Source: Gordonia jinghuaiqii (GTDB lineage: Bacteria; Actinomycetota; Actinomycetes; Mycobacteriales; Mycobacteriaceae). From it: a stretch of DNA of 64,000 bases. How positions within the stretch are numbered: the first letter of the stretch is position 1; every line of letters begins with the position of its first letter. Under the pieces are notes generated by a model, which did not search any database, was not told the origin of the DNA, and worked only from the letters and a program-made list of their open reading frames with translations. Position numbers and translations under genes: made by a program. Location of the stretch: assembly GCF_014041935.1 (NCBI RefSeq), contig NZ_CP059491.1, forward strand, positions 3,348,001 to 3,412,000. The letters run 5' to 3'. Shown in pieces: positions 1 through 64,000 of this stretch.

Positions 1-423
1 TACGAGCGCTCCCTCGAAGTACTCACCGCCGCACGCGATTTCGGCCTCGTCACCAAGTCCAACCTGATCCTGGGTATGGGTGAGACCCCGCAGGAGGTGC
101 AGTCGGCGATCGTCGACCTGCACGAGGCCGGGTGCGACATCCTCACCATCACGCAGTACCTGCGCCCCTCCCCGCGGCACCATCCGGTGGAGCGGTGGGT
201 CAAGCCCGAGGAGTTCGTCGACCATTCCGAGTTCGCCGAAGAGGTCGGTTTTGCCGGCGTCATGGCGGGCCCGCTGGTGCGGTCGTCCTATCGGGCCGGG
301 CGCCTGTACGCGCAGGCCATGGCACACCACGGTCGCGAGATCTCCCCGGCACTGGCGCACCTGGCGACCGCGGGTTCGGCCAGCCAGGAGGCCTCGAGCC
401 TGATGGAACGTCTCGCCCGCTGA
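1..423 (+). CDS. lipA: Lipoyl synthase, C-terminal part (5' end outside window)
   Basis: The reading frame is open from base 1 and ends with TGA at 421-423, so only about 140 C-terminal residues are present. The visible part carries the LipA-like stretches [33 protein letters not shown] and [12 protein letters not shown]. LipA is a radical-SAM enzyme that inserts two sulfurs into octanoyl groups on lipoate-dependent proteins; its catalytic cysteine motifs lie upstream of the window. It is followed after 65 bases by the DUF4191 gene, the same order as Rv2218-Rv2219 in M. tuberculosis (recalled). The identification is secure; the missing part cannot be judged. Confidence 0.93.
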
Positions 424-488
424 CCTCGCGCCCGCACCCACGGCGACCTTTCGGACGGTCCCCATCCAGCCGGACGTAAACTGGCCAC

Positions 489-1232
489 ATGGCAAAGGCG
501 CAGTCCGTGAGCAAGGAAGCAAAGGCCGCGAAGAAGCAGGCCCGTAAGGCGGCATCAAAGGAACGGCGCCAGCAGTTGTGGCAGGCCTTCCAGATGCAGC
601 GCAAGGAAGACAAGCGGCTCATCCCGTACATGGCGGGCGTGATCGTCCTGTCGATCGCCGTCTTCACCGCGCTCGGCTTCCTGCTGGGCTCGCCGTGGCT
701 GGTGATCCCCCTCGGCGTCGTGGTCGGCATCCTCGGCGCGTTCATCCTGTTCGGCCGTCGCGTGCAGAAGAACGTGTACACCAAGGCCGAGGGACAGCCC
801 GGCGCCGCCGGCTGGGCCCTGGGCAACATGCGTGGCCAGTGGCGGGTCAAGCAGGCCGTGGCCGGCACCTCGCACCTCGACGCCGTGCACCGCGTGATCG
901 GCAAGCCGGGTGTGATCCTGGTCGCCGAGGGTTCCCCGACGCGGATCAAATCGCTGCTCACCCAGGAGAAGAAGAAGGTCGCCCGTGTCGTCGGCGACAC
1001 CCCGATCTACGAGATCATGGTCGGCAACGACGACGGCCAGGTCCCGCTCTCGAAGCTGGAACGCCACCTCAACAAGCTGCCCAGCAACATCGACCGCAAG
1101 CGCATGGAGACCCTCGAGGGCCGGCTCGCCGCTCTCGGGAGCAAGGCCCCCGGGCCCGGAATGCCCAAGGGCCCGCTGCCCGGCAACGCGAAGATGCGCA
1201 GCATGCAGCGCACCGCGCGTCGTCGAGGCTGA
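489..1232 (+). CDS. DUF4191 family membrane protein (Rv2219-like)
   Basis: A 247-residue protein. The first 40 residues are rich in Lys, Arg and Ala. Two adjacent hydrophobic segments follow (about residues 44-66 and 69-88), then a soluble C-terminal part with the stretches GWALGNMRGQWRV and GKPGVILVAEG. The C terminus is basic. This is the conserved actinobacterial DUF4191 family that sits next to lipA. No enzymatic function is established. The ATG at 489 was chosen because the family starts with a short basic N terminus. It lies between lipA and the convergent RDD gene, and a strong hairpin follows its stop codon. Confidence 0.85.
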   Translation: MAKAQSVSKEAKAAKKQARKAASKERRQQLWQAFQMQRKEDKRLIPYMAGVIVLSIAVFTALGFLLGSPWLVIPLGVVVGILGAFILFGRRVQKNVYTKAEGQPGAAGWALGNMRGQWRVKQAVAGTSHLDAVHRVIGKPGVILVAEGSPTRIKSLLTQEKKKVARVVGDTPIYEIMVGNDDGQVPLSKLERHLNKLPSNIDRKRMETLEGRLAALGSKAPGPGMPKGPLPGNAKMRSMQRTARRRG

Positions 1233-1237
1233 GACGC

Positions 1238-1315
1238 CCGCACACCCTCCACGAACGGACGAACGCACCCCGAGTTATCTCGGGGTGCGTTTGTCCAACT
1301 CTGGAGGGTGTGCGG
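1238..1315. terminator. Nested double inverted repeat between convergent genes
   Basis: An inner perfect 12-bp stem (1263-1274 with 1279-1290, loop TTAT) is followed by TTTG and looks like an intrinsic terminator. It is enclosed by a second perfect 14-bp inverted repeat (1238-1251 with 1302-1315). The element sits between the convergent DUF4191 and RDD genes and could stop transcription from both sides. The outer arms are unusual for a simple terminator. Confidence 0.8.
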
Positions 1316-1322
1316 CCCGGGG

Positions 1323-1826
1323 TCAGCGGGTGCGGACGAGCGCCGTTCCGGTCGCACGATCGTGCAGTGCGCGGCCGTTGTAGTCGTTGATCAGCGCAGG
1401 CACGAGGAACACGATCAGGATCTGTCGGGCGAGGGCGCGGACGATGCCGACCGCGGCCGGGCTCTGCTTGCCTGTCGCCTCCGCGGTGTTGCGCTCGGCG
1501 CCGAAATCCACTCGTGCGACACGCATTCCCATGGCGTACTGGCCCGGCGTGAACCCGAAGAAGGTGACCGCGAACACACCCATGACGAACCACACGCCGA
1601 GCTGGGTGGTGGCGAGGTTGGGCGAATCGAAACCGACGAACAGCAATGCCAGTCCGGCGGCGATCAACCAGTCGACGAGCAGGCCCGCCACGCGGGGCCA
1701 GCCGGTGGCCAGAGACCCTGGGCCGCCGGCCGGCAAGCCGAGGTCCTGACCACGATATTCGTTGTCGACGTCGGTCCCGGGACCGATCTGCGGGCCTGAC
1801 AGCCAGGAACCGGTGGCTCGTCCCAT
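1323..1826 (-). CDS. RDD family membrane protein (Rv2219A-like)
   Basis: A 167-residue membrane protein. The start is the ATG at 1826, preceded by GAGGAG at a suitable distance; a longer upstream reading frame has no support. Hydrophobic segments around residues 40-60 (VAGLLVDWLIAAGLALLFVG), 70-90 (LGVWFVMGVFAVTFFGFTPG) and 125-145 fit the three-helix RDD fold, and the stretch GQYAMGMRVARVDF is typical of the family. RDD proteins are poorly characterised; some have been linked to ion or solute transport. The gene is convergent with DUF4191 and divergent from glnA1. Confidence 0.8.
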   Translation of the reverse strand: MGRATGSWLSGPQIGPGTDVDNEYRGQDLGLPAGGPGSLATGWPRVAGLLVDWLIAAGLALLFVGFDSPNLATTQLGVWFVMGVFAVTFFGFTPGQYAMGMRVARVDFGAERNTAEATGKQSPAAVGIVRALARQILIVFLVPALINDYNGRALHDRATGTALVRTR

Positions 1827-1935
1827 TGTGATGACTCCTCTCGCGCGACCGCGGAAACACCCCGGGTCCGCGTCGTTAAATGCGGTGTTCACCATGGTAG
1901 TCGCGGCGGCAGAGCCGACCTTCCTCGCCCGCGAA

Positions 1936-1960
1936 CGCACCCCGCTACTGTTGGGGTGCG
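1936..1960. repeat. Hairpin sharing a 12-mer with the 1263-1290 stem
   Basis: Perfect 8-bp arms (1936-1943 and 1953-1960) enclose a 9-base loop. The 12-mer GAACGCACCCCG at 1933-1944 also occurs at 1261-1272 in the hairpin on the other side of the RDD gene, so the gene is bracketed by two related stem-loops. The function is unknown; transcript end or attenuation are possibilities. Confidence 0.55.
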
Positions 1961-1986
1961 CCGAGTGCGATCTGTGATCCACAGCG

Positions 1987-2053
1987 GTGTAGCTGACAAC
2001 ACCGCGCTGTGTAGCCAACATTGCGCGTGTAGCCAACAACACTGTGCGTGTAA
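1987..2053 (+). repeat. Four phased GTGTA(G/A) elements upstream of glnA1
   Basis: GTGTAG begins at 1987, 2009 and 2027 and GTGTAA at 2048, spaced 22, 18 and 21 bp, roughly two helical turns. Three are followed by a GACAAC- or CCAACA-like stretch. The last belongs to the GlnR-type box. The array may be a cooperative operator for a nitrogen regulator; this is inferred from spacing only. Confidence 0.45.
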
Positions 2054-2065
2054 CACAGGAGAAAC
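2050..2065 (+). promoter_or_regulatory. GlnR-type binding site upstream of glnA1
   Basis: GTAAC, six bases, GAAAC matches the published actinobacterial GlnR pattern gTnAC-n6-GaAAC exactly. It lies just upstream of a possible -35 element, where an activator would bind. The 14-mer TGCGTGTAACACAG (2045-2058) recurs in opposite orientation upstream of glnA2. Confidence 0.6.
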
Positions 2066-2071
2066 ACGGAC

Positions 2072-2101
2072 TTGACGCATGGGCAACTTCGCCTCCATAC
2101 G
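2072..2101 (+). promoter_or_regulatory. glnA1: Possible glnA1 promoter
   Basis: TTGACG (2072-2077) is followed after 18 bases by CATACG (2096-2101). The -35 is good and the -10 weak, as expected for an activator-dependent promoter beside the GlnR-type box. A start near 2108 would leave a leader of about 80 bases. Confidence 0.35.
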
Positions 2102-2188
2102 GTTGCCGCTGAGATCCGCTGCTGTTTCTCAGTGGCGGATGTGGCGTGTCCCAACACGTACCACCGATCACGAAGGAGTCACCGCACG

Positions 2189-3622
2189 GTGTACAGCAGT
2201 AAAGAAGAACTACTCGAGGGCATCAAGAAGGAAGGTGTCGAGTACGTCGACATCCGCTTCTGCGACCTGCCCGGTGTCATGCAGCACTTCTCGATCCCCG
2301 CTTCGGCTTTCGACGAGAGCGTGTTCGACGACGGGCTGGCATTCGACGGCTCGTCGGTGCGCGGCTTCCAGTCGATCAACGAGTCGGACATGATGCTGCT
2401 GCCCGATCCCGCCACCGCGCGGATCGATCCGTTCCGCAGGGCGAAGACGATGAACGTCAGCTTCTTCGTCCACGACCCGTTCACCCGTGAGGCCTACAGC
2501 CGCGACCCGCGCAACGTCGCCCGCAAGGCCGAGGACTACCTCGCCTCGACCGGCGTCGCCGACACCTGCTTCTTCGGTGCCGAGGCCGAGTTCTACATCT
2601 TCGACTCGGTGTCCTTCGGTTCGGAGATGAACGGCACCTTCTACGAGGTCGAGTCCGAGTCCGGCTGGTGGAACACCGGGTCGCCGCGCGACCCCGACGG
2701 CAGCCCCAACCTGGGCTACAAGGTCCGCCCCAAGGGCGGGTACTTCCCGGTCGCCCCGTACGACCACTACGTCGACCTGCGCGACGAGATGTCGACCAAC
2801 CTGACCAACTCGGGCTTCGAGCTCGAGCGCGGTCACCACGAGGTCGGCACCGCGGGCCAGGCGGAGATCAACTACAAGTTCAACACGCTGCTCCACGCAG
2901 CCGATGACGTGCAGCTGTTCAAGTACATCATCAAGAACACCGCGTGGCAGAACAACAAGTCGGTCACCTTCATGCCGAAGCCGCTCTTCGGCGACAACGG
3001 CTCGGGCATGCACGCCCACCAGTCGCTGTGGAAGGACGGCAAGCCGCTGTTCCACGACGAGGCCGGTTACGCGGGTCTGTCGGACCTGGCTCGCTACTAC
3101 ATCGGCGGCATCCTGCACCACGCGCCGTCGCTGCTGGCCTTCACCAACCCGACGGTCAACTCGTACAAGCGTCTGGTCCCGGGCTACGAGGCCCCGATCA
3201 ACCTGGTCTACAGCCAGCGCAACCGCAGCGCCTGTGTGCGTATCCCGATCACCGGCAACAACCCGAAGGCCAAGCGCCTCGAGTTCCGTTGCCCGGACAG
3301 CTCGGGCAACCCGTACCTGGCGTTCGCGGCGATGATGATGGCCGGCCTGGACGGCATCAAGAACAAGATCGAGCCGCACGAGCCCGTCGACAAGGACCTC
3401 TACGAGCTCCCGCCGGAGGAGGCCAAGTCCATCCCGCAGGCTCCGACCTCGCTGGCCGCGGTCATCGACCGCCTCGAAGAGGACCACGACTACCTCACCG
3501 CCGGTGGCGTGTTCACCGAGGACCTCATCGAGACCTGGATCGCGCTCAAGCGTGAGAACGAGATCGAGCCGGTGCAGATCCGTCCGCACCCGTACGAGTT
3601 CTCGCTGTACTACGACTGCTGA
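2189..3622 (+). CDS. glnA1: Glutamine synthetase, type I (GlnA1)
   Basis: A 477-residue GSI-beta enzyme that makes glutamine from glutamate, ammonia and ATP in a cytoplasmic dodecamer. The start is GTG 2189, preceded by GAAGGAG at 2172-2178; it gives the usual family length, whereas an upstream ATG would add about 39 unrelated residues. Visible signatures are the N-terminal DGSSVRGF, the metal-site EAEFYIF, the loop [11 protein letters not shown], the nucleotide-binding [12 protein letters not shown] and [13 protein letters not shown]. The motif DLYELPPEE near the C terminus holds the tyrosine adenylylated by GlnE. The gene is monocistronic, ends at a 16-bp hairpin and has a GlnR-type box upstream. 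Very confident. Confidence 0.97.
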
Positions 3623-3671
3623 TCCGGTGGTGGCAGCGGTTCTGTAGAGCACCGCTTCGGTAGCGCTCGGC

Positions 3672-3707
3672 ACGACGCCTCGTCCGCTCCTGCGGACGGG
3701 GCGTCGT
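3672..3707. terminator. Intrinsic terminator between glnA1 and the acyl-CoA ligase gene
   Basis: A 16-bp stem with one G-T wobble (3672-3687 with 3692-3707) closes a TCCT loop. Only a weak T-containing tail follows. It lies between two convergent genes and probably serves glnA1, possibly both. Confidence 0.8.
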
Positions 3708-3724
3708 CGTTGTCAGGGCCCGTC

Positions 3725-5341
3725 TCAGCTGCCGCGCAGCTCTCGGCGCAGGATCTTGCCGGTCGCGGTCTTCGGCAACGCATCGACGATCACGATGCCG
3801 CGCGGACGTTTGTAGGCCGCGAGTTCACGGCTGGCGTAGGCCGCCAGCTCGTCGACCCCGGCACGTCGACCAGACTCCAGTGCGACGAAAGCCGTCACCG
3901 ATTCGCCTCGCACCTCGTCGGGCACGCCGACGACGGCCACCTCGGCCACATCGGGATGCCGGTAGAACACCTCCTCGACCTCGCGGGGCCACACCTTGTA
4001 CCCCGCGGAGGTGATCATGTCCTTCTTGCGGTCGATGACGAAGAACCAACCCTCGCCATCCACGAAACCGACGTCCCCGGTGTGCAGTTCGCCGTCGGCG
4101 AAGGTGCCCTCACCGTCGTCGGCCTCATCCCCGCGCCAGTATCCGCGGGCGACCTGCGGTCCGCTCACAGTGAGTTCCCCGACGTCACCCGGGGCCACCT
4201 CCATCCCGTGGGAGTCGACGATCCGCGCCGATGTGCCGGTCACCGGCACGCCGATCGACAGCGCACCCGATTCGGGGTCGACCGGCGGGCGGACTCCGAG
4301 GGGCACGGCCAACGCCGGCGAGGTGGTCTCGGTCAGGCCGTACACGACGGTCAGGCCCTGCCCGGTCGCCTGCTCGATGCGTTCGGCCACCGCCGCGGAG
4401 ATCGCCGCGCCACCCGATGCCACGCGACGGATCGAGGCGAAGTCCGACGCTCCCGACGCCGCGTCGACCACGGCGACGAGGGCGCTGATCGTCCCGAGGA
4501 CGAACGTCGGCCGGTGTTCTCGCAGGGCGTCGAGCATGACCCCGGCATCGAACCGATGTGTCAGCACCAGCGGTGCGCCGAGGCGCAGCGCGACCGCGAC
4601 ATGCGCGACGAGTCCCGTGATGTGGAAGAGCGGGGTGATGCCGAGGACGACGTCGTCGGTGTCGAGTTCGAGCCACGTGCGGTAGATCTCGGCGCTCGCC
4701 GTCACATTCGCGTGGGTGTTGACACATGCCTTGGGGATCCCGGTTGTTCCCGAGGTGTACATCAGGACTGCCGGGTCGTCGGGGTGCGGAGGTGTCCCGG
4801 CCGGCCATCCGGTTGCGGTGGGCAGATCCGTCAGTCGCACCGCCCCGGCCGTTTCCGCGGGCCCGAGCGAGGCGAGAACCCGCGGGTCGTTCCGTGTCTG
4901 CCAGTCGCGCGCGGAGGTGACGTACACCTGCTCGATCGAGGTCTCATTCGCCTCGACGACGGCCGCGGCGACGTCGGCGTACAGCGAATCCAGGCACAGC
5001 AGCGCGCGTGCCTCGGTGTCGACGAGCGCGAAGGTCAGCTCCCGAGCGGTGTTCATCGGGTTGATCGGCACCGCCACCCCGCCGGCCTTCCACGCGGCCA
5101 GCAACCCGATCACGAACGCCGGGTTGTTCTGCAGATAGAGCGCCAGCCGGTCGCCGGCGGCGAACCCGTTGTGGACCAACGATGTCGCCAGTGACGACGA
5201 CGCCGCGTCGACCTCCGCGAAACTCAGTTCACCGTCGAAGTACTTGATGAAGGCCCGGCCGGGACGGTCGGCGAGCGCATCGGAGAACATCGCTAGTGCG
5301 GTCGGGGGACGTCCGGCGAGGTCCCCGGAAAGTCCGGCCAT
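3725..5341 (-). CDS. AMP-forming acyl-CoA ligase (FadD family), paralogue A
   Basis: A 538-residue class I adenylate-forming enzyme expected to activate a carboxylic acid to its acyl-CoA with ATP. Visible motifs are the phosphate loop MYTSGTTGIPKA (about residues 195-206), the A4/A5 region PLFHITGLVAH and VYGLTETTSPA, the A7 segment LHTGDVGFVD, the hinge region DRKKDMI and the C-terminal lysine region PKTATGKILRRELRG. It is closely similar along its length to the ligase at 6444-8132, for example in LVLTHRF, EHRPTF and VDPESGALS, so the two arose by duplication. A divergent XRE-TetR fusion gene lies 104 bases away. Its substrate cannot be read from the sequence. Confidence 0.9.
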   Translation of the reverse strand: MAGLSGDLAGRPPTALAMFSDALADRPGRAFIKYFDGELSFAEVDAASSSLATSLVHNGFAAGDRLALYLQNNPAFVIGLLAAWKAGGVAVPINPMNTARELTFALVDTEARALLCLDSLYADVAAAVVEANETSIEQVYVTSARDWQTRNDPRVLASLGPAETAGAVRLTDLPTATGWPAGTPPHPDDPAVLMYTSGTTGIPKACVNTHANVTASAEIYRTWLELDTDDVVLGITPLFHITGLVAHVAVALRLGAPLVLTHRFDAGVMLDALREHRPTFVLGTISALVAVVDAASGASDFASIRRVASGGAAISAAVAERIEQATGQGLTVVYGLTETTSPALAVPLGVRPPVDPESGALSIGVPVTGTSARIVDSHGMEVAPGDVGELTVSGPQVARGYWRGDEADDGEGTFADGELHTGDVGFVDGEGWFFVIDRKKDMITSAGYKVWPREVEEVFYRHPDVAEVAVVGVPDEVRGESVTAFVALESGRRAGVDELAAYASRELAAYKRPRGIVIVDALPKTATGKILRRELRGS

Positions 5342-5445
5342 GGCGCGATTGTAGCCGCGCGAACACGCGCCGCGGGCACACCGATCGCGGCAGATCCGCC
5401 ACGCCGGCGAGACACCGTGCGGTGGTTCCCATTAGCGTGGACGCC

Positions 5446-6336
5446 ATGCCCGAACAGCACGGGAACTGCTCGCCTGAGTGGAGCGATGCGGGTTCTCCGC
5501 TCAGGATCTCGCCACAGACGATGATCCGCCCGGCCCGCGAACTGGCCGGCATCTCGCTGCGCGAACTGGCCCGTCGTATCGGTGTCAGCGTCGGGACGAT
5601 GAGTGCGATCGAAACCGGTAAGACAGTGGCCGGGACCGAGCGGCTCGATGTCATCGCCGCCGAACTCGGCACCACGGTGCACAGGCTGTCCGAGGCCGAC
5701 CCGGTCCCTGCCGGGGACCCGACCGGCGGGCACCCGTTGCGGTCGCCCTTCGACTGGCGCGTCTATCCCGCACTCGAACTCGATCCTGTACTCGCCGCTG
5801 CCATCGCGTGTTTCGTACGCACCGGCTATCACGGCGCGACCATGCGCACGGTGGCAGCCGAGGCCGGCATCAGTGTGCCCGGCGTCTATCACCACTACGC
5901 GAACAAGCAGGCCCTGCTCGTGGCCGGTGTCGATCTCGCCCTCGCGGAATTACGTGCGCACCTTCCACCCGCGCGTGACGACGCCGCCGATCCCGTTGCG
6001 CGCCTGGGTAACCTCTGCGAGGCCCTGACCCGGTTCGCGATCGTGCGCGCCGACCTGGCCCGGATCGTCGTCCACGAGGCGAATGCCGCCACCGAGGCGC
6101 AGGCACGGGCGGCCCTCCTGGACGGGGAGGTGATGTCGTTGCTGCGCACCGAGATCGACGCCGGGGCCGCCGAGGACACATTGGACGCCGACCACCCGCA
6201 CGAGACCGCGCGGGCAATCGTGTCGCTGTGCCTCGGGGTGTCCCGACGGAACGACCCCGACACCGACACCGACACCGTCGCACGTCGATACGCCCGCTAC
6301 TCGGTGCGTCTCGCCGGTGGCGGAGAACGCCGGTAG
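5446..6336 (+). CDS. XRE-TetR fusion transcriptional regulator
   Basis: A 296-residue predicted DNA-binding protein with two different helix-turn-helix domains. Residues about 26-82 form an XRE/Cro-type domain (ISLRELARRIGVSVGTMSAI), and residues about 113-160 a TetR N-terminal domain (TVAAEAGISVPGVYHHYANK). The rest resembles a TetR ligand-binding part. The ATG at 5446 is chosen because upstream frames show no family features. The gene sits between two paralogous acyl-CoA ligase genes on the other strand, so it probably senses an acyl-CoA or related substrate and controls one or both; this is inference. A short CACCGA repeat (6261-6277) encodes DTDTDT near the C terminus. Confidence 0.82.
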   Translation: MPEQHGNCSPEWSDAGSPLRISPQTMIRPARELAGISLRELARRIGVSVGTMSAIETGKTVAGTERLDVIAAELGTTVHRLSEADPVPAGDPTGGHPLRSPFDWRVYPALELDPVLAAAIACFVRTGYHGATMRTVAAEAGISVPGVYHHYANKQALLVAGVDLALAELRAHLPPARDDAADPVARLGNLCEALTRFAIVRADLARIVVHEANAATEAQARAALLDGEVMSLLRTEIDAGAAEDTLDADHPHETARAIVSLCLGVSRRNDPDTDTDTVARRYARYSVRLAGGGERR

Positions 6337-6403
6337 CGGGCGAATCGTCGTACGGCACGGCCTCGTTGGATGCAGGCACGCCGGCCACGACGTCGCGTCC
6401 AGG

Positions 6404-6478
6404 GTTTGGCAGCCCAGCGTTTCGCGACCCACCGTTTCGCGACCTAGGGTTTCGCGACCTCGGGTTTCGCGACCTCGG
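6404..6478. repeat. 15-bp tandem repeat across the 3' end of acyl-CoA ligase B
   Basis: About five head-to-tail units of 15 bp, with GTTTCGCGACC as core: 6404-6418 (degenerate), 6419-6433, 6434-6448, 6449-6463 and 6464-6478. On the minus strand two units encode EVAKP pentapeptides before the ligase stop codon, and the array continues beyond it. Confidence 0.9.
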
Positions 6479-8132
6479 CGTCTCGCAGGGTCCGGCGCAG
6501 GATCTTGCCGGTCGCCGTCTTCGGCAGTTCGCCCACGATCTCCACCTCGCGCGGATACTTGTACGCCGCCATCTGCTCCTTGCAGAACGCGACGAGCTCG
6601 GCGGACTCCGCCGACTTGCCCGGCTGCAAGGACACGAAGGCCTTCACGGTCTCGCCGCGGTATTCGTCGGGTACACCTATCACCGCGGCCTCCGCCACCG
6701 CGGGATGGCCGTACAGCACGTCCTCGACCTCTCGCGGCCACACCTTGTAACCGGAGGCGTTGATCATGTCCTTCTTGCGGTCGACGAGGTAGTACCAGCC
6801 GTCGGCATCCATGAATCCGACGTCACCGGTGAGTAATTCGCCGCCGGGGATCGACTCCGCCGTCGCCTCGGGTCTGTTCCAGTAGCCCGGCACCACCTGC
6901 GGCCCCGACGTCGCGAACTCGCCGATCTCACCGACCGCGACGTCCTTGCCGTTGTCGTCGACGACGCGCACGACGGTGTTGAACACCGGCACACCCACCG
7001 ACAGGGCACCCGACTCCTTGTCCACCGGCGCTTTCACCCCGAAGGGCACCGCATGGGAGGGCGAGTTGGTCTCGGTCAGCCCGTAGATGTTGTGGATGTA
7101 CGCGCCGAAGACGCCCTCGAGCCGGTCGGCCACGGCCGGTGCGATCGGTGCGCCGCCGGAGTAGAGCGCACGCAGCGACTCGAAGTCACCGGATTGTGCG
7201 CCACCGGAATCGGCGAGCGCGATGTAGGCGGTGATCGATCCGACGGTGAACGTGGGGCGATGCTCCCGAATCGCGTCGACCATCACCTCGGGCGCGAAGC
7301 GGTGCGTCAGGACCAGCGGCGCACGCAGCAGCATGGCGATCATCGCGTGGCCGACGAGGCCGGTGATGTGGAACAACGGTGCCACACCGAGGATGACGTC
7401 GTCGCCGGTGAGTCCGATCCAGTCGCGATAGGTCTGGGCGTTGAACGCGAGGTTGCGATGAGTGTTCATCGCCCCCTTCGGTTTTCCGGTGGTGCCCGAG
7501 GTGTAGGTCAGGACCGCCAGGTCGTCGGGTGCCGGTGTCGCCCGCGGCGGGCGGGTCCGGTCGTACCCGTCGATCAGCGAGGACAGTGCGACGGTTCCCG
7601 CCGGTGTCGAGCGGGTCAGCCCGCTGAACAGCCTTGTGTCGTCCCGGGTCTGGCCGTCGAGCGCCGACACGGTCACCGTGGTCGCCACCGCGCCTGCGGC
7701 GTCGGCGAGAACCCCGCGGGCGACGTCGTCGTAGAGCGTGTCGAGGCAGAGCAACGCCACGGCCCCCGAATCGGAGAGCAGGTACTCCAGTTCGCGCGCC
7801 TTGTTCATCGGGTTGACCGCCACGGCCGCGCCGCCCGCCTTCCACGCGCCGATCAGGCCGATCACGAAGGCCGGATTGTTCTGCACGTAGACGGCCAGCC
7901 GGTCGCCGGTCGAGAACCCCTGCCGCAGTAGATGGTCGGCCAGCGCATCCGACGCCGTGTCGAGGTCCCGGTAGGTCAGCACACCGTCGAAGTACTTGAT
8001 GGCCGGGACCTCTGCGGCCTCCTCGACCGCCGCGTCGAAGATGTCGAGTGCGGTGGCGAACTCGGTGTCGATGTCGGCCGGGCGTCCCCTGCTGTAGCGC
8101 GCCAGCCAGGGACGGGCCTCGTAGTCGCTCAC
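6444..8132 (-). CDS. AMP-forming acyl-CoA ligase (FadD family), paralogue B
   Basis: A 562-residue acyl-CoA synthetase. GTG 8132 is the likely start: it overlaps the stop codon of the upstream cyclase gene by four bases (GTGA), which suggests translational coupling. Motifs include the loop TYTSGTTGKPKGAMNTH, PLFHITGLVGH, IYGLTETNSPSH, LLTGDVGFMD, DRKKDMI and PKTATGKILRR. It closely resembles the ligase at 3725-5341. The C terminus ends in two EVAKP repeats from a 15-bp tandem array; the stop TAG replaces the GAG present in neighbouring units, so the tail length probably varies between strains. Its partner may be the product or substrate of the cyclase. Confidence 0.9.
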   Translation of the reverse strand: MSDYEARPWLARYSRGRPADIDTEFATALDIFDAAVEEAAEVPAIKYFDGVLTYRDLDTASDALADHLLRQGFSTGDRLAVYVQNNPAFVIGLIGAWKAGGAAVAVNPMNKARELEYLLSDSGAVALLCLDTLYDDVARGVLADAAGAVATTVTVSALDGQTRDDTRLFSGLTRSTPAGTVALSSLIDGYDRTRPPRATPAPDDLAVLTYTSGTTGKPKGAMNTHRNLAFNAQTYRDWIGLTGDDVILGVAPLFHITGLVGHAMIAMLLRAPLVLTHRFAPEVMVDAIREHRPTFTVGSITAYIALADSGGAQSGDFESLRALYSGGAPIAPAVADRLEGVFGAYIHNIYGLTETNSPSHAVPFGVKAPVDKESGALSVGVPVFNTVVRVVDDNGKDVAVGEIGEFATSGPQVVPGYWNRPEATAESIPGGELLTGDVGFMDADGWYYLVDRKKDMINASGYKVWPREVEDVLYGHPAVAEAAVIGVPDEYRGETVKAFVSLQPGKSAESAELVAFCKEQMAAYKYPREVEIVGELPKTATGKILRRTLRDAEVAKPEVAKP

Positions 8133-9091
8133 TTGATCGCGACCGGGTTGACGGGCGAGCCGGTGGCCTCGTTGATCTTCAGTGGCGCGGCCACGTAGAA
8201 GAAGTTGTACGCACCATCCTCGGCGCAGTCGCTCGCGAGTTTCTCCAGGTCGCAGATCTCGGTGAACGCGATACCGAGGTTGCGCATGAGGGCGTTGTGC
8301 AGCACCAGTGCCGCCCCGCTGTTGGGGTCGGTGGTCACCTCGTTGGCGATCGTGTCGGTCACCAGGTTGGGGATCTCCATCTCCTGGAACCAGGACACGA
8401 GCTCGGGCGAGTACACCAGTCCCGACTCGCAGAAGTCGGTGTAGAAGTCGTCGCCCTTCTCGAAGAACAGCTGCAGGTGGTTGGTGCGGATCACCAGGAT
8501 GTCGCGGGGCTCGATGGGCGTTCCCTGCGCCTGCGCGCACGAGATGAGGTCCTCATGGGTGAAGGTCTCCGACGGCTCGAGGTACTCCTTGCCCCGGTAC
8601 CGCGCCATGTCGAGGAGCACGGCCCTGCCGGCGACGCCGCGTTCGGCGATCGGTGCGACGCTGGCCTTGGACAGTCCGCCGATGGTGGTCCGCGCGTCGT
8701 ATCCGTTCCAGAGCTTGCCGTCGTACCAGACGTGCCCGAGGGCGTCGTACTGGGTGGAGCCCTGCAAGAACGCGTAGAGCTTGTCGTCGGCGTAGTGCAG
8801 GCCGCCCGGGAAGGCCGGGCCGTCGCCGCCGGAGTCCCAGTGCGACTCGTCGAGGATCATCTCGCGGGTGGCCGGGCTGCGGCCGGGCCACACGGGATCA
8901 CCGTTGGGATCGCCGATCAGCCGCTGCAGCGTGAACAGCTTGCCCTGCTTGATCTGCGCGGCACCTGCCAGAACCTGTGCAGCGGTGAGATAGTTGAGGC
9001 TGCCCACCTCGTCCTCGGGTCCCCACTTGCCCCAGTTGGTGGGCGAATCGGCGAGGAGTTCGGTCAGGGCGGGAACGACGGTTTCGGTCAT
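8129..9091 (-). CDS. Cyclase-family (kynurenine formamidase-like) hydrolase
   Basis: A 320-residue protein of the cyclase superfamily (PF04199), whose members include arylformamidases and related metal-dependent hydrolases. The metal-binding region appears as STQYDALGHVWYDGKLWNG, a variant of the classical HxGTHxDxPxH motif; EPRDILVIRTNH follows. The ATG at 9091 has GGAAGG upstream. It forms a two-gene operon with acyl-CoA ligase B, overlapping by GTGA. A ring- or amide-opening step that frees an acid for the ligase is a reasonable but unproven guess. The region upstream to 9308 may hold promoters for this gene and for the small divergent gene. Confidence 0.8.
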   Translation of the reverse strand: MTETVVPALTELLADSPTNWGKWGPEDEVGSLNYLTAAQVLAGAAQIKQGKLFTLQRLIGDPNGDPVWPGRSPATREMILDESHWDSGGDGPAFPGGLHYADDKLYAFLQGSTQYDALGHVWYDGKLWNGYDARTTIGGLSKASVAPIAERGVAGRAVLLDMARYRGKEYLEPSETFTHEDLISCAQAQGTPIEPRDILVIRTNHLQLFFEKGDDFYTDFCESGLVYSPELVSWFQEMEIPNLVTDTIANEVTTDPNSGAALVLHNALMRNLGIAFTEICDLEKLASDCAEDGAYNFFYVAAPLKINEATGSPVNPVAIK

Positions 9092-9308
9092 GTAGGACAC
9101 CTTCCGGGTGGCAGATGAACACTCGCCGAACGAGCGTTCCATCTGTTCAGTGTGACCACTGTCACCCCGGCGCACAATGTTGTCAAGACCCGATTCGACA
9201 CGCCGCGGCATCACCCCAGGTGGCAGTGAAGACGCTCACATGTGATCCATATCACTTTTGGGACTTCCTGCCCTGCCGACTCACACGGTCGAACCGTATT
9301 TTGGTCGT

Positions 9309-9494
9309 ATGACCAGAGACGTGTATGTCGAAGACCTTGTCCCCGGTGACCGCATCAGCCTCGAGGGCACACCGCGCGTCGTTCGCACCACCAGCCGCCT
9401 CGACGACAATCAACTGCGCATCGAGCTCGTCAAGGGGCACGACGACCTCGCCGAGATCGTGCTGGATCGAACCGTCAAGCTACAGGTCAACTGA
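9309..9494 (+). CDS. Small conserved-looking protein, 61 residues
   Basis: The ATG at 9309 opens a 61-codon frame. The protein is acidic and beta-rich in character (DVYVEDLVPGDRISLEG, then IVLDRTVKLQV), without membrane segments or cysteines, and its codon usage looks genuinely coding. There is no clear Shine-Dalgarno sequence, so it may be translated from a leaderless or short-leader message. It lies between the divergent cyclase gene and the convergent heme oxygenase gene. I do not recognise a family. A small beta-barrel adaptor is one possibility, from composition only. Confidence 0.6.
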   Translation: MTRDVYVEDLVPGDRISLEGTPRVVRTTSRLDDNQLRIELVKGHDDLAEIVLDRTVKLQVN

Positions 9495-9531
9495 CATCAC
9501 ACCTGGCGGGCGGAGGCCTTCGGGCCGAATC

Positions 9532-10200
9532 TCAGGCCGCCCGGTCGCCGTCCAGATCGCCGAATACCGCCTGATTGTGATCGAACGCCGCGACCGCCTC
9601 GTCGACGAGGCGGTCGACGGCCTCCTCGTCGAGCGGTAGCGCGTCGAGCCGTGCCCGGTAGGCATCCTTGTAGCGCTTGAGTTTGTCGATCCCGTCGAAG
9701 CTGTAGAAGCTCAGTGCCGCGTCGTCGACGCCGTAGTGCTCCCGCATGCGATGGGCCACGACCTGCCCGCCGCTGAGGTCACCGAGGTACCGCGTGTAAT
9801 GGTGCGCGACATAGCGTGCCGGGTCATCGCGGGTGGACTCGATCGCCTCCACATAGCGGGCGACGGCCGGCAGCGGCGTCGTCGAGGACGGGTCGATCCC
9901 GAACGATGCGAGATCTGCGCCCAGGCGCGGCAACCGGAGCAACTTCTCATCGAGCACGGCGTCGGCCACCGGGTGACCGGCGAGGTCACCGCCGACCCGT
10001 TCGAGCGCCTCGTAGATGAAGTAGAGCTGTACGGCCAGTCGCTGATACTCCGCGGTGCCGAGTCGACCGGACATCAGGTCGTCGATGAACGGCGCATGTT
10101 CGGCGCGCTGGTGGGCGACCGCGGTCGCCGCACGTAGTCTTTCGGAAATCGTTGCGTCTGCGGCAGGCTCGGTGGCCGGGGTCTGGGGATCAGCGCTCAT
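9532..10200 (-). CDS. Biliverdin-producing heme oxygenase
   Basis: A 222-residue all-helical heme oxygenase that opens heme to biliverdin, CO and Fe2+. Residue H30 in AVAHQRAEH corresponds to the proximal heme ligand (H-x-x-A-E), and YTRYLGDLSGGQ (near residue 140) is the distal-helix signature with flexible glycines. The length is typical. The ATG at 10200 overlaps the stop of the upstream EEP gene by four bases (ATGA), so the two are co-translated. This is the HmuO type, unlike the MhuD-type degradation known in M. tuberculosis. No iron-regulatory site is obvious, because the promoter lies upstream of the partner gene. Confidence 0.92.
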   Translation of the reverse strand: MSADPQTPATEPAADATISERLRAATAVAHQRAEHAPFIDDLMSGRLGTAEYQRLAVQLYFIYEALERVGGDLAGHPVADAVLDEKLLRLPRLGADLASFGIDPSSTTPLPAVARYVEAIESTRDDPARYVAHHYTRYLGDLSGGQVVAHRMREHYGVDDAALSFYSFDGIDKLKRYKDAYRARLDALPLDEEAVDRLVDEAVAAFDHNQAVFGDLDGDRAA

Positions 10201-11147
10201 GATGCCACCAGTGATACCACCAGAGTTCGATGATCGGAACCCGGCAGGTGGTGGGTGTCCATCGAGGTGGCCACGAATCCGCGCAGGATGACCCGATCGA
10301 TCGCGACGAGTGGCCGGTCGCCCATGCGAGAGTCCGTCGGATACGACGGCAGGAAACCCGCACCTGCGACGTCGGTGCCGTCGAGCAGTCCGTTGGTCAG
10401 CAGTGCGCGGTACTTCGCGTGATTCCAGGTGGAGTTGTAATCACCGACGGCGATGACCCGTCCGGCCGGCAACTGCGCGAATTGGGCGGCGAGGATGTCC
10501 ATGTCCTCGAAGTAGTCGCCGTTGTTGCCCCACACCGGTGCCGCGGGGTGGACGGCCAGCACCTGCGTGCGAGCAGCGCCCGGCAGATCGGTCCGCGCCC
10601 GGAGGTTGTGCATGACCGTGCCGGGGATGTTGTACTGCTCGACCAGCGGTTGTCTGCTGAACAGCGCGGTGCCGGCCGCGCCGGGGTACGGAATCGCGAA
10701 GGAGTGCGGCAGTTTTCGCGAGATCGCGCTCCCGCGCACCCGCTCGAGCGCCTCCGGGGTGACCTCCTGCAGGGCCACGAGATCGGGATCGGCGTCGGCG
10801 ACGATCTTCTCGAGGGCGCCGAGGTCCCCGCCACCGTAGAGCAGGTTCGCCGAGACCACGGTGAACCTCTCCCCCGCAGGCGCGTCCTGCGCGATCACCA
10901 GGGGCGCCTGCGTGTAGGCCAGCGCCCCGGCCACGACGACGGCGATCACCAGCATGAACCAGCGTCGAAGCGCCGCGAATATCGCGATCGCGAGCACCGC
11001 CGGGATGAGCGTGAACTGTACCGCGCTGGTGAGGTACAGCGCGGCGTCCCCACGCGAGGGGTAGTAGTGCAGCCACACACCCAGCAGCACGCCGGCGAGC
11101 ATCGCCCAACCGACGACGTACGCAGCCGCCCAGAAGAACTTTCTCAT
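10197..11147 (-). CDS. Membrane-anchored endonuclease/exonuclease/phosphatase-family protein
   Basis: A 316-residue protein with three N-terminal membrane helices (about residues 5-27, 35-57 and 60-80) followed by an EEP-fold catalytic domain expected outside the cytoplasm. EEP signatures are VVSANLLYGGG, DLVALQEVT (metal-binding Glu), VGDYNSTWNH and GSDHRTLVV (catalytic Asp-His). The family includes nucleases, sphingomyelinases and phosphoinositide phosphatases; a lipid or nucleic-acid phosphodiester substrate is possible. It is translationally coupled to the heme oxygenase. ATG 11147 has a G-rich stretch just upstream. Confidence 0.82.
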   Translation of the reverse strand: MRKFFWAAAYVVGWAMLAGVLLGVWLHYYPSRGDAALYLTSAVQFTLIPAVLAIAIFAALRRWFMLVIAVVVAGALAYTQAPLVIAQDAPAGERFTVVSANLLYGGGDLGALEKIVADADPDLVALQEVTPEALERVRGSAISRKLPHSFAIPYPGAAGTALFSRQPLVEQYNIPGTVMHNLRARTDLPGAARTQVLAVHPAAPVWGNNGDYFEDMDILAAQFAQLPAGRVIAVGDYNSTWNHAKYRALLTNGLLDGTDVAGAGFLPSYPTDSRMGDRPLVAIDRVILRGFVATSMDTHHLPGSDHRTLVVSLVAS

Positions 11148-11204
11148 CCATCCCCCGCAGTCATGTGTCCCCCCGGACGCCGTTTACTTCGACACCACGA
11201 CGCC

Positions 11205-14200
11205 TCAGGCGCCGAAGACCTTGAGCACCACGGCTTTCGCCCGTCTCGTCACACGCAGGTAGTTCTCCAGGAACTCCGACGCCTGATCCTCCGGCCAACC
11301 CGCCGCATACGCGATCTGCCGCAGCTGCTTCCCCGGCCCGGGAAGCTGGTCGACCGGCTTGCCACGCACGAGGACCAGCGCGTTGCGCGCCTTGGTGGCG
11401 GTGATCCACGCGTTCTTGAGCAGCGCCACGTCGTTCTCGGACAACAGCTCCGCCGCGCCGATCGCGTCCAGCGACTCGAGCGTGGAGGTGTTGTGCAGAC
11501 TGCGGTACCGGTGGGCGTACCGCAGCTGCAGCAACTGCACGGTCCACTCGATGTCGGCGAGCCCGCCGCGGCCGAGTTTGGTGTGGGTGGCCGGATCCGC
11601 ACCGCGCGGTAGACGTTCGGCGTCGACGCGTGCCTTGATGCGCCGGATCTCCTTGACCGCCTCGTTGGACACACCACCCGCCGGATAGCGGATTCGATCG
11701 GCCATGTGCAGGAAGTCGACGCCGAGCGCCTCGTCGCCGGCCACCTGATGCGCACGCAGCAACGCCTGGATCTCCCACGGCTGTGCCCACTGGTCGTAGT
11801 AGGCCGCGTAGGAGGCGAGAGTGCGGACGATCGGACCGTTGCGACCCTCGGGACGCAGGCCCGTGTCGACCTCCAACGGCGGGTCGGCGCTGGGGCTGCC
11901 GAGCATCGAGCGCACGTTCTCGGCGACGGTCTGAGCCCACTTCAGCGCCTCGGAGTCCGCGACGTCGTGGTCGGGCTGACACACGAACATCACGTCCGCA
12001 TCCGAGCCGTATCCGAGCTCGCCGCCGCCGAGACGTCCCATGCCGATCACCGCGATCCGCGCGGGTGCTCGTCCGCCGCGGTCGCGTTCGGAGATGCCGA
12101 TGGCCACCTTGAGTGCCGCGTTGAGCACCGCCGCCCACACGCTGGACAGCGCGTTGCACACCGCGGGCACGTCCATCAGCCCGAGGACGTCGGCCGAGGC
12201 CACCCGGACCAGCTCGGCCCGACGATGCGATCGGGCAACGGCCACCGCACGTTTCATGTCCTGCTGTCGCACGGTGGAGGCGATCAGCCCCTTGGCGACG
12301 TCCTCCGGCCGGATGTCGCACAACTTCGGTCCGTCGGGCCCGTCGGAGTACTGGCGGATCACCTCGGGGGAACGCATCAGCATGTTCGCGATGAACTCGG
12401 AGGTGCCGAGCACCTTCATCAGACGCCCGGCGACCACACCGTCGTCGCGCAACAGCCGCAGGAACCAGTCGGTGTCCTCCATGACGTCGCACAACCGGCG
12501 ATAGTTGAGGAGTCCGGCGTCGGGATCGGGTGTGTCACCGATGTGTTCGAGCAACTGCGGCAGGATGAGGAGCTGGATCTGACCGCGTCGCCCGGGAGCG
12601 TTGGACAGCGCACGGATGTGGCTGAGCGCGCGCTCTGGCTGCGCGTAACCGAGTGCGGCCAAGCGTCTTTCCGCCGAGGAGTCCGACAGTGTCAGCTCGT
12701 CGGGCTTGAACCTGGTGACCGCCTCGAGCAGCGGACGGTAGAACAGCTTCTGGTGCAGCCGTCGGACACGCAGACTCTGGTGGCGGATCTGTTCGCGCAA
12801 CACGCTCGTCGCGTCGAGCTCGCCCTCCCGCCTGATGTGGGCCGCCCGGGCGAGCCAGCGCAGCCCCTCGTCGTCGTCGGGTGCCGGCAGCATGTGGGTC
12901 CGGCTCATCCGCTGCAACTGCAGGCGATGCTCGAGCAACCGCAGGAACTGGTACGACGCAGACAGATTCGCGCCGTCATCGCGTCCGACGTACCCGCCGG
13001 CGGTCAACGCCGCCAGCGCGTCAACCGTGGGCATCACGCGCAGTTCCTCGTCGACGCGCCCGTGCACCATCTGCAGCAGCTGGACGGCGAACTCGACGTC
13101 ACGCAGGCTGCCCTGACCGAGTTTGAGGTTGCGTTCGCGCTCCCCCTCGGGCACCAGCGCTTCGACGCGGCGTCGCATCTTCTGCACCTCGGGGACGAAG
13201 TCGGGTCGTTCGGCGGCCTTCCACACCATCGGCTTGACCGCCGCGATGTACTCGTCGGCCAGCGCCATGTCGCCGGTCATCGCCCGCGCCTTCAGCAGCG
13301 CCTGGAACTCCCAGGTCTTGGCCCAGCGCTCGTAGTAGGCGACATGCGATTCCAGGGTGCGGGTCAGCGCACCGGACTTGCCCTCGGGCCGCAGCGCCGC
13401 GTCGACCTCGAAGAAGGCCAGCGAGCCGATGCGCATCATCTCCCCCGCGATGCGCGCGGCGGCGCCGTCGGCCGGGTCGCTGACGAAGATGACGTCGACG
13501 TCGCTGACATAATTCAGTTCGCGCGCACCACATTTGCCCATCGCCACCACGGCGAGGCGAACCTGGATCGGGTCGTCCCCGCACACCTCGGCGTAGGCGA
13601 CGGCCAGCGCGGCGGTCAACGCGGCGTCGGCCAGATCGGACAGGTAGGCGCCGACCTCGGGCAGCCACATCACGGGCTCGTCCTCAACGGTCGAGGCCAC
13701 GTCGTGCGCGGCGAGCTGCAGGATCAGGTTGCGATAGGCCAGCCGGAGGGCGACGACGGCCTTGGGGCCGGTGAGCTTCGCGCGGTACACGCGGTTGCCC
13801 TTCTCGACCTCACCCGGCTCGGCCACGGCGTCGACGGCGGCCAGCATCTGGCGGTCGACCTCGGCACGGTCGGGCAACTCGTCGGCCAGCAGCAGGCGCC
13901 AGCTCGCGGGTTCGGCGACGAGGTGGTCGGCGAGGGCGTCGGAGGAGCCGATGATCGCGAACAACCGGCCGCGGAACGACCGGTTGACACGCAGCGCCGA
14001 ATCGATCTCGGACCATTCCTCGCCCACCTCACCGCGCAGCCGGATCAGCGTGCGCAGGGCGAGGTCTGCGTCCGGGGATCGCGACAACGCCCACAACACG
14101 TCGACGGACTCGGGCGTGTTCCAGCCCAGGTCGGCGAGGTTGCCCGGTGCCGCGTCGTCGAGAAGACCCAGTCGTCCCGCGCTGGGAACCGTACTGCGTC

Positions 14201-14234
14201 CCGTGCGTGCCGAGGGTCCCGATCGTGTTGTCAC
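11205..14234 (-). CDS. glnE: Glutamate-ammonia-ligase adenylyltransferase GlnE
   Basis: A 1009-residue bifunctional enzyme that adds AMP to, and removes it from, the regulatory tyrosine of GlnA1. The two nucleotidyltransferase domains are both intact: [18 protein letters not shown] around residue 230 and [18 protein letters not shown] around residue 735, each followed by a helical domain. The first is the deadenylylating half and the second the adenylylating half, by family knowledge. The start is GTG 14234; the ribosome site is weak. It lies 67 bases downstream of glnA2 on the same strand and is probably co-transcribed with it, as in mycobacteria. Length is close to the mycobacterial protein. 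Confidence 0.96.
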
Positions 14235-14301
14235 ACCATCAAACTAGCCATCGAGCGGTCCGAGCACGACACCGCGGTACTCGACACCGCCCGGCAGGCG
14301 G

Positions 14302-15642
14302 CTACAGCGGCAGGTAGTTCTTCAGCTCGTAGGGCGTGACCAGGCTGCGATACCCGGACCATTCGGTCCATTTGTTGCGCAGGAAGTAGTCGAACACGTG
14401 CTCGCCGAGGGCCTCGGCGACGAGCTCGGAGTTCTCCATCTCCTTCAGCGCGTCGGCCAGGCTGCCCGGGAGTTCCTTGTACCCCATGGCCCGACGCTCG
14501 GCGGGCGTGAGCGCCCAGACGTCGTCCTCGGCCTCGTCGGGCAGTTCGTAGTCCTCGGCGATGCCCTTGAGGCCTGCGGCCAGCAGGACGGCGAACGTCA
14601 GGTACGGATTGCAGGCCGAGTCCGGGCTGCGGACCTCGACGCGCCGCGACGACGCCTTGTTCGGCGTGTACAGCGGGAGCCGGATCAGCGCGGAACGGTT
14701 CGCCCCGCCCCAGGTGGCCGCGGTCGGCGCCTCGCCGCCGTGGATGAGCCGCTTGTAGCTGTTGACCCACTGGTTGGTGACGGCACTGATCTCGGCGGCG
14801 TGGTGGAGGATGCCCGCGATGAACTTCTTGCCGGTGTTCGACAGCTGCATCGGGTCGTCGGGGTTGTGGAAGGCGTTGAAGTCACCTTCGAACAAGCTCA
14901 TGTGCGTGTGCATCGCCGAGCCGGGGTGCTCGCTGAACGGCTTCGGCATGAACGTCGCCCAGACGCCCTCGTTGATCGCGACCTCCTTGATGAGGTAGCG
15001 GAAGGTCATGACGTTGTCCGCCATCGAGAGTGCATCGGCATAGCGCAGGTCGATCTCCTGCTGCCCGGGCGCGCCCTCGTGATGGGAGAACTCGACCGAG
15101 ATGCCCATCGACTCCAGTGCCTCGATGGCGTGGCGACGGAAGTTCGGGGCGGCGTCGTGGACCGCCTGGTCGAAGTAGCCACCCGAATCGGCGGGGGTGG
15201 GGACGGAGCCGTCGAGGGGTGCGTCCTTGAGGAGGAAGAACTCGATCTCAGGGTGCACGTAGCAGCTGAAACCGAGGTCCGCGGCCTTGTTCAGCTGACG
15301 GCGCAGCACGTGGCGCGAGTCGGCCCAGCTGGGCGTGCCGTCGGGCATCGCGATGTCGCAGAACATGCGCGCCGAGTGCTGACGTCCGGCCGAGGTCGTC
15401 CACGGCAGGACCTGGAACGTGGAGGGGTCCGGCTTGGCGACGGTGTCGGCCTCGGACACCCGGGAGAAGCCCTCGATGGCCGAACCGTCGAAGCCGATCC
15501 CCTCGGCGAAGGCGCCCTCGAGCTCGGCCGGCGCGATCGCCACCGACTTGAGATAACCGAGCACATCGGTGAACCACAGCCGGACGAAGCGGATGTCGCG
15601 CTCTTCGAGGGTCCGCAGCACGAATTCCTTTTGGCGATCCAT
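14302..15642 (-). CDS. glnA2: Glutamine synthetase GlnA2
   Basis: A 446-residue GSI-family protein starting at ATG 15642 with MDRQKEFVLRTLEERDIRF, which matches the mycobacterial GlnA2 N terminus as I recall it. Signatures are GFDGSAIEGF, HPEIEFFLL, SHHEGAPGQQEIDL, FMPKPFSEHPGSAMH and WVNSYKRL. The tyrosine that GlnE modifies in GlnA1 is missing: the equivalent stretch is DDVWALTPAERR, so this enzyme should escape adenylylation. GlnA2 activity is low or directed to other amines in related species (family knowledge). It is upstream of glnE in an operon and has a GlnR-type box 25 bases before its start. Confidence 0.95.
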   Translation of the reverse strand: MDRQKEFVLRTLEERDIRFVRLWFTDVLGYLKSVAIAPAELEGAFAEGIGFDGSAIEGFSRVSEADTVAKPDPSTFQVLPWTTSAGRQHSARMFCDIAMPDGTPSWADSRHVLRRQLNKAADLGFSCYVHPEIEFFLLKDAPLDGSVPTPADSGGYFDQAVHDAAPNFRRHAIEALESMGISVEFSHHEGAPGQQEIDLRYADALSMADNVMTFRYLIKEVAINEGVWATFMPKPFSEHPGSAMHTHMSLFEGDFNAFHNPDDPMQLSNTGKKFIAGILHHAAEISAVTNQWVNSYKRLIHGGEAPTAATWGGANRSALIRLPLYTPNKASSRRVEVRSPDSACNPYLTFAVLLAAGLKGIAEDYELPDEAEDDVWALTPAERRAMGYKELPGSLADALKEMENSELVAEALGEHVFDYFLRNKWTEWSGYRSLVTPYELKNYLPL

Positions 15643-15987
15643 GGTCGCCGACCTTAGAAGTACCCTGTTAAATCTGTGTTACACGCAGGCGACCAACTCG
15701 CTGTACAGGGGTTTTACCGACCGCTTCTCACGTTATGAGATCCGCGATCGCCCTGTGGGACGCTTGACGAACAGCGATTACACCCCGGCAGAGCGCGCGG
15801 TGTACGGCCGGGGCCGGTCGTCCACAGACCCCCGATGTGACCAATTGCATAACAACCGCCGGTCACACGGCCGCGCTGTGATGAAACAATGGCCACTGTC
15901 CGTGTTCAACCCGGGTACCCGCCGCGCCGCTCCTGACGACTCCGGTCGTCACGGCCAGCCGGGACTCGAGGCAGAGAAGAGACAACG
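15643..15987. other. Intergenic region between divergent glnA2 and panB
   Basis: About 345 bases with no supported gene. It includes the GlnR-type box at 15667-15682 and a small inverted repeat, CTCA-CGTTA-TGAG (15727-15739). The stretch before 15988 must hold the panB promoter and ribosome site (AGAAGAGA), but no clear consensus hexamers stand out. Confidence 0.6.
15667..15682 (-). promoter_or_regulatory. GlnR-type binding site upstream of glnA2
   Basis: On the minus strand the site reads GTAAC, six bases, TTAAC, near the GlnR pattern. It lies in the 14-mer TGCGTGTAACACAG (15674-15687) shared with the glnA1 site. It is only 25 bases from the glnA2 start codon, so it may overlap the promoter, and its effect may differ from that at glnA1. 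Confidence 0.55.
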
Positions 15988-16845
15988 ATGTCCGAATCCT
16001 CGGTGTATGGCGCGTCCACGCCCACTCCTGACACCTCCGACGCCCCCAAGCGACGCGTGACCCGCGTCCATCACCTGGCCCAGCGCAAGGCCGAAGGTGA
16101 GAAGTGGTCGATGCTCACCGCCTACGACTACTCCTCCGCACGCATCTTCGACGCCGCCGGAATCCCCGTGCTCCTCGTGGGTGATTCGGCGGCCAACGTC
16201 GTCCTCGGCTACGACACCACCATCCCGGTCACCGTCGACGAGATGATCCCGCTCATCCGCGCCGTCGTGCGCGGCGCACCCCACGCGCTGGTCGTCGCCG
16301 ACATGCCGTTCGGCAGCTACGAGATCAGCCCGCAGCATGCCCTGGAGAATGCGTTCCGCATCTTCAAGGAGACCGGTGCGCACGCGGTGAAGCTCGAGGG
16401 CGGCGAGCGGGTGGCCCCGCAGATCGCGGCACTGACCGCCGCCGGGATTCCGGTCATGGCGCACATCGGGTTCACCCCGCAGAGCGTCAACGGACTCGGC
16501 GGATTCCGCGTGCAGGGTCGCGGCGACGGCGCCGACCAGCTCATCGCCGACGCCATCGCGGTACAGGAGGCCGGGGCCTTCTCGGTGGTGATGGAGATGG
16601 TGCCCGCCGACCTCGCCGGCCAGATCACCCGCAAGCTCACCATCCCGACGGTGGGCATCGGCGCGGGCAACGAGACCGACGCCCAGGTGCTCGTCTGGCA
16701 GGACATGGCCGGACTCACCCACGGCAAGACCGCGAAGTTCGTCAAGCGCTTCGCCGACGTCGGCTCCGAATTGCGCTCCGCCGCCGAACAGTACGCCGAC
16801 GAAGTCCGCCGCGGAGTGTTCCCCGGCCCCGAGCACAGCTACTGA
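15988..16845 (+). CDS. panB: 3-methyl-2-oxobutanoate hydroxymethyltransferase
   Basis: A 285-residue TIM-barrel enzyme that transfers a hydroxymethyl group from 5,10-methylene-tetrahydrofolate to ketoisovalerate, the first committed step of pantothenate and so of CoA synthesis. Family signatures are [60 protein letters not shown] and [22 protein letters not shown] segments near residues 220-240. A 30-residue flexible N terminus is normal in actinobacteria. It starts at ATG 15988 after an AGAAG-like site. The proline iminopeptidase gene follows 42 bases later and may be co-transcribed. Confidence 0.96.
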
Positions 16846-16887
16846 TCCGTACCCCCTGACCGCGCTTCGGCGCCTACCCTGGCGTCC

Positions 16888-17850
16888 ATGCGTGACTTCT
16901 ACCCGGAGATCGAGCCCTACGAATCCGGCCATCTCGACGTGGGCGACGGACAGGAAATCTACTGGGAGACCTCGGGCAACCCCGACGGTAAGCCCGCGGT
17001 GTTCGTCCACGGCGGGCCCGGTGGCGGTACAGCACCCGCGCAGCGCCGGTTCTTCGATCCCGCGAAGTACCGGATCGTCCTGTTCGACCAGCGCGGTTGC
17101 GGACAGTCCCGCCCACACATCGCCGACGGCGCCGACCTGTCGGTCAACACCACACCCCACCTCATCGCCGACATGGAGCGCCTGCGAATCCATCTGGACA
17201 TCGACCGCTGGCAGGTGTTCGGCGGCTCCTGGGGATCGACGCTGGGGCTCGCGTACGCGCAGGCACACCCCGATCGGGTCACCGAGCTCGTGCTGCGCGG
17301 CATCTTCCTGCTGCGTCGCAGCGAGATCGACTGGTACTACAACGGCGGTGCCGCCCACATCTACCCCGATGTCTGGGAGTCCTATCTCGAGCCGATCCCG
17401 GTCGAGGAACGCGACGGCGATCTCGTCGAGGTGTATCACCGCCTGCTGACGTCCACGGACCCGGCGGTGGCGCGTGCCGCCGCCCGGGCCTGGACGGGGT
17501 GGGAGCAGGCCACCAGCTACCTACTCCCCCGGCCCGAGGAGACTACGAACACCGAGGACGACACGCACCGTTACGATCTCGCGTTCGCATCGATCGAGAA
17601 CCACTACTTCGTCAACCACGGGTTCCTCGACGACGGCCAGCTCCTCGCCGACATCGACTCGATTGCGCACATCCCGGGCGTGATCGTCCAGGGCCGCTAC
17701 GACGTCGTGTGCCCCATGCGCAGCGCCTGGGATCTCCACCGCGCGTGGCCGGCGGCCGACCTGCACGTCGTCGCCGACGCGGGCCACGCGTCATACGAGC
17801 CGGGCATCCGGCACCATCTCATCGAGGCCACCGACCGCTTCTCCGGGTAG
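16888..17850 (+). CDS. pip: Proline iminopeptidase (alpha/beta hydrolase, S33)
   Basis: A 320-residue cytoplasmic peptidase that removes N-terminal proline from peptides. The oxyanion region HGGPGGG (residues 41-47), the nucleophile elbow GGSWGSTLGL with Ser near residue 114, the Asp in GRYDVVCP and the His in ADAGHASYEPG form the expected catalytic set. FDQRGCGQSRPH is a family hallmark. Length is standard. ATG 16888 is chosen because the N terminus (FYPEIEPYESGHLDVG) aligns with the family. It lies between panB and the CYTH/CHAD gene, all on the plus strand. Confidence 0.94.
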   Translation: MRDFYPEIEPYESGHLDVGDGQEIYWETSGNPDGKPAVFVHGGPGGGTAPAQRRFFDPAKYRIVLFDQRGCGQSRPHIADGADLSVNTTPHLIADMERLRIHLDIDRWQVFGGSWGSTLGLAYAQAHPDRVTELVLRGIFLLRRSEIDWYYNGGAAHIYPDVWESYLEPIPVEERDGDLVEVYHRLLTSTDPAVARAAARAWTGWEQATSYLLPRPEETTNTEDDTHRYDLAFASIENHYFVNHGFLDDGQLLADIDSIAHIPGVIVQGRYDVVCPMRSAWDLHRAWPAADLHVVADAGHASYEPGIRHHLIEATDRFSG

Positions 17851-17905
17851 ACCCCCGCCCCGCTACTAGACTCGACCGGTACGTCCCGACATCCAGGAGG
17901 AACAG

Positions 17906-19399
17906 GTGCCCGCATCCGAGCAGCTCGAGGTGGAGCTCAAGTTCGACGTGGACGCCGGTCATGTGGCCCCCGACCTACGCGCACTGCCCAGCGTCGTCTC
18001 GGCGACCACACCGCAGACGTTCGCGCTGGACGCCACCTACTACGACACCGAATACCTCGATCTCGCCGGCAACAAGATCACCCTGCGCCGACGCACCGGT
18101 GGCACCGACCAGGGTTGGCACCTCAAGCGCCCCACCGACATTCCCGGTGCGCGACGGGAACTGCAGGTCGGGTTCGACGAGGCGCCCGCCGACGGCGACA
18201 TACCCGATGCCCTGCTCACGCCGATCCTCGCGCTGACCCGGGCGCGCACTCTCACCCCGGTCGCGGTGATCTCGACGACGAGGACCGTGACGCGACTCCT
18301 GGGCGCCGACGACGAACCTCTCGCCGAACTCGCCGAGGATCTCGTGACCGCACAGTCACTGCTGCCGGGCGGGCACTCGCAGCAGTGGGCCGAGTGGGAG
18401 TTCGAGCTCCTCCGCGGCGGCACCACCAAACTCCTCAAGGCCGCCGACAAGGCGCTGCGCGCCGGGGGCGCCCGGGAGGCGTCGAGCGCCTCGAAACTGG
18501 CCCGCGCGATCGGCGCGACACCCACGGTCCACGAGCCGCGGTTGTCCAAGCGCCCCACGGCACTCGAACTGGTCATCACCGACATCGCCCTGCACCGCAA
18601 CGCGCTGATCGCCTACGACCCGCAGGTGCGCGTCGATGCCCCCGACGCCGTCCATCAGATGCGTGTGGCGTGCCGTCGGTTGCGGAGCGTGTTGTCGGGT
18701 TACCCCACCGTGCTCGACGCCGACCGCACCGCCCACATCGGGGCCGAACTCAAGTTGCTCGCCCAGATCCTCGGCGACGCACGTGATTCCGAGGTGCAGC
18801 TGGAGATCAGCGAGTCGTTGCTACGCGGCGAGAACGCATCCCCGGAACTGCTCGCCGAACTCGCGGGCACCGAGTCTGCCGCCCACGACCGCGCCGTGCG
18901 CGCCGCGCATGCGGCCATGTCGTCGAAGCGTTACTTCACACTCCTCGACACCATCGACGGCCTCATCGCCGCTCCCCCACCGGGCCCCGACGCAGAGCTC
19001 CCGGCCACCGCGGTCGTCGACCGGGCGATCGCCAAGAGCCGCAAGCACATCCGTAAGGCTCAGGACAAGCTTGCCGGCCTCGCGGAGGGCTCGGCGGAAT
19101 GGGAAGAACAACTACACACCATCCGTAAGCGCGCGAAGCGGTTGCGCTACAGCATCGATTCGACCGAACCGCTCGGGAAGAAGAAGTACCGCGACGTCGG
19201 CGCCGTGGCCAAGAAGATCCAGTCGGCCCTCGGCGACTTCAACGACACCCGCATCAACCGCGCCCGCCTCGCCGAGGTTGTCGCCGCCGGAAAGCTCAGC
19301 GGCGCCGACATGTTCGTCCTCGGCCGCATCGACGCCCGCCTCGAAGCCGACGGACAGCGCGCCATCGCCGCCTACCGCAAGGTCGCCAAGGAGTTGTAG
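17906..19399 (+). CDS. CYTH and CHAD domain protein
   Basis: A 497-residue two-domain protein. The CYTH domain (residues about 5-200) opens with the metal/phosphate-binding ExExK motif (EVELKF), typical of triphosphate tunnel enzymes. The CHAD domain (about 225-490) is helical with conserved His and basic residues (VHQMRVACRRLRSVL; TIRKRAKRLRYS). CHAD domains bind inorganic polyphosphate, so the protein is likely a triphosphatase or polyphosphate-associated factor. The GTG at 17906 has the strong site AGGAGGA seven bases upstream. The homologous gene follows panB in M. tuberculosis (Rv2226 region, recalled). Its last 28 bases overlap the convergent RNB gene. Confidence 0.88.
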   Translation: MPASEQLEVELKFDVDAGHVAPDLRALPSVVSATTPQTFALDATYYDTEYLDLAGNKITLRRRTGGTDQGWHLKRPTDIPGARRELQVGFDEAPADGDIPDALLTPILALTRARTLTPVAVISTTRTVTRLLGADDEPLAELAEDLVTAQSLLPGGHSQQWAEWEFELLRGGTTKLLKAADKALRAGGAREASSASKLARAIGATPTVHEPRLSKRPTALELVITDIALHRNALIAYDPQVRVDAPDAVHQMRVACRRLRSVLSGYPTVLDADRTAHIGAELKLLAQILGDARDSEVQLEISESLLRGENASPELLAELAGTESAAHDRAVRAAHAAMSSKRYFTLLDTIDGLIAAPPPGPDAELPATAVVDRAIAKSRKHIRKAQDKLAGLAEGSAEWEEQLHTIRKRAKRLRYSIDSTEPLGKKKYRDVGAVAKKIQSALGDFNDTRINRARLAEVVAAGKLSGADMFVLGRIDARLEADGQRAIAAYRKVAKEL

Positions 19400-20817
19400 C
19401 CCGCCGGCCGGAACCCCACCGTGCGGGTAACCTCGTCGGCGTCGGTCAGCTCGACGACGATCCGGTCGCCGGCCCGCAGGTCACCTTCGCAGCGCGCGAT
19501 CACCGGCGGGTCGGCGATGAAGATCTGTGCGGATTTACGTTCGGTGGCCGCCGACATCACCACCGCGTCGAATCGCTCGCCGACACGTCCGCCGAGGATG
19601 ACCGCCTCGGCGAGATCGATGCCGGCGCGGTCGGCCGTGGCACCCAGGGTGTCGGCCGAGCGCAGGATCTTCGGAAGGGTGGGCAACGCCCGCATCACCC
19701 AGTCCGGAACCGTGTCTCCTGCGGTGAGTGCGAGACACACCTCGGTGGCGAACCGGTCACCGAGTCGACGCAGCGGTGCCGTCACGTGGGCGTAGTGCCC
19801 GGCTATCGCAGCGTGTCGCTTCTTGTCGTCCGGGATCGCCCGCGCCGCATCGGAACCGTCGAGCGCGAGGTAGTTGGCGCCGCGCATGAGTCCACCCGCG
19901 GCCGACTGCAGGGCCAGGGTGCTCGGCAGGCCTCCCGGTAGTCCGGCCAGGAACCGGCCGACCGGCTGATCCTCGGGCCACGCCACGCCCAGAGCCCTCG
20001 CGGCGGCGCGCAGGCCGTCGACCGCGTCGTCCTCGGCCGGCGGCAGCGTCCGGAGCAGACCGATTCCGGCGTCGGCCATGATCGTGCCCGCGCAGGTCCC
20101 CGCCAACAACGACACCTGCGAGTTCCACATCTCGGCCGGCGTGTGCGGTTCGAGGTGCAGGCGCCACCCGGCGTCGGTGAGCGACACCTGCTGATCGGGC
20201 AGATCGAGTTCGACGGCGCCGCGGTCCAGGGCAACCTCGTGGCGCAGCTCGCCGAACGCCGGGAGTGCCGCGATCGACGGATGCAACCGGCCGGCCGCGG
20301 CGTCGGCGGTGACTCCGGCATAGTCGAGGCGCGCGACGGACCGGATCCGCGAGCGCCGTACGGCCACATCGGTCACCGAGCCATCCCGCCCGACGCGGAT
20401 CGTCCACAACACACAAGGCCGGACCTGTTCGGGCAGAAGAGATCCCGCGCCCTCCGACAATTCGCGCGGATGCAGCGGGACCGAACCGTCCGGAAAGTAC
20501 ACCGTCGACCCGCGGCGTCGGCTCTCCTGGTCGAGGGCACCCTCGGGGATGACGAGGGCCGCGACGTCGGCGATCGCATAGTCGACGACGAAGCCGTCCC
20601 CGTCGGACGTGATGTGCACGGCCTGATCGAGGTCTTTCGACGTCGGCGGATCGATCGTGACGAACGGGACGCCGGTGTGGTCCTCACGTGCGCCGGCGAG
20701 CCGGTCGACCGCGGCACGCGCCTCGGCCAGCGCGTCGTCGCCGTACTCCTCGTCCACCCCGAGTTGGTGGCGGATCCCGGCGAAGTCGATGTCGGGGGCG
20801 GAGAGAATGCGCTTCAC
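19372..20817 (-). CDS. RNB-domain ribonuclease (RNase II/R family, short form)
   Basis: A 481-residue protein with the RNB catalytic signature DPPTSKDLDQAVHI (near residue 65), which holds the Asp cluster that binds Mg2+ for 3'-to-5' hydrolysis of RNA. Further motifs are YAIADVAALV, SRRRGSTVYFPDGSVPLHP and AHVTAPLRRLGDRF, all typical of the family. It lacks the cold-shock and large S1 domains of full-length RNase R; a short OB-like C terminus remains. The GTG at 20817 follows CTGGGG; a longer upstream frame would read through the 15-bp repeat and the RNase P gene and is rejected. Its 3' end overlaps the convergent CYTH/CHAD gene by 28 bases. Confidence 0.88.
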   Translation of the reverse strand: MKRILSAPDIDFAGIRHQLGVDEEYGDDALAEARAAVDRLAGAREDHTGVPFVTIDPPTSKDLDQAVHITSDGDGFVVDYAIADVAALVIPEGALDQESRRRGSTVYFPDGSVPLHPRELSEGAGSLLPEQVRPCVLWTIRVGRDGSVTDVAVRRSRIRSVARLDYAGVTADAAAGRLHPSIAALPAFGELRHEVALDRGAVELDLPDQQVSLTDAGWRLHLEPHTPAEMWNSQVSLLAGTCAGTIMADAGIGLLRTLPPAEDDAVDGLRAAARALGVAWPEDQPVGRFLAGLPGGLPSTLALQSAAGGLMRGANYLALDGSDAARAIPDDKKRHAAIAGHYAHVTAPLRRLGDRFATEVCLALTAGDTVPDWVMRALPTLPKILRSADTLGATADRAGIDLAEAVILGGRVGERFDAVVMSAATERKSAQIFIADPPVIARCEGDLRAGDRIVVELTDADEVTRTVGFRPAGYNSLATLR

Positions 20818-20829
20818 CCCAGTGACATT

Positions 20830-20934
20830 AACCCGGTCGACATCAACCCGGAGGGCACAAACCCAGAGGGCACAAACCCAGAGGGCACAAACCCGGACGG
20901 CACAAACCCGGACGGCACAAACCCGGACGGCACC
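20830..20934. repeat. 15-bp tandem repeat, seven units, between RNB gene and rnpB
   Basis: Seven head-to-tail 15-bp units starting with AACCC (20830, 20845, 20860, 20875, 20890, 20905, 20920). The last three are nearly identical and the first the most divergent. The array lies just upstream of the RNB start and downstream of the RNase P RNA 3' end. It reads open in several frames but has no start signals. Confidence 0.92.
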
Positions 20935-20943
20935 GGGGTGAAG

Positions 20944-21367
<424 letters not shown>

Positions 21368-21373
21368 GCACCC

Positions 21374-21379
21374 AGGATA
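21374..21379 (-). promoter_or_regulatory. rnpB: -10 element of rnpB
   Basis: TATCCT on the minus strand lies seven bases before the P1 helix, at the right distance for a start at about 21367. No good -35 hexamer is visible 16-18 bases upstream. Confidence 0.55.
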
Positions 21380-21503
21380 CGGCAGCCCGTCGGGGTGCCC
21401 GACATGCACTCGGCGCATCGTCGCCAAGAGAGGGGTGACAACCATCTGTAACGGTGTAATCATGTAATCAGTCCGTGCGTGATCAGACCACGAGGAGGCG
21501 GTC

Positions 21504-22076
21504 ATGAGAAGCCCACACCAAGGTTCCCGCGGCCCGGGCGGGCGTCGCGGAGGATGGCAGCAGGCCGAACTGCCCGACGCCGGTGACGCCGGCGCCTGGT
21601 TCGCCGGGCGACTGCCCGACAAGTGGTTCACCGGCCCCGTCGACGTCACTGTCGACCGCGATGAGATCACCGTCATCGGCAGCCTCGACCCGCCGGACAC
21701 CGACGACGACCCCGCCGCGGCGGCAGCGGCAGCCCAGGGCCGCGCCTCGCGCTTCCGCGAGGACACCCGCGGCGAACGCATGGCCATCGCCGACGAGGCA
21801 CAGGCCCGCTACGCCCGCAAGGTCTCGTGGGGTGTCACCGTCGGTGACCAACGAATCCTGTTCACCCACTTGGCCGTTCCGGTGATGACCCGACTGCGCC
21901 AGCCCGAGCGACAGGTACTCGACACGCTCGTCGACGCCGGTGTCGCGCGCTCGCGCGCCGACGCCCTGGCCTGGTCGGTCAAACTCGTCGGTGCGCACAC
22001 CGACGAGTGGCTGACCAAACTACGGTCGGCGATGGACGAGGTGGACAACCTGCGTGCCGAGGGCCCCGGACTGTAG
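21504..22076 (+). CDS. Conserved actinobacterial hypothetical protein
   Basis: A 190-residue soluble protein starting at ATG 21504, with GAGGAGG eight bases upstream. It is rich in Asp, Ala and Arg and has no membrane segment. The N-terminal half has the stretches AWFAGRLPDKWF and VDVTVDRDEITVIGSL; the C-terminal half, KVSWGVTVGDQRILFTHL and MTRLRQPERQVLDTLVDAGVARSRADALAW, is helical. The last part resembles a ribbon-helix-helix-like dimerising segment, but this is a guess. I recall similar unnamed proteins across actinobacteria; the function is unknown. Upstream, GTAAC-GGTGTAATC-ATGTAATC (about 21451-21472) could be an operator. Confidence 0.8.
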   Translation: MRSPHQGSRGPGGRRGGWQQAELPDAGDAGAWFAGRLPDKWFTGPVDVTVDRDEITVIGSLDPPDTDDDPAAAAAAAQGRASRFREDTRGERMAIADEAQARYARKVSWGVTVGDQRILFTHLAVPVMTRLRQPERQVLDTLVDAGVARSRADALAWSVKLVGAHTDEWLTKLRSAMDEVDNLRAEGPGL

Positions 22077-22091
22077 CGGGATCTCCTCGCC

Positions 22092-22273
22092 GTCGCCCGG
22101 ACATCCCAACCCGGACAATCGGTGTCACGTTCCCAGTACCGGGCGTCGAGTGCGGACAGCAGAGCGGTGATGCGACGGTACTCCGTCGCGGCAAGGCGCA
22201 TCAGGGTGGCCCTGTCCAGGGTCGAGCGCCTCGGCCTGGTGGCGGCATCGGCGGCAGAAGTGGTTCCGGACAT
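22092..22273 (-). pseudogene. Truncated maleylpyruvate isomerase/DinB-like gene, N-terminal part only
   Basis: From the ATG at 22273, preceded by GAGGAAG, about 60 residues match the N terminus of the mycothiol-dependent maleylpyruvate isomerase-like family (EYRRITALLSALDARYW, then TDCPGWDVRA). After VRA, near 22092, homology stops abruptly and the frame runs into the end of the plus-strand gene at 22076. The intact family is 190-270 residues long, so most of the gene is missing. It begins 9 bases after the TetR remnant, as if the two were once an operon. Probably a deletion relic. Confidence 0.72.
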
Positions 22274-22282
22274 GGTTCTTCC

Positions 22283-22600
22283 TCAGGTTGCAATGTGTGG
22301 TGGAACGCCGACATCGTCGGCGAACATGTCCACGGCGCGATCGAGCAGCCGAGCCCAGCGGTTGCCGCCGGGGTCATTGGCCTGCTGCGCGTCGATGAGG
22401 CCGCCGATGATCGCGGTGTACAGATCGACGTCCTCCCTGCCCTCGACTCCGACCCTGGCGAGATGACCGGTGGTCGATTCGAGTGCGTTCACGGCCGGGG
22501 CGTAGGCCTCCGGACTGGGTACGAAACCCGGGATGGTGCGTTGATTCATGAACTGGTGGCGCGCCAGTTTCGACCGTCGTAAGGCCCGTGTCAAGGGCTG
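22283..22600 (-). pseudogene. Truncated TetR-family regulator gene, C-terminal part only
   Basis: The frame ending at 22283 encodes about 100 residues resembling a TetR ligand-binding C terminus (QRTIPGFVPSPEAYAPAV, VDLYTAIIGGLIDAQ, ANDPGGNRWARLLDRAVDMF). The DNA-binding N terminus is absent: upstream, at about 22600, the sequence gives way to the short spacer before the phosphatase gene (stop at 22641). The junction is approximate. TetR genes of this type are often followed by maleylpyruvate isomerase-like genes, exactly as here, which supports a common origin of both fragments. Confidence 0.7.
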
Positions 22601-22640
22601 TCTCTGATCTACCGGGCCCAATGACCCCGGGTATGTCTTC

Positions 22641-23306
22641 TCAGTGCCAGTGCGCGGCGTCGTTCACGAGGCGCACCACCGAGCCACCGTCGTCGAAGTA
22701 CTCCGCGATCGACACCGACGCGAGGTCGAGGTGGAGTGAGAACAGCAGTTCGGGGCCGACCCGCAATGCATCGCGCAGCATCAGTTTGATGGGCGTGACA
22801 TGGGAGACGAGTACGACTGTTTGCCCTGAATATCGTTCCAGTAGATCGTTTTTGGTGTCTGCGATCCGCTCGGCGACCTGGGCGAAACTCTCGCCGCCCG
22901 GTGCGGGCACGGTGATGTCGGACAGCCACTCGCGGTGGATCTGCGGGTCGAGTTCGGACGCCTCGGTGAAGGTCAGTCCCTCCCACCGGCCGAAGTCGTT
23001 CTCGATCAGTCCGGGGTGCTCGACGACGTCGACCCCGGTGAGTGCCGCCACCTCGTCGGCGGTGGCGCGAGCACGACTCAGCGGTGAGGTCACGATCGCC
23101 CCGATGCCGTCCTCACGCGCGACGCGTTCGGCAGCGGCGCGGGCCTGACGCAGTCCCTCCGCGGTGAGGTCAGGGTTTCCCCGACCGGAGTAGCGGCGTT
23201 CCACCGACAGCGGGGTCTGCCCGTGACGGAGGAGGATGAACCGGGTGGGTGCCCCACGCTGCCCCTGCCACGACGGGGCCTTCTTCGCGGTCCGGCCCGA
23301 CGTCAC
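22641..23306 (-). CDS. Histidine phosphatase (CobC-like), single-domain
   Basis: A 221-residue histidine phosphatase. The catalytic LLRHGQT (H28) and the second His in VVLVSHVTPIK are present, as are RRYSGRGNPDLT, SPLSRARATADEVA and NDFGRWEGLTF. The family includes alpha-ribazole phosphatase (cobalamin) and acid phosphatases. In M. tuberculosis the orthologue, Rv2228c, carries an N-terminal RNase HI domain (recalled). Here only the linker-like start (APSWQGQRGAPTRF) remains, because the CdsZ gene stops 3 bases upstream. The start at 23306 immediately follows that stop, so the genes are co-translated. Cobalamin genes cobC and cobD nearby favour a cobamide role, without proof. Confidence 0.88.
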   Translation of the reverse strand: MTSGRTAKKAPSWQGQRGAPTRFILLRHGQTPLSVERRYSGRGNPDLTAEGLRQARAAAERVAREDGIGAIVTSPLSRARATADEVAALTGVDVVEHPGLIENDFGRWEGLTFTEASELDPQIHREWLSDITVPAPGGESFAQVAERIADTKNDLLERYSGQTVVLVSHVTPIKLMLRDALRVGPELLFSLHLDLASVSIAEYFDDGGSVVRLVNDAAHWH

Positions 23307-23309
23307 CCG

Positions 23310-24047
23310 TCAGATCCCGGATTCGACGGTGCGCACGAGGATCGCGCCACACTCCTCGCAGCGGAGAACCTCATCGGAGCTCGCCGCGGCGATCGACGCG
23401 ATCGTGCCGCGGTCGAGTTCCATCCGGCACGCACCGCAGCGTCGGGCGCGGAGCAGTCCGGCGCCGATCCGGCCGTTGGCGCGCTGTTTGTCGTACACGG
23501 CCAGCAGTGGCGGGTCGATCTCCGCCACGAGCGAGTCGCGCCGTTCCCGAACGCGCGACAGATCCTCGTCGATGACCTGGAGCGACTTGTCACGACGCGC
23601 GCGGGCGTCGGCGATCTTCTCCTCGAGATGGGACATGGTCGCGGCGGCGCGGCTGCGTTCGGATTCGACGGCCTCCTGCTGTTCCATCAGCGTCAGCATC
23701 TCGTCCTCGAGCACCGAGCGCCGGCGCCCGAGCCCGGCGAGCTCGTGCTGCAACTCCGACAGCGCCTTGGGCGCGAGCCCGCCGCCGGCCAGCAACGCCG
23801 AATCCTTGGCCTCCCGGTTGGCCATTCCCGTCACCTCGGAATCGATGCGACGGTACTCACGTCCGAGATCCTCCGCCGCGATCTCGGCGCGCACCAGATC
23901 GTCGCGGGCGGCGTCGATCGCGGTCTCGTGTTCGGCGATCTCGGCGTCCTCGGGCAACGTCTTGCGTCGATGCTCGAGTCGGTTGATCTCGGCATCGGAG
24001 TCCGCGAGATCGAGCAGCAGTCGCTGCACGGTGGCGTCGACTTTCAT
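23310..24047 (-). CDS. cdsZ: CdsZ-like coiled-coil zinc-ribbon protein
   Basis: A 245-residue protein matching the Rv2229c family. Residues about 1-170 form a long coiled coil (for example HRRKTLPEDAEIAEHET and LRHELAGLGRRRSVLEDE-type heptads). The C terminus is a C4 zinc ribbon with the cysteine pairs CGAC and CEEC. The mycobacterial homologue has been linked to RNA binding and assembly of other proteins; the exact role is uncertain. The ATG at 24047 has GGAGA upstream. It sits in the block Nif3-CdsZ-phosphatase, with a gap of about 80 bases to the Nif3 gene. Confidence 0.85.
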   Translation of the reverse strand: MKVDATVQRLLLDLADSDAEINRLEHRRKTLPEDAEIAEHETAIDAARDDLVRAEIAAEDLGREYRRIDSEVTGMANREAKDSALLAGGGLAPKALSELQHELAGLGRRRSVLEDEMLTLMEQQEAVESERSRAAATMSHLEEKIADARARRDKSLQVIDEDLSRVRERRDSLVAEIDPPLLAVYDKQRANGRIGAGLLRARRCGACRMELDRGTIASIAAASSDEVLRCEECGAILVRTVESGI

Positions 24048-24127
24048 TGCGGTCTCCTGTCTCTGAAGTCCCCCTACCGTACGCGGGGGGCCGGGCTGTC
24101 CCGGCGGCGGCTCGGCGTTGTCCCGGG

Positions 24128-25270
24128 TCAGCCGAAACTGTGCAATCCGAAGGGATCGGTGGGTGGCTCGAACACCGCGACCGGCGTGCCGAGCTCACTG
24201 CGCAGCAGCGCCGCGACCTGGGCGCACCAGGGGAACTCGGTGGCCCAGTGGCCGGCGTCGATCAGCGCCGGAGCGCCGACGCGCAGACTCTCGTCGACGG
24301 GGTGATGTCGCAGATCGGCGGTCACATAGACATCGACGCCGAGGCCGCGCACGCGTTCGATCAGTGAGTCCCCCGCACCGCCGCACACCGCGACGGTCCG
24401 CACCGGCATGTCGGGATCACCGGCGGCGCGGATGCCCCACGGGTTGCCCAGCGCCCGTGCCACCGTCGCGGTGAACTCGCGCAGGGTCGTCGGCTCGGCG
24501 AGCGATCCGATCCGGCCCAGCCCGATGTCGCTGTCCATGTCGGCCAGTTCGAACACGTCGAAGGCCGGTTCCTCGTAGGGATGGGCGTTGCGCAGCGCCC
24601 GCAGCACCGACGCACGGATCGCGCGGTCGGCGACCATCTCCACCCGCGCCTCGTCGACGTGGGTGCGCATCCCGATCTCGCCGATCGTCGGCGACGCCGC
24701 CTCCTGGGCCTCGAACTGTCCGGTGCCGACGACCGTCCACGAGCAGTCGCGGTAGTCCCCGATCGATCCGGCGCCCGCGGCGAACATCGCCTCGCTCACC
24801 TGCTCGACGTTTCCCTCGGGCACCATGACGACCCACTTATCCAGAGGGGCAACGGGTTTGGGTTCGATCGGCGCCGTGTCGAGCACCCCGAGCCGCTCGG
24901 CGAGCGCATCGGAGACACCGGGGCGGGCACGGTCAGCGTTGGTGTGGGCGGACAGCAGCGCGATGCCGTTGCGGATCAGACGATGAACGATGCGGCCCTT
25001 CGCGGTGTCCGCGGCCAGCGAGGTCACCCCGCGCATCAGCAGCGGGTGGTGCGCAACCACCACCCCCACACCGGATTCGACCGCCGCGTCGACCACCGCG
25101 TCGGTCACGTCGACGCACACCAGGATGCCGCGCGCGGGCTCGCCGCGATCACCGCACACGAGACCGACCGCATCCCATGACTCGGCGAGCGCGGGCGGAT
25201 ACGCCCGTTCGACGACGCCGACGACATCTCCGACGGTGACCCCTGCCTCAGGGGTGGGTTCCGACTGCAT
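24128..25270 (-). CDS. Nif3-like dinuclear metal centre protein
   Basis: A 380-residue NIF3-family protein with a central inserted domain as in the long bacterial form. The N-terminal half has SWDAVGLVCG, DVTDAVVDAAV and VVVAHHPLLMRG (two His ligands), then LLSAHTNADRARPGVSD. The insert (about residues 135-230) has a PII-like character (KWVVMVPEGNVEQVSEAMFAAGA is typical, given in part). The C-terminal half returns with VAVCGGAGDS and IDAGHWATEFP. The biochemical role of the family is unsettled; hydrolase activity is suspected. The ATG at 25270 gives the family N terminus and overlaps the 3' end of the cobC-like gene by 23 bases. Confidence 0.9.
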   Translation of the reverse strand: MQSEPTPEAGVTVGDVVGVVERAYPPALAESWDAVGLVCGDRGEPARGILVCVDVTDAVVDAAVESGVGVVVAHHPLLMRGVTSLAADTAKGRIVHRLIRNGIALLSAHTNADRARPGVSDALAERLGVLDTAPIEPKPVAPLDKWVVMVPEGNVEQVSEAMFAAGAGSIGDYRDCSWTVVGTGQFEAQEAASPTIGEIGMRTHVDEARVEMVADRAIRASVLRALRNAHPYEEPAFDVFELADMDSDIGLGRIGSLAEPTTLREFTATVARALGNPWGIRAAGDPDMPVRTVAVCGGAGDSLIERVRGLGVDVYVTADLRHHPVDESLRVGAPALIDAGHWATEFPWCAQVAALLRSELGTPVAVFEPPTDPFGLHSFG

Positions 25271-26405
25271 TCCCGATCTCCTCTCGTACCTGCTCGATCG
25301 CGCGGGTGAGCGCCCGGACCTGCTCGATCGGACGGACCGCCAGGCGAAGGTGGGTGTCACCGAGTCCGACGAAGTTGGCGCAGCTGCGCACCGCGAAGCC
25401 ATGGTCGACGAGTCGGCGTTTGACCTCCGTCGCGTGCGGCATCTCGACGAGCACGAACGGGGCAGCCGGCCGGGTCGCCGGAACCAGTCCGATCCGCGCC
25501 AACTCCTCGATCATCGCGGCGCGTTCGGCGGCCACCAGCCGCGCCTGCTCGACGCAGAAGCGGTGCCCCTGCTCACCCACGCAGGCGGTCAGCGCCGTCA
25601 GCGCGGGTGTCGACAACGCCCAGGGGCGTCGTCCGGCCCGAAGCCGCGCCAGCAGATCCGCCGGCCCCAGCAGGTATCCGGCCCGCAACCCGGCGAGACC
25701 GAAGGTCTTTGTCACACTGCGTATCACCAGAAGATCGGGCCAGTCGACAGATGCCAGCGACTCAGGTTCGATGACTCCGCGCGCATCGAGTGTGAGGTCG
25801 GCGAAGGCCTCGTCGACGACGATGATCCGGCCGGGACGGCGCAAGGCGTCGATCGCCTCCCGCGGATGCAGCACCGACGTCGGGTTGGTGGGGTTGCCCA
25901 GGATCACCAGATCGGCGTCTTCGGGCACGGTCGCGAGCGAATCCAGGTCACCTTCGCGCTCGGCACCCAACTGCCAGGGCGCACTCAGCGTCGTCTGTGT
26001 GATCGGCACACCCGCCGCCCGCAGGGCGATCTCGGGTTCGGTGAACGACGGCTGGATCAGCGCCGCGGAACCGACTCCCAGGCGGGGCAGCATCTCGAAA
26101 CCGTCGGCGGCGCCCGACAGCAACAGCACCTCGTCGGCGCGCCGGGAGTGGGCAGCCGCGATCGCGTCGACGGCGCACTGCTCGTCGGCGGCGCTCGGGT
26201 AGCGGGCGAGGTCGGCCATCCCCGCGCGGATCGCGTCGAGCACGAACTCCGGTGGGGTGCCACGGACATTCACCGCGAAGTCGACGAGCCCCGGCGCGGC
26301 ATCCTGGTCACCGTGACGTTCCGGGTCGGCGAGATCCGGCCCGCTCTGATGCACCCCCGTCTCACACACCCCGGCGTGATGCACTGCACGGAACCCAGCT
26401 GTCAT
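25248..26405 (-). CDS. cobC: CobC-type PLP aminotransferase-fold enzyme (Rv2231c-like)
   Basis: A fold-type I PLP enzyme of about 385 residues related to HisC and threonine-phosphate decarboxylase, which supplies aminopropanol phosphate for cobalamin. Signatures are LDFAVNVRG-like VDFAVNVRGTPP, LLLSGAADGFEML, ILGNPTNPTSVL, IIVVDEAFADLTLD and the PLP lysine in RSVTKTFGLAGLRAGYL. The family N[PG]NP and SxTK motifs are intact. The ATG at 26405 has GGAAGG very close to it; GTG 26354 is an alternative that would give 368 residues. It lies upstream of the Nif3 gene (23-base overlap) and is divergent from ptkA. Decarboxylase rather than transaminase activity is inferred from synteny. Confidence 0.84.
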   Translation of the reverse strand: MTAGFRAVHHAGVCETGVHQSGPDLADPERHGDQDAAPGLVDFAVNVRGTPPEFVLDAIRAGMADLARYPSAADEQCAVDAIAAAHSRRADEVLLLSGAADGFEMLPRLGVGSAALIQPSFTEPEIALRAAGVPITQTTLSAPWQLGAEREGDLDSLATVPEDADLVILGNPTNPTSVLHPREAIDALRRPGRIIVVDEAFADLTLDARGVIEPESLASVDWPDLLVIRSVTKTFGLAGLRAGYLLGPADLLARLRAGRRPWALSTPALTALTACVGEQGHRFCVEQARLVAAERAAMIEELARIGLVPATRPAAPFVLVEMPHATEVKRRLVDHGFAVRSCANFVGLGDTHLRLAVRPIEQVRALTRAIEQVREEIGNAVGTHP

Positions 26406-26438
26406 GCCTTCCGACCTTACGTGCACGATGGTCGGGTG

Positions 26439-27122
26439 ATGACGCCGCCAGATCCACGCCATCCCGAGACGGTTCTGCTCGTCGACCTCGACGGCACCGT
26501 CACCGACAGCTTCGACGGCATCGCCAACAGTTTCCGGCATGCACTCGCCGCCGTCGGGGCCCCCGAACCGGATCCGGACGTCGTCGCCGGCATCGTCGGA
26601 CCGCCGATGATCGACACGCTGAACGCGTTGGGCCTCCCGCCCGAGGCCGCCGAGCAGGCGATGCGCGCATACCGGGAGCGCTACACCGACATCGGCTGGC
26701 GGGAGAACTCGGTATACGACGGTATGGCGGCGGTCCTGGCCGATCTGGCCGCGTCGGGACGCACCGTGGCGATCGCGACGTCGAAGAACCAGACCACCGC
26801 GCGCAAGATCCTTGACCACTTCGGACTCACCGAGCACTTCCGCTACATCGCCGGCGCCAGCGACGACGGCACCCGACGCCACAAGTCCGACGTCATCGCG
26901 CACGCGATCGCCGAGCTGGGTCTGCCCGTCGATCCGGACACCGGCCACGTCACCGTCCCGGTGGTGATGATCGGAGATCGCAGTCATGATGTCCACGGCG
27001 CAGCGGCATTCGGCATCTCGGCGATCCTCGTGAGATGGGGTTATTCTCTGGACGGGGAGGACCGGGACGCAGCCTGGGCGGTGGACTCCGTCGCCGAACT
27101 GCGCGACGTCCTGGGTGTGTGA
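26439..27122 (+). CDS. ptkA: HAD-family protein, PtkA-like
   Basis: A 227-residue haloacid dehalogenase-fold protein. Motif I is VDLDGTVTDS (D16, D18), motif II the Thr/Ser in VAIATSKNQT, motif III the Lys in RRHKSDVI, and motif IV IGDRSHDVHGA. It stands directly before the tyrosine phosphatase gene ptpA, as in M. tuberculosis, where the HAD protein PtkA (Rv2232) was reported to phosphorylate tyrosines of PtpA. Its sequence, including GWRENSVYDGM, fits that orthology. It lacks the N-terminal extension of the mycobacterial protein. A phosphoglycolate-type phosphatase is the alternative reading. ATG 26439 was chosen; GTG 26436 or GTG 26421 are also possible. Confidence 0.82.
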   Translation: MTPPDPRHPETVLLVDLDGTVTDSFDGIANSFRHALAAVGAPEPDPDVVAGIVGPPMIDTLNALGLPPEAAEQAMRAYRERYTDIGWRENSVYDGMAAVLADLAASGRTVAIATSKNQTTARKILDHFGLTEHFRYIAGASDDGTRRHKSDVIAHAIAELGLPVDPDTGHVTVPVVMIGDRSHDVHGAAAFGISAILVRWGYSLDGEDRDAAWAVDSVAELRDVLGV

Positions 27123-27173
27123 TCGGCACCGGACGTATAGGGTGACGGCTCAATCGACTTTGTTGAGGTAGCA

Positions 27174-27653
27174 GTGGCTGAGGAACTACACATCTGTTTC
27201 GTGTGCACCGGCAACATCTGTCGTTCGCCGATGGCGCAGAACATCTTCCGCACGGTGCTCGACGACGCCGGCCTGGGCGGCAAGGTACGCGTCTCGTCCT
27301 GCGGCACGAGCGGTTTCCACACCGGCGAGCCGGCCGACAACCGGGCGCGCACGGAGTTGCTCGCCCACGGCTACTCCGACGCCCATGTCGCCGCGGTTCT
27401 CGGACCCGAACACTTCGACGCCGACCTGTTCGTGGCGATGGACAACGGCCACGCGCGTGAGCTCGAACGCAAACGTCTCGGCGACCGGACCCGACTGCTG
27501 CGCTCGTTCGACCCGTCGGCCCCCGCCGACGACCTCGATCTCGCCGACCCGTATTACGGCAGCACCGAGGACTTCGTCGTGACCCGGGAGCAGATCGAGA
27601 GCTCGATGCCGGGGCTCGTCGACTGGGTTCGTGCCGAACTCGGCGTCGAGTGA
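27174..27653 (+). CDS. ptpA: Low-molecular-weight protein tyrosine phosphatase
   Basis: A 159-residue LMW-PTP that hydrolyses phosphotyrosine. The P-loop FVCTGNICRSPMA has nucleophile C11 and R17 (Cx5R), and the general acid is D125 in DLADPYYGS, with the tyrosines that shape the pocket. The GTG at 27174 gives the exact family N terminus and has TTGAGG upstream. In pathogens the homologue PtpA is secreted and acts on host proteins; nothing here shows secretion. It forms a pair with the PtkA-like gene 51 bases upstream. Confidence 0.95.
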   Translation: MAEELHICFVCTGNICRSPMAQNIFRTVLDDAGLGGKVRVSSCGTSGFHTGEPADNRARTELLAHGYSDAHVAAVLGPEHFDADLFVAMDNGHARELERKRLGDRTRLLRSFDPSAPADDLDLADPYYGSTEDFVVTREQIESSMPGLVDWVRAELGVE

Positions 27654-27682
27654 ACCCCGGCTTCTGAACCCCGGCGTCGGTC

Positions 27683-28687
27683 TCAGGGCGCCGGCGCCAC
27701 CAGGTTGTGCACGAAGCGCATCTTGGTCAGGACCGGTCCCGGCAGCACGAACGGGTAGAGATCCTGGTGCCCCATCGACCTGTTGATCTGGTTGAGCGCC
27801 CACGCCAGCGGCAGCCACTCGCCGATGATGCGGTCGAAACCGACGTCACCGGGCGGCACGCTGTCGAGGGTCGTGCCCGACGGCGCCATCGCGAACGCCG
27901 CCGCGGTGTCGAGGGTGTCGCGGATGTGGAGGTAGTGCGCGAACGTCTCGGCAAAGTCCTCGGCCGGGTGCATGGTGGCGTATGACGACACGAAGCTCTG
28001 TTTCCAGCCCTCGGGTGCACCCTCCTTGTAGTGCCGGTCGAGCGCAGCCTGGTAGTCGTCGTCGGGATTACCGAAGAGTTCCTCGAAACCCGGCCGGTGA
28101 TCGTCGTCGATCAGGACGAGCTGATAATAGTGACCGATCTCATGGCGGAAATGTCCCAGGACGGTGCGATACGGCTCGGCGAGCTCGACGCGCATCTGTT
28201 CGCGGTGGACGTGATCGCCTTCGGCCAGGTCAAGGGTGATCACGCCGTTCGCGTGACCGGTGATGACCGGCCCCTCCGCACTGGAGAGCAGGTCGAAGGC
28301 GAGGCCGGTCTGGGGATTCTCGTCACGGCCCTCGATCGGGAGTCCCAGTTCGTCGAGTTCGAGGATGAGGCGTCGTTTGGCGGTCTCGGTCTGCCCGAAG
28401 ATCACCAGGGCCTCGGTGTCACCGTCGCCGGGACGGGTCCTGGTGAGGCGGCACGACTCGCACATGGTCGGCTTGCCGCTCCACTTCACCAGCCAGTTGC
28501 ATTGCGCGACTTTGTTGTTCGCGCAGCGCTCGAGAAGGACGCCGTCGACCTCGGCCCGCCCCTTCTCGTCGAGGACATGGATCGACCGGGTCTGGAGCCA
28601 GAACCCGAGGGCACTCCGGCAGTTCAGGCAGAGGCTGTTCTCGAAGGAAAGACGCTGGCCGCACTTCAAACAGAGGAAGTCTCGCAT
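27683..28687 (-). CDS. Putative zinc-binding metallopeptidase
   Basis: A 334-residue protein. The N terminus has zinc-ribbon cysteine pairs (CLKCG and CLNC within the first 30 residues), and a further CESC lies near residue 85. The middle carries the metallopeptidase helix HFRHEIGHYYQ (HExxH), and SSYATMHPAEDFAETFAHYLH gives a likely third ligand. The set matches the family annotated as putative zinc-binding metallopeptidase (PF15887). Substrates are unknown. The ATG at 28687 begins MRDFLCLKCGQ. The gene is convergent with ptpA and divergent from the SURF1 gene, with only 37 bases between starts. Confidence 0.85.
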   Translation of the reverse strand: MRDFLCLKCGQRLSFENSLCLNCRSALGFWLQTRSIHVLDEKGRAEVDGVLLERCANNKVAQCNWLVKWSGKPTMCESCRLTRTRPGDGDTEALVIFGQTETAKRRLILELDELGLPIEGRDENPQTGLAFDLLSSAEGPVITGHANGVITLDLAEGDHVHREQMRVELAEPYRTVLGHFRHEIGHYYQLVLIDDDHRPGFEELFGNPDDDYQAALDRHYKEGAPEGWKQSFVSSYATMHPAEDFAETFAHYLHIRDTLDTAAAFAMAPSGTTLDSVPPGDVGFDRIIGEWLPLAWALNQINRSMGHQDLYPFVLPGPVLTKMRFVHNLVAPAP

Positions 28688-28724
28688 TTCGATCACGCTA
28701 CCCCGGCTCGGTAACCTGGGTGGC

Positions 28725-29726
28725 GTGCATGTTCTGCGAACGATCCTCCGTCCCGGGTGGATCGCCCTCGGTGTTGTGGTCGTCGCGTTCGCGGTGGCCT
28801 GCTTCACGCTGCTCGCCCCGTGGCAGCTGGGCAAGAACTCCGACACCGAACGCCGCAACGATCTGATCCGCACGGCGACATCGCTGGAGACCGAACCGCT
28901 GGCCGAGGTCGCTCCGGCCTCGACGTTCGACCCGTCGTCGGAGTGGCGCGAAATCGAGGTCACCGGCGCCTATCTCACCGAGCAGCAGGCGCTGGTCCGT
29001 CTGCGCAACGTCGGCCAGCGCCCGGCGGTCGAGGTGCTCACCCCGTTCGCCGTGGCCGGGTCGGACCGGGTGATCCTCGTCAACCGGGGCTTCGTGCGCC
29101 CCGAAGAAGGAGCCGTCCCCGACATCCCGGCACCGCCCGGCGGTGAACAGACCATCCGTGCACGCATCCGCGCCGCCGAGAGCGTCAGCGCCGACCGTGG
29201 CGCGCGCACCGAGAACGGCGCACTGACGGTGGCGACCATCAACCCAGGCCTCGTCGCCGCCGCGACGTCGGTCCCGATGGACGACTTCTACCTCCAGCTG
29301 TCACCCGACCAACCCGGCTCGCTCGGCGAGATCTCGCTGCCGCAGCTCGACACCGGCCCCTACCTGTCCTACGGCCTGCAGTGGCTCGCCTTCGGCGTCA
29401 TGGCCCCGCTCGGCGTCCTCTACTTCCTCACCACCGAGATCCGCGCCCGCCGCCGCGCCGCGGCCGCCGCACGCGAGGCGGACGCCCAGCCCGTCGCCGC
29501 CGGCGCGGACACCGGCGGGTCCGAGGCAGACGCCGGCACCCCACGTTCGGCTCCCGTCCCGCCGACCGGCTCACGCGCACATCGGCGCCAGCACATGCGC
29601 GACGAACTACGCGCCGCCAGCCGCACCACCGTGACCCACCAGGTCGGACAGATCGGACACGGTCCCGACGCCGACGACGAATCGCGCGACGTCCGCGACA
29701 AACTCAGCCGGCGCTACGGCGGCTGA
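28725..29726 (+). CDS. SURF1 family cytochrome oxidase assembly protein
   Basis: A 333-residue membrane protein with the SURF1 topology: one helix near residues 12-34 (WIALGVVVVAFAVACFTLLA), a large outside domain and a second helix near 220-240 (LQWLAFGVMAPLGVLYFL). Family signatures are APWQLGKN, VLVNRGFV-like VILVNRGFVRP and GPYLSYGLQW. It helps assemble the aa3 cytochrome c oxidase. The cytoplasmic tail of about 95 residues is rich in Ala and Arg and is longer than usual. The start is GTG 28725; no ribosome site is seen, so the message may be leaderless. The order ptpA, SURF1, cobD matches M. tuberculosis. Confidence 0.9.
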   Translation: MHVLRTILRPGWIALGVVVVAFAVACFTLLAPWQLGKNSDTERRNDLIRTATSLETEPLAEVAPASTFDPSSEWREIEVTGAYLTEQQALVRLRNVGQRPAVEVLTPFAVAGSDRVILVNRGFVRPEEGAVPDIPAPPGGEQTIRARIRAAESVSADRGARTENGALTVATINPGLVAAATSVPMDDFYLQLSPDQPGSLGEISLPQLDTGPYLSYGLQWLAFGVMAPLGVLYFLTTEIRARRRAAAAAREADAQPVAAGADTGGSEADAGTPRSAPVPPTGSRAHRRQHMRDELRAASRTTVTHQVGQIGHGPDADDESRDVRDKLSRRYGG

Positions 29727-29747
29727 ACCCGCTCATCTCGACGCCCG

Positions 29748-30779
29748 CTACCGCCCCGCACCTCGGCGGACGGCCCAACTGCGGAAGGCCCCACTGCGGA
29801 AGGCCCCACCGCGGAAGGCACCGACAGCGGCCGGCCACAGCACCGATCCCGCAACGCACGCGACCAGCGTCGCGCGCTGCACACGACGCGACAGGTCCAC
29901 GGCCGCGCGCAGATCGGCAGGCCCCGGCGCGCGTCCCTCACCCAGAGTCGGTCGCAGTTCGACGCCGTGCGGATAGACCGTGCGGCCGCCGAGCTGCACA
30001 CCGAGCGAACCGGCGAAACCGGCTTCGACGACCCCCGCATTGGGACTCGGGTGAGCTCCGCTGTCCCGGCGCCACGCCGTCACAGCACGCCGTGGGGCTC
30101 CGCCCACCAACACGATCAGCAAGCCGGCCAGTCGCGCCGGAACCAGATTCGCGACATCGTCGAGGCGAGCCGCGGCCCACCCGAAGTTGCGGTAACGCTC
30201 ATTGCGATAACCGACCATCGCGTCCAAGGTGTTCACCGCGCGATAACCCAGGATGCCGGGGACACCGGCGACAGCGCCCCACACCAGCGGGCCGACCGTC
30301 GCGTCAGAAGTGTTCTCGGCGAGCGACTCCACCGCCGCGCGGCACAGACCGGCCTCGTCGAGCGACCGCGGATCACGTCCACACAGACTCGGGATCAACG
30401 CGCGCGCAGCCTCGACATCTCCACGCTCGAGCGCCCCCGCGACGTCATCGCCCACCCGGCACAACGAGGTGCCGCCCAGCGCGACCCACGTCGACGCGGC
30501 CGTCACCACGATCCTCACCGGAACCGACGCCCGCCGCCCCGGCCACCACGCGGCGAGCACCGTCGAACCGACCATCACACCCACCAGCCCGACGCCCGCC
30601 GACCGCGAATCGCGATACAGACGACGCTCCGCCGCGCTCGTCAACCGACCGAACCCGGCAACCGGATGCCCACGACGGGGATCACCGAACGCCTCATCGA
30701 GGCCGAACCCGAGAACCAACCCCGCAGTGGTCGCCAGACGAGCACGCCACAAACGGTCACCACCGAACAGAGCAGACAC
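29748..30779 (-). CDS. cobD: Adenosylcobinamide-phosphate synthase CobD/CbiB
   Basis: A 343-residue integral membrane protein that joins aminopropanol (phosphate) to adenosylcobyric acid in cobalamin synthesis. Signatures are FGDPRRGHPVAGFG, VESLAENTSDATVGPL, GYRAVNTLDAMVGYR and AHPSPNAGVVEAGFAGSLG. The start is taken as GTG 30779; longer frames read into an upstream minisatellite and are rejected. The C terminus is extended by about 20 residues with AFRGG, AFRSG and AFRSW pentapeptides encoded by a 15-bp tandem repeat. It is convergent with the SURF1 gene (21-base gap). The cobC and phosphatase genes 3-7 kb upstream point to the same pathway. Confidence 0.92.
   Translation of the reverse strand: MSALFGGDRLWRARLATTAGLVLGFGLDEAFGDPRRGHPVAGFGRLTSAAERRLYRDSRSAGVGLVGVMVGSTVLAAWWPGRRASVPVRIVVTAASTWVALGGTSLCRVGDDVAGALERGDVEAARALIPSLCGRDPRSLDEAGLCRAAVESLAENTSDATVGPLVWGAVAGVPGILGYRAVNTLDAMVGYRNERYRNFGWAAARLDDVANLVPARLAGLLIVLVGGAPRRAVTAWRRDSGAHPSPNAGVVEAGFAGSLGVQLGGRTVYPHGVELRPTLGEGRAPGPADLRAAVDLSRRVQRATLVACVAGSVLWPAAVGAFRGGAFRSGAFRSWAVRRGAGR
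29774..29818. repeat. 15-bp tandem repeat in the 3' end of cobD
   Basis: Three head-to-tail 15-bp units (29774-29788, 29789-29803, 29804-29818) with the core TGCGGAAGG. They encode AFR(G/S)x pentapeptides at the extreme C terminus of CobD, outside its conserved domain. Confidence 0.85.
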
Positions 30780-30804
30780 CGCGCGATGGTATCGGCCCGC
30801 CCGC

Positions 30805-30928
30805 CGTACCCACTCGGCCCGCTCGCTCCGCTCCCGGCGCCGTACCCACTCGGCCCGCTCGCTCCGCTCCCGGCGCCGTACCCATTCGGCCCGCTCGCTC
30901 CGCTCCCGGCGCCGTACCCTTTCGACCC
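30805..30928. repeat. 36-bp tandem repeat between cobD and the methyltransferase-like gene
   Basis: Three full units (30805-30840, 30841-30876, 30877-30912) and a partial fourth (30913-30928). The first two are identical; the third differs by one base (CACTC to CATTC). It contains the internal GCTCGCTCCGCTC run. It fills almost the whole gap between the divergent starts of cobD (30779) and the gene at 30931, so it must contain or displace their promoters. Confidence 0.9.
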
Positions 30929-30930
30929 GC

Positions 30931-31761
30931 ATGCCAGACTTGGCCCCCGTGGCCAGGACAACCCCGCAGCCGAGACCCGGCCGGTACGAGATCGACACCG
31001 GCGTCGCCGAGCTCGCGCCCGACACCATCTCGGGCGGCTGGCTGCTGACGATCAACGGCGCGCACAGCTCCCACATCCACCCCGATGACCCCACCGCCCT
31101 CGACTTCGAATACCTGCGCCAGATGTCGGCCGTCATCGACGACAGGTATCCCGCCACCCAACGCCTACGGGTCCTTCATCTCGGTGGCGCGGCCTGCGCC
31201 CTCGCCCGCCACCTCGACCACCGGTATCCCGACGCCCGACAGGTGGCCGTCGAGATCGACGCCGAACTCGCCCGCCTCGTCCGCGAATGGTTCGACCTGC
31301 CACGTGCACCCAAGCTGCGGATTCGGGTGGGCGACGCCCGCGAGGTGGTGACGTCGCTGCAGCCGCGGACCCGCGACGTCGTGGTGCGCGACGCCTTCGC
31401 CGGCGACCGTACCCCCCGACATCTGACCACCCGTGAATTCACCGAGGCGGTGCGCGAAGTCCTCGAACCGGGCGGGCTGTATCTCGCCAACTGCGGCGAC
31501 AGCCGCGACCTCGCCGGCGCCCGCGCCGAAGCCGCGACGATCGGCTCGGTCTTCTCCCACCTCATGCTGATCGCCGACGCCGCGATGTTCAAAGGTCGAC
31601 GCACCGGCAACATCGTGATCGCAGCCAGCGACGCACCCCTCGACGCGTCGGCGACCCTCGTACGCACGCTGCTCAGCGACCCCCTGCCCGCCCAGGTTCT
31701 GTCGGGCGCCAAGGCGCGCGACTTCGCCCGCGGCCCCGCATTGTCCGACGACCCGGCATGA
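30931..31761 (+). CDS. Spermidine synthase-like methyltransferase-fold protein
   Basis: A 276-residue class I methyltransferase-fold protein of the spermidine-synthase-like type. The nucleotide-binding region LRVLHLGGAACALARHL and the following acidic VAVEIDAEL (end of beta 2) are clear, then RIRVGDAREVV and DVVVRDAFAGD. The last stretch has Arg where polyamine synthases have their catalytic Asp (D-x-x-x-D), so aminopropyl transfer is doubtful. The ATG at 30931 or the GTG at 30949 may be the start; neither has a clear ribosome site. The 36-bp minisatellite ends just upstream. The substrate is unknown. Confidence 0.78.
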   Translation: MPDLAPVARTTPQPRPGRYEIDTGVAELAPDTISGGWLLTINGAHSSHIHPDDPTALDFEYLRQMSAVIDDRYPATQRLRVLHLGGAACALARHLDHRYPDARQVAVEIDAELARLVREWFDLPRAPKLRIRVGDAREVVTSLQPRTRDVVVRDAFAGDRTPRHLTTREFTEAVREVLEPGGLYLANCGDSRDLAGARAEAATIGSVFSHLMLIADAAMFKGRRTGNIVIAASDAPLDASATLVRTLLSDPLPAQVLSGAKARDFARGPALSDDPA

Positions 31762-31836
31762 CCGGCCGAACTCGACATACGAAGCCTGTCACCAGTCGAT
31801 AGTGTGGATTCGTCTCCTCGTCGTGGCGCGGCGAGG

Positions 31837-31866
31837 CACCGACACCGACACCGACACCGACACCGA
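31837..31866. repeat. Five CACCGA hexamers upstream of the kinase-cyclophilin gene
   Basis: Five perfect 6-bp units (31837-31866). In the kinase frame they would read TDTDTDT, but they lie before the likely GTG start at 31883, so they are probably leader sequence. A shorter copy of the same hexamer occurs at 6261-6277. Confidence 0.8.
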
Positions 31867-31882
31867 GGAAGCCGGGGATGAC

Positions 31883-33898
31883 GTGACCGATCCATCGTCG
31901 CGAGCGGGCACAGTGCTGGGCCCCTATCGCATCGACAAGCTTCTCGGTCGCGGCGGTATGGGCGAGGTCTACGAGGCCTACGACACAGTCAAGGAGCGTC
32001 GTGTCGCGCTGAAGGTCTTGCCCCCACACCTGGTGCACGACAAGGACTTCCGCGAGCGGTTCGAGCGTGAGTCGAAGACCGCGGCCAAGCTGTCCGACCC
32101 GCACGTCATCCCGATCCACGACTGGGGCGAGTCCGACGGCGTCCTGTTCATCGACATGCGCCTGGTCGACGGCCAGGACCTGCGCAAACTCCTCAACTCG
32201 GGGCCGCTGCCCCCGGCCCGGGCCGTGCACATCCTCGGTCAGGTGGCGGCCGCGCTCGACGCCGCCCACCGCGACGGTCTCGTGCACCGTGACATCAAAC
32301 CCGACAACATCCTCGTCGACGCCGACGACTTCGCCTATCTGGTCGACTTCGGCATCGCCCAGGGCACCACCGACAGCCGGCTCACCCAGGTGGGCACCGC
32401 CCTCGGCACGCTCGCCTACATGGCGCCCGAGCGGTTCGGCGACCAGCCGGCGGGACCGGGCTCCGACAACTACGCCCTCGCGTGTGTGCTCTACGAGTGC
32501 ATCACCGGCCAACCTCCGTTCCCGTCGAAGACCGACCAGGGGCTGATGACCGCACACATCACCAAGGCGCCGCCGACGACGGGCGGAGCGCTCGACCCGG
32601 TGATCGCGAAGGGTCTCGCGAAAGACCCCGAACAGCGCTATCCGTCCGCGCGCGAACTCATCCGAGCCGCCTCCGCGGCTTTGTCGTCGCCTGCGCCGGC
32701 GACTCCACCCGCACCCCCGACCTCCGTGGCACCCTCCACCGTGCCCCCATCCCACGTGGCCCCGCCGACCTTTGCACCGCGGCCCCAGCAGGGCACACCG
32801 GGCACACCGGTGTCCTCGGACCGGCCGGTTGTCTCCCCTGGCACGCCGTCACCCGCCCGGGGATCCGGTCCGACCGGGGTGCCATCGGAACCGACGATGG
32901 TCCGCGGCATCAGTTCGGGTCCGACCATGCCCGGCCCGCAGTACTCCCCGAGCCCCGGCGGATTCGGTTCTCCGCCCGGCCATTCGGGCCCCCAGTCGTA
33001 CTCGGGCCCCCAGTCGTACTCGGGCCCCCAGTCGTACTCGGGCCCCCAGTCGTACTCGGGCCCCCAGTCGTACTCGGGCCCCCAGTCCTTCTCGGGCCCC
33101 AACCAGTGGGGCGGGGTGCCGTCGGGCCCGCCGCGCAAGTCGAACACCGGACGCAACGTCGGCATCGCCGTCGGCGTGGGTGTGCTGGTGATCGCGTTGG
33201 CGGTGACCGGCATCGTGCTCGTCCTCTCCGGGTCCGGGGGTGACGACCCGGCCACCCCCAGCGGGTCGGTCAGCGCACTCCCGGCCGGCACCGTCGCCTG
33301 CGACTACACCGAACGTTCCCCGGTGGGCGGCATCACGCAGCCCGAACCCGCAGCGCAACAACCGAATACGGGCACAGTCGAGGCCGAGATCCCGATCGCC
33401 GGCCAGGGCACCATCGGCATGACACTCAATCGGGCCGAGGCTCCGTGCAATGTCGGCGCGATGGTGTCGCTGATCAGGTCGGGTTTCTACGACGGCAGCA
33501 AATGCCACCGCGCATCGGCGAAGTACCTGATCTGCGGCTCGTCGGGCGGTAAGGAGGGCACCAACCCGGGCTGGACCAGCCCCGACGAGCTGCCCGAAGA
33601 CCTACCCTCGGCCGGGACGGACGACGACGGCATCCCACAGGTCACCTACCCGCGGGGCACCGTGGGCATCCTCGATCTCCCCGACGACGAGGGCGCCACC
33701 GGCTCGACCACGTTCTTCATGCTGGCCGACGACACCGAACTGCCGTTGACCTACGCGATCGTCGGCACGATGGACCCGTCCGGGCTCGCCGTTCTCGACA
33801 GGATCGTGGCGGGCGGATTCACCCCGAACGCACCCGGCGCGGCGTCGGGCCCGCCGAAGCAGAACCTGCTGATCCAGAAGGCAACCGTCAGCGGGTAG
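31883..33898 (+). CDS. Receptor Ser/Thr kinase with external cyclophilin domain
   Basis: A 671-residue transmembrane kinase. The PknB-type domain (about residues 13-275) has the glycine loop [10 protein letters not shown]44, HRD at 135-137 with KPDN, and DFG at 155-157, so it should be active. A Pro/Gly-rich linker follows, containing six GPQSYS-type repeats (368-403), then one membrane helix (about 425-450). The outside part (about 495-668) resembles a cyclophilin peptidyl-prolyl isomerase: GTIGMTLNRAEAPCNVGAM, SGFYDGSKCHRAS and YAIVGTMDPSG. Such a sensor domain is unusual. The GTG at 31883 fits kinase N termini and follows CGGGGA. Its kinase domain is closely related to the one at 34935. 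Confidence 0.86.
   Translation: MTDPSSRAGTVLGPYRIDKLLGRGGMGEVYEAYDTVKERRVALKVLPPHLVHDKDFRERFERESKTAAKLSDPHVIPIHDWGESDGVLFIDMRLVDGQDLRKLLNSGPLPPARAVHILGQVAAALDAAHRDGLVHRDIKPDNILVDADDFAYLVDFGIAQGTTDSRLTQVGTALGTLAYMAPERFGDQPAGPGSDNYALACVLYECITGQPPFPSKTDQGLMTAHITKAPPTTGGALDPVIAKGLAKDPEQRYPSARELIRAASAALSSPAPATPPAPPTSVAPSTVPPSHVAPPTFAPRPQQGTPGTPVSSDRPVVSPGTPSPARGSGPTGVPSEPTMVRGISSGPTMPGPQYSPSPGGFGSPPGHSGPQSYSGPQSYSGPQSYSGPQSYSGPQSYSGPQSFSGPNQWGGVPSGPPRKSNTGRNVGIAVGVGVLVIALAVTGIVLVLSGSGGDDPATPSGSVSALPAGTVACDYTERSPVGGITQPEPAAQQPNTGTVEAEIPIAGQGTIGMTLNRAEAPCNVGAMVSLIRSGFYDGSKCHRASAKYLICGSSGGKEGTNPGWTSPDELPEDLPSAGTDDDGIPQVTYPRGTVGILDLPDDEGATGSTTFFMLADDTELPLTYAIVGTMDPSGLAVLDRIVAGGFTPNAPGAASGPPKQNLLIQKATVSG
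32984..33091 (+). repeat. 18-bp tandem repeat encoding GPQSYS in the kinase linker
   Basis: Six units of 18 bp (starts 32984, 33002, 33020, 33038, 33056, 33074), nearly identical; the last has CCTTC for CGTAC. They encode GPQSYS hexapeptides in the cytoplasmic juxtamembrane linker, rich in Ser and Tyr and so possible phosphorylation targets. Confidence 0.93.
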
Positions 33899-33911
33899 CC
33901 GAGACACGGAC

Positions 33912-33954
33912 CGTTCAGCAGTAAGTATCGTAGGACGACACCGACTGCTGAACG
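33912..33954. terminator. Hairpin between convergent kinase and DinB-like genes
   Basis: Perfect 11-bp arms (33912-33922 and 33944-33954) enclose a 21-base loop, between the ends of two convergent genes. No T run follows, so its use as a terminator is inferred from position. Confidence 0.5.
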
Positions 33955-33976
33955 AGCACATCAGAGGTACGAGGCG

Positions 33977-34801
33977 TCAGATCACGTAGTTCATCCGATT
34001 CAGGATCGCCTGTCCGAGTTGCTCATTGCCCTCGATGTCCGCAGCCGCGGGATCGGCATCCCGACGGCCGCCCGCACATCGCGCGAGGTTCGCCGCGTCG
34101 AGACGGATCCGGACGTCGGCGGCGCCATCACCGCCGTCGAACTCGTCGACGATGCCCGCACGATCCCCGACGACGATCCGCACCGTGCGCGGTGCGAGAC
34201 CCGTGATGTCGAACAGCACGGCGCTGCCCTTGGGTGCGTCGGCACGTTTGCCCACGACGAACGGCAACGACGTCCCGATCTCGTCGAGTGCGAGCGCGGC
34301 GGGTCCGGGGTCGGAGACCGACGAGCCGTCGGTGCCGTCACGCAGGTCGATCTCGTGCACCCAGCAGTCGAAGATGCGGATGCGCATGAACCGCCCGTAG
34401 GTGTCGGCGCCCGCCGGGGTCATCGCCGGGGCGTCGAACGCCTCCTGACCCATGGCCCGCAGGGCCGCGGTGCGCACGCCGATGATCTCGTCGAGCGCGG
34501 CGAGGACCTCGGTGCGCGGCATCGGACGGAAGTGGTCGACCCATTTCTCGTTGAGCTCGCCGATGGGATTTCGGACGTGATCGAGCGCGCTGACGGTGCG
34601 GGTGGCCTCCACATCGCGGCCGTCGAGCATGCTCTCGGTCCCGATGATGTGGGCGACGATGTCGGCGTTGGTCCAGCCGGGCAGCACCGACGACGCGGAC
34701 CATTGGTCGTCTCCCAGCGAGGACGCGAGTCCGGATATCGCCGCCCACTGGGCGGTCAAGGCCTCGGTCACCTCGTCGATCGGCAGGATCGTCGTCGCCA
34801 T
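33977..34801 (-). CDS. Maleylpyruvate isomerase-like (DinB-fold, mycothiol-dependent) protein
   Basis: A 274-residue member of the actinobacterial TIGR03083/DinB-like superfamily. The N-terminal four-helix part has WSASSVLPGWTNADIVAHIIG, with the conserved His after the PGW motif that helps bind a metal. The middle stretch FDCWVHEIDLRDG gives a second His/Asp site. The C-terminal domain (about 175-270) is the SCP-2-like part. Family members use mycothiol as cofactor or hold unknown detoxification roles. The ATG at 34801 has GGAGGAG upstream; a longer frame is not supported. The gene is inserted between two related kinase genes on the opposite strand. Confidence 0.85.
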   Translation of the reverse strand: MATTILPIDEVTEALTAQWAAISGLASSLGDDQWSASSVLPGWTNADIVAHIIGTESMLDGRDVEATRTVSALDHVRNPIGELNEKWVDHFRPMPRTEVLAALDEIIGVRTAALRAMGQEAFDAPAMTPAGADTYGRFMRIRIFDCWVHEIDLRDGTDGSSVSDPGPAALALDEIGTSLPFVVGKRADAPKGSAVLFDITGLAPRTVRIVVGDRAGIVDEFDGGDGAADVRIRLDAANLARCAGGRRDADPAAADIEGNEQLGQAILNRMNYVI

Positions 34802-34934
34802 ACGTACTCCTCCAGTGGTCGGCCGAGCGTTCGGATCAAACCTATCCGGCACGGGTGACTCCGAGCACCCATACACCGACTAATCCGGGTGTTCGACCTG
34901 CCGACGCGGTACCGGTCCCCCTAGGCTGGACCGC

Positions 34935-36485
<1,551 letters not shown>

Positions 36486-36530
36486 GCGCTTTCCGAACAA
36501 GGACAGGATCTGTCCGCATCTTCGGGCACG

Positions 36531-37523
36531 ATGAAGGCCATGCTGGAAACCTCCGCTCGCCTCCTCGCGCTGCTGTCGCTGTTGCAGACGCGGCGGGAGT
36601 GGTCGGGCAGGGAGCTCGCCGAACGTCTCGACATCACCACGCGCACGGTCCGCCGCGACGTCGACAAGCTCCGCGAACTGGGGTATCCGGTCGACGCCAA
36701 CGTCGGCGCGCGCGGCGGGTACCGACTCGGCGCGGGCGCGGAGATGCCGCCGCTGCTCCTCGACGACCAGGAAGTGCTCGCGGTCGCGTTGGGGCTCGAT
36801 GCGGTCACCACGGGCGCTGTCGCCGACATGGCCGAGGCGTCGGCGGGTGCCCTCGCCAAGCTCCGGCAGGTCATGCCCTCGCGGCTTCAGCACCGGCTCG
36901 ACGCATTACGGATCGAGGCCGTTCCCCGCGCCGCACCGTCGAGTGCGGTCTCCGCCGACCGTCTCACCGACATCGCCACAGCCTGCCACCGGCACGAACG
37001 CCTGCGCTTCGACTACCGCCGCAACGACGGCCGGGAAGGGCGACGCGAGGTCGAGCCGTACCGGCTGGTGCGCAACGGGAACCGCTGGTATCTGGTCGGT
37101 TTCGACCTCGAACGCGCCGACTGGCGATCGTTCCGGGTCGACCGGATGGAACCGAAGGTCCCCACCGGCCCCCGCTTCACCCCGCGCGATCCGCCCGACG
37201 GCGGGGCGGCCGCATTCGTCCTGCGCGGCCTCGGCGCCATCTACCAGCGCGCGATCGCCCGGGTACGCATCCACGCCCCGCTCGACGAGATCGCGGCGAT
37301 GGTCCACGCGTCCTGGGGCACACTGGAATCCGGCGACGAACACAGCTGCGAGGTGACGTTGAACGGGTCCTCCCTCACCTCGATCGCTCGTTGGCTGTAT
37401 GCCTTCGGAGCCGACTTCACCGTCATCGAACCCGTCGAACTCCGCGCAGAACTCGCCGCGGTCGCCGACTACCACGAGCAAGTCGCGCAGAGGTACCGCC
37501 GAGCGGTCACCGCCGGGCCCTGA
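36531..37523 (+). CDS. HTH and WYL domain transcriptional regulator (YafY-like)
   Basis: A 330-residue regulator. The N terminus is a winged HTH of the HTH_11 type (WSGRELAERLDITTRTVRRDVDKL, given in two parts: residues about 23-46). The WYL domain follows (about 140-220) with FDYRRNDG, RLVRNGNRWYLVGFDLE and WRSFRVDRM, a ligand- or nucleic acid-sensing fold. The C-terminal WCX extension is present. WYL regulators often respond to DNA damage or single-stranded nucleic acid; the target here is unknown. The start may be ATG 36531 or ATG 36540, the latter with AAGG just upstream. It stands 46 bases after the second kinase gene. Confidence 0.9.
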   Translation: MKAMLETSARLLALLSLLQTRREWSGRELAERLDITTRTVRRDVDKLRELGYPVDANVGARGGYRLGAGAEMPPLLLDDQEVLAVALGLDAVTTGAVADMAEASAGALAKLRQVMPSRLQHRLDALRIEAVPRAAPSSAVSADRLTDIATACHRHERLRFDYRRNDGREGRREVEPYRLVRNGNRWYLVGFDLERADWRSFRVDRMEPKVPTGPRFTPRDPPDGGAAAFVLRGLGAIYQRAIARVRIHAPLDEIAAMVHASWGTLESGDEHSCEVTLNGSSLTSIARWLYAFGADFTVIEPVELRAELAAVADYHEQVAQRYRRAVTAGP

Positions 37524-37574
37524 GTGACCTCCCACAGCCAGCGTGCACACCGAGACTTGTCTACGGTCGTTGTC

Positions 37575-38654
37575 ATGAGGCTTCTCATCACAGGCGCCAC
37601 CGGCTATGTGGGTTCTCGGCTGGTGTGTGCACTGCTGAAACAAGGGCACGAGGTCGTGGTGACCTCGCGCGATCCGCGCAAGATCGCCCGGTTCGGCTGG
37701 TCGTCGCAGGTCAGCAAGGTGGCCATGGACGCCGACGATCCGATATCGGTGAAGAAGGCGATGGCAGCGGCGGGCCGGATCGACACGGTCTACTACCTGG
37801 TGCACGGCATCGGGGAATCCGGCTTCGCCGATGCCGATCGCGACGCGGCACGCAACGTGGCCGAGGCCGCGCGCGACGCCGCCGTCGCCCGCATCGTCTA
37901 CCTGGGCGGATTCGTCCCCGGCGGCGACCAACTGTCGACCCACCTGCAGAGCCGGGCCGACGTCGCCGAGGGACTCGTCGTCGAGGACGGTCCCGAGCTC
38001 GTCTGGCTGCGCGCTGCGGTGATCATCGGAGCGGGATCGACGTCGTTCGAGATCATCCGCTACATGGCCGACCGCCTTCCGGTGATCCCCGAGCCCGACT
38101 GGATCACCAACCCCATGGACCCGATCTCCATCCGCGACGCCATCCACTACCTGACCGCCGCATGCGGTCCGTCGCTACCGCCGGGCCACTACGACATCGC
38201 CGGCCCCGACCACGCCCGCTACATCTCGATCCTGCACGAGTACATCTCCGCGGTCCGCCTGCCTCGCCTGCGTCTTCCGGTGTTCGGCGTCAGCACGCGA
38301 CTGGCGGGTCGGGTCGGCGGCATGCTGGTTCCGGTGCCGACGTCGCTGACCGAGGAACTGGTCACCTCGCTCGATCATCCGATGACGGCGTCCGAACACA
38401 GCATCCGCGATCTCGTGCCGCCTCCCGAGGGTGGGCTGACCCCCATGCGCGACGCGGTGCGGGCCTCGGTGCGGTCGCCGTATCCGCGCCCGGTCTGCGA
38501 TCTCTACGACCTCCACCACCTCGCCGACACCGACCCGACCTGGGCCGGAGGCGATTGGCTGCGCGTGAAGCGCACTGTTGGTGAGACCATCGGTACGTCC
38601 CTCGGGGTGGCGACGAAGATCGTGGGCACCCTGCGCCCGAGCCGCGCCGGCTGA
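37575..38654 (+). CDS. NAD(P)-binding epimerase/SDR-like protein
   Basis: A 359-residue extended SDR-type protein. The ATG at 37575 begins MRLLITGATGYVGSRLV, the dinucleotide-binding GxxGxxG at residues about 7-13. VYYLVHGIGE, ARIVYLGGFVPGG and LVWLRAAVIIGAGSTSFE follow the NmrA/atypical SDR pattern; the classical YxxxK catalytic pair is not evident, so it may be a sensor or quinone-type reductase. The C-terminal third (LTPMRDAVRASV, then WAGGDWLRVKR) is family-specific. There is no ribosome site at the start; a leaderless start is possible. It lies between the WYL regulator and a CPBP protease gene, all on the plus strand. Confidence 0.82.
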   Translation: MRLLITGATGYVGSRLVCALLKQGHEVVVTSRDPRKIARFGWSSQVSKVAMDADDPISVKKAMAAAGRIDTVYYLVHGIGESGFADADRDAARNVAEAARDAAVARIVYLGGFVPGGDQLSTHLQSRADVAEGLVVEDGPELVWLRAAVIIGAGSTSFEIIRYMADRLPVIPEPDWITNPMDPISIRDAIHYLTAACGPSLPPGHYDIAGPDHARYISILHEYISAVRLPRLRLPVFGVSTRLAGRVGGMLVPVPTSLTEELVTSLDHPMTASEHSIRDLVPPPEGGLTPMRDAVRASVRSPYPRPVCDLYDLHHLADTDPTWAGGDWLRVKRTVGETIGTSLGVATKIVGTLRPSRAG

Positions 38655-38705
38655 CCTGCCCTGTTGCTCCGAGCGACCCCGTCCCAACGACCTAGGTGGT
38701 GATGA

Positions 38706-39413
38706 GTGCTGGTGACCTCGCTGGCGCGCGACCTGTACGACTCGATCGCCGTGGACCGCGACCCCGATCCCGGTAACCACTACATCCGACGCCGCTGGAT
38801 CGTCGGCGTGTTCCTCGTCATCGGCGCGGTGATGCTGGGCATCTCGTTGCGCGTCGAACCCGGCGACTCCGCGTTCTACCCGCTGACCATCGGCATGGCG
38901 GTGGTGTGGACCGTCGGGGCCTTCGTGTCCGGGCCGCTGCGGCTGGGGGCCTACAGCCCCGTCGCGTCGCGGCCGCCTGATCGTCTGGGGGCGACAGCTC
39001 TCGGTACCGTCGTCGGCCTGGCCGTCGGCGCCGCATTCGTGGTGGGCGGCCTCATCGCCCGCGAGATCCCCGGGGTGAGCGACCTGGCCAACCAGGTGCT
39101 GGCCTTCGCCGATTACGGCAGTCTCGCCGTCGTCACCGCGATCACCGTGGTCAACGGTCTCGCCGAGGAGTTGTTCTTCCGCGGTTCGGTGTACTCCGCG
39201 GCGCGCCCGCACAATCCCGTGCTGGTGTCGACGGTCATCTACGTGCTGGTCACCATGGCCAGCGGCAACGTGATGCTCGGCTTCGCCGGCGTCATCCTGG
39301 GCACGGTGTGCGCGATCCTGCGGCGGAGCACGGCCGGCATCCTGGCGCCTGCGATCACCCACGTCATCTGGGGCGCCATCATGGTCCTCGCGCTACCCCC
39401 GATCTTCGCGTGA
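38706..39413 (+). CDS. CPBP family intramembrane metalloprotease
   Basis: A 235-residue polytopic membrane protein with about six hydrophobic segments. The catalytic motif NGLAEELFFRGSVYSA (EExxxR) and the later His in APAITHVIWG mark the CPBP (CAAX prenyl protease 2-like, Abi) family. Bacterial members process or protect membrane proteins and some give immunity to bacteriocins. The GTG at 38706 is preceded by AGGTGGTG. It lies 51 bases after the SDR-like gene and may share its transcript. An inverted-repeat cluster follows. Confidence 0.88.
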   Translation: MLVTSLARDLYDSIAVDRDPDPGNHYIRRRWIVGVFLVIGAVMLGISLRVEPGDSAFYPLTIGMAVVWTVGAFVSGPLRLGAYSPVASRPPDRLGATALGTVVGLAVGAAFVVGGLIAREIPGVSDLANQVLAFADYGSLAVVTAITVVNGLAEELFFRGSVYSAARPHNPVLVSTVIYVLVTMASGNVMLGFAGVILGTVCAILRRSTAGILAPAITHVIWGAIMVLALPPIFA

Positions 39414-39434
39414 GGTAGCGACGGCCCCTCCCGC

Positions 39435-39503
39435 ACCGGTGGACTTCATCTCGACCGCAAGACTTCGATCGAAGTCCACCAGTCGGGTTGGAGTCCACCG
39501 GTC
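39435..39503. repeat. Cluster of overlapping inverted repeats after the CPBP gene
   Basis: The 11-bp ACCGGTGGACT (39435-39445) is matched in inverse by AGTCCACCGGT (39492-39502). GGTGGACTTC (39438-39447) also pairs with GAAGTCCACC (39471-39480), and a perfect 16-bp palindrome sits inside (39461-39476). The competing arms allow alternative hairpins. It is likely a transcript end, or a small mobile-repeat remnant. Confidence 0.7.
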
Positions 39504-39561
39504 AGCTCACCCCGCGATCTGAGGAGGCCCGGAGCCGCGGAAGGCGGTCACGACGGCCGGT

Positions 39562-39590
39562 TTGGGCGATCGGCGCGGAACGGCTAGATT
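39562..39590 (+). promoter_or_regulatory. Promoter of tRNA-Val
   Basis: TTGGGC (39562-39567) and TAGATT (39585-39590) are separated by 17 bases, a good sigma-70 layout, about 35 bases upstream of the mature tRNA. Confidence 0.5.
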
Positions 39591-39624
39591 CGTTGGCGCA
39601 GCACGGCACATTTCGTCGGCGCAC

Positions 39625-39699
39625 GCGCGTATAGCTCAGCGGTAGAGCTCTGGTCTTACACACCAGCGGTCGTAGGTTCAAATCCTACTGCGCGCACCA
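39625..39699 (+). tRNA. tRNA-Val (anticodon TAC)
   Basis: A full cloverleaf: 7-bp acceptor (39625-39631 with 39689-39695, one G-T pair), D arm GCTC/GAGC, anticodon stem CTGGT/ACCAG with loop CTTACAC, and T arm GTAGG/CCTAC with TTCAAAT. The anticodon TAC is at 39657-39659 and reads the rare valine codon GTA. The 3' CCA is encoded (39697-39699). Confidence 0.96.
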
Positions 39700-39757
39700 G
39701 TTCTCCCGATTTCATCGCCCCATGCCGCAGTCGGCGCGGTTCGGACAACGACGGGGT

Positions 39758-40210
39758 TCAGCGACTCAACCACTCGCGGGTGTACACATCCTGCCAGCGC
39801 ACGGAGATGTTCCGGCGTGCCGCCGCGCTGGTCTCCGGCCCGAGCGTCTCGACGAGAACCTCCTCGACGACGTCGCGCACCGTGTCCGACAGCGCGACGA
39901 GGTCGTCGGAATAGCGGGCCACCAGGCCGAGGCGGATACCGTCGACCGAGTCACCGGCACCGTCGACGGCCGCGAACACCACCAGTCGGCCCACGTCCCG
40001 TCGGATTCGGATCGCGATCATCTGTTTGATGATCCGGTCACTGACCTTGGTGCGCACTCCGTCTGAGGCGAGCGCACGTGCTGGGCGTCGCACCCGGCTG
40101 AGCCCAGCGGAAATCGACGAGATCAGGCGATCGATGTCGCCCGGCGGCTCGGCCAGTTGTCGGGAGGCCTCCACAATCCAGGCGTCGGTGAGATCAGGTG
40201 CCTCAGGCAT
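39758..40210 (-). CDS. Asp23-like protein coupled to the ECF sigma factor
   Basis: A 150-residue soluble protein. Its ATG (40210) overlaps the end of the sigma factor gene by eight bases, so the two are translationally coupled. The middle part (VSDRIIKQMIAIRIRRDV, then LVVFAAVDGAGDSVDGI, DLVALSDTVRDVVEEVLVE) has the alternating beta-helix pattern of the Asp23/Gls24 fold, although the match is weak. Genes directly after an ECF sigma are often its regulator; here the partner resembles products of the divergent Asp23 operon, which suggests that it reports the state of that system. No membrane segment is seen, so it is not a classical anti-sigma. Function inferred. Confidence 0.72.
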   Translation of the reverse strand: MPEAPDLTDAWIVEASRQLAEPPGDIDRLISSISAGLSRVRRPARALASDGVRTKVSDRIIKQMIAIRIRRDVGRLVVFAAVDGAGDSVDGIRLGLVARYSDDLVALSDTVRDVVEEVLVETLGPETSAAARRNISVRWQDVYTREWLSR

Positions 40211-40847
40211 CAATCCCCCCTCCTTCCCGCCCGTCCACGTTGGGCGTGGTGGGTGTCCGTCTGCCAGGGTCCCACGGCGCGAGACGCGTGTGCAGGAACT
40301 TCCGGCTTCGTTGGAGATGGCCGCGAACCGAACCCGTGCTGATGCGCAAGACCCGGGAGGTTTCCTCGAGGGTAAGCCCCTCCACTTCCTTGAGCCACCA
40401 GGCCGCACGGGAGGTCGACGGCAGGTTGTCGAGCTCTGCACGCAGAGCGTCGATCAGCAACTGCCTTTCGACCTGTTCCGGCGGCAGCGGTCCGGCGGCC
40501 TCGATCTCGGCGAATCTTCCGTCGACGATGGGCACATCTCTTCTGCGCCGGTGGTAGTCGACAGATTTCCGATGGGCGATTGTGAACACCCAGGTTCGGA
40601 AGGTGCTCCGAAATTCGAAGTCGGGCAGCCCCTTCCAGGCGTCCAACAGCGTTTCCTGCGTGAGGTCCTCCGCTGTCTGGGTATCGCTCACCATCCGGCG
40701 CATGTATCGCAGCAGTCCCGGTGTCATCCGCCGGACGAGCACCGCGAACGCCTCGGTGTCGCCAACCGCCGCCGCGCCCGCGAGATCGTCATGACCGAGG
40801 TCAGCCAGGTCGAGCGACAGGCTGTGACCTGAATCACTCCTATTCAT
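40203..40847 (-). CDS. ECF RNA polymerase sigma factor
   Basis: A 214-residue group IV sigma factor. Region 2 shows AFAVLVRRMTPGLLRYMRRM, AEDLTQETLLDAWKGL and FRTWVFTIAHRKSVDYHRRR (promoter melting and -10 binding). Region 4 shows LDNLPSTSRAAWWLKEVEG and LTLEETSRVLRISTGSVRGHL (-35 recognition). It lacks a typical membrane anti-sigma next door. It is divergent, 116 bases apart, from the Asp23/Gls24 operon, and overlaps the Asp23-like gene downstream. Control of that operon by this factor is likely but not shown. The start ATG 40847 gives the normal family length. Confidence 0.9.
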   Translation of the reverse strand: MNRSDSGHSLSLDLADLGHDDLAGAAAVGDTEAFAVLVRRMTPGLLRYMRRMVSDTQTAEDLTQETLLDAWKGLPDFEFRSTFRTWVFTIAHRKSVDYHRRRRDVPIVDGRFAEIEAAGPLPPEQVERQLLIDALRAELDNLPSTSRAAWWLKEVEGLTLEETSRVLRISTGSVRGHLQRSRKFLHTRLAPWDPGRRTPTTPNVDGREGGGIDA

Positions 40848-40963
40848 GCGTGCAACTTCCCCTGTCCCTCACGACTGACCATACAGACGGATCGTGAATT
40901 CCATTTGCGATAGCACACCGAAGAGCGGTCCGCACCTGAGAATCACGACCGAAGGAGATCGAC

Positions 40964-41479
40964 ATGGCTGCCAGCTCCACCGCATCGGCACATGAGGACG
41001 CATCGACGAAGGACCACGCGAGCTCGGATGCCCCCGTCTCCGCCGGCGCCGACTCGACCAACCGCCACGCCCTGGCCCGCCGCGACAACGCAGGAGACCG
41101 CGGGCGCACCTCGATCGCCGACATCGTCGTCGCCAAGGTCGCCGGTATCGCCGCCCGCGAGATCGACGGAGTCCACGATCTCGGCGGCGCCACCGAGCGT
41201 GCGGTCGGCAGGGTCCGCGACGTCCTGCCGGGCACCTCGGTGAGCACCACCCAGGGCATCGAGGTCGAGGTCGGCGAACAACAGGCCGCCGTCGACGTCT
41301 CGATCGTCGCCGAGTACGGCGTGGCGATACACCAGCTCGCCGCCGCGGTCCGACGCAATGTGATCTCGGCGATCGAGCAGATGACCGGACTCGAGGTCAC
41401 CGAGGTCAACGTCACCGTGCACGACATCGCGTTCGGCGACGACGACGACCAGAACGACGCCGCTCCCCGGGTCCAGTGA
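40964..41479 (+). CDS. Asp23/Gls24 family envelope stress protein
   Basis: A 171-residue protein of the Asp23/Gls24 family. About 45 N-terminal residues are disordered and rich in Ser, Ala and Asp. The conserved domain follows: TSIADIVVAKVAGIAAREIDGVHDLG, then AVDVSIVAEYGVAIHQLAAAV, MTGLEVTEVNVTVHDIAF (segments given in part). In Gram-positive bacteria Asp23 lines the membrane via AmaP and its loss triggers a cell-envelope stress response. The ATG at 40964 has GAAGGAG upstream. First gene of an operon of six whose reading frames overlap, opposite an ECF sigma gene. Confidence 0.92.
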   Translation: MAASSTASAHEDASTKDHASSDAPVSAGADSTNRHALARRDNAGDRGRTSIADIVVAKVAGIAAREIDGVHDLGGATERAVGRVRDVLPGTSVSTTQGIEVEVGEQQAAVDVSIVAEYGVAIHQLAAAVRRNVISAIEQMTGLEVTEVNVTVHDIAFGDDDDQNDAAPRVQ

Positions 41480-41823
41480 TGACGGCGGATTTCCCTTCCG
41501 CGCGTCCCGACGGCAGCGATCCACCCGAACTCGCCGAAGCCCTGGCCGCAGCGGTACTGGCCGTCCCGGGTGTGACAGAGCTGCACGCCGGGATGTTCGG
41601 AGAGGTGGCGACCTACCTTCCCGGCCATCGCGTCGCGGGGGTCTCGCTGAGCGACCAGCACGGTGAGATCCACATCGTCGCCTCGCTGTCCTACGACCTC
41701 CAGGCAGTGGCCGCCGCAGTGCGCGACACCGCCGAGAAGATCGCCGCGCGACCCATCTCGGTGACGGTCGAAGACATCAGCACCGACTTCACGCCAGCAC
41801 CGAAAGAAGGTGGCGCACAGTGA
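41476..41823 (+). CDS. Small Asp23-like protein, second in the envelope-stress operon
   Basis: A 115-residue protein starting at GTG 41476 or ATG 41479, overlapping the previous stop. PPELAEALAAAVLAVPGVTELH, followed by GVSLSDQHGEIHIVASL and LQAVAAAVRDTAEKIA, repeats the Asp23 pattern of a strand pair after a helix, in a shorter form. No membrane segment. The 3' end overlaps the next gene by GTGA. It probably forms part of the same assembly as the larger Asp23 proteins; that is inferred from operon structure and fold pattern. It may instead be a distinct unnamed family. Confidence 0.75.
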   Translation: MMTADFPSARPDGSDPPELAEALAAAVLAVPGVTELHAGMFGEVATYLPGHRVAGVSLSDQHGEIHIVASLSYDLQAVAAAVRDTAEKIAARPISVTVEDISTDFTPAPKEGGAQ

Positions 41824-41999
41824 GTAACGCGACAATCGGAATGTTCGTGGGCCTGATTCTGGCGCTCGCGGCGATCGCCGGGGGACTTGGCGGCTTCCTG
41901 CTCGCCGTCGTCCTGGGCGCCTGCGGCCTCGTACTGGGACTCAACCGCGACGGCACCATCGATGTGGGCGCACTCCTGCGGAGCAGGGGCCGTGGCTGA
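41820..41999 (+). CDS. DUF2273-like small integral membrane protein, 59 residues
   Basis: A 59-codon frame starting at GTG 41820, which overlaps the preceding stop as GTGA, and ending at TGA 41997-41999. It encodes a hydrophobic hairpin: TIGMFVGLILALAAIAGG and FLLAVVLGACGLVLGL, then a short tail. This is the layout of DUF2273 proteins that accompany Asp23 and AmaP in Gram-positive operons, so it probably anchors Asp23-type proteins at the membrane. Easily missed because of its size, but the overlaps on both sides and the codon pattern argue strongly that it is real. Confidence 0.85.
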   Translation: MSNATIGMFVGLILALAAIAGGLGGFLLAVVLGACGLVLGLNRDGTIDVGALLRSRGRG

Positions 42000-42519
42000 G
42001 GTGACCACCGTCGCCGGAGTCACCGCGGCCACCGGCGACGGCACACCCGAACCGGCCGGGACGCTCACCATCGAAGACCGGGTCATCGAGCAGATCGCCG
42101 CGCGCGCCGCGCTCGACATTCCGGGCGTGACCCGTTATCAGGGCAACGTCGGTTCCCTCCTGGGTTCCAGCGCCGGCCGTTCGATCATCGGTTCCGATCT
42201 GCCGAGCGCCCACGTGCGGTCGTCGGGTCCGGCCGCGCGGATCTCGCTCGACCTTGCGCTCGAATGGCCGTGCCGGGTCGCCGACATCGCTCGACAGGCC
42301 CGTGACCACGTCACCGACGAAGTCGCCCGCCTCACCGGTGTCCGTCCGGTGCGGGTCGATGTCACGGTGGGTCAACTTGTGCCGGGGTCCGATGTACGTC
42401 GACGCAACAGCGGGTTCATCGACCTCCCTGCAGCACCTCGCGAGACCGCTTCCGCCAGTGCAGGTGCCAGTGCAGGTGCCGGCACCGGGACCATCCACGA
42501 GACGGAGGTGCCATCGTGA
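41992..42519 (+). CDS. Asp23/Gls24 family protein, third in the operon
   Basis: A 175-residue protein from GTG 41992 (overlapping the DUF2273-like gene by eight bases) or GTG 42001. The domain reads LTIEDRVIEQIAARAALDIPGV, then ARISLDLALEWPCRVADIARQ and LTGVRPVRVDVTVGQLVPG, a clear Asp23 pattern. The C terminus has a short ASAGASAGAG repeat (12-bp units near 42448-42480). Like its neighbours it overlaps the next gene (42516). Having several Asp23-type proteins in one operon suggests a mixed scaffold under the membrane; this is inference. Confidence 0.85.
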   Translation: MAEVTTVAGVTAATGDGTPEPAGTLTIEDRVIEQIAARAALDIPGVTRYQGNVGSLLGSSAGRSIIGSDLPSAHVRSSGPAARISLDLALEWPCRVADIARQARDHVTDEVARLTGVRPVRVDVTVGQLVPGSDVRRRNSGFIDLPAAPRETASASAGASAGAGTGTIHETEVPS

Positions 42520-43112
42520 CCCGATCTGCATCCGACGAGCAGACTGCACAGCGTCCTGCCACCACGGCCACACCGCCGTCTGACCGTGTCTTCACCCCGT
42601 CCGGGTTACCGGGGGCTGCGATCGCCGGGGCCGTCCTGGGAATCGCGATGATCGCGTTGGGTGTCACCGCGATCCGCGACATCGCGGTCCGGGCGGAGTG
42701 GCTCGACGGCCGCGAATGGTCGGTCACCGTCGCCGAGTGGATCCGGGATCTGCAGTGGCAGGGCTGGATGTGGCCGGCGGCCATCGGCCTCGTCCTGGTC
42801 GGACTGATACTGCTCTGGGTCGCCGTCAAACCTCGACAGCCGACACACCTGCGCATGACCCAGCCGGAGATGTGGACCCGTCCCGGCGACGTGGCACGCC
42901 GGTGCAGTGCTGCGGTATCCGACCTCCCCGGCGTCTATGAGGTCGACACGATCGTGACCCGCCGCAAGGTCAAGAGCACCGTCCTCGGTCGGACATCGGT
43001 CACTGAGCGTGACCTCATCACCCAGACGCTCTCCGACGTCGTCTCGGTTCTCGAGTCACCGCCGCGAGCCGTTGTACGGCTCCGCTTTCGAGATGGGAGA
43101 GCACGTCGATGA
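42516..43112 (+). CDS. DUF6286-like membrane protein of the Asp23 operon
   Basis: A 198-residue protein from GTG 42516. Two membrane helices lie near residues 30-52 (GAAIAGAVLGIAMIALGVTA) and 87-107 (WPAAIGLVLVGLILLWVAV), with a short outside loop, like AmaP. The cytoplasmic C-terminal domain (about 115-195) has AVSDLPGVYEVDTIVTRRK and DVVSVLESPPRAVVRLRF, which resembles an Asp23 half-domain. AmaP-type proteins recruit Asp23 to the membrane. Reading frames overlap on both sides by ATGA/GTGA. The family name is recalled with moderate confidence; the topology is visible. Confidence 0.78.
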   Translation: MTRSASDEQTAQRPATTATPPSDRVFTPSGLPGAAIAGAVLGIAMIALGVTAIRDIAVRAEWLDGREWSVTVAEWIRDLQWQGWMWPAAIGLVLVGLILLWVAVKPRQPTHLRMTQPEMWTRPGDVARRCSAAVSDLPGVYEVDTIVTRRKVKSTVLGRTSVTERDLITQTLSDVVSVLESPPRAVVRLRFRDGRARR

Positions 43113-43657
43113 ATCGTCTTCCCGCGTCGTTTCACCGTCTCACCGCGGCTTTGGTGGCACTGGCGCTGATCGCCGTCGGCGCCGGCGCGATCGCATGGCG
43201 CACCGGACTCGACCCCGTCGCAGACTGGATCGACAGCATCGACGAGGCGGCATTCGAGCGCAGCGCCACCGCATCGTGGTGGATCTGGGTGCTGATCGCG
43301 GCCGCCGTCGTCGCCTTCGGGTGGGGACTGCTGTTGCTGTCCACCAACATTCGTCCCCGCGCAGTCGAGGACGTCGAACTCGATGGCTCCGACGAGACAG
43401 GAACCCTCACGATCGCACCGAAACTCATCGCCGCTGCGGCCGCCGAGCAACTCGAGGGCAATCCCCTGTTCCAGAATGTGACCGCCAAGGCGATCGACGA
43501 CCGCGCCCGCAGCATCATCCGGGTCCAGGCCACCGCACGGCCCGACCGGAGCTACCAGGAGATCGCCGGACCCGTCGGTGACGCCGTGACCTCCATCCGC
43601 ACCGCGCTCGGGGATTCCGACGTCCATGTTCAGGCGTTCGTCCATCTCGAGCGATGA
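43109..43657 (+). CDS. AmaP-like membrane anchor protein of the Asp23 operon
   Basis: A 182-residue protein with the AmaP topology: helix 1 near residues 12-30 (TAALVALALIAVGAGAIAW), a short outside loop, helix 2 near 57-77 (WWIWVLIAAAVVAFGWGLLLL), then a cytoplasmic domain ending the protein (TIAPKLIAAAAAEQLEGNP, VHVQAFVHLER). It is the last gene of the operon, which ends at a 14-bp hairpin. It is similar in plan to the preceding protein, so the two may pair. Role as membrane anchor for Asp23-type proteins is inferred from family knowledge. Confidence 0.8.
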   Translation: MNRLPASFHRLTAALVALALIAVGAGAIAWRTGLDPVADWIDSIDEAAFERSATASWWIWVLIAAAVVAFGWGLLLLSTNIRPRAVEDVELDGSDETGTLTIAPKLIAAAAAEQLEGNPLFQNVTAKAIDDRARSIIRVQATARPDRSYQEIAGPVGDAVTSIRTALGDSDVHVQAFVHLER

Positions 43658-43698
43658 CCGACGCCGACAGAGCGCGGTGACCGAGAACGAGAACCGAA

Positions 43699-43733
43699 CG
43701 AACCCCGAAGGCACCGAGCGCCTTCGGGGTTCG
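43699..43733. terminator. Hairpin terminating the Asp23 operon and rtcB
   Basis: A perfect 14-bp stem (43699-43712 with 43720-43733) closes a 7-base loop between two convergent transcription units. No T run follows on either strand. Confidence 0.75.
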
Positions 43734-43761
43734 CGGGTCTGTGGGGACTTCTCGACAACCC

Positions 43762-44958
43762 TCACGTCCCCTTCACGTTGAGGATCTGGCGCAGGGTGTG
43801 CTCGATGTCCACGAGGTCCACGGCGTCGGCCATCACCTGATCGATGTCCTTGTACGCGTCGGGGATCTCGTCGACCCACTCCTCACCGTGCCGGTACTCG
43901 ATGCCGGCCATCCGCGCGGCGAGGTCGTCGGCGGTGAACCGCTTACGTGCCTCGGTACGCGAGAACCGGCGGCCCGCACCGTGCGGAGCGGAGCACAGTC
44001 CGGACTCATTTCCCTTGCCGCGCACCACGTATGACCTTGTCCCCATGGAACCCGGGATCACCCCGCGGACACCCTTGTGCGCGTCGATCGCGCCCTTGCG
44101 GGTGAGCCACACATCCTTGCCGCCGTGGGTTTCCTTCACGGTGTAGTTGTGGTGGCAGTTGATCCGATCCACTTCGAGGGGCACTGCATCGACATCGCCG
44201 GCATCCGAGGCGTACCAGTCTGCGAACACCTCGACGAAACGGTCCATCATCTCGGCCCGGTTCTCGAAGGCGAAGCGCTGCGCCCACTTCAGCTCCCGAA
44301 GGTAGGCGGCCAGCTCCGGTGTCCCTTGCGCAAGGTAGGCCAGATCGGCATTCGGCAACTGGATCGACCACTGCCGGCACAGCTTCTGGGCGATCTTGAT
44401 GTGCTTCTGCGCGATCTTGTTCCCGACGCCCCGTGATCCCGAGTGCAGGAACAGCCAGACGATGTCGCGCTCGTCGAGACACAGCTCGATGAAGTGGTTA
44501 CCCCCACCGAGCGAACCGAGCTGCTCGCGCCACTTCGGCGAATGCGACAGGTCGACGCCGGTGTCGGACGCCTGCCCGGCGAGAGAGTCGATACGCGCAC
44601 GCGTGAAGACGAACCGATCGAGGCCGCGGTTGTAGTTGCCCGGCGACAGCGGGATCGCCGCTTCGATCGCGCGCCGCAGCGCCGCGAGATCCATCCCGTC
44701 GATGTCGGCGGCACCGAGGCGCGTCTCGACGGCGATCATCCCGCATCCGATGTCGACTCCGACGGCCGCGGGGATGACCGCGTCGGTGGTCGGGATGACC
44801 GTGCCCACCGCGGAACCCTTGCCGGCGTGGGCATCCGGCATGAGGGCGATGTGCGGGTGCACGAACGGCAGGCGGGCGGTCTCGGCAGCCTGGCGCAGGG
44901 CGTTGTCGTCCACGTGCGATGCGTAGTTGAGCACCTTGGGCGACGCCATGGTGGGCAT
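43762..44958 (-). CDS. rtcB: RNA-splicing ligase RtcB
   Basis: A 398-residue RtcB-type ligase that joins RNA 2',3'-cyclic phosphate and 5'-OH ends with GTP and Mn2+. Motifs include MPDAHAGKGSAVGTVI, VGVDIGCGM (metal Asp/Cys), GSLGGGNHFIE, HSGSRGVGNKIA (metal His), the metal His in RINCHHNYTVKE, PGSMGTRSYVVRG and SAPHGAGRRFSR, the last holding the His that takes GMP. All ligands are present, so it should be active. No archease or RtcA/RtcR partner is in the window. ATG 44958 has AGGAACCCCC upstream. It probably stands alone between two terminator hairpins. Confidence 0.96.
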   Translation of the reverse strand: MPTMASPKVLNYASHVDDNALRQAAETARLPFVHPHIALMPDAHAGKGSAVGTVIPTTDAVIPAAVGVDIGCGMIAVETRLGAADIDGMDLAALRRAIEAAIPLSPGNYNRGLDRFVFTRARIDSLAGQASDTGVDLSHSPKWREQLGSLGGGNHFIELCLDERDIVWLFLHSGSRGVGNKIAQKHIKIAQKLCRQWSIQLPNADLAYLAQGTPELAAYLRELKWAQRFAFENRAEMMDRFVEVFADWYASDAGDVDAVPLEVDRINCHHNYTVKETHGGKDVWLTRKGAIDAHKGVRGVIPGSMGTRSYVVRGKGNESGLCSAPHGAGRRFSRTEARKRFTADDLAARMAGIEYRHGEEWVDEIPDAYKDIDQVMADAVDLVDIEHTLRQILNVKGT

Positions 44959-45050
44959 GAGGGGGTTCCTTTCGTGGGCGCCCGGGAGCGGGCCCTCACA
45001 TCAAAGCGTCGAACCACCCCGGTGGCAAAGGAATTTCACCCTCGACAGAG

Positions 45051-45091
45051 GCATGGCCCGACACCGCGTCGAGCGCGGTGTCGGGCCATGC
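45051..45091 (-). terminator. Strong hairpin terminator after ahpE
   Basis: A perfect 18-bp stem (45051-45068 with 45074-45091) closes a 5-base TCGAG loop immediately after the ahpE stop codon on the minus strand. It ends the DUF3052-ahpE transcript before rtcB. Confidence 0.85.
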
Positions 45092-45097
45092 GACGTG

Positions 45098-45580
45098 TCA
45101 GCCGACGACGCCGAGCGCCTTGTCCCAGACCTCGTTGTCGCGCACCTCGCCCGGTCCGACCATGTCCGCGTAGACGATGATGCCGTCGCGGTCGACGAGG
45201 AAGGTGCCGCGGTTGGCGTAGCCCCGGTCCTCGTTGAACACCCCGTAGGCACGGGCCGTCTCGCCATGAGGCCAGAAGTCCGACAGGATCGGGAAGAGGA
45301 ATCCCTGCGCAGACGACCACACCTTGTGCGTGGGCGACGGGCCCACCGACACGGTCACCGTGGTGACGTCGTCGTTGTCGAAGCGCGGTTGCTGGTCGCG
45401 GATGTAGCCCAGCTCGCCCTGGCAGGTGCCGGTGAACGCGAGCGGGAAGAACACGACGAGCACATTGCGGTCGGCGCGGAGAGCCGCGAGGGACACGAGC
45501 TGGTTGTTCTGATCGCGCAGCTCGAAATCCGGCGCCCGGTCTCCGACGGTCAGTGGTGCCGAAGGCAGAGCATCGCTCAT
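45098..45580 (-). CDS. ahpE: Peroxiredoxin AhpE
   Basis: A 160-residue peroxiredoxin of the AhpE subfamily, which reduces hydroperoxides. The active site PLAFTGTCQGEL contains C53 as the peroxidatic cysteine in the PxxxTxxC motif; no other cysteine follows, so it is a 1-Cys enzyme probably regenerated by mycoredoxin/mycothiol (family knowledge). GDRAPDFELRDQ, FFPLAF and GTFLVDRDGIIVY are typical. The ATG at 45580 overlaps the stop of the DUF3052 gene by four bases (ATGA), so the genes are coupled, as in the Rv2239c-Rv2238c pair. A strong hairpin ends the unit. Confidence 0.94.
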   Translation of the reverse strand: MSDALPSAPLTVGDRAPDFELRDQNNQLVSLAALRADRNVLVVFFPLAFTGTCQGELGYIRDQQPRFDNDDVTTVTVSVGPSPTHKVWSSAQGFLFPILSDFWPHGETARAYGVFNEDRGYANRGTFLVDRDGIIVYADMVGPGEVRDNEVWDKALGVVG

Positions 45581-45999
45581 ACTTTCTTGCCCGCGCGCGC
45601 CTTGGGCTGGACCAGTCGGGCGGCCGACCAATCTCCCAGGCTGATCGCCGACGTCTGCGTGAGACCGGCCGTCGGGGCGGCCTCGGCGATCTCGCTCGGA
45701 TCCACGTATCCGTTTTGTCCGGTCTTGGGTGAGAACACCCAGACAAACCCGTCTTCGGCGAGAGGACCGATGGCGTCCATCAGTGCGTCGACGAGATCGC
45801 CGTCGCCCTCGCGCCACCAGAGGATCACGACGTCGATGACGTCTTCGGCGTCCTCGTCGACCATCTCGGCGTCGATCGCGTCCTCGATATCGGCGCGAAG
45901 TTCGTCGTCAGTGTCCTCATCCCAGCCGAGTTCCTGCACGACCAAGCCCGCGGTCAAGCCCAATTTCTGAGCGTTGCTACCGTCTGTGGCGGCTACCAC
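45577..45999 (-). CDS. DUF3052 family protein (Rv2239c-like)
   Basis: A 140-residue acidic soluble protein of the actinobacterial DUF3052 family. Signatures are QKLGLTAGLVVQELGWDED, DVVILWWREGDGDLVDAL and FVWVFSPKTGQNGYV. The start is GTG 45999 with AGGAGGT upstream. The function is unknown; constant coupling to ahpE suggests a link to peroxide defence or redox sensing, though no cysteine is present. It is the first gene of the pair; its promoter must lie within 46000-46209, where no clear hexamers are seen. Confidence 0.88.
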   Translation of the reverse strand: MVAATDGSNAQKLGLTAGLVVQELGWDEDTDDELRADIEDAIDAEMVDEDAEDVIDVVILWWREGDGDLVDALMDAIGPLAEDGFVWVFSPKTGQNGYVDPSEIAEAAPTAGLTQTSAISLGDWSAARLVQPKARAGKKV

Positions 46000-46209
46000 C
46001 GCGAGTGACCTCCTGAAGGTTTTGATGGTTCGTTGTCATTTGCGTGTCCGGCGTAGGCGCGTACATCTCCGTACACCGATTCGCCTGTCAGCATAGGCAA
46101 CAGCCTAAAGCCTCACATTGCAAGCTGAACACCGTCGTCGATTTCGGGCGTTTCGCCGAGCCTGTCTTTCCATGGTGCACAGGCGGTCAGTACCCACGCT
46201 GCGACGGTG

Positions 46210-46836
46210 CTAACCGGACGGACTCGACGGCACGGTCGGCGCCGCGTCCGTCGCAGGCGCGCGCGGTGTCGCCGACGACGGTGCCGGTATGGGCGTGTAG
46301 GCGCCACACGCGTCGAGCAGGCGCTGCTTGTCGCGCGACCACTGTCCCGACACCGGATTCAGTGTGGTACGCAGCTCGCGTCGGATCGCGTCCTCGAGCC
46401 GTGCCGTCGAATCCAGGAACGTCTTCGCCGGGGCCACGACATCGGCCGGCGAGGTGTCGGTGATGTTCGGCCGGATCTGATCGGCTCCGGCGATCAGGCT
46501 CGCCCGCGCCTTGTCGTCGAGATCGCCGACGGCGGGATACGAGTGCGTCCTGTTGAGCCGGTCGATGAACGTGTTGACGCCCCGCACCATCACCACCATC
46601 GACGACATCGATTCACGGCAGAGCTCGACGCCCTCGGCGCGCACCGCGGCCGCTGCCGACGCCGACACCTCGGACCGGTAGACCGCGACCTCACCCGGGG
46701 CCGCAACACCCACACCACCAACCGTGGATGCACACGCACTCAACAGCATTCCCCCGAATGCGATGCACAGCGCCGTGGTGCCCAGAACACCCCTGTGTCC
46801 CCTGCGGCCGGGCCTGGCCTCCCCTGTGCCCAGCAT
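46210..46836 (-). CDS. Putative lipoprotein (Rv2240c-like)
   Basis: A 208-residue exported protein. The N terminus is basic (RPGRRGHRG), followed by a hydrophobic stretch and the lipobox LSAC with C35 as the likely lipidated cysteine. The mature part is helical (AAAAVRAEGVELCRESM, DDKARASLIAGADQIRPNI) with two further cysteines that could pair (CRES and DACGAY). The last 30 residues are Pro/Ala/Ser-rich. It lies in the place of Rv2240c, between ahpE-DUF3052 and aceE. Its function is unknown. It is divergent from aceE, with about 200 bases between starts. Confidence 0.82.
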   Translation of the reverse strand: MLGTGEARPGRRGHRGVLGTTALCIAFGGMLLSACASTVGGVGVAAPGEVAVYRSEVSASAAAAVRAEGVELCRESMSSMVVMVRGVNTFIDRLNRTHSYPAVGDLDDKARASLIAGADQIRPNITDTSPADVVAPAKTFLDSTARLEDAIRRELRTTLNPVSGQWSRDKQRLLDACGAYTPIPAPSSATPRAPATDAAPTVPSSPSG

Positions 46837-47042
46837 CGCCTCTCCCTACTCATGAGTAACAGTTGACCGACGCTACCGCAGCCGGGCGATCGCGACAGGG
46901 TACACAGATCCAGTCGGTGCCAAGCCACCTCACATGGGGCACGATGAAGGGGGCACCGCACAACATCGGAGTGGCGGTGCCGCACGCCATGCAGCCGGAC
47001 CACCACCCCGAGTCCGGCCTGTCAGAGGGAGTAGGCATCACC

Positions 47043-49871
<2,829 letters not shown>

Positions 49872-49896
49872 CGCCGCTGCCCGACGGGTACTGGTC

Positions 49897-49930
49897 GACC
49901 TTCGGCGTGTGCGCGCCGACGCCGAAGGTC
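49897..49930 (+). terminator. Hairpin between aceE and mabR
   Basis: A perfect 12-bp stem (49897-49908 with 49919-49930) with a 10-base loop is followed by TAGATTT. It ends only 13 bases before the mabR GTG start, so it may end aceE transcripts or sequester the mabR ribosome site. Confidence 0.7.
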
Positions 49931-49943
49931 TAGATTTGAGGTC

Positions 49944-51215
49944 GTGTCCGATGCGCGCGTGAATCAGAAGCCACCACAGGCTGACGTGTTCGGTGCGCGA
50001 GGGGCCCATGTGCCGGCCCCCGCCACCGTCCACGACGCGCTGCCGGACACCCTCCTGCGGCGGGTCAAGCAGTACAGCGGCCGCCTGGCGACCGAGGCCG
50101 TTCATTCGATGCAGGATCAGCTGCCGTACTTCTCCGATCTCGACGCCGCCCAGCGGGCGAGCGTGCAGCTGGTCGTGCAGACCGCGGTGGTGAGCTTCGT
50201 CGAGTGGATCCAGGATCCCGAGGGCAACGTGAAGTTCACGGTGCAGGCCTTTCAGGTGGTCCCGCAGGATCTGGCCCGGCGCATCACGCTGCTGCAGACC
50301 GTCGAGATGGTCCGGGTGGCGATGGAGTTCTTCGAGAAGTGGCTGCCGCTTCTCGCCCGCAACGACGACCAGCTCCGTGCACTGACCGAGTCGGTGCTGC
50401 GCTACGGCCGCGAGATCGGTTTCGCCGCGGCGTCGATCTACGCCTCGGCCGCGGAGTCACGGGGCGCGTGGGATTCCCGGCTCGAGGCGCTGGTCGTCGA
50501 CGCCGTGGTCCGCGGCGACTCCGGTCCGCAGCTGCTCTCCCGGGCCGCCGCCCTCAACTGGGACTCCGACGCACCGGCCACCGTCATCGTCGGGACACCG
50601 CCGCCCGAACAGAACGTGTCGGTACCCCTGGCCATCCACAACACTGCCAAGCAGTTCGACCGGTCGGCCTTGTCGGTGGTCCAGGGGTCGGTGCTGGTGG
50701 CGATCGTGAGCGGTCCCGCACGGCCGACCGAGAAGTTCGTCTCCGCCCTGCTCTCGCACTTCGCCGACGGGCCGGTGGTGATCGGTCCGACGATGCCGAA
50801 CCTCGGCAGCGCACACGCGAGCGCCGTCGAGGCGATGGCCGCGATCGAGGCCGTGGTGGGCTGGCCGAGCGCTCCGCGGCCGGTTCACAGCCTCGAATTG
50901 TTACCCGAACGAGCCCTCAACGGTGACGAGTCAGCGGTGACCACTCTGATCGAATCTCTGGTCGAACCGCTTGCCGAGGGCGGCACGACCCTGACCACGA
51001 CGCTGGAGGCCTACCTCGACTCCGGCGGCTCGGTCGAGTCGTGCGCGCGCGTTCTGTACATACATCCAAATACCGTCCGCTACCGACTGAAGAAAATTGC
51101 GGAAATCACACGGCGTGACCCAACCAACCCTCGCGATGCCTACGTTCTGAGGATCGCGTCGACGGTAGGTCGTTTGACACACTTACGGCACAAATCACAA
51201 CCTTCTGTCACTTGA
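49944..51215 (+). CDS. mabR: PucR-family regulator of mycolate FAS-II genes (MabR-like)
   Basis: A 423-residue regulator. The long N-terminal part has helical segments (LQTVEMVRVAMEFFEKWL, LLARNDDQLRALTESVLRY); a middle domain of CdaR/GGDEF-like type follows, and the C terminus is the PucR-type HTH_30 (TLEAYLDSGGSVESCARVL, IHPNTVRYRLKKIAEIT). It is the positional and sequence counterpart of Rv2242, named MabR in M. tuberculosis, which regulates fabD-acpM-kasA-kasB-accD6. GTG 49944 follows a hairpin with TTGAGG nearby. The operator pattern reported for MabR appears 109 bases after its stop, upstream of fabD. Confidence 0.9.
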   Translation: MSDARVNQKPPQADVFGARGAHVPAPATVHDALPDTLLRRVKQYSGRLATEAVHSMQDQLPYFSDLDAAQRASVQLVVQTAVVSFVEWIQDPEGNVKFTVQAFQVVPQDLARRITLLQTVEMVRVAMEFFEKWLPLLARNDDQLRALTESVLRYGREIGFAAASIYASAAESRGAWDSRLEALVVDAVVRGDSGPQLLSRAAALNWDSDAPATVIVGTPPPEQNVSVPLAIHNTAKQFDRSALSVVQGSVLVAIVSGPARPTEKFVSALLSHFADGPVVIGPTMPNLGSAHASAVEAMAAIEAVVGWPSAPRPVHSLELLPERALNGDESAVTTLIESLVEPLAEGGTTLTTTLEAYLDSGGSVESCARVLYIHPNTVRYRLKKIAEITRRDPTNPRDAYVLRIASTVGRLTHLRHKSQPSVT

Positions 51216-51323
51216 GCACCAGGCGTAACTGTCCGATTTACCGTTTCCGCTGATAGGAGCCTTAAGACAACGGTTCGGTAACAAATCTCAGACTGATGAC
51301 AAACCAGGTGACCCCGCGGTGAC

Positions 51324-51344
51324 GTTTGTGGGAACCCCACAAAA
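51324..51344. promoter_or_regulatory. MabR-type palindrome upstream of fabD
   Basis: GTTTGT, nine bases, ACAAAA matches the operator reported for MabR in mycobacteria (TTTTGT-N9-ACAAAA, recalled) except for one position. The arms extend as TTTGTGGG (51325-51332) and CCCACAAA (51336-51343). It lies 66 bases before the fabD start and likely overlaps its promoter. Confidence 0.7.
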
Positions 51345-51409
51345 CACGGCGACAAGGTTCATGCTGTTCCACACCCACACAGAGCGCTCAAACAGTGTTC
51401 TCTGGTCAC

Positions 51410-52318
51410 GTGCTCTCCATGCTTGCTCCAGGCCAGGGTTCTCAGACACCCGGTATGCTCACGCCGTGGCTCGATTTGCCCGGCGCACGTGACCAGATCG
51501 CGACGTGGTCGAAGATGACCCGGTTGGATCTCGAACGGCTCGGCACCACTGCCACAGCCGAGGAGATCACCGACACCGCGGTGACCCAACCGCTCGTCGT
51601 GGTCGCTGCCCTGCTGGCTTTCGACGAGGTCCGCAAGAATCGCGAACTGCCCGCAGATGCGGTTGTCGCCGGTCACTCGGTCGGCGAACTCGCTGCCGCG
51701 GCGATCACCGGCGTGATCTCCGCCGACGAGGCCGTGACCCTCGCCGCCCTCCGCGGTGCGGAGATGGCCAGGGCCTGTGCGCTCGAACCCACGACCATGG
51801 CCGCCGTCCTCGGCGGCGACGAGGCAGCCGTGCTCGCCCGTCTCGACGAACTCGAACTGGTCCCGGCCAACCGCAATGCGGCCGGTCAGATCGTCGCGGC
51901 CGGTGCGGTGGCGAAGATCGACGCACTCATCGCCTCCCCGCCGGAGAAGGCGCGCGTCCGCAAACTGGCCGTCGCCGGCGCCTTCCACACGCACTTCATG
52001 GCTCCCGCCCAGGAGGCCGTTGCCGCCGCGGCCGCGCGGATCACCCCCGGCGAGCCCACCCGGACACTCCTGTCCAACTCCGACGGGCAGCCTGTAACGA
52101 ATGGCGCCGAAGCTCTGACAAAACTGGTGGGACAGGTGACCAAGCCGGTCCGCTGGGACCTCTGCTCGGCGTACCTGCGTGAGCACGCCGCCTCCGCCCT
52201 CGTGGAGCTGCCACCGGCGGGCACCCTGGTGGGGATTGCCAAGCGTGAGCTGAAGGGCACCCCAGCGCTGGCTCTCAAGGAGCCCGGCGACATCGCGAAG
52301 ATCACAGAACTTGGATAG
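51410..52318 (+). CDS. fabD: Malonyl-CoA:ACP transacylase FabD
   Basis: A 302-residue enzyme that moves malonyl groups from CoA to AcpM for chain elongation. The start motif LAPGQGSQTPGM binds the phosphate/oxyanion, the nucleophile is Ser90 in AGHSVGELAA, Arg follows in LRGAEMARA, and the catalytic His is in GAFHTHFMAPA. NRNAAGQIVAAG is a family hallmark. GTG 51410 gives the standard length; GTG 51395 is another in-frame option. First gene of fabD-acpM-kasA-accD6, behind the MabR-type site. The gap to acpM is 134 bases. Confidence 0.96.
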   Translation: MLSMLAPGQGSQTPGMLTPWLDLPGARDQIATWSKMTRLDLERLGTTATAEEITDTAVTQPLVVVAALLAFDEVRKNRELPADAVVAGHSVGELAAAAITGVISADEAVTLAALRGAEMARACALEPTTMAAVLGGDEAAVLARLDELELVPANRNAAGQIVAAGAVAKIDALIASPPEKARVRKLAVAGAFHTHFMAPAQEAVAAAAARITPGEPTRTLLSNSDGQPVTNGAEALTKLVGQVTKPVRWDLCSAYLREHAASALVELPPAGTLVGIAKRELKGTPALALKEPGDIAKITELG

Positions 52319-52452
52319 CGGTCGCGGGTAATCCGCGGCCCCCGGAACGCCGGCTCACATGCAGGCGTGTCCAAGCGCGCGGACTCCTTCGGTCCGTTCT
52401 GCGCTCCGGAAGTATGTAAGTCAACGAAGCAAAAACGAAAGGGAACCACACA

Positions 52453-52755
52453 GTGGCTGCCACCCAGGAACAACTCATTGCCGGCATCGCCGAGATCATC
52501 GAGGAAGTCACCGGCATCGAGCCGTCCGAGGTGACCCTCGAGAAGTCGTTCGTCGATGACCTCGACATCGACTCGCTGTCCATGGTCGAGATCGCCGTGC
52601 AGACCGAGGACAAGTACGGCGTGAAGATCCCCGATGAGGATCTCGCCGGCCTGCGTACCGTCGGCGACGCCGTCGCGTACATCCAGAAGCTCGAGAACGA
52701 GAACCCCGACGCCGCAGCTGCCATCAAGGCACAGGTCGAGGCAGACCAGAACTGA
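52453..52755 (+). CDS. acpM: Meromycolate extension acyl carrier protein
   Basis: A 100-residue acyl carrier protein. Phosphopantetheine is expected on Ser41 in the conserved [13 protein letters not shown]. Residues 1-80 are the four-helix ACP core; the C-terminal extension beyond typical ACPs ([18 protein letters not shown]) is a mark of mycobacterial-type AcpM, although shorter than in M. tuberculosis. The GTG at 52453 follows GAAAGGG. The stop TGA overlaps the kasA ATG (TGATG), so the genes are translationally coupled. Confidence 0.96.
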
Positions 52756-54023
52756 TGACCTCCCCTTCCCTCCGCGAGTACTCCACGCTGGGTGGGAACT
52801 TCCCGAGCGTGGTGGTCACCTCCATGGTGGCCACCACCTCGTTGGGTGAGGACCTCGACTCGACGTGGAAGAACCTGCTGGCCGGCGAGTCCGGCATCGG
52901 TGAGCTGACCGACGACTTCATCACCAAATACAACCTGCCGGTGCGTATCGGTGGTCGTCTGCTCAAGGACCCGTCCGAAGAGGTCACGCGGGTCGAGTCG
53001 CGGCGTATGGCCTACGTCGAGCGCATCGCGCACATCCTGAGCAAGCGCCTGTGGACGCAGGCCGGCGAGCCCGAGGTCGACAAGGATCGCCTTGCTGTCG
53101 TCATCGGCACCGGCCAGGGCGGCGGCGATGCGATGATCGACGCGGTCAAGGCCATGGAGAGCACCGGCAACTACCGCAAGGTGTCCCCGCTTGCCGTGTC
53201 GATGGCCATGCCCAACGGGCCGGCCGCCGTCGTCGGGCTGAACGTCGGTGCACGCGCCGGTGTCATCACCCCGGTGTCGGCCTGCTCCTCCGGCGCAGAG
53301 GCCATCGCGCACGCCTGGCGTCACATCGTCATGGGTGACGCCGACATGGTCGTCACCGGCGGCGTCGAGGGACACATCGACGCCGTGCCGATCGCAGCGT
53401 TCTCGATGATGCGTGCGATGAGCACCCGCAACGACGACCCGAAGGCCGCCTCGCGTCCGTTCGACTCCGACCGCGACGGTTTCGTCTTCGGCGAGGGCGC
53501 AGCCATGCTGATCATCGAGCGCGAGGAACACGCCAGGGCACGCGGCGCGCACATCCACGCACGTCTGCTCGGCTCGGGTATCACCTCCGACGGCTTCCAT
53601 CTCGTGGCACCGGATCCGAGCGGCCAGGGCAATGCCCGGGCGATGGCCAGGGCCCTGCAGTCCGCAGGTCTGCAGAAGTCCGACATCACCCACATCAACG
53701 CGCATGCCACGTCGACGCCCATCGGTGACACCGCCGAGGCGGCGGGCATCATCTCGGCGATCGGACAGCACGCAGCGGTCTACGCGCCGAAGTCTGCGCT
53801 CGGCCATTCCATCGGTGCAGTCGGGGCGCTCGAGTCGGTCCTCACCATCAAGAGCATCGAGGAAGGCGTCATCCCGCCGACCCTCAATCTCGAGAACCAG
53901 GACCCGGAATGCGACATCGACGTCGTCCACGGTGAACCGCGGTACGGACAGTTCGAGTACGCGATCAACAACTCGTTCGGTTTCGGTGGGCACAACGTGG
54001 CGCTCGCCTTCGGTCGCTACTGA
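52755..54023 (+). CDS. kasA: Beta-ketoacyl-ACP synthase KasA-like
   Basis: A 422-residue KAS I/II enzyme that condenses malonyl-AcpM with a growing acyl-AcpM during meromycolate extension. The catalytic Cys is near residue 177 in [16 protein letters not shown], with His in [12 protein letters not shown] and in [12 protein letters not shown]; the Lys/Glu region is [19 protein letters not shown] 52755 overlaps the acpM stop. Only one KAS gene is present: the second (kasB) that lies between kasA and accD6 in M. tuberculosis is missing here. The product may combine both roles, or kasB may be elsewhere. Confidence 0.94.
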
Positions 54024-54162
54024 CGCAGTCGCCACCGAACTCACCACTCGGCGGGTGGCCACCACGACGGTGGCCACCTCGCCGAGTATTCACGAGCAGG
54101 TGGGCGACAACGACGTCGCCGCCGTGTGACCCGGCAGCACCCCCGACACCCAGGAGACCGCG

Positions 54163-55614
54163 ATGACGACCTTGGCTCCCACCCCTGGCCGCGAAGAGGC
54201 CGCCGATCCCCGCGACCCGCTGTTGCGGCTGACGAACTTCTTCGACGAGGGCACGATGTCGTTGCTCCATCCGCGTGACAAGTCGGGGGTCCAGGCGGCG
54301 ATCGGCCTGGTCCACGGCGTGCGCACGGTCTCCTACTGCACCGACGGCACCGTGATGGGCGGGGCCATGGGTGTGGTGGGGTGTGCCCACATCGTCAACG
54401 CCATCGACACCGCCATCACCGAGCAGGCGCCGGTCATCGGCATCTGGCACTCGGGTGGTGCTCGCCTCGCCGAGGGTGTCGAGGCGTTGCACGCGGTGGG
54501 TCAGGTCTTCGAGGCGATGGTGCGCGCCTCGGGTTACATCCCGCAGATCTCGGTGGTCGTCGGTTTCGCCGCCGGCGGTGCCGCCTACGGACCGGCGCTG
54601 ACCGACATCGTGATCATGGCGCCCGCCGGTCGCGTGTTCGTCACCGGCCCGGACGTCGTCAAGAGCGTCACCGGCGAGGACGTCGACATGGAGTCGCTCG
54701 GCGGCCCCAACACCCACGGCAAGAAGTCGGGTGTCTGCCACATCGTCGCAGATTCCGAGCCCGACGCCCTGTGGCGCGCCCGTCGTCTCGTGTCGACGTT
54801 CACCCAGCAGGGACACTTCAACCGGGAGCGGGCCGAGGCCGGCGACACCGATCTCAAAGCCCTACTGCCCGAATCCAATCGACGCGCCTACGACGTCCAC
54901 CCCGTCGTCGAGCAGCTGCTCGACCGTGGTCTGGCCGCCGACGGCGAGACCGAGATCTCCAGTTTCGAAGAGCTGCAGGCCAAGTGGGCGCCGAACATCG
55001 TCATCGGCTTCGGCAGGCTCGCGGGTCGCAGCGTGGGCGTGATCGCCAACAACCCACTGCGCATGGGCGGCTGCCTCAACTCCGAGAGCGCCGAGAAGGC
55101 CTCTCGTTTCGTTCGTCTCTGCGACGCCTTCGGCATCCCGCTGATCGTCATCACCGACGTTCCCGGGTACCTGCCGGGCGTCGGTCAGGAGTGGAACGGC
55201 GTGGTCCGACGCGGCGCCAAGCTGTTGCACGCGTTCGCCGAGTGCTCGGTCCCCCGCGTCACGCTGGTGACGCGAAAGATCTACGGCGGCGCCTACATCG
55301 CGATGAACTCACGCGCCCTCGGGGCCACGGCGGTCTTCGCGTGGCCGGGTTCCGAGGTCGCCGTCATGGGCGCCAAGGCCGCCGTCGGCATCCTGCACAA
55401 GAAGGCACTCGCCGCCGCACCCGACGACGAGCGTGAGGCTCTGCATGAGCGTCTCGCCGCCGAGCACGAGGCCATCGCCGGTGGCGTGGGCCGCGCACAG
55501 TCGATCGGCGTCGTCGACGAGATCATCGACCCGGCACGCACCCGCAGCATCATCGCCGAGGCGCTCGCCGCCGCACCCGCCCGTCGCGGGCGGCACAAGA
55601 ACATCCCGCTGTGA
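54163..55614 (+). CDS. accD6: Acyl-CoA carboxylase carboxyltransferase AccD6
   Basis: A 483-residue biotin-dependent carboxyltransferase beta chain that makes malonyl-CoA (from acetyl-CoA) for FAS-II. The crotonase-fold halves show IGIWHSGGARLAEGVEALH, FAAGGAAYGPALTDIVIM and TGPDVVKSVTGEDVDME (N half), and IVITDVPGYLPGVGQEW, RKIYGGAYIAMNSRALGAT (C half, given in part). These match AccD6 rather than the propionyl type AccD5 by genome position. The ATG at 54163 follows CCAGGAGA. It is the last gene of the FAS-II cluster, 139 bases after kasA, and a 13-bp hairpin follows. Confidence 0.94.
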   Translation: MTTLAPTPGREEAADPRDPLLRLTNFFDEGTMSLLHPRDKSGVQAAIGLVHGVRTVSYCTDGTVMGGAMGVVGCAHIVNAIDTAITEQAPVIGIWHSGGARLAEGVEALHAVGQVFEAMVRASGYIPQISVVVGFAAGGAAYGPALTDIVIMAPAGRVFVTGPDVVKSVTGEDVDMESLGGPNTHGKKSGVCHIVADSEPDALWRARRLVSTFTQQGHFNRERAEAGDTDLKALLPESNRRAYDVHPVVEQLLDRGLAADGETEISSFEELQAKWAPNIVIGFGRLAGRSVGVIANNPLRMGGCLNSESAEKASRFVRLCDAFGIPLIVITDVPGYLPGVGQEWNGVVRRGAKLLHAFAECSVPRVTLVTRKIYGGAYIAMNSRALGATAVFAWPGSEVAVMGAKAAVGILHKKALAAAPDDEREALHERLAAEHEAIAGGVGRAQSIGVVDEIIDPARTRSIIAEALAAAPARRGRHKNIPL

Positions 55615-55660
55615 CGGAGTGATCCCGCTGTGATGTAGGGATCGACTGACAGACAGCGCA

Positions 55661-55689
55661 AATCGCCCCGGTCGTCGACCGGGGCGATT
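55661..55689. terminator. Terminator between accD6 and DUF3145
   Basis: A perfect 13-bp stem (55661-55673 with 55677-55689) closes a 3-base loop between two convergent genes. TGCCGTTCTGT follows, with few T residues. Confidence 0.85.
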
Positions 55690-55709
55690 GCCGTTCTGTC
55701 CTGCGCGGG

Positions 55710-56228
55710 TCAGCCCACCCGCTGCTGCAGCCAGGTCACCTCGGCCCCTGCGCCGCCCATGCGGTATTGCTCGAGAGCGTTGTCCCATGCGGTGCCGAGC
55801 GCACCCTCCAACTCGCCTGCGAGGCCGGCACTGTCGGGCTGCGATTCGATCATCGAACGCAACTGGTTCTCGCCGATGATGACGTCACCGTTGGCGCTCG
55901 TCGAACCGCGCCAGAGGCCCAGTCCGGGGACGTAGCAGTAACGTTCGCCGTCGACGCCCTCGCTGGGGTTCTCGGTCACCTCGAAGCGAAGTGCCGACCA
56001 CTCGCGCAGGGCGGTCACCAGACGCGCAGCAGTGCCCACCGGCCCTGCCCAGTCGACAGTCGCACGCTGCATACCCGGCTCGGCATCCTGTGCCGACCAT
56101 TTCAGGTTTGCGCGCGCATTCAGGGTCGACGACAGAGCCCACTCCACATGTGGGCACAGCGCCACTGGCGCCGAGTGGATGTACACCACTCCTGTTGTCA
56201 TGTCCGCAAACTGGTTCAGATTGCGCAC
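55710..56228 (-). CDS. DUF3145 family protein
   Basis: A 172-residue soluble protein of the DUF3145 family, found throughout mycobacteria and relatives. Signatures are FADMTTGVVYIHSAPVALCP, VEWALSSTLNARANLKW and GERYCYVPGLGLWRGSTSANGD (given in part). The start is GTG 56228, with the strong GGAGGTGA upstream; longer frames are not supported. It has two conserved cysteines and no membrane segment. The function is unknown. It is convergent with accD6, whose neighbour it also is in related genomes (recalled). Confidence 0.9.
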   Translation of the reverse strand: MRNLNQFADMTTGVVYIHSAPVALCPHVEWALSSTLNARANLKWSAQDAEPGMQRATVDWAGPVGTAARLVTALREWSALRFEVTENPSEGVDGERYCYVPGLGLWRGSTSANGDVIIGENQLRSMIESQPDSAGLAGELEGALGTAWDNALEQYRMGGAGAEVTWLQQRVG

Positions 56229-56356
56229 CTTGTTCACCTCCGGTTGTCGACGAGGAACGTCTTCCCCAACACACCTCGCGACACCGCTATCACAGTCGTA
56301 TCGCCAATTGTGCCCCATGATGCACGTGTTGCGCTAGTTTCTCGTGCGAGAAATGT

Positions 56357-57175
56357 TCAGTTCTGTGACGAAAGTTTACTGACGATGCTGTCGTTGAAGT
56401 CGCTCCACAGCGGTTTCGCCCACCCACCGAAGGCGCGGTCGGTGAGCACGACGCAGGCCGCATCGAGGTCGGGGTCCACCCAGAGATAGGTTCCGGCCTG
56501 GCCGAAGTGCCCGAAGGTGCGCGGCGAGTTGCCCGCCCCGGTCCAGTGCGGTGACTTCTCCGACCGGATCTCGAATCCCAGTCCCCAGTCGTTGGGCCGG
56601 TGCTTGCCGTACCCGGGGACAAAGCCGTCGAGTCCCGGGAACTGCACCGACGTCGCGGTCCGCAGCGTCTCCGGTGCCAGCAGCTGCGGACTCAGCAGAT
56701 CCTGGGCGAACCGGGCCAGGTCGGCCACGCTGGACCGGGCGCCGTGACCTGCCGGCCCGTCGAGCGTCGTCGAGGACAACCCCAGTGGCGTGCAGACGGC
56801 GTCGGCGAGGTACTCGGCGAAAGCGATGCCGGTGGCCTCGGCGACCACCTCCGCGAGGACCTCGAAGCCTGCACTCGAATAGATGCGACGCTCCCCCACT
56901 CCCGCTTCGGCTTCTCGCGAGTCGAAGCCGAGCCCCGAGGCGTGGGCCAGCAGGTGCGCGATCGTCGCGCCCGGCGGGCCGGCAGGGTCGTCGAGCTCCA
57001 CCGCCCCTTCCTCGACTGCCACCAGAACTGCGTGGGCCACGAGGAGTTTGGTCACCGAGGCGAGTTCGTAGACGCGAGCGGGGTCGCCGAATTGCTCGGC
57101 GACCCCGTCGCGGGTGATGATCGCCGCCGACACATGGTCGACGGGCCATTCCGTCAGAGAATCAAGGACCGTCAC
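56357..57175 (-). CDS. Serine hydrolase, beta-lactamase class C-like
   Basis: A 272-residue penicillin-binding/beta-lactamase-fold hydrolase. The nucleophile motif is ASVTKLL (SxxK), the second YSSAGFEVL (YxS/N), and the third HFGQAGTY (HxG). HLLAHASGLGFDS is also typical. No signal peptide is seen at ATG 57175, so it is likely cytoplasmic, an esterase or amidase rather than a resistance beta-lactamase. It is one of the short family members. It lies between DUF3145 and the alcohol dehydrogenase gene on the same strand; co-transcription is possible but the gaps are about 50-130 bases. Confidence 0.88.
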   Translation of the reverse strand: MTVLDSLTEWPVDHVSAAIITRDGVAEQFGDPARVYELASVTKLLVAHAVLVAVEEGAVELDDPAGPPGATIAHLLAHASGLGFDSREAEAGVGERRIYSSAGFEVLAEVVAEATGIAFAEYLADAVCTPLGLSSTTLDGPAGHGARSSVADLARFAQDLLSPQLLAPETLRTATSVQFPGLDGFVPGYGKHRPNDWGLGFEIRSEKSPHWTGAGNSPRTFGHFGQAGTYLWVDPDLDAACVVLTDRAFGGWAKPLWSDFNDSIVSKLSSQN

Positions 57176-57223
57176 ATCGGGTCACGTTACCCGTGGGCAC
57201 GCGACCGGCGGATGGCGACAGAG

Positions 57224-58354
57224 TCACCAGTCCTCTTCGGTGTAGCGGATGACACCGCGGATGTTCCTGCCCTCCAACATGTCCTGGTAGCCGTCGTTGA
57301 TCTGGTCCAGGCGGTACTGGCGGGTGATCATGTCGGCGATGTTGAGCTTGCCGATCTTATACATCGACAGCAGCTTCGGGATGTCGAGCTTGGGGTTGGC
57401 ACCGCCGAAGATGGAGCCCTGCAGGTTCTTCTGCAGCAGCGTCAGCATCGCGAGGTTGAGGGTCACATCGCTCTCGAGCATGTTGCCCATACCGGTCAGC
57501 ACGCAGGTGCCTCCCTTGGCGGTGATGCCCATCCACGTGTCGACGTCCTTGCCGTGGACCTCGCCGACGGTGACGATCACCTTCTGGCACATGCCGCCGT
57601 GGGTGGTCTCGGCGATCGCCATGCCGGCCTCTTCGACCGACGCGTACGCCGCGGTGGCCCCGAACTTCAGTGCCTGCTCACGCTTCCACTCCACCGGATC
57701 GATGGCGAACACGTTGCGGGCACCGGAGATCACCGCACCCTGCAGGGCTGCGGTTCCGACGCCACCGACACCGACGATCGCGACGTCTTCGCCCGGGCGC
57801 ACGTCGCCGCTCCGCGTCGACGAGCCGTAGCCGGTGGGGATGCCGCAGCCGCACAGTGCTGCGACCTCGAACGGGATGTCCTTGTCGATCTTCACCGCCG
57901 ACGCCTCGTGCACCACCATGTACGGGGCGAAGGTGCCCAGCAGGGTCATCGGGTAGACGTTCTCGCCGGCTGCTGTCTGGATACGGAAAGTGTTGTCCGA
58001 CACCGCTTCGCCCTGCAGCAGCATGGCACCGAAGTCACACAGGTTGGCCATGCCCGACTGACACGACGGACACTTGCCACACGACGGGATGAACGACAGC
58101 ACGACGTGGTCGCCGACCTCGAAGTCGGTGACACCTTCGCCGACCTCGGCGACGACACCCGCGCCCTCGTGGCCGCCGAGGATCGGGAACCCGGCCATCG
58201 GGATGCCACCGGTCATCAGGTGATGATCGGAGTGGCACATACCGGCCGCTTCCATCTTGATCTTGATCTCGTGGGCCTTGGGATCGCCGATCTCGATCTC
58301 CTCGATCGCCCACGGCTTGTTGTGCTCGCGCAGCAGCGCACCCTTTGTCTTCAC
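57224..58354 (-). CDS. NDMA-dependent-type zinc alcohol dehydrogenase
   Basis: A 376-residue medium-chain zinc dehydrogenase of the class III-like type that in actinobacteria is known as NDMA-dependent alcohol dehydrogenase, with tightly bound NAD(H). The catalytic zinc ligands are C in GMCHSDHH, H in GGHEGAGVV (with E) and C in GCGIPTG. The structural zinc loop reads CGKCPSC and, farther, ANLCDFG. The nucleotide motif is GVGGVG. The start is GTG 58354 with GGAGGAGA upstream. Its neighbours FadD5-like and EchA suggest alcohol or fatty-acid oxidation, with CoA ligation after further oxidation to an acid. Confidence 0.92.
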   Translation of the reverse strand: MKTKGALLREHNKPWAIEEIEIGDPKAHEIKIKMEAAGMCHSDHHLMTGGIPMAGFPILGGHEGAGVVAEVGEGVTDFEVGDHVVLSFIPSCGKCPSCQSGMANLCDFGAMLLQGEAVSDNTFRIQTAAGENVYPMTLLGTFAPYMVVHEASAVKIDKDIPFEVAALCGCGIPTGYGSSTRSGDVRPGEDVAIVGVGGVGTAALQGAVISGARNVFAIDPVEWKREQALKFGATAAYASVEEAGMAIAETTHGGMCQKVIVTVGEVHGKDVDTWMGITAKGGTCVLTGMGNMLESDVTLNLAMLTLLQKNLQGSIFGGANPKLDIPKLLSMYKIGKLNIADMITRQYRLDQINDGYQDMLEGRNIRGVIRYTEEDW

Positions 58355-58594
58355 TGATCTCCTCCGTTCGAACCCGGCAACATCTCGCCCCGGGAGGTTT
58401 TCCACACTCCGACGGTTGCCGACTCTTGTGACAGTAGTCACTCAACCACAAAAGTGGAACGTGTTCTAGTGCGTGTGTCTTCGTGGCGTCTCGGCCGGCG
58501 TGCGCGACTGACCAGCACAAAACACGACGACCCGGACGCGGGTGTCCATGCCCAGGTCGAACGTGTTCTGCCCCGAGGCGCTCGGCACCTGGCC

Positions 58595-60199
58595 TCAGTT
58601 GGCCAGGCCGGCGTCCTTGCTGCCGTAGCTCTTCCGCAGCGTCGGCTTGACGACCTTGCCGCCGGCGTTGCGGGGCAACTCCTCGACGATGACGATGTCC
58701 TTCGGATGCTTGAAACGCGCGAGATTCTCGTTCAGGTAGGGCTCGAGATCGGCGAGGGTCAGATCCTCGACGCCCTCGGCGAGCACGACGACCGCCACCG
58801 GGACCTCGCCCCACTTCTCGTGTGCCCGACCGATGATCGCGGCCTCGGTGATGCTCGGATGCCCGAAGAGGACGTTCTCGACCTCGGCGCAGTAGATGTT
58901 CTCGCCACCGGAGATGATCATGTCCTTGGCGCGGTCGACGACGTAGAGAAATCCCTCCTCATCCTGTCGCACGAGGTCACCGGAGTGGAACCAGCCGCCG
59001 GCGAACGCATCGGCGGTGCCCTGCTCGTTCTGCCAGTAGCCCTTCATCATGTTCGGACCGCGGTAGACGATTTCGCCGATCTCACCCTGCGCGACGTCGT
59101 TGCCTTCCGGGTCGATGATGCGGGCGGTCACCGCGGGCACCACCTTGCCGATGGACCCAATCTTGCTCAGCGCATCCTTGCCCTCGAGCACGCAGGTGAT
59201 GGGCGACATCTCCGTCTGGCCGAAGACCGCGACGTTCAGCGCATCGGGGAAGGTCTCGTTCATCGCGCGCAGGACGGTGTCAGACGCCGGGGCCGCACCC
59301 CAGCTGATGACACGCAGCTTGAGGTCGCGCGGCTTGGCCTGCTGTGCCGCGCAGACGGCCTGCCACTGGGCGGGCACCAGGAAGATCGAGGTGGTGCCCT
59401 CCTTCTCGATGGTGTCGAGCATGTCGTTGGGGTCGAACGCACCGAGGGGGTGGATCACCGAGAGCGCGCCCATGTAGAACAGCGGCGCCATCGCGCCGAG
59501 TCCGGCGATGTGGAACATCGGTGCGACACATGAGCCGATGTCGTCGGACCGGGTCTGCAGCGCCTGCAGGCAGGTGACGGCCTGCGCCTGCATGTTGGCG
59601 TGGGTCAGCATGGCGCCCTTGGGTTTTCCGGTGGTACCCGAGGTGTACATGATGAGTGCGACGGTCTCTTCGGGGACGTCGATCTCCTCGAGATCCGAGG
59701 AATCCTCGGCGACCAGCGCCTCGAAGTCGAGGTGGGTCTCCTTGTCCGATCCGCCGACAACGATGATGTGGTCGATCGCATTGGTCGACGCGGCCACCGC
59801 GTCGGCCAGGGGTGCCAGCAACGTCTCGGTGACGATGACCTTGGACCCGCTGTCGTTGACGAGGAACGCGATCTCCGCGGGACTCATGCGGATGTTGACC
59901 GGTACCGGGATCGCGCCGATCAGGTTGGCGCCCAGAACCGCTTCGACGTACTCCGAGCGGTTGAGCAGCACGACGAGGACACGGTCACCGAATCCGACCC
60001 CGCGGCGGCTCAGTGCCGCGGCGAAGGCGCGGCTGCGCTCGTCGAGCTCCTTCCAGGTGGTGACCTTGCCCAGGAACTTCAGCGCGGGTGAGTCCGGGGT
60101 CATGAAGGCGTGGCGTCGGATCTGGTTGTTCCAGTGATTGCGGCGCGAGCGCAGGGGCTCGGTGGCCAGGTCGCTGACGGTGTCGACGGTCGCGGTCAT
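58595..60199 (-). CDS. fadD5: Long-chain acyl-CoA ligase, FadD5-like
   Basis: A 534-residue acyl-CoA synthetase. Motifs include LIMYTSGTTGKPKGAMLTH, PMFHIAGLGAMAP, FGQTEMSPITC, WFHSGDLVRQDEEG and the hinge DRAKDMIISGGENIY, then PRNAGGKVVKP with the C-terminal Lys. The protein agrees well with Rv0166 (FadD5) as I recall it, including VPAQWQAVCAAQQA and LRVISWGAAPA. In M. tuberculosis fadD5 stands at the mce1 operon and serves mycolic acid recycling; an orphan Mce-associated gene lies 2.3 kb away here. It is followed by the alcohol dehydrogenase gene and preceded by echA on the same strand. Confidence 0.9.
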   Translation of the reverse strand: MTATVDTVSDLATEPLRSRRNHWNNQIRRHAFMTPDSPALKFLGKVTTWKELDERSRAFAAALSRRGVGFGDRVLVVLLNRSEYVEAVLGANLIGAIPVPVNIRMSPAEIAFLVNDSGSKVIVTETLLAPLADAVAASTNAIDHIIVVGGSDKETHLDFEALVAEDSSDLEEIDVPEETVALIMYTSGTTGKPKGAMLTHANMQAQAVTCLQALQTRSDDIGSCVAPMFHIAGLGAMAPLFYMGALSVIHPLGAFDPNDMLDTIEKEGTTSIFLVPAQWQAVCAAQQAKPRDLKLRVISWGAAPASDTVLRAMNETFPDALNVAVFGQTEMSPITCVLEGKDALSKIGSIGKVVPAVTARIIDPEGNDVAQGEIGEIVYRGPNMMKGYWQNEQGTADAFAGGWFHSGDLVRQDEEGFLYVVDRAKDMIISGGENIYCAEVENVLFGHPSITEAAIIGRAHEKWGEVPVAVVVLAEGVEDLTLADLEPYLNENLARFKHPKDIVIVEELPRNAGGKVVKPTLRKSYGSKDAGLAN

Positions 60200-60280
60200 A
60201 CGATCGGTCTCCTCGTTGTCTTTCGTGGTGATGATGGTGTCGAAAACGGTTGCGGCGCGCCGATTGTGCTCAGCCAGGGC

Positions 60281-61087
60281 TCACTTGGAGGTGCCGGCGA
60301 AGGCGGTGATCGCCGCCTGGAACTCCGGGGATTGCAGCAGTTCGGTCTGACCGTCGAGTTCACGTTCGATCGCGGCGTCGAATCCGGCCATGGTGTGGGC
60401 GTCGAGCGCAGACTTGGTGAGGCGCAGCGCCGCGCGGCTCTTGCCCGCGATCTTGAGCGCGACCTTCTCGACGGCCTCATCGAGAGCTTCACGATCGTCG
60501 TAGACGCCGTTGACGAGTCCGGCGTCGAGGGCCTCACCGGCACGCAGTTTCTCGCCGAGCAGTGCCAATTCGTTGGCGCGCACGCGGCCGACCGCGGTGG
60601 CGAACGACATCGACGCCGCCCCGTCGGGCATGAGCCCGATGTTGATGAACGCGAGGAGGAAATACGATCGCGCCGTCGCGTAGATGAGGTCGGCACCGAG
60701 GGCCAGCGACGCTCCGATCCCGGCGGCCGCGCCGTCGACCGATGCGATGACCGGGACCGGGACGCAACGCACGGCGCGCACGAGTTCGGAACCGGCGGAG
60801 ATGATCTGGCGGGCCTGGCCTGCGGTGAATCCGGACGCGCCGTCGGCGGTGGACTGGTCGGCGAATCCCAGGACGTCGGCACCGGCGCTGAAGCTGCCGC
60901 CCGCGCCGTCGATGACGACCACCCGGATGTCATCGCGGGCCGACCACTCGGCCATGGCCTCCCTGATCGCGAGGTTGGCGCCGGTGTCGAGGGCGTTCAT
61001 CCGCTCGGGCCGGGAAATGGTCAGCCGAGCAACGCCCCGGTCGTCCACCTCCGTCACGACTCCACCGTCTGTGATCTCGTCGCTCAC
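60281..61087 (-). CDS. Enoyl-CoA hydratase/isomerase family protein
   Basis: A 268-residue crotonase-fold protein expected to act on acyl-CoA in beta-oxidation. The CoA and oxyanion region GSFSAGADVLGFA and the second loop DGAAAGIGASLALGADLIYA are clear. The position of the usual first catalytic Glu is occupied by Ile/Gly residues in this loop; the second site has NIGLMPDGAASM, with Asp where hydratases have Glu. It may be an isomerase or a variant. GTG 61087 has GGGGAGA upstream. It precedes the FadD5-like gene and is divergent from the tandem TetR gene. Confidence 0.85.
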   Translation of the reverse strand: MSDEITDGGVVTEVDDRGVARLTISRPERMNALDTGANLAIREAMAEWSARDDIRVVVIDGAGGSFSAGADVLGFADQSTADGASGFTAGQARQIISAGSELVRAVRCVPVPVIASVDGAAAGIGASLALGADLIYATARSYFLLAFINIGLMPDGAASMSFATAVGRVRANELALLGEKLRAGEALDAGLVNGVYDDREALDEAVEKVALKIAGKSRAALRLTKSALDAHTMAGFDAAIERELDGQTELLQSPEFQAAITAFAGTSK

Positions 61088-61286
61088 AACTCTCCCCACT
61101 TGTCACCGGATCGCCAGACACAGCCGATTGCATCTGTGTCATCGCTTAGACTACTACCACAATGCGACGTAGATCACGCGAATTCTCATTAACTTATGGT
61201 CCGCAGACATCCGCATGTGCTGGGGTTTTCGGTACCGACATGGAATTCCTCCTGGTGAACGACGTCTCCGGCTACGCTTGGTCGCC

Positions 61287-62492
61287 ATGACCGCGCACCC
61301 CCAGACGTCGCCGCCCGACGGGTCGGGCACGCGGCGTCGCCGTCCCGCCGATCGGCGCCGGCTCATCGTCGACGCCGCGGCCAAGGCCTTCAGCGACGGC
61401 GGCTATCACGCGGTCCGTCTCGACGACATCGCCAACGCGGTCGGCATCTCCGCACCGGCCCTGTATCGCCACTTCCCCAACAAGTACGCGTTGTTCGCCG
61501 AGACCACGGCCCAACTGGCAACGGACCTGCGCACCACCCTCGACACGGTCGACACCGAGGGTCCGGGTGAACTTCGCTCGCTGATCGAGGCGATCACGAC
61601 CACGTCGTTCGAGAACCGCCGCAAAGGCGGTCTCTACCGCTGGGAGTCGCGGTACCTCGAGGCCGCGGACTCCGCCATCGTGCGCGACGTCGTGGTCCAT
61701 CAGCACCGCCGCGTGCGCGCCGCGGCCCGTCGACTCCGGCCATCGTTGTCCGACGCCGACGCGAATCTGATCACCGCGGCGATGACGAGCGTCGCGGCCA
61801 GTCCGACGACCCATCGCGCCGCACTGCCGTTGCGCGAGGTCGCCGTGCTGATCCCCGACGCCGCCCTCGGCCTGCTCGACGCCGAGCTCCCCGGACCGGC
61901 CGCACCCGGCGAGCCCGCGGTGGCCGGTCTGGCGCCCGCCGCCAAACGCGAGGTGATCCTGACCGAGGCGATCAATTTGTTTGCCGCGCGGGGTTTCCGG
62001 GACGTCACCATCGAGGACATCGCCCACGCCGCCGACCTCCCGGCGTCCGGGGTGTACCGGCACTTCCCGAGCAAGGTGGCGATTCTCGAGGCGTCGTTCT
62101 GGCGGGCCACCGATCGGGTGACCTCCACGATCTCCGACGCCCTTGCCGCGTCGACGACCCCGCACCAGGCGATTGTCACCATGGTCGACCGTTACGTCCG
62201 GTTGGCTTGCAGCACAACCGAACTGATCAGCATCTACGAAACCGAGATCGGCCACGCCAGCCCCGAGGCGCGTGCGGCGTTGCACAACCAGCAGCGCATC
62301 ACCGTCGACGAGTTCGCCACCTGGGTCAGTCGCGAACGGCAAGGGCTCACGATCCCGCAGACCCGGTTCCTGGTCCACGCGGCGCTCAACGTGGTCACCG
62401 ACCTCTCGCGTCAGTCGCCGCAACCCTCCCCGGAGCGCATCGAGACACTGTCGACCCGAATCCTGTTGGGCACCAACTCCGTCGCCGATTGA
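61287..62492 (+). CDS. Tandem TetR-TetR transcriptional regulator
   Basis: A 401-residue protein with two complete TetR-type halves. The first HTH (residues about 25-85) reads RLDDIANAVGISAPALYRHF and the second (about 225-280) VTIEDIAHAADLPASGVYRHF (given in part), each followed by a helical ligand-like part. Most TetR proteins are about 200 residues and form dimers; this covalent pair could bind as a pseudo-dimer to an asymmetric operator. The ATG at 61287 was chosen; longer frames have no support. It is divergent from echA-fadD5-adh, with 199 bases between starts, and probably controls them, sensing an acyl-CoA. Inferred. Confidence 0.87.
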   Translation: MTAHPQTSPPDGSGTRRRRPADRRRLIVDAAAKAFSDGGYHAVRLDDIANAVGISAPALYRHFPNKYALFAETTAQLATDLRTTLDTVDTEGPGELRSLIEAITTTSFENRRKGGLYRWESRYLEAADSAIVRDVVVHQHRRVRAAARRLRPSLSDADANLITAAMTSVAASPTTHRAALPLREVAVLIPDAALGLLDAELPGPAAPGEPAVAGLAPAAKREVILTEAINLFAARGFRDVTIEDIAHAADLPASGVYRHFPSKVAILEASFWRATDRVTSTISDALAASTTPHQAIVTMVDRYVRLACSTTELISIYETEIGHASPEARAALHNQQRITVDEFATWVSRERQGLTIPQTRFLVHAALNVVTDLSRQSPQPSPERIETLSTRILLGTNSVAD

Positions 62493-62542
62493 TCGCCCGG
62501 GTGGTGGTTGGGCCGCGTCGAAGCGACCCGTCCACCCACGCG

Positions 62543-63412
62543 CTACAGCACCGCGAAGTCCTCCATCAACCAGCGTCCATCTTGTTGCACGAGAGTCACT
62601 TTCACTCTCGACTGGTACGGAAATCCCTCGGGGAACTGCTGTGCGGTCTGCGGTGATTTCAGGGTCTGGTCGAGCGTCACCAGGACAACGGCCTTGCCGT
62701 CTCCGGACGACATGACCCCGGCGTTGTCGGCTTTGGCGGTGGAGACCGCCTCGGCTTCGGTGGAGCCGCGTCGAGCGTCTTGCGAGGACTCGATGTAGGT
62801 CTGCGTGAACGCAGGTGTCGAGATCTCACGGATGCGCCGATCGAGGTCGGAGTAGTCGGCGGAGTTGTAGGTGGAGATCTCCGATGCGTAGCGGCGGGCC
62901 GTGTCGAGGATCGTCGTCGTGTCGGCGGTGCCGGCCGACGCGGCGTCGGCGCGGCGCTCGGCATCGACGTACAGCACCGCCAGGACTGCCGTCGACGCGA
63001 CGAGCACGACGACCGACGCCACCATCACCGCCACGGCCCACGAGCGGCTGCCGATCTTCGACGCCCAGCGCGTCCATCGTGCACCGCCACCACCGCCGCC
63101 GGCGACCAGTTTCCGGGGGGTGCGGTCTTCGTCCACGGCCCCCGCGGTGTCTTGAGTCCTGCCTTGCGTCTCGCCCTCGGCTCCGCGTCGGGATCTCGCG
63201 GCTTTGCGCGCGGCCTTCGCGGCCTTCTCATCGGCCTCGGCGCGGTACTTTTCCCGGTTGGTGCGATTCGCCTGCAGGAACTGGTCGCCGTCGAGTGGCG
63301 TCACACCCGCTTCCTCCGACGACGGCTCGACGACCGGTTGCTCGTCGGCCTCGACGCCCGAGTCCACATCGGCGGTATCGGGGGCTTCGGAGGTGGGGTG
63401 CGACTTCGGCAT
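62543..63412 (-). CDS. Mce-associated membrane protein, orphan
   Basis: A 289-residue protein with a long charged cytoplasmic N terminus (residues 1-120, rich in Glu, Lys and Ala), one membrane helix (about 124-147, SWAVAVMVASVVVLVASTAVLAV in part) and an external domain (about 150-289) with RYASEISTYNSADYSDLDRRI and DGRWLMEDFAVL. This is the layout of Mce-associated (Mas/Omam) proteins, which stabilise Mce lipid importers. No mce genes are in the window. The ATG at 63412 lies outside any clear operon; it is convergent with the tandem TetR gene. Confidence 0.85.
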   Translation of the reverse strand: MPKSHPTSEAPDTADVDSGVEADEQPVVEPSSEEAGVTPLDGDQFLQANRTNREKYRAEADEKAAKAARKAARSRRGAEGETQGRTQDTAGAVDEDRTPRKLVAGGGGGGARWTRWASKIGSRSWAVAVMVASVVVLVASTAVLAVLYVDAERRADAASAGTADTTTILDTARRYASEISTYNSADYSDLDRRIREISTPAFTQTYIESSQDARRGSTEAEAVSTAKADNAGVMSSGDGKAVVLVTLDQTLKSPQTAQQFPEGFPYQSRVKVTLVQQDGRWLMEDFAVL

Positions 63413-63475
63413 GGGTTCAATGTAGCGAGACGCTGCCGAGAGCTACGTCTCCCTGTCCAATCGGCGGGGCTCGCG

Positions 63476-63901
63476 TCACAGACTCCCGAGGTTCAGCGAC
63501 ACCCACTGCTTGGGCTCGAGGTACAGCTTGGTCTGCGGTCCGTGGTCCCGCTCGGCCATCTCGAGGTACGGGTCCACCGCTTGCGGCGGAAGGTAGCGAG
63601 ACGCCATTTCTTGCAGGTCACCACGGGTACCGGCCACCATGTCCACGGCGTCGCCGGAGACCGACACATACATCAGCCGCGGCGACACCTCGTCGACCAT
63701 GAGCGTGAACCGGCCGGCCGCCCGGATCAGCTGCAATTTGCGCGACTCGGTGCCGGTGAGCAGCCACGGGCGGCCGCCGGGTTCGTAGTGGTACCAGATC
63801 GGCACCGTCAGCGGTGCGCGGCCGGGCTCGGCCTCCACCGACAGCGCGGCGACGTGCGGCTCGGCCAGAAACGCTTCTCGTTCGGTTGTGGTGAGTGCCA
63901 T
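63476..63901 (-). CDS. Pyridoxamine 5'-phosphate oxidase-fold protein
   Basis: A 141-residue split-barrel flavin/F420-type protein. Features are EREAFLAEPHVAALSVE, PLTVPIWYHYEPGGRPWLLTG and ESRKLQLIRAAGRFTLMVDE, the strand-helix pattern of the PNPOx-like superfamily with the conserved WY(H/E) at the cofactor edge. It could bind F420 or FMN; the cofactor is not certain. The ATG at 63901 gives the family N terminus; a longer frame is not supported. The gene follows a partial gene on the same strand. Confidence 0.85.
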   Translation of the reverse strand: MALTTTEREAFLAEPHVAALSVEAEPGRAPLTVPIWYHYEPGGRPWLLTGTESRKLQLIRAAGRFTLMVDEVSPRLMYVSVSGDAVDMVAGTRGDLQEMASRYLPPQAVDPYLEMAERDHGPQTKLYLEPKQWVSLNLGSL

Positions 63902-63953
63902 GTTCCGACGGTAAACCGCATCACCGACACGCACGCCGCGATTTCGCGCGGAC

Positions 63954-64000
63954 CTACTTCCAGGGCGCGAGAACTTCCGCGGCACGCTCGGCCAGCACCA
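63954..64000 (-). CDS. C-terminal end of an unidentified protein (runs out of window)
   Basis: On the minus strand an open frame enters from the window edge and ends at TAG (63954-63956). It gives VLAERAAEVLAPWK, a helical C terminus with natural codon choice. Too short to name; it may belong to the unit that contains the PNPOx-fold gene, 52 bases downstream. Confidence 0.5.
   Translation of the reverse strand, partial: VLAERAAEVLAPWK

Follow-up and report, generated by a model that had tools for sequence, protein, structure and literature searches.

An ECF sigma factor and its soluble Asp23-related partner, a probable anti-sigma factor, beside a divergent Asp23 scaffold operon in Gordonia jinghuaiqii

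In the window analyzed here, a stretch of 64,000 nucleotides from the Gordonia jinghuaiqii contig NZ_CP059491.1, a coupled six-gene operon on the plus strand lies divergent from a minus-strand gene pair encoding an ECF sigma factor and a soluble partner protein. An earlier sequence-only reading had described eight frames with their overlaps at this locus, and all of them were found in place. Numbered by position in the window, the features are as follows.

39758..40210, minus strand: 150-aa soluble partner, probable anti-sigma factor; first ~50 aa like the stretch that follows the zinc site in zinc anti-sigma domains, rest Asp23-like (profiles)
40203..40847, minus strand: ECF sigma factor, 214 aa; Sigma70_r2 63.3 bits, r4_2 37.8 bits (Pfam)
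40823..40838, no strand assigned: CRP-type box TGTGACCTGAATCACT; its start lies 28 bp upstream of the -35-like element
40851..40876, plus strand: promoter-like dyad TGCAAC-N15-CGACT, oriented toward the scaffold operon
40964..41479, plus strand: Asp23 protein A1 (frame 1), 171 aa; Pfam Asp23 99.9 bits (cut-off 28)
41479..41823, plus strand: A2 (frame 2), 114 aa; recognised as Asp23-like by profile comparison, not by Pfam
41820..41999, plus strand: DUF2273-like hydrophobic protein (frame 3), 59 aa; Pfam 20.9 bits, below the cut-off of 25.4
41992..42519, plus strand: Asp23 protein A3 (frame 4), 175 aa; Pfam Asp23 45.4 bits (cut-off 28)
42516..43112, plus strand: M1 (frame 5), 198 aa; Pfam DUF6286 36.5 bits (cut-off 35); two hydrophobic segments
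43109..43657, plus strand: M2 (frame 6), 182 aa; AmaP NF033218 41.3 bits, below the NCBIfam cut-off of 55; two hydrophobic segments

The sigma factor contains Sigma70 regions 2 and 4 only, the criterion for an ECF sigma factor, and the start of the partner gene overlaps the end of the sigma gene by 8 bases. As the sequence-only reading had proposed, no membrane anti-sigma factor is encoded beside the sigma factor: hydrophobicity analysis of the locus frames revealed membrane-length segments in frames 3, 5, and 6 only and no membrane segment in the adjoining partner. The same reading had seen three Asp23-type proteins, a 59-residue membrane hairpin, and two AmaP-like anchors in the operon, a description that held in part. 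A1 and A3 were identified by Pfam and are the only two Asp23 matches in the whole 5.18 Mb genome. A2 had no Asp23 match in Pfam and matched the A1 family at 96.4% probability in a profile comparison, in which the A1 and A3 families mix after iteration; the third Asp23 protein therefore holds by profile only. A single hydrophobic stretch spans residues 1-43 of frame 3, which would suffice for a hairpin; this frame matched DUF2273 only below the Pfam cut-off. Both presumed anchors carry two hydrophobic segments; M1 is a DUF6286 protein, and the AmaP match of M2 stayed below its cut-off.

The gene set is genuine and conserved. A survey in actinobacteria, suggested as a check by the sequence-only reading, recovered the set and found the same divergent six-gene order in 19 of 27 Mycolicibacterium, Mycobacterium, and Rhodococcoides loci, and the position of the 59-aa hydrophobic protein is kept in relatives. 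In 3 of those 19 loci, the frame in the A3 place scored best with a profile of zinc-bearing Asp23-like proteins. A chance arrangement or frame artefact was ruled out by the kept gene order and the kept set of sigma factor, partner, and A1.

That the partner stays with the sigma factor and co-varies with it is supported by several counts. The two genes adjoin in 26 of the 27 places of the partner family, in 18 of the 21 places added by the order survey, in all 27 Gordonia loci L112-L138 (L119 being a repeat of L004), and in all 21 full-length class loci (L055-L075). Across 84 locus entries, a few of which may duplicate the same place, the distance correlation of sigma factor and partner given A1 was 0.79 and that of partner and A1 given the sigma factor was 0.00, with the best A1-like frame per locus, not necessarily A1 itself, being used. 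Two observations count against an anti-sigma role: the partner frames persist with the sigma gene deleted in L085-L087 (dN/dS 0.24-0.39), and L023 holds a partner without a sigma factor. Among 59 Gordonia genomes, 38 contained both partner and Asp23 genes, 19 neither, and 2 Asp23 genes only, shared ancestry being ignored. Since the many-genome searches scored only 11-65 candidates per genome, absences there are no proof, and for the two operon-only genomes the absence of the sigma factor refers to the locus.

The partner had no significant match in Pfam or NCBIfam, Asp23 (PF03780) included, which made profiles necessary. Its resemblance to Asp23 proteins, noted before from sequence alone, was borne out by profile but not by Pfam, and the idea of an unrelated protein was rejected. 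The zinc-type profile retrieved the Gordonia partner at 4.2e-10, and in a clean test a Gordonia-only partner profile matched the zinc-Asp23 set at 93.9%. The same profile matched A1 (20.5%) and A3 (35.4%) weakly, which counts against the model developed below. As judged from these profiles, the Asp23 kinship of the Gordonia partner runs through zinc-bearing relatives.

In these Streptomyces-type relatives, a zinc anti-sigma motif at the N terminus is combined with an Asp23-like half, which provides a structural reason for the anti-sigma assignment. Three of seven zinc-type proteins exceeded the Pfam Asp23 cut-off (best 39.7 bits); the first Streptomyces relative scanned, at 16.1 bits, fell below the cut-off of 28. 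The motif C-x(15-45)-H-x3-C-x2-C occurs in 20 of the 21 loci L055-L075 and in 120/120 Streptomyces-type relatives among the matches listed, of 603, which were fetched with motif-bearing queries; Hx3Cx2C was found in none of the 67 Gordonia/Williamsia-type proteins (P0001-P0067). Searched against the PDB, the N-terminal profile of zinc-type relatives (29 of 35 cut stretches) had as its top two matches RsiW (7.3e-5) and 3hug_B (1.1e-4), which we take to be RslA. With the whole-length zinc-type profile, anti-sigma factors were non-significant (0.06 and 0.48) and ranked behind an unrelated chain at 0.011; neither the mixed partner profile A2 nor A1 retrieved anything of use from the PDB. Pfam zf-HC2, considered as zinc-finger support, was set aside, with matches in 3 of 38 members and a best value of 0.016. 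The first 52 residues of zinc-less partners matched the zinc domain at 74% probability, compared with less than 1% for five controls; this comparison excluded 11 of the 97 rows as zinc-type or intermediate, the 97-member partner family including about a dozen such members. In the Gordonia partner, apparently only what follows the zinc site has been retained. In anti-sigma domains of the ASDI type, the first three of four helices bind sigma4 and the fourth binds sigma2, and the zinc motif Hx3Cx2C is present in about 56% and is therefore not required (PMC7406223). Assignment of the partner as a putative anti-sigma factor is well supported.

The dyad and the CRP-type box precede the operon in 58 of 84 regions at near-constant spacing, the start of the box lying 27-28 bp away from the dyad in almost every one of the 58. 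They were present in 24/30 Gordonia regions (an alignment holding one repeat, L119 and L004 being the same place), 19/24 mycobacterial regions, and 9/18 regions of sister genera (11/20 if Gordonia L009 and L016 are included). The dyad was counted in the same sequences in which it was discovered; reversed sequences contained no dyad with box. Twenty-five of 80 sigma-bearing regions lacked the two elements, which counts against the model, and co-directional loci had no clear dyad (9 versus a shuffled maximum of 7). In the locus under study, the box falls within the opening codons of the annotated sigma frame. The genome encodes a Crp-type HTH protein (66.2 bits), and in the TGTGA-N6-TCACA-like box at near-constant distance the sequence side of a putative CRP-regulated promoter is present. 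TATACA or TACA-like bases follow shortly after the dyad in many Gordonia copies. With 3 genomic occurrences of TGCA-N15-17-CGACTGAC against 2 in a backwards control, we claim no second regulon target. Autoregulation of the sigma gene was considered and rejected, as the dyads before mycobacterial sigma genes were the reverse complement of the operon dyad; none was oriented in the sigma direction in the mycobacterial or sister loci examined. L045, L055, and L056 have one sigma-direction dyad each.

The gene set, its linkage, the domain relationships, and the conservation of dyad and box can be read from the sequences themselves, and the conserved promoter-like site is a plausible link from the sigma factor to the operon. 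We consider it probable that the partner acts as a soluble anti-sigma factor and that the six-gene operon is a target of the sigma factor. The N-terminal helices of the partner would hold the sigma factor, and its Asp23-like C-terminal part would act as the sensor. Once freed, the sigma factor would transcribe the divergent operon from TGCAAC-N15-CGACT, with a CRP-type regulator bound just upstream of the dyad adding a further input. The operon would yield an Asp23 layer held beneath the membrane by the AmaP/DUF6286 proteins; in Staphylococcus aureus, Asp23 forms oligomers and is tethered to the membrane by AmaP (PMC6954212). Docking of the Asp23-like domain of the partner on this layer is our favored sensing step, a doubtful one, by which the sigma factor might respond to how much scaffold there is or what state it is in. 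The sequence-only reading had likewise suggested that the scaffold itself may sense stress and control the sigma factor. It is tempting to speculate, tentatively, that the scaffold measures itself, the anti-sigma factor being a modified scaffold subunit able to join the Asp23 layer and a cAMP-CRP-gated sigma factor tuning scaffold output. If true, a sound layer and a damaged or depleted one would recruit the anti-sigma factor in opposite ways, and in many Actinomycetes scaffold production would follow the integrity of the scaffold and the energy state. The promoter-like site and the CRP-type box name a likely target of the sigma factor and a second input, which makes the circuit testable.

It is quite conceivable, if a little on the doubtful side, that the partner is an anti-sigma factor whose Asp23-like domain makes no contact with the scaffold, binding another ligand or serving for stabilization only, and that the operon is merely a sigma target. 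This would agree with the co-variation of the partner with the sigma factor and the partial correlation of 0.00 with A1, as well as with L093, L094, and L096, where sigma-partner pairs occur with no six genes within about 6 kb; against it stand the facts that the sensor domain and the target proteins belong to the same superfamily and that partner and Asp23 genes are jointly present or absent in 57 of the 59 Gordonia genomes. We regard it as rather improbable that the operon is transcribed from a CRP-assisted housekeeping promoter while the ECF sigma factor controls something else. The near-constant spacing of the box, the TATACA/TACA-like bases, and the persistence of dyad and box in the sigma-deleted loci L085-L087, which also counts against our model, would suit such a promoter. 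However, the dyad elements vary by clade (TGCA..CGAC, TTCGG..CGAC, and GTGA..CGTGTC), which is unusual for housekeeping promoters, and box and dyad are absent from the sigma-less loci L139, L140, and L141, the first two being Gordonia loci that keep the operon without sigma factor and partner. L140 has one loose dyad match, inside coding sequence. It is very unlikely that the partner serves as an additional scaffold subunit and plays no part as an anti-sigma factor, control of the sigma factor being exerted via the sigma factor's own transcription: the partner's Asp23 relation and its retention in L085-L087 and L023 would fit, but the overlap of its start with the sigma gene, the zinc anti-sigma motif in relatives among the matches listed, the best PDB matches to RsiW and 3hug_B, and the sigma-linked distances speak against it.

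The preferred reading, a soluble Asp23-related anti-sigma factor, has a precedent in prediction. The sequence-only reading knew of no described mechanism of this sort; however, for ECF286 and ECF292, represented in Streptomyces rimosus and Mycolicibacterium cosmeticum, an ECF sigma factor beside a soluble Asp23-family protein, the predicted anti-sigma factor, had already been described, without experimental data in the account given there (PMC8999054, on Casas-Pastor 2021). Our locus is alike in the sigma factor and the adjoining soluble Asp23-related partner, with relatives in Streptomyces and Mycolicibacterium, and differs in the zinc motif of those relatives, the divergent scaffold operon, and the CRP box, which do not feature in the part of the review devoted to these groups (PMC8999054). 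Searches of the open-licence literature listed nothing else on a link between Asp23 and ECF anti-sigma factors. The promoter-like dyad and CRP-type box before the operon are what is added here; the box and the zinc anti-sigma motif in relatives also go beyond the sequence-only reading.

Class I anti-sigma factors such as RsiW, RslA, and ChrR resemble the partner in that their gene follows that of the sigma factor, and its relatives carry Hx3Cx2C and match RsiW and 3hug_B with their N-terminal profile. Unlike them, the Gordonia partner has no zinc ligands, apparently lacks the first helices, has an Asp23-like sensor part, and contains no membrane segment. The Asp23-AmaP layer of Staphylococcus aureus, which is under sigma-B, likewise combines Asp23 proteins and AmaP-like anchors in one operon, whereas the Gordonia operon adjoins a pair of ECF sigma factor and probable anti-sigma factor with a CRP-type box.

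All eight frames of the putative envelope-stress module were found where the sequence-only reading had placed them, and its observation of the gene set is confirmed. The two frames encoding the sigma factor and its predicted anti-sigma partner are as follows:

40203-40847, minus strand: ECF sigma factor
39758-40210, minus strand: partner of 150 residues, sharing 8 bases with the sigma frame

The six operon frames lie on the opposite strand, with end-to-start overlaps throughout. Asp23 was detected by Pfam in A1 and A3 and DUF6286 in the anchor-like M1, and sub-cut-off matches were obtained for DUF2273 in the 59-residue protein (Pfam) and AmaP in M2 (NCBIfam). Of the three Asp23-type proteins proposed earlier, A1 and A3 are thus backed by a family model, and A2, which matched no family, by profile comparison with the A1 family alone (96.4%). 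Hydropathy analysis placed membrane-length hydrophobic segments in the 59-residue protein, M1, and M2 only. No Asp23 matches beyond A1 and A3 were found in the 5.18-Mb single-contig genome. The partner is 95% identical to a protein of Gordonia sp. zg691. A tRNA-Val gene (tac; 39625-39699) lies directly downstream of the partner gene, and the window also carries a class A RNase P RNA (20945-21362; 255.6 bits).

Sigma, partner, and operon genes behave as a unit. Among 59 Gordonia genomes, the partner profile matched in 38 and Asp23 in 40 (both in 38, neither in 19, Asp23 alone in 2; Fisher p 1.5e-13, ignoring shared ancestry). The two genomes with Asp23 alone (L139 and L140) possess the six genes, with neither sigma nor partner inside the 6 kb examined; their operon is flanked by what we take to be a regulator-like and an aldehyde-dehydrogenase-like frame. 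Partner profile matches occurred in 25 of 121 genomes of the family; at 27 distinct family places, sigma adjoins the partner in 26 and A1 lies within about 1.5 kb in 26. A scan of named genomes from Mycolicibacterium, Mycobacterium, and Rhodococcoides yielded 27 loci: the sigma frame next to the partner is intact in 23, stop-interrupted in L096, and deleted in L085 to L087, and the six operon genes are complete and in the same divergent order in 19. The order survey matched 21 of 298 genomes, with sigma at 18 of the 21 new places; one locus, L036, belongs to the sigma-deleted cases described below. L050 and L051 look false, given their weak scores and the lack of neighbors from the gene set. 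Outside the family, sigma, partner, and A1 are codirectional in several loci (L039, L041, and L044 to L046). The sigma frame is interrupted by a stop in L096 and spread over two frames in L117, either genuinely or through sequencing error. In L016 (1495-2250), the partner frame is internally shortened, in frame, relative to its close relative P0041.

The nature of the partner is illuminated by eight relatives within the order that carry H-x3-C-x2-C ahead of an Asp23-like half and share an upstream cysteine (8/8). Their profile matched in 144 of 296 class genomes, many of the matches being ordinary Asp23 proteins. Near-whole-length matches with a locus numbered 21 (L055 to L075; further full-length matches fall outside this count), all adjoined by an ECF sigma gene and 20 with the full zinc motif, L073 lacking the histidine. 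Searching with zinc-type queries retrieved 603 proteins at 1e-10; in the best 120 of these, the named ones were mostly from Streptomyces and many were already called Asp23/Gls24 family. The motif was present in 120/120, which is partly selection because the queries carried it, and in 0/67 Gordonia/Williamsia-type proteins. The Asp23-like half exceeded the Pfam cut-off in three of seven zinc-type proteins scanned, and 35 of 38 proteins, mostly from Streptomyces, matched Asp23 at E up to 1; one of the 38, shown in full, scored 16.1 against a cut-off of 28 and matched DUF6286 better. Against the PDB, an N-terminal profile built from 29 of 35 stretches had RsiW (7.3e-5) and 3hug_B (1.1e-4) as its top hits, followed by a eukaryotic zinc finger (3.3e-4), with another anti-sigma, DdvA, at 0.095; the whole-length profile reached 3hug_B at 0.06 and RsiW at 0.48, both behind an unrelated chain. 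The earlier suggestion that the partner resembles Asp23 proteins is supported at the profile level: the zinc profile found it at 4.2e-10, and Gordonia-only and zinc-type alignments matched at 93.9%. Taken by themselves, residues 1 to 52 of partners lacking the zinc site matched the stretch following that site at 74%, versus below 1% for five controls. A role of the partner as an anti-sigma factor is well supported, though already predicted in print. Since helix 4 of class I anti-sigmas binds sigma2 and helices 1 to 3 bind sigma4 (PMC7406223), the Gordonia partner would retain mainly the sigma2-binding part.

Sigma and partner distances correlated at 0.91 (84 locus entries). The partial correlation was 0.79 for sigma-partner given A1 and 0.00 for partner-A1 given sigma; in the 54 non-Gordonia entries, the 5-95% ranges were 0.64 to 0.78 and -0.02 to 0.44, respectively. 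Thus, the partner tracks sigma. In three related Mycolicibacterium loci (L085 to L087, about 5350-6030), the sigma gene is gone except for its end, replaced by a presumably universal-stress-type frame, and the partner frame is open, which counts against a sigma-only role. Partner dN/dS is 0.24-0.39 there, above the 0.10-0.25 of five sigma-bearing pairs, and in two of the three strains another sigma-partner pair is present at a separate site (L093 and L094). In L023, too, sigma is missing next to a partner-like frame, which itself lacks the usual N-terminal motif.

The control region contains a conserved element:

40823-40838: CRP-type box, conserved in many relatives; it lies 28 bp ahead of the promoter-like element of the operon and within the opening codons of the sigma frame as annotated

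Alignment of 30 Gordonia regions (29 distinct) from between sigma and A1 revealed a TGTGA-N6-TCAC-like box followed by CGTGCA..CGACTGAC. In 22 mycobacterial regions, an unbiased dyad count gave TCAC-N12-TTCG and TTCG-N16-CGAC 18 times each (shuffled maximum, 7). Other families gave, in their divergent loci, a weak signal for GTGA..TGTC before A1 (7/11 regions versus a maximum of 6), and the counterpart GGAC..TCAC preceded sigma in 11/15 versus 6. Dyad and box occurred together in 58 of 84 regions overall (Gordonia, 24/30; mycobacteria, 19/24; sister genera, 9/18 after removal of two misplaced Gordonia loci); the remaining 12 regions, from other families, had the dyad in 8 and the box in 6. Reversed sequences gave three dyads, none with a box. 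Almost everywhere, 27 or 28 bp separate the start of the box from the first dyad element downstream (L063, 26; L102, 28 or 30), with the anchoring element differing between clades, and this constancy outweighs the counts because the motif was derived from the same sequences. The combination is absent from 25 of 80 sigma-bearing regions, some of these being Gordonia regions whose bases differ at the corresponding position. No box was found in the sigma-less L139, L140, and L141; a single loose match to the dyad in L140 falls within a coding sequence. The three sigma-deleted mycobacterial loci described above retain box and dyad, either evidence against strict linkage or a sign that a second pair has taken over. 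In L060, the short frame between the promoter-like site and A1 is, we assume, CsbD-like. A gene for a Crp-type HTH protein (66.2 bits) is present in the genome. Because the box sits within the first codons of sigma, a bound regulator could act in both directions, on sigma and on the operon.

Staphylococcus aureus Asp23 is described as forming filaments attached to the membrane via AmaP (PMC6954212), and on this basis we read the operon as a putative membrane layer; the Asp23 scaffold itself might act as the sensor. The novelty suggested by the sequence-only reading is not supported as it stands: as described in the review PMC8999054, ECF286 and ECF292, with representatives from Streptomyces rimosus and Mycolicibacterium cosmeticum, adjoin soluble Asp23-family proteins predicted as anti-sigmas, whose mechanism, according to the review, awaits experimental confirmation. 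The Gordonia system probably belongs to these groups. Judged against the open-licence literature, what we add is the set of relatives that join a zinc anti-sigma motif to an Asp23-like half, together with the arrangement of box and dyad.
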